DNA of 20,327 nucleotides from a virus. Each line of letters opens with the position of its first letter. Positions within the stretch are counted from its first letter, which is position 1. A model generated the notes under the pieces. The model had not been told where the DNA came from. It saw nothing but the letters and a program-made list of their open reading frames with translations, and did not search any database. The translations under genes and the position numbers were made by a program. The DNA is taken from IMG/VR virus record IMGVR_UViG_3300025543_000286, positions 1-20,327 of that record. One strand, 5' to 3'. Positions 1 through 20,327 of the stretch are shown here, one piece after another.

Positions 1-2
1 GT

Positions 3-641
3 TTACAAAGGTCTATCGATAAACTTCGTACCGACTTGGACAACATGGCGGATAGTTCGGGCGACATGGGACAGGCCAACACTGACCTTAACTCTCTAGA
101 CTCGGAACTTCATGAGCGGACTGATGAGAAGTATGTTCTTAATGAGAAGGCATCTTACAATCGTATTGCTGGTGAGTTGCTTCGTGATACGGGAATCAAG
201 ACTAAGATTATCCGACAGTACATTCCGGTCATCAATGAGTTGACCAACAAGTACTTGCAGATTCTAGACTTCTTCGTTCACTTTGAACTAGATGATAGTT
301 TCAGTGAAACCATCCGGTCACGATATCGCGACACGTTCTCTTACGACTCGTTCTCCGAAGGTGAGAAACAGCGTATTGACCTGTCCCTACTATTTACTTG
401 GCGTCAGATTGCCAAGATGAAGAATTCTGTATCGACTAACTTGTTGATACTGGATGAGACGTTCGACTCTTCGTTGGACGGTGAAGGTGTAGATAACCTT
501 ATGAAGATTATCGACACATTGAAAGAAGACACTAACGTCTTCGTAATCTCTCACAAGACTGAACTTGAGGATGCTCACTTCGAACGCAAGCTGACATTCG
601 TTAAAGATAAAAACTTCAGTCGAATGAAAGAAAGCACTTGA
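3..641 (+). CDS. 46: Recombination endonuclease subunit gp46 (SbcC/Rad50-like), C-terminal part
   Basis: The gene is cut by the left edge; its frame is open from position 3, so the true start lies outside the window. What remains is the end of a coiled coil followed by the C-terminal half of an SMC/Rad50-type ATPase head. Visible are the ABC signature FSEGEKQRID (about 351-380), Walker B with catalytic Glu in LLILDETFDSSLD (about 450-485), and a switch histidine in VISHK (about 543-557). This matches T4 gp46, which with gp47 makes the exonuclease that resects DNA ends for recombination-dependent replication. Gene 45 follows, as expected in T4-like phages. The TGA stop (639-641) lies inside the -35 box of the next promoter. 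Confidence 0.95.
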   Translation, partial: LQRSIDKLRTDLDNMADSSGDMGQANTDLNSLDSELHERTDEKYVLNEKASYNRIAGELLRDTGIKTKIIRQYIPVINELTNKYLQILDFFVHFELDDSFSETIRSRYRDTFSYDSFSEGEKQRIDLSLLFTWRQIAKMKNSVSTNLLILDETFDSSLDGEGVDNLMKIIDTLKEDTNVFVISHKTELEDAHFERKLTFVKDKNFSRMKEST

Positions 642-666
642 CACACGGGTGTAAACTCTGTATAAT
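638..666 (+). promoter_or_regulatory. Strong sigma70-type promoter for the sliding clamp gene
   Basis: TTGACA at 638-643 and TATAAT at 661-666 are separated by 17 bases; both hexamers match the bacterial consensus exactly. The predicted start is near 673, giving a leader of about 23 bases before the gene 45 ATG. The -35 box contains the TGA stop of gene 46. The -10 box begins TATAATGGTCAC, a string repeated at 12539-12550 in another promoter. Confidence 0.88.
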
Positions 667-695
667 GGTCACCATACTAACTAAGGAATACAACA

Positions 696-1373
696 ATGGA
701 ACTATCTAGTCGCACGGTCGAGATACTGCGTAACTTCTCGACAATCAATCCAAACATTGTAGTCAATGGCGGTAACGTCCTGAAGACTATGTCGATAGCA
801 AAGAACATCGTATCTCGAGCTGAGATCGAAGAGACCTTTCCGAACACTTTCGGTATCTATGACCTCTCTGAGTTCTTGTCTGTATTGTCGTTGGTGGATC
901 GTCCATCAATCACTTTCGGTGAGAACTTCTGTACCGTATCAGACGGTAGTGGTCTATCTTCTGTTAAATATTTCTACTCAGACCCTGAGATGCTTTCTGC
1001 TCCTAAGAAAGATATCGTGATGCCTGAGTGTGAAGTCAAGTTCTTGCTTACTAACGAAACTCTAAGTAAGATTAAACGTGCGTCATCTGCACTTGGTTAT
1101 GACAACATCTCTATCCGTCCAAACGGAAATTCAATTGAGATTACTGTAGTTGATGCCAATGACTCCACGTCTAACTCATACTCGGTATTGGCCGAAGGTT
1201 CTTTCCCCGAAGGAACTGACTTCAACTTTATCATGGGTGTGGGAAATATGAAACTGTTGGGTGGTGACTATGAAGTCTCTGTTTCAACTAAACTAATATC
1301 TCATTTCAAATCAACTGATTCAGATACGCAATATTTTATTGCACTTGAAAAGTCATCTACTTACGGAGCCTAA
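696..1373 (+). CDS. 45: Sliding clamp gp45 (DNA polymerase processivity factor)
   Basis: The 225-residue protein aligns along its length with T4 gp45 (228 residues). Matching landmarks are the N-terminus (MELSSRTVEILRNFSTINPNI), the IYDLSEFLSVLSLV segment, the FNFIMGVGNMKLLGGDYEV segment and the C-terminal YFIALEKSST. The protein forms a trimeric ring that tethers the gp43 polymerase to DNA; in T4 it also activates late transcription. AAGGA at 683-687 lies 8 bases before the ATG. A consensus promoter directly upstream should give strong expression, which fits a protein needed in many copies. Confidence 0.96.
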   Translation: MELSSRTVEILRNFSTINPNIVVNGGNVLKTMSIAKNIVSRAEIEETFPNTFGIYDLSEFLSVLSLVDRPSITFGENFCTVSDGSGLSSVKYFYSDPEMLSAPKKDIVMPECEVKFLLTNETLSKIKRASSALGYDNISIRPNGNSIEITVVDANDSTSNSYSVLAEGSFPEGTDFNFIMGVGNMKLLGGDYEVSVSTKLISHFKSTDSDTQYFIALEKSSTYGA

Positions 1374-1374
1374 A

Positions 1375-1602
1375 ATGACTGAAGAACAAAAAACATTAAA
1401 TGACCTAGCAAACCGTGTAGCACGTTCTTGTATTGCTGTTGTCGACACTGTAGTGACCCGTGGTGGTTTTAAAGGTGAAGAACTGACTACTGTCGGTCAA
1501 CTACGTGACCAAGCAATCCAAGTTGTCGCACTCTACGAAAATGTCGCGAAAGCATTTGCCGAAGAGTCTGCGAAAGCTGATTCGGACACCAAGAAGAAGT
1601 AA
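1375..1602 (+). CDS. Small acidic protein of unknown function, downstream of the clamp
   Basis: This is a 75-residue soluble protein beginning MTEEQKTLNDLANRV and ending in a charged tail rich in Glu, Asp and Lys. It looks mostly alpha-helical. The ATG is one base past the gene 45 stop, with GGAG at 1365-1368 as ribosome binding site, so it is probably co-transcribed with the clamp. An earlier in-frame start within gene 45 is possible but has no good ribosome site. I do not recognise the family. T4 places the RNA-polymerase-binding gene rpbA near gene 45, but no similarity to RpbA is visible. Confidence 0.75.
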   Translation: MTEEQKTLNDLANRVARSCIAVVDTVVTRGGFKGEELTTVGQLRDQAIQVVALYENVAKAFAEESAKADSDTKKK

Positions 1603-1611
1603 ACCCTTATC

Positions 1612-1695
1612 GGTCTCTTGAATCATAATGTCTTTGCCCAAGATATGATTTGAATTGAACTTATATATAATATGCCTTATTTGATTCAAGAGACC
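1612..1695 (+). promoter_or_regulatory. Structured intergenic RNA region with two competing stems
   Basis: A perfect 14-base inverted repeat (1612-1625 with 1682-1695) encloses 56 bases. Inside it 1618-1627 can instead pair with 1644-1653 (10 pairs, two of them G-U), capped by TCTT/AAGA at 1631-1634 and 1640-1643. The two stems share 1618-1625, so they exclude one another. The 3' arm of the long stem carries AAGAG (1688-1692), the only ribosome-site-like string before the TTG start at 1703. A TATAAT at 1666-1671 lies in the loop without a convincing -35 box. There is no T-run after the stem, so it is not a normal terminator. Confidence 0.5.
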
Positions 1696-1702
1696 ACCTT
1701 AA

Positions 1703-1939
1703 TTGTTAAAGTTAAATTCCAATATTGCTAAAGAGTCCGCAGTACATGTGTTGACGGGGGCAATGATTAATTATCCGCTCAACATATTTTTTCTGTGGTT
1801 AATTATAGAACAGTGGGGTATAACAGATCCATTCTGGATTACTAACATAATCACTTTCTGGTTCTCAATTACTGCGTTCACCCGCATATACATAATAAGG
1901 TCATATTCAGAAAAACGTAAGAAACGAAGGCCCGTGTAG
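1703..1939 (+). CDS. Small two-helix membrane protein, DUF7220-like
   Basis: A 78-residue protein with two hydrophobic segments (about residues 15-35 and 44-62) and a very basic C-terminus (SEKRKKRR). The layout of a short AKES-type N-terminus, two membrane helices and a RIYIIRSY motif before the basic tail resembles small phage proteins of the DUF7220 type; that is from memory and not certain. The start is TTG at 1703, directly after an in-frame stop. The next in-frame ATG is at 1763 but would remove half of the first helix. The stop codon (1937-1939) lies inside the following tRNA gene, an overlap of 10 bases. Confidence 0.6.
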   Translation: MLKLNSNIAKESAVHVLTGAMINYPLNIFFLWLIIEQWGITDPFWITNIITFWFSITAFTRIYIIRSYSEKRKKRRPV

Positions 1940-2005
1940 CTCAGTTGGTAGAGCACCTGACTTGTAATCAGGATGTCGTAGGTTCGACTCCTATCGCGGG
2001 CTCCA
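1930..2005 (+). tRNA. tRNA-Thr (anticodon UGU)
   Basis: A full cloverleaf can be drawn. The acceptor stem is GCCCGTG (1930-1936) with CGCGGGC (1995-2001), including one T-G pair. The D arm is GCTC/GAGC (1939-1942 and 1951-1954). The anticodon stem is CCTGA/TCAGG with loop CTTGTAA and anticodon TGT at 1963-1965. The T arm is GTAGG/CCTAT with loop TTCGACT. CCA is encoded at 2003-2005 after discriminator T. The 5' end overlaps the end of the small membrane protein gene. Reading ACA codons fits a phage supplementing host tRNA supply. Confidence 0.95.
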
Positions 2006-2118
2006 TTCCCTAAAGTGTCTAAAACGACACCCCTTCCAACTAAAATCTGTATTACCCGTATCAGAAAAAATCATACCTTTTAAACTATCATTTTTGATAA
2101 ATAAAGGTCTAATGGTTG
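2006..2118 (+). other. Non-coding spacer after the tRNA with AT-rich hairpin
   Basis: I see no gene here. TATCA (2086-2090) and TGATA (2095-2099) form a small hairpin, flanked by ACCTTT (2075-2080) and AAAGGT (2103-2108), which could extend it as a second stem. GTGTC/GACAC (2015-2019 and 2026-2030) is a weaker hairpin. GATAAATA at 2096-2103 is one base off the T4 late box TATAAATA. None is followed by a T-run, so a terminator is not supported. Confidence 0.4.
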
Positions 2119-2147
2119 TTTACATGAGAGGTTTATTGTAGTATAAT
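2119..2147 (+). promoter_or_regulatory. Sigma70-type promoter for clamp loader gene 44
   Basis: TTTACA at 2119-2124 and TATAAT at 2142-2147, 17 bases apart. The predicted start is near 2154, about 31 bases before the ATG of gene 44. Of the five strong promoters in the window this is the only one in open intergenic space and the only one with a -35 base off consensus. Confidence 0.8.
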
Positions 2148-2184
2148 AGTCCTCGTTATTTAATTATTTTATTATGGAGTTACA

Positions 2185-3129
2185 ATGAGCAATGAGTTTT
2201 TGTGGGTTGAGAAATATCGTCCGAAGAAAGTTTCTGAAACAATCCTTCCGGATGAACTAAAACAAACATTTCAGAACATCGTAGACGGTGGAGAAATACT
2301 AAATATGATGTTCACTGGTACCGCTGGTACTGGTAAGACCACAGTGGCCCGTGCCATCTGTGAAGAATTAGAACTGGACTACATTGTTGTCAATGGGTCT
2401 GAAGAGGGCAACATCGATACCCTACGCGGCAAGATTAAACAGTTCGCGTCATCGGTGTCATTATCTGGTGGTTATAAGGTTGTCATCCTTGATGAGGCAG
2501 ACTATCTGAATCCACAGTCAACGCAACCCGCTCTCCGTGGGTTTATTGAAGAGTTCTCTAACAACTGTCGTTTTATTATGACATGTAACTTCGAGAACCG
2601 CATTATCGAACCACTGCATTCAAGGTGTTCCAAATACGCCTTTAACTTCAACAAGAAAACTATGACCTCGCTATGTGGCGGGTTCATGCAGCGTCTCCAA
2701 AGAATCTTGCAACAAGAAGGTGTGGAGTACGATAAAAACGTATTGGCTAACATCATCATGAAACATGCTCCAGATTGGAGGCGCGTACTGAATGAGTGCC
2801 AGAAAGGTTCTGTCTCCGGTACACTCAATGTCCCTAACAGCGCGAGTGCAGATATCTCTGATACCTACTCTCAGTTGTTCGGTGCAATCCGTGATAAGAA
2901 CTTCAAGAAGATGCGAGCGTGGGTAGTAAACAACATCGATGTTGAACCAGCGTCAATCTTCCGTAGTGTCTATGATAAAATGTATGACTATGTCGCGCCC
3001 AACAGTATTCCTCAGTTGGTGTTAATCCTTGCGGATTACCAGTACAAGAATGCATTTGTCGCAGACCACGAATTGAATCTTGTCGCATGTATGACTGAAG
3101 TCATGGCGAACGTGGAGATTAAACAATAA
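2185..3129 (+). CDS. 44: Clamp loader large subunit gp44 (AAA+ ATPase)
   Basis: The 314-residue protein closely matches T4 gp44 (319 residues). It opens with the conserved WVEKYRPK motif (residues 7-14). Walker A is GTAGTGKT (45-52), Walker B is ILDEAD (101-106), and the clamp-loader SRC arginine-finger motif is at 146-148. Four gp44 subunits with one gp62 load the gp45 ring at primer ends using ATP. GGAG at 2174-2177 lies 7 bases before the ATG, downstream of its own promoter. The usual partner gene 62 is displaced by the next gene, whereas in T4 genes 44 and 62 are adjacent. Confidence 0.96.
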   Translation: MSNEFLWVEKYRPKKVSETILPDELKQTFQNIVDGGEILNMMFTGTAGTGKTTVARAICEELELDYIVVNGSEEGNIDTLRGKIKQFASSVSLSGGYKVVILDEADYLNPQSTQPALRGFIEEFSNNCRFIMTCNFENRIIEPLHSRCSKYAFNFNKKTMTSLCGGFMQRLQRILQQEGVEYDKNVLANIIMKHAPDWRRVLNECQKGSVSGTLNVPNSASADISDTYSQLFGAIRDKNFKKMRAWVVNNIDVEPASIFRSVYDKMYDYVAPNSIPQLVLILADYQYKNAFVADHELNLVACMTEVMANVEIKQ

Positions 3130-3783
3130 ATGGGAACTCACATACACCATTATGAGATGACTCCTGCTGATAATATTTTATATTTTCCTAACAACATTGA
3201 TGTTAGACTGTGTCCTAAAAACGGCATGTCTTCTATCAAAGAACTTTATCGTATCTATCAGGGCCATGATGAGTACGTAGGCCGCAAATATAGAATGGAT
3301 TGCGTTAAAAACTATAGTTGTCAGTTTGAAATGCCCTTTAGAAAAAATAGTTATCGGATAGCAGTTAAACGTGACCCTGTAGACCGTTTTAAATCTGCAT
3401 GTGAATATATTTTGGCCAACCAAGCGAAGTATATTAAATCAGGTCGTTTGAATGAACTACCGAGTTTAGATAAAGAGTTGGACACTGTTTTGGATAAGAT
3501 TGAAGGTGGATTATTTAAAAATAATCATTTTTATACTCAATCTTGGTATATGAACAGTACGCATGATTATAATCTGATTGTTCATATTGACGAACTTTCT
3601 CAACTTATGGTATTCTTAAACGAATCTTCAGGACTTGTATTGTCTCCCGACCAGTTGGATATTTGGGATAATAAGACTTCCTTGAAAATGTATGGTGATG
3701 TGTTGACCGAACAGCAGATACGCCGCATCAAGAAACTATACTGGCGTGATTATGAAAGCGGGTGGTGTAAAAATGAATATTAA
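3130..3783 (+). CDS. Sulfotransferase-family protein
   Basis: This 217-residue protein has the two PAPS-binding signatures of cytosolic/Golgi-type sulfotransferases in degenerate form: a 5'-phosphosulfate loop-like CPKNGMSSIK (residues 28-37) and a 3'-phosphate-binding VKRDPVDRFKSA (79-90). A VHIDELSQL segment and a C-terminal LTEQQIRRIKKLYWRDYE helix are typical of sulfotransferase-2-type proteins. It would transfer sulfate to a sugar or other hydroxyl; the acceptor is unknown. The ATG directly follows the gene 44 stop, and the 3' end overlaps gene 62 by 11 bases. It is clearly more AT-rich than gene 44 (15 G/C in 3481-3540 versus 31 in 2401-2460), suggesting later acquisition. Confidence 0.7.
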   Translation: MGTHIHHYEMTPADNILYFPNNIDVRLCPKNGMSSIKELYRIYQGHDEYVGRKYRMDCVKNYSCQFEMPFRKNSYRIAVKRDPVDRFKSACEYILANQAKYIKSGRLNELPSLDKELDTVLDKIEGGLFKNNHFYTQSWYMNSTHDYNLIVHIDELSQLMVFLNESSGLVLSPDQLDIWDNKTSLKMYGDVLTEQQIRRIKKLYWRDYESGWCKNEY

Positions 3784-4171
3784 TAGTAGACTAAGTCCAT
3801 TTGACTTTCTGAAAAGTATAAATGATACTAAAGTCAATCTCATTGACCAAGACCAAGATAATACCAAGTACTATAATGGGTTTGTCGTTAATAGGTCTCT
3901 GTCTTATTTTCCGGACACGGTATTCATGTCCAATGAAATGAACAGATTACATCACTTAGATGATAAGATGCAATACGACTTTCTTATAAATATTGTAAGG
4001 AAAAAGAAACGATTCTCTAAATGGGACAAACCTGAACAAAGAGCCGACATGGAGTGTATCAAGGAATATTTTGGTTACAGTGAACAAAAGGCGAAACAAG
4101 TTATTGGGCTCTTAACGGAATCACAAATAAAAACTATCAAACTAAAGGTAGCAAAAGGTGGAAGAGAATAA
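3773..4171 (+). CDS. 62: Clamp loader small subunit gp62
   Basis: A 132-residue protein beginning MNINSRLSPFDFLKSIN. Landmarks shared with gp62 of T4-like cyanophages are VVNRSLSYFPDTVFMSNEMNRLHHLDDKMQYDFLIN, KKKRFSKWDK and a C-terminal KEYFGYSEQKAKQVIGLL. T4 gp62 is longer (187 residues), so this is the short form. It is the single non-ATPase subunit that completes the gp44 clamp loader. I chose ATG 3773 because the alignment begins there; an ATG lies 27 bases upstream in frame, inside the preceding gene. It overlaps the sulfotransferase gene by 11 bases, which suggests translational coupling. Confidence 0.88.
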   Translation: MNINSRLSPFDFLKSINDTKVNLIDQDQDNTKYYNGFVVNRSLSYFPDTVFMSNEMNRLHHLDDKMQYDFLINIVRKKKRFSKWDKPEQRADMECIKEYFGYSEQKAKQVIGLLTESQIKTIKLKVAKGGRE

Positions 4172-4193
4172 TCTTGTCCAATGGAACTCTGAT

Positions 4194-4568
4194 ATGATGC
4201 TGGAAATCAGCCTATCGGAACCAGATGACTTTCTAAAAGTCAGAGAAACATTAACTCGTATAGGTGTAGCATCTCGGAGAGACAACACACTATACCAATC
4301 GTGTCACATCTTGCATAAACAGGGTAGGTACTTTATCGTCCACTTCAAAGAGTTGTTCTTGTTGGATGGTAAGAAGTCGAATCTAGAAACGTCTGATATG
4401 GAAAGACGTAACACTATCGCCACTCTGCTTGCAGATTGGGGACTAGTGGGAATTGTGAATAAAGAAGTAGCACGTGATTGTGCTCCAATGAGACAAATTA
4501 AAATTATCTCATTTCGAGATAAGTCTGAATGGACACTACAACCAAAATATAATATTGGGAATAGCTAA
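4194..4568 (+). CDS. regA: Translational repressor RegA
   Basis: From MMLEISLSEPDDFLKVRETLTRIG onward the protein matches T4 RegA nearly end to end, including LYQSCHILHKQGRYFIVHFKELF, RRNTIATLLADWGL and a final EWTLQPKYNIGN. RegA binds the start regions of many early phage mRNAs and blocks ribosome loading, including its own and those of replication genes. I start at ATG 4194, giving 124 residues (T4: 122), because GGAA at 4183-4186 sits 7 bases upstream and the family alignment starts there. A GTG at 4158 would add 12 residues and overlap gene 62. The order 44-62-regA is the T4 order apart from the inserted sulfotransferase gene. Confidence 0.93.
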   Translation: MMLEISLSEPDDFLKVRETLTRIGVASRRDNTLYQSCHILHKQGRYFIVHFKELFLLDGKKSNLETSDMERRNTIATLLADWGLVGIVNKEVARDCAPMRQIKIISFRDKSEWTLQPKYNIGNS

Positions 4569-4573
4569 GTAGT

Positions 4574-5113
4574 ATGTCAGATAATTATGGAATATTTGAG
4601 GATAGAGAAGAAAACATACGAACTAAAACACCATTTATAGGTCGGCTGCCATTTGATATGGGGTCGACTTATAACTGGAATGAATTTATGACTATGATGG
4701 ATTCTCACCCGAACGACCTTTACGACCGTAATTCGGACAAAATGCGTATTGGACTAAACTCTTTTCACAGTCGCGGTAGTGCACCGGACTTTGCACGAAG
4801 AATTTATGAAGAGATGCAAGAAGTCTTTGCTTTACACGAAAACAAAATCACGAACATTGCGTTCAGTGGTTTCGGCCGGGCAAGTGGGTCATACCCTTGG
4901 CACAAAGATTCTATGGATGTGTTTTTGGTTCAGGTTATCAGCACGGTTGGTTTAAAGGTGGAAGGTATCGACAATAACGAACCTTTCGACTTCGAGCCAG
5001 GGATGTACGCATACTTACCCCGTGGAACTCACCACCAAGTATTCCCAAGAGAATCTCGTGTTTCATTCTCATTTGGTGTAGAGGGTGACCCAGACCCTTC
5101 AATCTATTACTAA
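4574..5113 (+). CDS. Cupin/JmjC-like iron oxygenase candidate
   Basis: This 179-residue protein has a double-stranded beta-helix pattern. SYPWHKDSMDVFLVQV (residues 107-121) gives an H110-x-D112 metal pair. EPGMYAYLPRGTHHQVFP (141-158) gives the second histidine (H153 or H154), and the final strand is SRVSFSFGVE. This order resembles cupin_4/JmjC hydroxylases of the ribosomal-oxygenase type, which use Fe(II) and 2-oxoglutarate. The substrate is unknown; protein or nucleic acid hydroxylation are both possible. It starts 5 bases after regA with only a weak ribosome site, so it is probably read from the same message. A terminator-like hairpin directly follows its stop. Confidence 0.6.
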   Translation: MSDNYGIFEDREENIRTKTPFIGRLPFDMGSTYNWNEFMTMMDSHPNDLYDRNSDKMRIGLNSFHSRGSAPDFARRIYEEMQEVFALHENKITNIAFSGFGRASGSYPWHKDSMDVFLVQVISTVGLKVEGIDNNEPFDFEPGMYAYLPRGTHHQVFPRESRVSFSFGVEGDPDPSIYY

Positions 5114-5117
5114 TCAC

Positions 5118-5158
5118 TCGTTGTGGTTTATTATAAGAAGACCACGACGATTGTTTCT
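5118..5158 (+). terminator. Probable terminator after the clamp-loader/regA operon
   Basis: TCGTTGTGGT (5118-5127) pairs with ACCACGACGA (5141-5150), 10 pairs including one G-U, with a 13-base loop. A T-rich but interrupted TTGTTTCTT follows. The hairpin begins 5 bases after a stop codon, a typical position for transcription termination. The T-run is imperfect, so efficiency may be partial. Confidence 0.55.
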
Positions 5159-5160
5159 TG

Positions 5161-5214
5161 GATATCTTACAGAGATATCGAAGATAATTAAATAAAGTGA
5201 TAATATTTCACTTT
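5161..5214 (+). other. Two further hairpins in the hsp20 upstream region
   Basis: GATATCT (5161-5167) pairs with AGATATC (5173-5179) around a 5-base loop. AAAGTGA (5194-5200) pairs with TCACTTT (5208-5214) around a 7-base loop and runs into TTTTCATTC. The second could act as a weak AT-rich terminator. The stretch holds no credible reading frame. A TATAAT at 5222-5227 has no matching -35 box at normal spacing. Confidence 0.45.
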
Positions 5215-5243
5215 TCATTCTTATAATTTGTATATATAGTACC

Positions 5244-5271
5244 GGATGTGCCGATGGTCGGGCATCCTTTT
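5244..5271 (+). terminator. Hairpin with short T-run before hsp20
   Basis: GGATG (5244-5248) pairs with CATCC (5263-5267) and CCGA (5251-5254) with TCGG (5258-5261), with a small internal loop and a TGG apex. TTTT follows at 5268-5271. It lies just upstream of the hsp20 late-type box, so it would insulate hsp20 from upstream transcription. An attenuator role is also possible. Confidence 0.5.
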
Positions 5272-5277
5272 AAACTT

Positions 5278-5285
5278 GCTAAATA
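5278..5285 (+). promoter_or_regulatory. Late-promoter-like box before hsp20
   Basis: GCTAAATA at 5278-5285 matches six of eight bases of the T4 late box TATAAATA and resembles the CTAAATA motif I recall for late genes of T4-like cyanophages. The predicted start would be near 5291, directly at the ribosome site AGGAG, giving a leader of about 12 bases. AT-rich background makes chance matches possible. Confidence 0.4.
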
Positions 5286-5302
5286 ATCTAGGAGTTAACA
5301 AC

Positions 5303-5785
5303 ATGACATTAACAGCAAAACAACTATTTCCGCGTTCGGCATTTGTCGGTTTTGATACCATGATCGATGAATTAGACCGTATCTCAAGGCGCTCGGGTGA
5401 TATATTCCCCCCGCATAATATATTAAAGACGGGGAAGGATCAATACCTAATCGAACTCGCAATCGCTGGTTTCAGCGAGGATGAATTAGAAATCGAAGTA
5501 AAGAACCGAACACTGACCATTCGAGGGCAGCACAAAGATACAGGAAGAGAATATATCCACAAGGGTATTTCAACGAAGAAGTTCGAGCGGCAATTTAGGC
5601 TGTCGGAGTATGTTGAAGTAATGGGAGCTGATTTCAGTCAAGGACTACTTGCCATTAATTTGGAAGTCATAATACCTGAAAGTCAGCGGCCTCGTAAAGT
5701 TGAAATCAATGGGTCTCAAACATTAGACTCGCAACTATTAAACGAGGAGACAATTAATGCAACAGATAAAGGCCTACATGGCTAG
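5303..5785 (+). CDS. hsp20: Small heat shock protein, Hsp20/IbpA family
   Basis: A 160-residue protein with an alpha-crystallin domain from about residue 33 to 130. Features are FPPHNILKTGKDQYLIELAIAGF, the RTLTIRGQ strand, an YIHKGISTKKFERQFRLSEYVEV segment, and GLLAINLEVIIPE, which includes the conserved G-x-L-type strand. It would be a holdase chaperone that prevents aggregation, perhaps during virion protein synthesis. Hsp20 genes of this type are characteristic of marine T4-like phages. ATG 5303 has AGGAG 8 bases upstream (5290-5294); an earlier in-frame ATG at 5246 lies inside a hairpin and has no ribosome site. The last 29 bases overlap the next small ORF. Confidence 0.92.
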   Translation: MTLTAKQLFPRSAFVGFDTMIDELDRISRRSGDIFPPHNILKTGKDQYLIELAIAGFSEDELEIEVKNRTLTIRGQHKDTGREYIHKGISTKKFERQFRLSEYVEVMGADFSQGLLAINLEVIIPESQRPRKVEINGSQTLDSQLLNEETINATDKGLHG

Positions 5786-5879
5786 ACGTGATTCCGAAGA
5801 CCTAGAAAGATTAGGTTTTATGGGTATCACTCTAGTATGTACCGTAACTGTAGTACTTTGCATAACATCTATTATGTAA
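5757..5879 (+). CDS. 40-residue single-pass membrane protein
   Basis: This short frame starts at ATG 5757 with a very strong ribosome site, GAGGAGA (5744-5750), 6 bases upstream inside the end of hsp20. The protein has a charged N-terminal half (KAYMARRDSEDLERLG) and a hydrophobic segment from about residue 21 to 40 that reaches the C-terminus (FMGITLVCTVTVVLCITSIM). It could be a tail-anchored inner-membrane peptide. I recognise no family. Its support is the ribosome site, the clean amphipathic-then-hydrophobic layout and its position just before a strong terminator. Confidence 0.6.
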   Translation: MQQIKAYMARRDSEDLERLGFMGITLVCTVTVVLCITSIM

Positions 5880-5885
5880 ATAAAT

Positions 5886-5920
5886 AGGAGGAGTACACGC
5901 GATGTGTCTCCTCCTTTTTT
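5886..5920 (+). terminator. Strong intrinsic terminator
   Basis: AGGAGGAG (5886-5893) pairs with CTCCTCCT (5908-5915). After one bulged T, ACAC (5895-5898) pairs with GTGT (5904-5907) around loop GCGAT. Six T residues follow (5915-5920). This is the clearest simple terminator in the window and ends the hsp20 unit. Only 11 bases separate it from the next gene, and no sigma70 promoter lies between. The 5' arm is also a perfect ribosome-binding sequence (see findings). Confidence 0.88.
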
Positions 5921-5931
5921 ATGGGTAAAAA

Positions 5932-6729
5932 ATGAAAGCAATACAAATTGTTATGAAAGGTAATGAACGGTCTGAAGAGTATGCCTATCTCTCTCAACGT
6001 TCCTTTCAACGTGCCATCGATGATGGCTACATCGACTCCATCGAAACCTTCGATGCCATAACACCAGAAATTCCCGATTTTCAAGAACATGTAGATAAGT
6101 ACAAATGGTCTAAAAGTCTTATGCTTGCAGACACTCTTGGCCAAAACCCAGATGATCACTCCCCTACAGAAAAGGCGGGTATGTGTTCTCACTGGGAACT
6201 TATGCGTCAGCAGGGAGAGTCTGACGAGAAGTTCTGGATTATGGAACATGACACTTGGTTACTCGAAGAACGATACGAGTCCTTCAAACTACTCTCTGAG
6301 TACGCAGAGAACACACTCTACGCGAATATAGGATTGTTCATGGGTATGTACTGCATGGACAAGAGTTTCGCGCACTGGGGTCACTATATGTTAACACAGA
6401 AGGATTTCCCTATCAACTGTGGCCCATACTGTGTTCTCCAACGTCTTTTCAGAACATTCACCACTCGACACCTAGAACTCCCTGAAATAAATTATTACGG
6501 AATTCGTAATACCGCCTTGCATCCTTGGACTGAATGTGATACAATAGGCGTAGGACGTGACATTGGAGTTTACTTCAATAAACGAGATAAACACAAGACT
6601 GGTATTCCGACACCAACTACTCAGTTGATTTCAAAACGTTTGTCTGTGACCCAAGAGCATCACGGATACAGTGACAAAAACCAAGATGAACCTTGGACTA
6701 GACACAAGTTTTTTAAAGTTATTGATTGA
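5932..6729 (+). CDS. Glycosyltransferase-like protein (GT25-type pattern)
   Basis: This 265-residue protein shows SPTEKAGMCSHWELMRQ (residues 77-93) followed by FWIMEHDTWL (101-110). The pair recalls glycosyltransferase family 25 and LPS glycosyltransferases, where a conserved E-x-G-C-x-x-SH motif precedes an E-D-D metal site; here the second motif reads E-H-D. The middle is rich in aromatic residues and has several Cys. It may add a sugar to a host surface glycan, a virion protein or phage DNA; the acceptor is not visible. No ordinary ribosome site precedes the ATG, so translation may be coupled to a mini-ORF ending 3 bases upstream. Its TGA stop lies inside the next promoter's -35 box. Confidence 0.6.
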   Translation: MKAIQIVMKGNERSEEYAYLSQRSFQRAIDDGYIDSIETFDAITPEIPDFQEHVDKYKWSKSLMLADTLGQNPDDHSPTEKAGMCSHWELMRQQGESDEKFWIMEHDTWLLEERYESFKLLSEYAENTLYANIGLFMGMYCMDKSFAHWGHYMLTQKDFPINCGPYCVLQRLFRTFTTRHLELPEINYYGIRNTALHPWTECDTIGVGRDIGVYFNKRDKHKTGIPTPTTQLISKRLSVTQEHHGYSDKNQDEPWTRHKFFKVID

Positions 6730-6754
6730 CAGGGTCGTTATATTAGTGTATAAT
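6726..6754 (+). promoter_or_regulatory. Sigma70-type promoter fused to upstream stop codon
   Basis: TTGACA at 6726-6731 and TATAAT at 6749-6754, 17 bases apart, are both perfect. The predicted start near 6761 lies downstream of an ATG at 6753, so translation must begin at the ATG at 6780. The -35 contains the TGA stop of the glycosyltransferase-like gene. Confidence 0.87.
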
Positions 6755-6779
6755 GTGTCAACTGAATGAGAGATTTATT

Positions 6780-7916
6780 ATGATTCTAAACCAAACTGAT
6801 GCAATATATGCTGCAAACATCTTCGATGAGTTCTTCGGAAGTTTCAATCGTATTGACGAATACCAACGTTCCATAAAGATGGATAGGATGAAAACTTTCC
6901 CTGCTTCTTTGCCGGGCATGGGCCCTGAGACAGATGTCTTCGATGATTTCAACATCCACCCAAACGACATGGAGTTCTCTATCTTCGAGTGTCGACAAGA
7001 CCAGTTCATGACCTACATGGAGATAACAACTTCCGCTCCAGTCGAGTCGTCAATCCCCGGCAAGCAACTACTTTACATGGTCAAGGAGAAGAACACCGGA
7101 CAGATATTCGGTATGATTCGTTTCGGTTCTCCTACTATCAACTCTCGTCCTCGCAATGAGTGGTTGGGTGCACCTCTCGCCACCATGAATCCAGACGTGA
7201 TGCATCGTTTCAATAAGTCCGCTATTATGGGATTCAATATCGTTCCTGTACAACCAGCGGGTTTCAATTATTTGGGAGGAAAATTATTGGCGGCCATCTG
7301 TTGTTCTCATCAAGTTCGTCGTGCGCTTAACAAAAAGTATGATGCGAACATATGTCTTTTCGAAACAACTAGTCTCTATGGGTCTACTAAGTCTTCTTCC
7401 ATGTATGACGGTATGCGTCCGTTCCTACGTCATAGTGGTTTGACAGACTCTAACTTTGCTCCACTTATCAATGATGAAAAGTTCCGGTCTCTCAATGATT
7501 GGTTCAAGCAACGCAACGAAGGTGACTATCTTGTTCCCGCTGACGCGTCGTCACGTAAACTCAAGACTCAGACAAAGATGGCATCTATCATCAAAGCGTC
7601 ACTGAAGGGTGTGGATGATAATTCATATAATAAGTTCTGTCAGACAATTGTAGATGCGAAAGGATTGACAGAACGTAAGCGTTCGTATTATAGTACGTAT
7701 GGTCATGAGGCCCAGTCAGTCAAGGACTACATGAACTTGAAGACCGACGAAATCAAACCATCAGAAAACTTTGACAGATTCGAAGTTGAGAATGTTATTG
7801 AGTGGTGGCGCAACAAAGCGTCTAAACGATATGAGACTCTCAAGTCCGAAGGTAGACTACGCACAACAGTTGAGACGTGGAATACCAACCCCGAAGAAAT
7901 TGACATTATTCGGTAA
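6780..7916 (+). CDS. DruA/DUF4338-like protein
   Basis: The 378-residue protein has a central region whose order of motifs resembles DUF4338, the domain of DruA from the Druantia defence system: GQIFGMIRFGSPTINSRPRNEWLG (residues 107-130), a FNIVPVQPAGFNYLGGKLLAAI segment (152-173), then FETTSLYGSTKSSSMYDG (194-211). This assignment comes from remembered family patterns and was not searched. Its biochemical activity is unknown. The start is ATG 6780, with GAGAGA (6768-6773) 6 bases upstream; ATG 6753 is excluded because it lies in the -10 box. The gene has its own strong promoter, so early expression is likely. Confidence 0.5.
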   Translation: MILNQTDAIYAANIFDEFFGSFNRIDEYQRSIKMDRMKTFPASLPGMGPETDVFDDFNIHPNDMEFSIFECRQDQFMTYMEITTSAPVESSIPGKQLLYMVKEKNTGQIFGMIRFGSPTINSRPRNEWLGAPLATMNPDVMHRFNKSAIMGFNIVPVQPAGFNYLGGKLLAAICCSHQVRRALNKKYDANICLFETTSLYGSTKSSSMYDGMRPFLRHSGLTDSNFAPLINDEKFRSLNDWFKQRNEGDYLVPADASSRKLKTQTKMASIIKASLKGVDDNSYNKFCQTIVDAKGLTERKRSYYSTYGHEAQSVKDYMNLKTDEIKPSENFDRFEVENVIEWWRNKASKRYETLKSEGRLRTTVETWNTNPEEIDIIR

Positions 7917-8041
7917 AAAAGTGTTGCCAAACTGTAGATGGTTTGGTACTATATAACGGTGTACTGTACAAATGGTCGGTACACCAAACTTAAACTTAAA
8001 CTTCCAGTACAATAATGTCTGGAAACTAAAAGGAAAAAACT
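7917..8041 (+). promoter_or_regulatory. Structured leader before the ParB-like gene
   Basis: This 125-base gap has three successive hairpins. CCAAAC/GTTTGG are at 7927-7932 and 7941-7946, GGTGTAC/GTACACC at 7958-7964 and 7979-7985, and TTCCAG/CTGGAA at 8002-8007 and 8019-8024. A second CCAAAC (7984-7989) can compete for GTTTGG. A triplicated AAACTT unit lies at about 7987-8003. TTGCCA (7924-7929) and TATAAC (7952-7957) look promoter-like, but the 22-base spacing is wrong, so the promoter is unproven. There is no T-run. Confidence 0.45.
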
Positions 8042-9025
8042 ATGAACAGCCCAACAGCAAAACCAACACCTGCAAACGTTACAGCAAAACTACTCGCCTC
8101 TACTGGTTCCGTCTTCCAAGAAAATGTTACAATTAAACTAGAAGATATCTATGTACCTAAATCTGATGTGACGGGAAATAATAATCCCTCTCGTTACACT
8201 ATAGACATAGGTAACGTAAATGGAATTGCGGATTCTTTTCGCAATGGGGGTCAAGACTTGAGTCTTACCCTTCCTGTAGTTGAGAAACTACCAAAACCAC
8301 TAAAGATTGACGGTAAGATTCATACATACCGTTTGGTCTGTGGTGCGCACCGTGTTGCCGCTGGAAAACAAGTCAAATTCGAGGAAATGGTATTCTCGGT
8401 CTACAAGTTTGATAGTGACAATGCCCGTCTGAAATTTCAGTTGTTGGAGAACAATCATGCCCCTAGTAAAAGTGCAACTGCACAAGACTTGTGTAATGCA
8501 CTCACCTACGCTGTCTTCAAGGGATTCATCCAAAATGACGAGGAGTCTATGCGTGAGTATCTTGGGGGGATGGACAAGATTCACGGTAACACAATAAACA
8601 AAGCCATTCAAATGGCAATACGTGATACTGGTGGATATCAGGACTACCACATCTATACTCCCGAAGACATTGCAGACTTCACTAAAAAACATGATTATTC
8701 TTTGGGTGGTATAAAGGATAAGAATCGTGAAGAAGCTGGTTGGACAGTAAAAGAGGGTTACGAGTACGAGTACATAATGAACGCTGTTAAGAAGTACTCA
8801 ACAGAAGGTCTAGAGAGTTACTTCATTTGTCACACTAAGTCGCCTACCGAACGACATTCATTAGACGATAAGCGTGATGGAATGACGGAACAGTTTGAAT
8901 CTCTCGAAAGGTCTCTTGTCAAGGTGTTTGAGTATCACCAAGAACATGGTTCTTTCCCTTGGAGAATTGAGGGTTTCTTACCTCAAGACAACAACCGATC
9001 TGAAAGGGAGCTCGTTACATTATGA
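8042..9025 (+). CDS. ParB-like nuclease/partition-domain protein
   Basis: A 327-residue protein with a ParB N-terminal-type domain at about residues 30-150. It has a LEDIYVPKSD entry, an IADSFRNGGQD helix, LPVVEKLP, then YRLVCGAHRVAAGKQ (96-110), where GAHRVAA stands in for the ParB/Srx G-x-x-R-x-x-A box. Helical regions and a charged C-terminal half follow with no recognised domain. ParB-fold proteins in phages bind DNA or nucleotides and some act as nucleases; the role here is unknown. AAGGA at 8030-8034 gives a good ribosome site. The stop overlaps the next ATG by 4 bases, so the two are probably coupled. Confidence 0.65.
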   Translation: MNSPTAKPTPANVTAKLLASTGSVFQENVTIKLEDIYVPKSDVTGNNNPSRYTIDIGNVNGIADSFRNGGQDLSLTLPVVEKLPKPLKIDGKIHTYRLVCGAHRVAAGKQVKFEEMVFSVYKFDSDNARLKFQLLENNHAPSKSATAQDLCNALTYAVFKGFIQNDEESMREYLGGMDKIHGNTINKAIQMAIRDTGGYQDYHIYTPEDIADFTKKHDYSLGGIKDKNREEAGWTVKEGYEYEYIMNAVKKYSTEGLESYFICHTKSPTERHSLDDKRDGMTEQFESLERSLVKVFEYHQEHGSFPWRIEGFLPQDNNRSERELVTL

Positions 9026-9591
9026 ACCATGTGAATCAACAACTCAAAACACAGTGGGGTTCATACTCGGATCGTCAAGATAGTTTTGACGATTCCGAGG
9101 ACATCTCTCGATTCATTACAATGGTCGGTGAGAGTCATCCCCTCAAAAAATATATTAAAAACTATATAGAGTTAGGGGACTATCGTTGGGTTTCTCATCC
9201 TGATCGCACTGATGATGATCCCGAGGGTAAGTATGGGGTTGACCTTGCACTTGTAGAGAGAGGTACTAATAAACGCATAGCCAACTTCGATCTAGAACGG
9301 TGGAGTGTTTGGAAGAAAGATTGGCCTCCTTTTTATAAGTCGATCCACTTCCTTGGACGTAAAGAAAAGTTTCTTCGGAAGGGTGTTCCTTTCTTCATGT
9401 GTTATCTAAACTATGATATGGATCGAGTTCTGGTGGTTGAGGAAGAGATTATTATCAAGTATCCCACAGTAGATACTCATTTCAAAAAGAAGTATGTCAT
9501 TGACACCCTTAAAAAGATTCCCCTAACTCTAGGAAATATCTTTGGTAAATACTCCGAGAAAGAAAGTATAATGTTTCAAACGGGGGATTGA
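9022..9591 (+). CDS. Hypothetical protein, possible PD-(D/E)XK-like nuclease fold
   Basis: A 189-residue protein. The central stretch [28 protein letters not shown] (residues 70-97) has an acidic residue after a beta strand (D74) and a second acidic cluster in DLER (90-93), followed by [11 protein letters not shown] (108-118). Several phage proteins of restriction-endonuclease fold show this order, but the usual E-x-K reads E-R-W here, so activity is doubtful. It begins with an ATGA overlap with the ParB-like gene, and the two may act together. The last codons and stop form part of a terminator hairpin that also holds the next promoter's -35 box. Confidence 0.55.
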
Positions 9592-9606
9592 CATCCCCAT
9601 TTTTTT
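9583..9606 (+). terminator. Intrinsic terminator nested in the gene 43 promoter
   Basis: GGGGAT (9583-9588) pairs perfectly with ATCCCC (9593-9598) around the loop TGAC. Seven T residues follow (9600-9606) after one A. The loop contains the TGA stop of the upstream gene, and the downstream -35 box spans the loop. Form and position both support a real terminator, although a 6-base stem is short. Confidence 0.75.
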
Positions 9607-9616
9607 CTGTTATAAT
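9588..9616 (+). promoter_or_regulatory. Sigma70-type promoter for DNA polymerase gene 43
   Basis: TTGACA at 9588-9593 and TATAAT at 9611-9616, 17 bases apart, both perfect. The predicted start near 9623 gives a 22-base leader. The spacer is largely the T-run of the nested terminator. Confidence 0.87.
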
Positions 9617-9644
9617 ACCTATATCATTCTACAAAAGAGTACCT

Positions 9645-12122
9645 ATGTCTAATTTTTATACGTCAGTTGTCCGTTTCGGCAACAAACTACTATACCGTGG
9701 TTTCGAGAACGGTCAGGAAGTAAAACATAGAATCCCATTCAAACCCACACTATTCATGTCCGGAGAAAGCGAGGAAGGTTGGACTACCCTAGACGGTATT
9801 CCGATGCAACCCGTTATCTTCGAATCCATGTCAGACGCCAAAGATTTCAACAAACGTTATGAGAACGTCTCTAACTTCGAAATCGCAGGCAATACTAACT
9901 ATGTCGCACAATTCATTGCGGAAGAGTGGCCCGACCGTATCGAATATGACCGCAGTCTAATCAAGACCGCTAACATCGATATTGAGGTCTTCTCGGCCGA
10001 TGGTTTCCCTGCCCCCGAAGATGCGGCACATCCTATTACCGCTATCTGTATGCGAGAGAACACAGGCACTTACTGGGTCTGGGGTTGTGGTGACTACACG
10101 CCCACGCGTGAGGATGTCCTATACATCAAGTGTGACAACGAGGTTGACCTTGTCCGCAAGTTCGTTCGACGATTCGAAGAGTATGCCCCTAACGTAATTA
10201 CCGGATGGAACACACGATTCTTTGATATTCCCTATCTCCATAATCGAATGGTGAAACTGTTTGGTGACGATACTCTGGCAAAGCGTATGTCTCCGTGGGG
10301 ACTCATCCGTGAACGCAACACCACTATCAATGGTAAATTGAACCAAGAGTTTATTCTCGAAGGCATCGAACAACTCGACTACTTGGAAGTCTTCAAGAAG
10401 TTCACCTACAATACTCTAGGACAACAGGAATCATATCGACTCGACCATATCTCCCACGTTGTGTTGGGTGAACGTAAACTCTCATATGCTGAACATGGAA
10501 ATCTCCACACGTTATACGAGAAGGATTACCAGAAGTTTATTGACTATAACGTGAAGGACGTTGAGTTAGTACATAACCTAGATGTCAAACTCGACCTCAT
10601 CGACCTTATCTTCACTATGGCCTATAAGGCGGGTGTGAACTATAACGACACTCTTGGTACTACCGCCATCTGGGATACCATCATCTATCGACTGTTGAAC
10701 AAACAAAACATTGCCGTTCCCAAGAAAGTCGAGAAACCTAAGACACCATATTCCGGTGGTTATGTGAAAGACCCACAAGTTGGATCTCATGACTGGGTAA
10801 CCTCTTTCGATTTAAACTCTCTATATCCCAATATCATTGTTCAGTATAACATGTCGCCCGAGACTGTCATGGATGGATTCCAGAACGGTGTGTCTGTGGA
10901 TAAATTCCTAGATGGTACCGCAAACATAGGACAGCCAGGATACTCTGTAGCTCCTACTGGGATTCGATTCACGCATGATCGTGAAGGTGTTATCCCTACC
11001 GTAATTAAACAGTACTACACCGAACGACGCATCATAAAGAAGGAGATGTTGAAGTCCCAACAAGAGATGCAGACAAATCCGTCCAAGGAATTAGAATATA
11101 AGATTTCTTCTCTCGACAACCAACAGATGGCGATCAAGATTCTTATGAACTCCCTCTATGGTGCGTTGGGTAACCGATGGTTCCGTTACTTCGATCAACG
11201 TGTTGCAGAGTCGATTACTCTTGCTGGTCAACTTGCGATTAAGTGGGCAGAACGTGCAGTGAATGGTGCGATGCAAGATGTTCTCAAAACAGATGAGGAC
11301 TACGTTGTTGCTATCGATACTGACTCTGTGTATATTCGCATGGGTGATCTGGTCGAGAAGTTTTCTCCGAACAATCCTGTTAAGTTCCTAGACAAGATAT
11401 GCTCCGAGCACTTCGAGAAAGTTTTGGAAACATCTTATGCGGAGATGGCACTCGTCACTGGTGCGTATGAGAATCGTATGGAGATGGGTCGTGAGGTAAT
11501 TGCAGACCGTGGTATCTGGATGGCAAAGAAACGATACATCCTGAACGTGCATAATAACGAGGGTGTCCAGTACGCAGAACCTAAGCTCAAGATGATGGGT
11601 ATCGAGGCAATCAAGTCATCAACTCCTTCGGTTGTCCGTGACAAGATGAAAGAAATCTTTCGTGTACTTGTGGAAGGTACCGAGGAAACTACACAGGGAT
11701 TTATCCGTGACTTCAAGACTCTGTTCAAGTCTTTGCCTCCCGAAGAGGTGTCGTTCCCTCGCGGAGTCTCCAATCTTGAGAAGTGGAGAGATCGAGATAC
11801 TATTTTCAAGAAGGGGACTCCTATACACGTGCGTGGATCCTTGTGTTATAACAATCTAATCAATCAGAGTAAACTAGGCAATAGGTATGAACTGGTCAAG
11901 CCAGGCGAGAAGGTAAAGTTTGTCTATCTGAAAGTTCCGAATCGTCTGGGTGAAAATGTCGTGGCGTATCCTCAACACCTCCCCGAAGAACTTGGTTTGC
12001 ATAAACATGTAGATTATGACCTAATGTTCAGTAAGACTTTCCTAGACCCACTCGAACCAATTCTGGACGCAGTTGGTTGGACGGCAGAACCTCGTGCCAC
12101 ATTGGAGGACTTCTTTGGATAA
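9645..12122 (+). CDS. 43: DNA polymerase gp43 (family B, with 3'-5' exonuclease)
   Basis: The 825-residue protein is a complete T4-type replicative polymerase (T4: 898 residues). Exonuclease motifs are ExoI NIDIEVF (D112, E114), Exo[17 protein letters not shown] (D194) and Exo[11 protein letters not shown] (D305). Polymerase motifs are [16 protein letters not shown] (D389), [16 protein letters not shown] (498-512), [12 protein letters not shown] (D558, D560) and KKRY (628-631). It ends in ATLEDFFG, a hydrophobic-acidic tail like those by which T4-type polymerases bind the gp45 clamp. ATG 9645 has an AAGAG-type site a few bases upstream and follows the promoter start; upstream in-frame starts lie in the promoter. 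All catalytic residues are present. Confidence 0.97.
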
Positions 12123-12519
12123 GATTATAGAACATTGCTTCACCAAGGATGAAATATCAATTTATAAGAGAATACGAAGTCTCCAACAAAATGTCGGGAG
12201 AAGTTTAGAAAATTATATACGAGACAACTTCCTTAGTGAAGACGAGGGTGTTATATTCGTTGGCCGTGATAAGAATAGACCAGAAGGCGTAGATTTCATT
12301 ATCGATGGCGTAGAATGGTCGGTAAAAAATGCTTGGAACACCGACAACCATTCTATGAAAAAATACAGGGAAGATAGAAACATAAACCATTGGTACAGGT
12401 TGAATAGAGACGGCTCGACCAATTGGGAAACTTTATTCGTTAGAGGGTTGTCGGAAAGTGGATTTCTAGAGTATATTACCGGAGAACAACAAGCATCATT
12501 GGAAGATTTCTTCGATTGA
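12115..12519 (+). CDS. PD-(D/E)XK-like nuclease candidate with a clamp-binding-like tail
   Basis: A 134-residue protein. The core reads [27 protein letters not shown] (about residues 55-81), with D60 and an E67-x-S69-x-K71 cluster plausible as a divergent PD-(D/E)XK site. The following N-T-x-N and a [16 protein letters not shown] stretch recall SinI/AvaII-type restriction enzymes; this is a memory-based comparison. The protein ends QASLEDFFD, nearly the same as the polymerase's ATLEDFFG. The start is TTG 12115, overlapping the gene 43 stop, with GGAGG (12104-12108) 6 bases upstream; no ATG fits. Its position after gene 43 and shared tail suggest it acts at the clamp. Confidence 0.6.
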
Positions 12520-12544
12520 CAGACACACCACTTTATGATATAAT
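12516..12544 (+). promoter_or_regulatory. Sigma70-type promoter for the primase-like gene
   Basis: TTGACA at 12516-12521 and TATAAT at 12539-12544, 17 bases apart, both perfect. The TGA stop of the nuclease candidate is inside the -35 box. The predicted transcription start coincides with the ATG at 12551, which would make the message leaderless. Confidence 0.85.
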
Positions 12545-12550
12545 GGTCAC

Positions 12551-13492
12551 ATGAATTACGAATTAACTATATTTAAAAATCAGTTCGATAACAAGACCCA
12601 TCGCCATATGGTTCTTGATGATTGGGACAAGTTCGTAAATGTCCTACTAAAAATGTATAGAGAGAAAGGAGAGAAAGGTGGAAATAATTCTAGTCCTCTT
12701 ATTAGTCCTGCTGTTTTCGAAGTGGATACTACGCGTAGTAATAAATCTACTCGCTATTGGGGTGGTTGGTGTTGCGTTGATGTTGATGATCACGATTTCT
12801 CTAGTAATGTACGAGTCCTTAACCAACAGCTGCACGAACTCTTTGGGCAGTACGACTACGTTGTGTACAACACTGCATCAAGCAGAGACGACCATCTCAA
12901 GTTTAGAATCGTATTTCGATTAGACGAACATATTGATAATGACCGCATCAAAGCGTTCTGGTATGCACTGAATACTGAGTTGGGTGAACTGGGTGACCCA
13001 CAGACCAAAGACCTCGCTCGCATGTATTATGTCCCCGCACAGTATCCGGATGCTGAGTCTTTCTTTATTACTAACCAAGGGGGTTCTCTAAACACCTCTG
13101 AACTGATTGCTAAACACCCATACCATGAAAAGACTGGTAATACCTTCCTAGACAGACTTCCAGTAGAGATGCAACAGGCGGTAATTCAACACCGTAAGGA
13201 CAGTCTAAATAATACCGACTTCAGATGGTCGTCATACCGCGACTGTCCTTTCTGGCCTAAACGATTAGGCATCGAGTACCAAACAATCAACGAAACTGGT
13301 TGGTATTCTGGGATGTATAAGATAATGCTTGCGATTGCGGGTAATGCTTATGCGAAAGGATATCCCATCACTGCAACTCAGATTGCAGATATGTGTAGAG
13401 AGTTTGACCGTGAGACTGGTAGTTGGTATGAGAACAGACCCCTGACTGTAGAAGCAGACAGGGCATTAGAATATATTTACAGGAATAGTTAA
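12551..13492 (+). CDS. Archaeo-eukaryotic primase (AEP)-like protein candidate
   Basis: A 313-residue protein with three motifs in AEP order. They are CCVDVDDHDF with D77-x-D79 after a strand, YNTASSRDDHLKFRIVFRLD (residues 106-125) resembling the S-x-H/R-x-R motif, and KDLARMYYVPAQYPDA (153-168) carrying a third acidic residue (D154). Such N-terminal domains occur in plasmid and phage primase-polymerases; the C-terminal 130 residues are helical and unassigned. It may prime or aid replication beside gp43 and gp41. No ribosome site precedes ATG 12551, which sits at the predicted transcription start, and no upstream in-frame start exists before a stop. The next ATG (12608) would cut into the N-terminus. 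Confidence 0.55.
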   Translation: MNYELTIFKNQFDNKTHRHMVLDDWDKFVNVLLKMYREKGEKGGNNSSPLISPAVFEVDTTRSNKSTRYWGGWCCVDVDDHDFSSNVRVLNQQLHELFGQYDYVVYNTASSRDDHLKFRIVFRLDEHIDNDRIKAFWYALNTELGELGDPQTKDLARMYYVPAQYPDAESFFITNQGGSLNTSELIAKHPYHEKTGNTFLDRLPVEMQQAVIQHRKDSLNNTDFRWSSYRDCPFWPKRLGIEYQTINETGWYSGMYKIMLAIAGNAYAKGYPITATQIADMCREFDRETGSWYENRPLTVEADRALEYIYRNS

Positions 13493-14434
13493 ATGAATAA
13501 AGTATTAGTAACAGGAGCCGCAGGTTTTATCGGTTCCCAACTCGCAAAACGTTTAATGGATCGCGGACTTACTGTAAAGGGAGTTGACAACTTCAACGAC
13601 CACCTTTACACACCTAAGCTTAAAGTAGATCGGATGAAACACTTCAATCTAGATATCTGGGGATGTGACCTAAAAGACGAGATTAAACTAGAAGCACTAT
13701 TGCGAGACTTCCGACCCGATACTATTATTCACCTTGCTGCAATGGCGGGCGTTCGGGATTCTATGGGAAAGGAGAAGTCGTACCACCAGAATAACATAGA
13801 TGCTACACAGAACTTGATTGATATCTGTAAGCAACATCTTCCTGATACCCGTATCGTCTATGCATCAACCTCGTGCGTGTATGCGGGTTCTCCGGTTCCG
13901 TGGACTGAAGGTCAAGAGTCTGGTAAACAGTTGAACGCATATGGTTATACCAAGTGGGCAAATGAATGTCAGTTCCAGTCATCTGGACTGAACACTACAG
14001 GTCTACGATTTTTCACAGTATATGGGCCTTGGGGTAGACCTGATATGGCATTGTTTGACTTCACTAAGAATATACTTGACGGAAAAGAAATAACAGTGTA
14101 TAATTACGGTGATATGAAACGTGACTTTACGTATGTGGAAGATATCCTTGATGGTATTGAGGTTGTCCTAGGCAACAATGATATCCCATCGGGAGAAATT
14201 TTCAATATAGGTCGTGGTGAACAAGTCGGATTGATGGACTTCATCTCCGAGATTGAGAAGAACACAGGTAAGGAAGCAATTAAGAATCTTGCTCCTAAAC
14301 ACCCTGCTGATACTCTAGAGACTTGGTCAAACACCTCCAAACTACAATCACTTGGTTATGAACCGAAGGTTAGTATTACAGAGGGCGTTGAAAAATTTTA
14401 CGAATGGTATAAAACTTATAATGGGATTAAATAA
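13493..14434 (+). CDS. NAD-dependent sugar-nucleotide epimerase, UDP-glucuronate 4-epimerase type
   Basis: A 313-residue short-chain dehydrogenase/epimerase. The NAD loop is VTGAAGFIGSQL (G8, G11, G14), then HLAAMAGVRDS (80-90). The catalytic region is YASTSCVYAG with the Y150-x-x-x-K154 pair (YGYTK), and FTVYGPWGRPDMALF (174-188) is a hallmark of UDP-glucuronate 4-epimerases of the CapI/UGE type. It would interconvert UDP-glucuronate and UDP-galacturonate, using the product of the next gene. All catalytic residues are present. The start follows the upstream stop directly, and its own stop overlaps the next ATG by one base (TAATG), so the pair is coupled. Confidence 0.88.
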   Translation: MNKVLVTGAAGFIGSQLAKRLMDRGLTVKGVDNFNDHLYTPKLKVDRMKHFNLDIWGCDLKDEIKLEALLRDFRPDTIIHLAAMAGVRDSMGKEKSYHQNNIDATQNLIDICKQHLPDTRIVYASTSCVYAGSPVPWTEGQESGKQLNAYGYTKWANECQFQSSGLNTTGLRFFTVYGPWGRPDMALFDFTKNILDGKEITVYNYGDMKRDFTYVEDILDGIEVVLGNNDIPSGEIFNIGRGEQVGLMDFISEIEKNTGKEAIKNLAPKHPADTLETWSNTSKLQSLGYEPKVSITEGVEKFYEWYKTYNGIK

Positions 14435-15420
14435 TGTCTAGAACAACACCCGAAGGAGAGATCTCAAGATTTCGAATAGGTATTGTCGGTCATGGTTTTG
14501 TTGGCCAGGCGGTCGAGTATGGGTTTATGCATCCTCTCGTGGACTTCAATTACTATGATCCAAAGTATGACACTGACCTTGACACTCTGAAGGATCTTCC
14601 GGCAGACCGTCACCCTAAGTGTTTCTTTATATGTGCACCCACACCATCCAATGATGATGGATCGGTAGATTCTTCTATTGTTGAAGCTTCGGTTGTTAAG
14701 TGCCTACACTATACCGATGCACTGGTTGTGGTGAAATCTACAATTACTCCAGAATCAATTGACCGTCTGTATTCTGCAATGAACAGAGAACAGGTCGATC
14801 GTTTCGTTTATAACCCTGAGTTCCTGACTGAGAAGAATGCTAAGGCAGACTTCGTTGGTGCTAAGTTCCACGTCATTGGTGGTATGCCCACAGCTGCAAG
14901 AGAACTTATTGACGTATATGAAATCTTTGGTGCGTGTGAGTCTAACGACTATCACCGAATGACTGCGTATGAGGCATCGTTTGTAAAGTATACTATTAAC
15001 TCATTCCTGTCCACCAAGATTACATTCTTCAACCAGTTATATGATTTGGTCAACCTATATGGTTGCAACTTTAACACTATCGTCCGTGCCGCTGGCAGTG
15101 ATGACCGTGTTGGTATGGGCCACACCCGTGTGCCAGGCTTTGATGGTAAACGTGGATTCGGTGGCGCATGTCTTCCAAAAGACACACGAGCATTCTTAGA
15201 CTTCTCAACACATGAGTTTGCTGACGGAACTACAACTAGTTTCGATTTATTACATAAAGTACTTGACATCAATAGTGCTTATCGTGTACAATACGACCTT
15301 GATGAACGTGAAAAAGTTAATAACATTACATTTGTAAATTTTGGAGGCAAAAATGTCAATAATGGACAAACTGAAGAAGAACTCGAAGATAAAGGAAACA
15401 GCGACACTATCGACGAGTAA
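14434..15420 (+). CDS. UDP-glucose 6-dehydrogenase, short form
   Basis: A 328-residue member of the UDP-glucose/GDP-mannose dehydrogenase family. It has the NAD-binding RIGIVGHGFVG (residues 14-24), FFICAPTPSNDDGSVDSS (64-81), NPEFLTEKNA (127-136) and the catalytic Cys246 in GFGGACLPKDT (241-251). It would oxidise UDP-glucose to UDP-glucuronate, the substrate of the adjacent epimerase. Family members are usually about 390-450 residues; the third, nucleotide-binding domain is almost absent and the last 40 residues look unstructured. The end overlaps uvsX by 68 bases. It may be a naturally short phage version or a truncated enzyme. Confidence 0.85.
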   Translation: MSRTTPEGEISRFRIGIVGHGFVGQAVEYGFMHPLVDFNYYDPKYDTDLDTLKDLPADRHPKCFFICAPTPSNDDGSVDSSIVEASVVKCLHYTDALVVVKSTITPESIDRLYSAMNREQVDRFVYNPEFLTEKNAKADFVGAKFHVIGGMPTAARELIDVYEIFGACESNDYHRMTAYEASFVKYTINSFLSTKITFFNQLYDLVNLYGCNFNTIVRAAGSDDRVGMGHTRVPGFDGKRGFGGACLPKDTRAFLDFSTHEFADGTTTSFDLLHKVLDINSAYRVQYDLDEREKVNNITFVNFGGKNVNNGQTEEELEDKGNSDTIDE

Positions 15421-16402
15421 ATTCTTCACAGAGAAAGATATGGTACCAACCGATGTTCCGATGGTGAATGTTGCATTGTCTGGTTCCGTAGATGGTGGTA
15501 TTGCGCCAGGACTTACTGTCCTTGCAGGGCCATCTAAACACTTTAAGACATCATTCGCATTGCTCATGGCAGGCGCATATCTTAATGCGAAACCTGATTC
15601 GGTCATGTTGTTTTATGATTCCGAGTTCGGTTCTCCTCAATCATACTTTGAACAATTCGGTATTGACACTAGTCGTGTATTGCACACACCTATTGCAAAT
15701 GTCGAAGAGTTGAAGTTTGACCTTATCAGCCAACTAGAGAACCTGACTCGTGATGATGAGGTTATTATCGTTATCGACTCTATCGGTAATCTTGCGTCTA
15801 AGAAAGAACTAGACGATGCGTTGAACGAGAAAGGTGTTGCGGACATGTCACGTGCGAAGGCACTGAAAGGTCTGTTCCGTATGTCGACTCCATATCTTGC
15901 GATGAAGAACATTCCGATGCTTGCAATCAATCACACTTATAAAGAGATTGGTCTGTTTCCAAAAGATGTAGTTAGTGGTGGTACTGGTATCTATTACTCT
16001 GCCGACAATATCTGGATTATCGGTCGTAGACAAAACAAGACTGGTACTGAAGTTACTGGTTACGACTTTGTCATCAAGGTTGAGAAGTCTCGATTCGTGA
16101 AAGAACAATCTAAGATTCCAATATCAGTCTCTTGGGACGGTGGTGTTGAAAAGAACTCTGGTCTCCTCGAAGTTGCATTGGCTGGTGGATATGTTATCAA
16201 ACCAAGTAATGGTTGGTACTCTCGTTGTCATGGAACCGAAGCAGAAGATAAGAAGTTCCGTACCAAGGATACTCTGTCCAATGAGTTCTGGGCACCTATT
16301 TTCGAAACAAGTGATTTCGCTACATTCCTTCAACAGACTTATCAGATCGGATACAAGAGCGATATCAATCCCGAAACCTTCGTTGAGGAAGCCGTAGCAT
16401 GA
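15353..16402 (+). CDS. uvsX: Recombinase UvsX (RecA/Rad51-like)
   Basis: A 349-residue strand-exchange protein (T4: 391). The Walker A has the atypical UvsX form GPSKHFKTS (59-67), E91 is in FYDSEFGSP, and Walker B is VIIVIDSIGNL (137-147). A SGGTGIYYSADNIWIIGRRQ segment matches the DNA-binding and core region. UvsX coats single-stranded DNA and drives recombination-dependent replication with gp46/47. GGAGG at 15343-15347 lies 5 bases before ATG 15353; another ATG at 15362 is possible. The first 68 bases overlap the dehydrogenase gene in another frame. ATGA at its end starts the next ORF. Confidence 0.95.
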   Translation: MSIMDKLKKNSKIKETATLSTSKFFTEKDMVPTDVPMVNVALSGSVDGGIAPGLTVLAGPSKHFKTSFALLMAGAYLNAKPDSVMLFYDSEFGSPQSYFEQFGIDTSRVLHTPIANVEELKFDLISQLENLTRDDEVIIVIDSIGNLASKKELDDALNEKGVADMSRAKALKGLFRMSTPYLAMKNIPMLAINHTYKEIGLFPKDVVSGGTGIYYSADNIWIIGRRQNKTGTEVTGYDFVIKVEKSRFVKEQSKIPISVSWDGGVEKNSGLLEVALAGGYVIKPSNGWYSRCHGTEAEDKKFRTKDTLSNEFWAPIFETSDFATFLQQTYQIGYKSDINPETFVEEAVA

Positions 16403-16761
16403 AAGAATTAGATTTAGATAAACCGTCAGAAAATCTAGATTATAAATTAGTCCCTGTAGTTGCGGAGGGCGTTGATGGGTGGAACGTAGATTTACTACGC
16501 GCACCCTACAATGATGTAACCATCCGTTATAATAATGTTCGTATTAATGGTGATGAACAAAATATAACTTTCGACTTCGATGTTGTTGACACAGAAGACC
16601 CAACCGTGTATAATGTAGACAATGTTGACCTACAAGGGTTTGTAGGTGAAGTACTAGGTGATATTTTAGAAGCGGCCATCGAGACTGGTTCAATAAAGAA
16701 AAAGGATTCAAATGACGGACATCAATCTACAACAGACGATTCTACGGAATCTACTGACTAA
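16399..16761 (+). CDS. Acidic protein of unknown function between uvsX and gene 41
   Basis: A 120-residue, strongly acidic protein. The core has strand-rich segments (YKLVPVVAEGVDGWNVDLLRAPYNDVTIRYNNV and ITFDFDVVDTEDP) and then a helix (LQGFVGEVLGDILEAAIETG). The tail is Ser/Thr/Asp-rich and probably disordered. It begins with a 4-base overlap with uvsX and ends 50 bases inside gene 41, so it is embedded in the recombination-replication operon. In T4 this interval holds gene 40, but no likeness to gp40 is visible. I recall similar small acidic proteins beside uvsX in marine T4-like phages, without a known role. Confidence 0.75.
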   Translation: MKELDLDKPSENLDYKLVPVVAEGVDGWNVDLLRAPYNDVTIRYNNVRINGDEQNITFDFDVVDTEDPTVYNVDNVDLQGFVGEVLGDILEAAIETGSIKKKDSNDGHQSTTDDSTESTD

Positions 16762-18112
16762 CGATTCGTACATGAGGAAGGTTGCCCCCTTCCTCTCCCC
16801 CGAATACTTCGAAGGTACTTACAAAAGTATCTTCCAAGAGTTCACTGCGTATATCGCCAAGTATAACAACCTCCCCTCTAAAGAAGCTCTCAAGATTGAG
16901 ATTGATTCGGAAGATAGAATGTCAGACGAACACTATCGTCACACAATAGACATTCTTCCCGACATCTTCAAGTATGCTGAAGAAGACCTGTCATGGTTAG
17001 TAGAACGCACTGAGAAGTGGTGTCAAGACCGTGCAGTATTCAATGCAGTGATGGAGTCTATCTCTATCATCGATGGTAAACACCAAGAACTATCCAAGAA
17101 TGCAATCCCTGATGTATTGTCCAAGGCACTGTCCGTGTCCTTTGACACTAACATCGGCCACGACTATCTAGAAAATGTAGATTCTCGGTGGGACTTCTAC
17201 AACATGGACGAGGAGAGAATACCTTGGGACTTGGATTACTTCAACCGTATCACCAAAGGTGGGTTACCTAACAAGACTTTGAATATCGCTCTTGCGGGTA
17301 CTGGTGTCGGTAAGTCGTTGTTCATGTGTCACGCTGCGGCAGCTGCGATGAGTCAGAATAAGAATGTTCTGTATATTACTCTAGAGATGTCCGAAGAACG
17401 TATCGCAGAAAGAATCGATGCTAACTTACTGAACGTCCCTATTGACCAGTTAGAACATCTTAGTAAAGATATGTTCTCAGACCGAGTGAAGAAGGTAGCA
17501 GATAAGACCACGGGTAAACTAATTATCAAAGAATATCCGACAGGTAGTGCGCACTCAAACCACTTCCGTGCGCTCCTGAACGAGTTGAAACTAAAGAAGA
17601 AGTTCACCCCAGATATAATATTTATCGACTACCTGAACATCTGTTCGTCCTCTAGGATGAAGTCTATGGGGGGTGCTATCAACTCCTATACATATATCAA
17701 ATCTATCGCAGAAGAGTTGCGTGGCCTTGCTGTTGAGTTTGATGTTCCGGTAGTATCTGCAACCCAGACTACCCGTTCCGGTTATAGTAATGATGATGTG
17801 GGTCTTGAGGATACGTCCGAATCGTTCGGTCTTCCCGCCACGGCAGATTTGATGTTTGCCCTGATTAGTAATGATGAACTGAATGCACAGGGACAGATAT
17901 TGGTGAAACAGTTAAAGAACCGATATAATGACCCTGGCCAAAATCAACGATTCGTTGTAGGTATTGACCGAAGTAAAATGCGTTTGTTTGATGTCGACCA
18001 AAATGATTCTCCACTAAATAAAGAAGTAGACCATGGCCCAGTTTTTGATAACTCTAACTCAGGCCAACGAATTTCTTCTGAGAAGATGAACTTCGAAGGC
18101 TTCACACTATAA
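16712..18112 (+). CDS. 41: Replicative DNA helicase gp41 (DnaB-like)
   Basis: A 466-residue protein (T4 gp41: 475). An N-terminal helical domain (1-150) precedes the RecA-like motor. Walker A is AGTGVGKS (195-202), followed by the catalytic-glutamate LEMSEER (224-230), Walker B DIIFIDYLNI (301-310) and a sensor-like SATQTTRSG (349-357). It unwinds the fork as a hexamer on the lagging strand. AAAGGA at 16701-16706 lies 5 bases before the ATG, within the preceding gene. The tail is divergent and acidic. It partners the primase; whether the AEP-like protein does this here is unknown. Confidence 0.95.
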   Translation: MTDINLQQTILRNLLTNDSYMRKVAPFLSPEYFEGTYKSIFQEFTAYIAKYNNLPSKEALKIEIDSEDRMSDEHYRHTIDILPDIFKYAEEDLSWLVERTEKWCQDRAVFNAVMESISIIDGKHQELSKNAIPDVLSKALSVSFDTNIGHDYLENVDSRWDFYNMDEERIPWDLDYFNRITKGGLPNKTLNIALAGTGVGKSLFMCHAAAAAMSQNKNVLYITLEMSEERIAERIDANLLNVPIDQLEHLSKDMFSDRVKKVADKTTGKLIIKEYPTGSAHSNHFRALLNELKLKKKFTPDIIFIDYLNICSSSRMKSMGGAINSYTYIKSIAEELRGLAVEFDVPVVSATQTTRSGYSNDDVGLEDTSESFGLPATADLMFALISNDELNAQGQILVKQLKNRYNDPGQNQRFVVGIDRSKMRLFDVDQNDSPLNKEVDHGPVFDNSNSGQRISSEKMNFEGFTL

Positions 18113-18122
18113 GGAGTCCATT

Positions 18123-18311
18123 ATGGATCCATACGCGCATACTTTTATTGCGTTGGCGTTACTTTTTACCTCACATTTCTTGGGAAAGAAGATAGGAAGA
18201 CAGGAAGGAATAAGCGCGGCAGTAATTTATATGATAGAAATGGGTGTTTGTACAGAAGAAGATTTGCAACGAGCGAATGAGAAATTTGATGAAGAAGAGG
18301 ACGATGTTTAG
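18123..18311 (+). CDS. Small membrane-anchored protein of unknown function
   Basis: A 62-residue protein with one hydrophobic segment near the N-terminus (about residues 5-20), then a basic GKKIGRQEG turn, a second moderately hydrophobic helix and a strongly acidic tail (EKFDEEEDD). AAGGAG at 18111-18116 gives an excellent ribosome site. It sits between gene 41 and the oxygenase-like gene with no room for another promoter, so it is part of the same message. Small one-helix proteins of this design are common in T4-like phages; no function can be assigned. Confidence 0.7.
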   Translation: MDPYAHTFIALALLFTSHFLGKKIGRQEGISAAVIYMIEMGVCTEEDLQRANEKFDEEEDDV

Positions 18312-18313
18312 TA

Positions 18314-18994
18314 ATGAGTGAAGTTGTTATTCGTAATAAGGAACTGTTGGGAGTGCTCGACAGTTTCTCTGATGAGATGTTATCAAAACCTTCTTATAAC
18401 GATGAGAAGTATTGGACATATCATGAGTATGATGATATCCACAAGGGAGAGTACTACACCTCTCGCGAGTATCTTGATGAATGTTTGTCCAGATATCCTG
18501 AGTTAGTAGGGCCGCCTGACCGTTACTTCGCTCAACCTATCTCTAAGATGGTTCGTGAAGATAAGGAAATGTGGGGAGACTTTATGCAGAAGGTCAAGTA
18601 TGACTTCGCTGCGGAGATTGGTGCGCACACGTCCGCATTACTCTCCTATTACCCGCCAGGCGGTTTTGTCGGATGGCACACTAACTATGATGCGAACGCG
18701 TATCAAGTCTTATTTACATGGTCAGAGACCGGAGATGGTTTCTTTGAGTACTATGATAAGAAGACTGATAAGATTACTCGTATCCAAGATGTGCCTGGCT
18801 GGCAATGTAGACACTATTACTTTGGTGCGGGACACGAAGAAGATTTACACTGTTGGCACGCTGCTTACGCGGGATGTCAACGAATTACACTAGCGTATAA
18901 GTTTGTCAATAATGGTAGTGTGAACAACCCTGAAGATGCGCAAGCGAGAGCAATGCGTGATATGTTAATTGATGAAATTGAGAGTGAAGAATGA
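18314..18994 (+). CDS. 2OG-Fe(II) oxygenase-like protein with unusual metal motif
   Basis: A 226-residue protein whose second half has a double-stranded beta-helix pattern. It contains SYYPPGGFVGWHTN (residues 111-124), YQVLFTWSETGDGFFEYYD, then HCWHAAYAGCQRITLAYKF (179-197). H122, H182 and R190 sit where the two iron histidines and the 2-oxoglutarate arginine of the family would be, but the usual acidic residue of H-x-D reads N124. It may therefore bind metal differently, be a halogenase-type or inactive relative, or belong to another fold. It begins two bases after the preceding stop and ends with a 4-base overlap with the next gene. Confidence 0.55.
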   Translation: MSEVVIRNKELLGVLDSFSDEMLSKPSYNDEKYWTYHEYDDIHKGEYYTSREYLDECLSRYPELVGPPDRYFAQPISKMVREDKEMWGDFMQKVKYDFAAEIGAHTSALLSYYPPGGFVGWHTNYDANAYQVLFTWSETGDGFFEYYDKKTDKITRIQDVPGWQCRHYYFGAGHEEDLHCWHAAYAGCQRITLAYKFVNNGSVNNPEDAQARAMRDMLIDEIESEE

Positions 18995-19266
18995 AAAATA
19001 ATGAAGTAGTTACGGTAGTTACAGTAAGTGGTGAGTATGTTGGCCGGTTAAAGAGTACCAATAGCAATGGTGCAATTACTATTAAAGACCCTCGCATGTT
19101 GATTCATGGTGAACAAGGTATTGGTTTCGCCCGTGGTGTTTGCATGACAAGTAAAGAGAACCCTGAAGAGATTACGTTTCAACAGTATGTACTATGTACC
19201 GAAACTAACGATGATTTCTCATCAGCATGGACTGAAGCGACTAGTGGAGTGAAAATAGTATTATGA
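18991..19266 (+). CDS. Small protein, possible LSm/Hfq-like barrel
   Basis: A 91-residue protein with a strand-rich start (VVTVVTVSGEYVGRLKSTNSNGAITIKDPRML) that recalls the Sm1 pattern of LSm/Hfq proteins, a hydrophobic strand then S/D-G-x-x-h-G-x-L. HGEQGIGFARGVCMTS and a final YVLCTETNDDFSSAWTEATSGVKIV follow. The likeness is short and unproven. RNA-binding and structural roles are both possible. It is coupled on both sides by 4-base ATGA overlaps (oxygenase-like gene before, dsbA after), so it is expressed with the DNA-binding protein. Confidence 0.55.
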   Translation: MKNNEVVTVVTVSGEYVGRLKSTNSNGAITIKDPRMLIHGEQGIGFARGVCMTSKENPEEITFQQYVLCTETNDDFSSAWTEATSGVKIVL

Positions 19267-19502
19267 TAGGCCCAGATAAAGAAAAGGTTGCAGCGGCAAT
19301 CCGAGAGATGTCAGACAGCATGTTACGTATTGATGCAGAGAAAGAGTTGATGAAAGACATCGTTGATGTCACGAACGAGAAATACGGTGTGGACAAGAAA
19401 CACTTCCGAAAGATTGCTAACATCTTCCATAAGAGAAACCTCGAAGAATCTCGAACAGAAACTAATGAAGTTTATGAACTTTACGAGGAACTGTTTAAGT
19501 AA
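19263..19502 (+). CDS. dsbA: Double-stranded DNA-binding protein DsbA (T4 type)
   Basis: A 79-residue basic-acidic helical protein. Its core KYGVDKKHFRKIANIFHKRNLEESRTETNEVYELYEELF (about residues 40-78) aligns with the C-terminal half of T4 DsbA (89 residues), including LGVDGKMF, the YHKDN-type helix and a final ETEEVVELYDTVF. T4 DsbA binds double-stranded DNA and affects late transcription; it is unrelated to the disulfide enzyme of the same name. The start overlaps the previous gene (ATGA) and the stop overlaps the next (TAATG). A TATAAATA box lies less than 1 kb downstream. Confidence 0.8.
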   Translation: MIGPDKEKVAAAIREMSDSMLRIDAEKELMKDIVDVTNEKYGVDKKHFRKIANIFHKRNLEESRTETNEVYELYEELFK

Positions 19503-20287
19503 TGTTGTTAACTGCCGGTTGTAGTTTCGTCTGGGGTGATGAACTAGAAGGGTTTGACCAAGACCCACCCACACATTGGGGACTCACGTTTACTTCTATA
19601 GTCGCTAGGAAACTGGGATTGGACTATGAGAACCGTGGTGTGTGTGGTGCATGTAATGAAAAGATATTCCGCGAGGTCACAGACTACCTTCATGAAAACC
19701 CTAACAAAGTAACGCACATGGTTGTGATGTGGTCTGCGTGGCAACGTTCGGAAGTTGTAGAGTATATGCCCGATGACCGCGATGTGAAGATTGGCCGTCA
19801 AACTGACACTACGCAGTTCTCTCAGTTACGCACCGAATTGATATGGGATAAAGACAAGAGACGTGTGATGAAAGATTGGTTTGATACTGCTTATGACTCT
19901 AAGACCGATATTATGCACACCCTAAGTAAGATGAAGATGATGGAGTCTTATTGTGATGCAGCTGGAATCAAACTGATACAAGGTGTGTTTCATAAAAGAA
20001 ACTGGTCTAATGTTATGTCGGTATTGACGGACAGTCATGCTGATGATTCTTCTAAGAAGATTTTGGAGAAACCGTTCAGAATAGACTCTATACCGGATTA
20101 CAAGAAATGGTTAATTTCTTCTATAGAATCTCTTGACGTTGACAGCAGAGTCGGACTAGGAAAGGGCAAAGACCTTTACACTCTCTGTAGGGAGTTAAAA
20201 GACATGAAAGAGTATGGTCATCCTGGCGAAAAGACTCAAGAAATATTCGCAGAGTTTTTGTACGAAACTTTTACAAAGTCAAGTTAA
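19502..20287 (+). CDS. SGNH/GDSL-hydrolase-like protein
   Basis: A 261-residue protein with blocks in SGNH order. Block I is LLTAGCSFVWGDEL (residues 2-15), with the candidate Ser in GCSF. A block II/III region has NRGVCGACNEKIFREV (44-59) and MVVMWSAWQRSEV. A C-terminal GHPGEKTQEIFAEFLYETF follows, with His in the place of block V. Such proteins are usually esterases or deacetylases acting on glycans. The catalytic Asp two or three residues before the last His is not seen (Y-G-H instead), so activity is uncertain. The central 150 residues are divergent. With the sulfotransferase and sugar-nucleotide genes it may belong to glycan modification. Confidence 0.7.
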   Translation: MLLTAGCSFVWGDELEGFDQDPPTHWGLTFTSIVARKLGLDYENRGVCGACNEKIFREVTDYLHENPNKVTHMVVMWSAWQRSEVVEYMPDDRDVKIGRQTDTTQFSQLRTELIWDKDKRRVMKDWFDTAYDSKTDIMHTLSKMKMMESYCDAAGIKLIQGVFHKRNWSNVMSVLTDSHADDSSKKILEKPFRIDSIPDYKKWLISSIESLDVDSRVGLGKGKDLYTLCRELKDMKEYGHPGEKTQEIFAEFLYETFTKSS

Positions 20288-20294
20288 TAATACG

Positions 20295-20302
20295 TATAAA
20301 TA
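20295..20302 (+). promoter_or_regulatory. T4-type late promoter box (TATAAATA)
   Basis: TATAAATA at 20295-20302 is an exact match to the T4 late promoter, which needs a gp55-type sigma and the gp45 clamp. It lies 8 bases after the last stop and points rightward, so it would drive a gene beyond the window. The surrounding AATAAATAAG is AT-rich, so a chance match is possible. Confidence 0.5.
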
Positions 20303-20327
20303 AATAAGTATTTACAATAACTGTGGA

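Follow-up and report, generated by a model that had tools for sequence, protein, structure and literature searches.

In the filamentous phages f1 and M13 the terminator and the gene III promoter overlap, and phage 'moron' cassettes consist of cargo genes with a promoter and a terminator of their own. Overlapping regulatory signals are a known kind of arrangement, and a terminator whose loop carries a -35 box, of which no description was found in the open-licence literature including phage transcriptomes (subscription literature lay outside this coverage), is a variant of it. Work in E. coli shows that the ribosome following RNA polymerase represses a terminator nearly completely when the stop codon is only a few bases away, and that termination recovers once the distance from stop codon to terminator exceeds ~30 bp (PMC4824070).

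Such a variant lies upstream of the gp43 polymerase gene in the window analysed here, a 20,327-base IMG/VR contig of a marine T4-like phage. The window carries T4-type replication genes: the end of an SbcC/gp46-like gene, the clamp gp45, the clamp loader gp44, Hsp20, the gp43 polymerase, a primase-like protein, UvsX and a gp41-like helicase. Among named phages, C48C1 (Kyanoviridae) has the most similar gp43, at 71.8% identity; a nucleotide search of named phages with the element region gave no match, and an Rfam scan of the window returned a tRNA and nothing else. With a probability of about 0.68, the element is predicted to be a terminate-and-restart boundary, at which an intrinsic terminator would close the transcription unit of genes interposed ahead of gp43 and a sigma70-type promoter, with its -35 box in the loop and the U-tract as its spacer, would restart gp43 transcription ~17-23 bases further on.

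Anatomy of the element upstream of gp43

The initial annotation had described a stem with a stop codon in its TGAC loop, a -35 box on that loop, a T-run within the promoter spacer and a -10 box, and every one of these features was found at exactly the positions it had given (Table 1). Directly 3′ of the stem, the U-tract region (9599-9606) consists of an A followed by TTTTTTT. The promoter is of sigma70 type, with a 12/12 match at a spacing of 17 (TTGACA-17-TATAAT), and would start transcription near 9623. It is one of five 12/12 matches in the window, while the hairpin ranks first among the 19 terminator-like sites of the window and was the sole terminator found there by a stricter scan.

Folded in isolation, the hairpin has a 6-bp stem with 4 GC pairs and a modest predicted stability of -9.3 kcal mol-1 (z -1.8); all other gp43-linked hairpins that were folded came out stronger, at -12.6 to -18.3 kcal mol-1. 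Folding of the whole 81-base region with its flanks was uninformative, the region being no more stable than its shuffles (z -0.44). A second contig bears an identical copy of the element (L006/L108).

Table 1. Positions of the element, neighbouring genes and plain promoters in the window.
Feature	Position	Strand	Remarks
Plain promoter before clamp gene gp45	638-666	+	Stop codon of SbcC/gp46-like gene in -35 box; no hairpin
5932 gene	5932-6729	+	Homologue directly before gp43 in 19 relatives; stop TGA in -35 box at 6726
Plain promoter	6726-6754	+	Stop codon of 5932 gene in -35 box; no hairpin
DruA-like gene	6774-7916	+	First interposed gene between 5932 gene and gp43; PF14236 E 5e-11, phrog_19197
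Gene upstream of gp43	9022-9591	+	189 aa; stop codon within hairpin loop
Terminator stem, 5′ arm GGGGAT	9583-9588	+
-35 box TTGACA	9588-9593	+	6/6; covers end of 5′ arm, loop and start of 3′ arm
Hairpin loop TGAC	9589-9592	+	Contains stop codon TGA (9589-9591) of ORF 9022-9591
Terminator stem, 3′ arm ATCCCC	9593-9598	+
T-run (7 T)	9600-9606	+	Terminator U-tract and promoter spacer at once
-10 box TATAAT	9611-9616	+	Extended TGn at 9608-9610
gp43-type DNA polymerase gene	9645-12122	+	Start ATG 9645; phrog_262, E 4.8e-303
Plain promoter before primase-like gene	12516-12544	+	Stop codon of 12073-12519 in -35 box; no hairpin

Interposed genes, stems and stop codons

Thirty-two distinct promoter regions upstream of gp43, taken from the best 80 of 272 gp43 contigs with related loci counted separately, were compared, and the promoter matched at 10-12 of 12 positions in all of them. 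The initial annotation had named relatives with the promoter but not the stem as a refuting outcome, and 23 of the 32 loci are of this kind. The absence of the stem is ordered, and depends on whether a gene is interposed before gp43. In 19 of the 32 loci the gene directly upstream of gp43 is a homologue of the 5932 gene, with identity down to 30%, and this order is therefore likely to be ancestral. Hairpins were found at none of these 19 loci, which carry the promoter alone, in 16 cases with the TGA of the 5932 homologue inside the -35 box. At the loci with another gene before gp43, a hairpin was present in 9 of 13 (one-sided hypergeometric probability ~2.5e-5, calculated by hand and uncorrected for kinship). 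A hairpin required at all interposed-gene loci was ruled out by the four that lack one (L030, L032, L044 and L058).

In genomes for which the wider region was covered (G001, G003, G008 and G010) the 5932 homologue, with a promoter of its own, was located 2.4-2.9 kb further upstream, as it is in the window (promoters at 6726 and 9588), indicating that genes have been interposed before gp43. The upstream genes vary. The gene at 9022-9591 had no match in PHROG, Pfam or named phages, and its relatives, 81-82% identical, lie upstream of gp43 in L008 and L029; a D12 adenine methyltransferase gene takes this position in L059, the proteins of L007, L022 and L028 have an HNH-like end by eye, that of L007 also a weak, below-cutoff match to GmrSD_N, and others are without match. 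In an alignment anchored on TTGACA, four contigs (L022, L025, L028 and L029) are near-identical downstream of the hairpin and unlike one another upstream of it, so that cargo and core would join close to the hairpin. In G005 the gp43 promoter is plain, and the composite of hairpin and promoter is found before the primase gene, after a different upstream gene; a similar gene with a hairpin occurs in L092 and L110, and before primase in L111. The element follows the interposed genes (9/13 vs 0/19; primase in G005) and not the core gene.

Pairing was kept in stems of different sequence before gp43 (GGGGAT/ATCCCC, GGGGGTT/AACCCCC, GGGGTTG/CAACCCC and AGGGGGG/CCCCCCT), with a T-run that is short or broken in L007, L009, L033, L045 and L059. 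The three-in-one element initially proposed was real as packing, and its recurrence with different stems makes the joining of terminator and promoter look like a selected design; the idea of a fixed unit of three parts was not borne out.

The place of the stop codon was assessed in eleven related records, with 4-19 perfect promoters each, by counting the TGA of TTGACA wherever the open frame that it ended was 100 codons or longer. This was the case for 38 of 123 perfect promoters (31%), compared with 5 of 551 TTGACA sequences lacking a -10 box and 1% for random TGA. Placing a stop codon in the -35 box is thus a broad habit of this phage group, independent of the hairpin. Stop codons in a hairpin loop were found only in the gene-9022 family before gp43 (the window, L008 and L029/L056), as a weak case in L059 and, separately, in one unrelated family (L089/L097). 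At other hairpin loci the stop codon lies 11-23 nt before the -35 box. The notion that promoters of this group generally include the hairpin was discarded, as it is present at no more than a few of the 14-41 strong promoters per genome.

Several further features of these genomes were recorded. Homologues of the DruA-like protein, 53-57% identical, occur in cyanophages and in Pelagibacter phage HTVC008M, and frequently adjoin clamp loader or polymerase genes. Directly 3′ of gp43, the frame 12073-12519 encodes a small SinI-restriction-enzyme-like protein (PF09570, E 5e-5) whose C-terminus, LEDFFD, resembles the gp43 end LEDFFG and is perhaps a clamp-binding tail; the methyltransferase of L059 ends in LEEFFG. 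In L032, L035, L036 and L047 the promoter stretch is present in tandem (GACATACTCTCCCAATCTAGGTATAAT twice) just upstream of gp43.

Recurrence of the layout and alternative explanations

A hairpin-blind search for TTGACA-N6-T6-N5-TATAAT promoters in viral contigs, with near-duplicates removed and strict hairpin criteria, gave 35 promoters out of 91 (38%) whose -35 box sits at the centre of a GC hairpin, compared with 1 of 116 in bacterial genomes; the location of this peak is partly forced by the choice of T-run, and the contrast with bacteria is the informative figure. Composites from this search lay between co-directional genes in 36 of 45 cases. In a promoter-blind search for GGGG..TTGACA..CCCC hairpins, for which neither a T-run nor a -10 box was required, 51 of 112 hairpins were accompanied by a -10 box that matched at 5/6 or better and was spaced at 16-18, against 0-7 at four shifted positions. 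Good -10 boxes were present for 27 of the 40 hairpins with a T-run.

A motif-independent sample of 1.53 Mb, comprising gp43 relatives and whole phage genomes, yielded 125 terminators; nine strong promoters were no more than 4 nt away from a hairpin centre, and each of the other 14 bins of 9 nt contained 0-1, with eight of the nine belonging to related gp43 loci. Motif-fetched viral contigs with the seeds masked gave 8 promoters at offset 0, but the bins from -58 to -32 likewise contained 6-8 each. This second, broader excess, 32-58 bp before terminator centres, would correspond to a terminator immediately following the transcription start. Among promoters picked by the extended -10 box alone, a hairpin was found in 4 of 138, and the design is therefore a minority among phage promoters. 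Four composites with four different stems, each intergenic, were found at 25658, 27766, 74761 and 77246 in the isolate Lactococcus phage WRP3, and one weaker composite in Synechococcus phage S-SRM01. Recurrence of this layout in unrelated phages suggests a compact terminate-and-restart boundary, often after an inserted extra gene.

Two further promoter classes were encountered. A promoter of the form AACTGGCAAAATCCAG-TTGACA-CCCCTCTTTTTT-..-TATAAT recurs in 15 contigs (L147, L152, L163, L165, L167, L169, L173, L176, L183, L188, L202, L221, L223, L228 and L243); its -35 box directly adjoins a CTGG-N6-CCAG inverted repeat, and it may represent an operator class. The L187 contig (G018) carries, at ~109-160 kb, thirteen near-identical TTGACA-A6..8-T6..7-..-TATAAT promoters within 51 kb on one strand.

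An inverted repeat over a -35 box could also act mainly as an operator, a double-stranded palindrome at which a dimeric repressor would bind and block the promoter. The terminator account leaves palindromic -35 boxes without a T-run unexplained, and an operator would accommodate them: 24 of the 72 such palindromes in the promoter-blind search have a good -10 box (e.g., L471, L383 and L384), and the CTGG-N6-CCAG repeats supply a second palindrome class. Against this, the arms differ among related gp43 loci and among the sites of WRP3, the T-run stands on one side only, as in a terminator, and most promoters in the same genomes lack a palindrome. No single palindrome sequence was seen at many sites of one phage; the 16-mer itself recurs across contigs. 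We consider the operator explanation unlikely.

Rather unlikely as well is a functional promoter whose hairpin acts after transcription, as a 3′ end that shields the upstream mRNA or is processed from it, with little termination. A stop codon in or beside the stem should repress termination (PMC4824070), as this explanation would have it, but intrinsic terminators usually take just this shape, a GC stem with a T-run immediately after it, and a processing hairpin needs no U-tract. Finally, a chance meeting of a GC palindrome, a T-run and a promoter in an AT-rich genome, with which the unexceptional folding of the 81-base region would agree, is very improbable given the offset peak in motif-independent DNA, the different stems, the single case among 116 bacterial promoters and the link to interposed genes.

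Predicted working of the proposed boundary and comparison with known systems

What the sequences show directly for the terminate-and-restart boundary is the anatomy of the element, including the bases shared by both signals, the return of the layout under varied stems and its association with interposed genes. From these we infer that both signals are active and that the role of the element would be insulation of the cargo unit. By geometry, RNA polymerase pausing in the U-tract necessarily sits over the promoter, so that use of the DNA as terminator and as promoter would exclude each other in time; a bound promoter complex would in turn block an approaching polymerase. RNA polymerases may plausibly interfere with one another at the element.

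The stop codon in the loop is probably a by-product of the TGA within TTGACA in a compact genome. A ribosome close behind RNA polymerase would hide the 5′ arm and lead to read-through into gp43, while untranslated transcripts would terminate at the hairpin. Where the upstream gene is translated, the stop in the loop is therefore expected to make termination weaker, not stronger. With stop codons at gp43 loci either in the loop or at the short distances given above, strong termination would be expected only in the absence of translation. The suggestion of the initial annotation that ribosomes could affect hairpin formation thereby gains a sign, with translation predicted to promote read-through. 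The claim that the element ends upstream transcription thereby becomes a conditional one, because a stop codon this near represses a terminator in E. coli (PMC4824070). That the terminator with the next gene's -35 box in its loop is a widespread phage-specific device, in which cargo termination and core re-initiation exclude each other on the shared DNA and translation of the cargo gene as far as the loop's stop codon is the switch between read-through and restart, is a tentative and, taken as a whole, doubtful proposition.

If the boundary works as predicted, phages of unrelated groups fit both the close of a transcription unit and the opening of its successor into ~35 bases, with the -35 box as the loop. 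The composite would be of use in annotation as an operon-boundary motif, which separate promoter and terminator searches score as two unrelated features, and would flag sites where extra genes were added before core replication genes. It also offers a simple system for testing how transcription, termination and translation compete where they share bases.

Like other intrinsic (Rho-independent) terminators, the element has a GC-rich stem, a 4-nt loop and a 7-T tract between co-directional genes; unlike them, its loop and U-tract double as a promoter, a stop codon lies inside the hairpin and the stem is only 6 bp. It shares with the T4-like early promoters of host sigma70 type a perfect TTGACA-17-TATAAT and an extended -10, but a hairpin on the -35 box is found in only one or two promoters per genome. 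As at the ribosome-repressed terminators of E. coli (PMC4824070), the stop codon is <30 bp from the hairpin at gp43 loci, but in this element the stop falls within the loop and a promoter overlaps the same hairpin. The interposed genes resemble morons in lying within the core gene order and being closed by a putative terminator; they differ in that this terminator forms one element with the promoter of the core gene that follows, and in that some cassettes have no terminator (L030 and L032). The arrangement in f1 and M13, likened here by description only, is similar in that, where two genes adjoin, a terminator overlaps the promoter after it.
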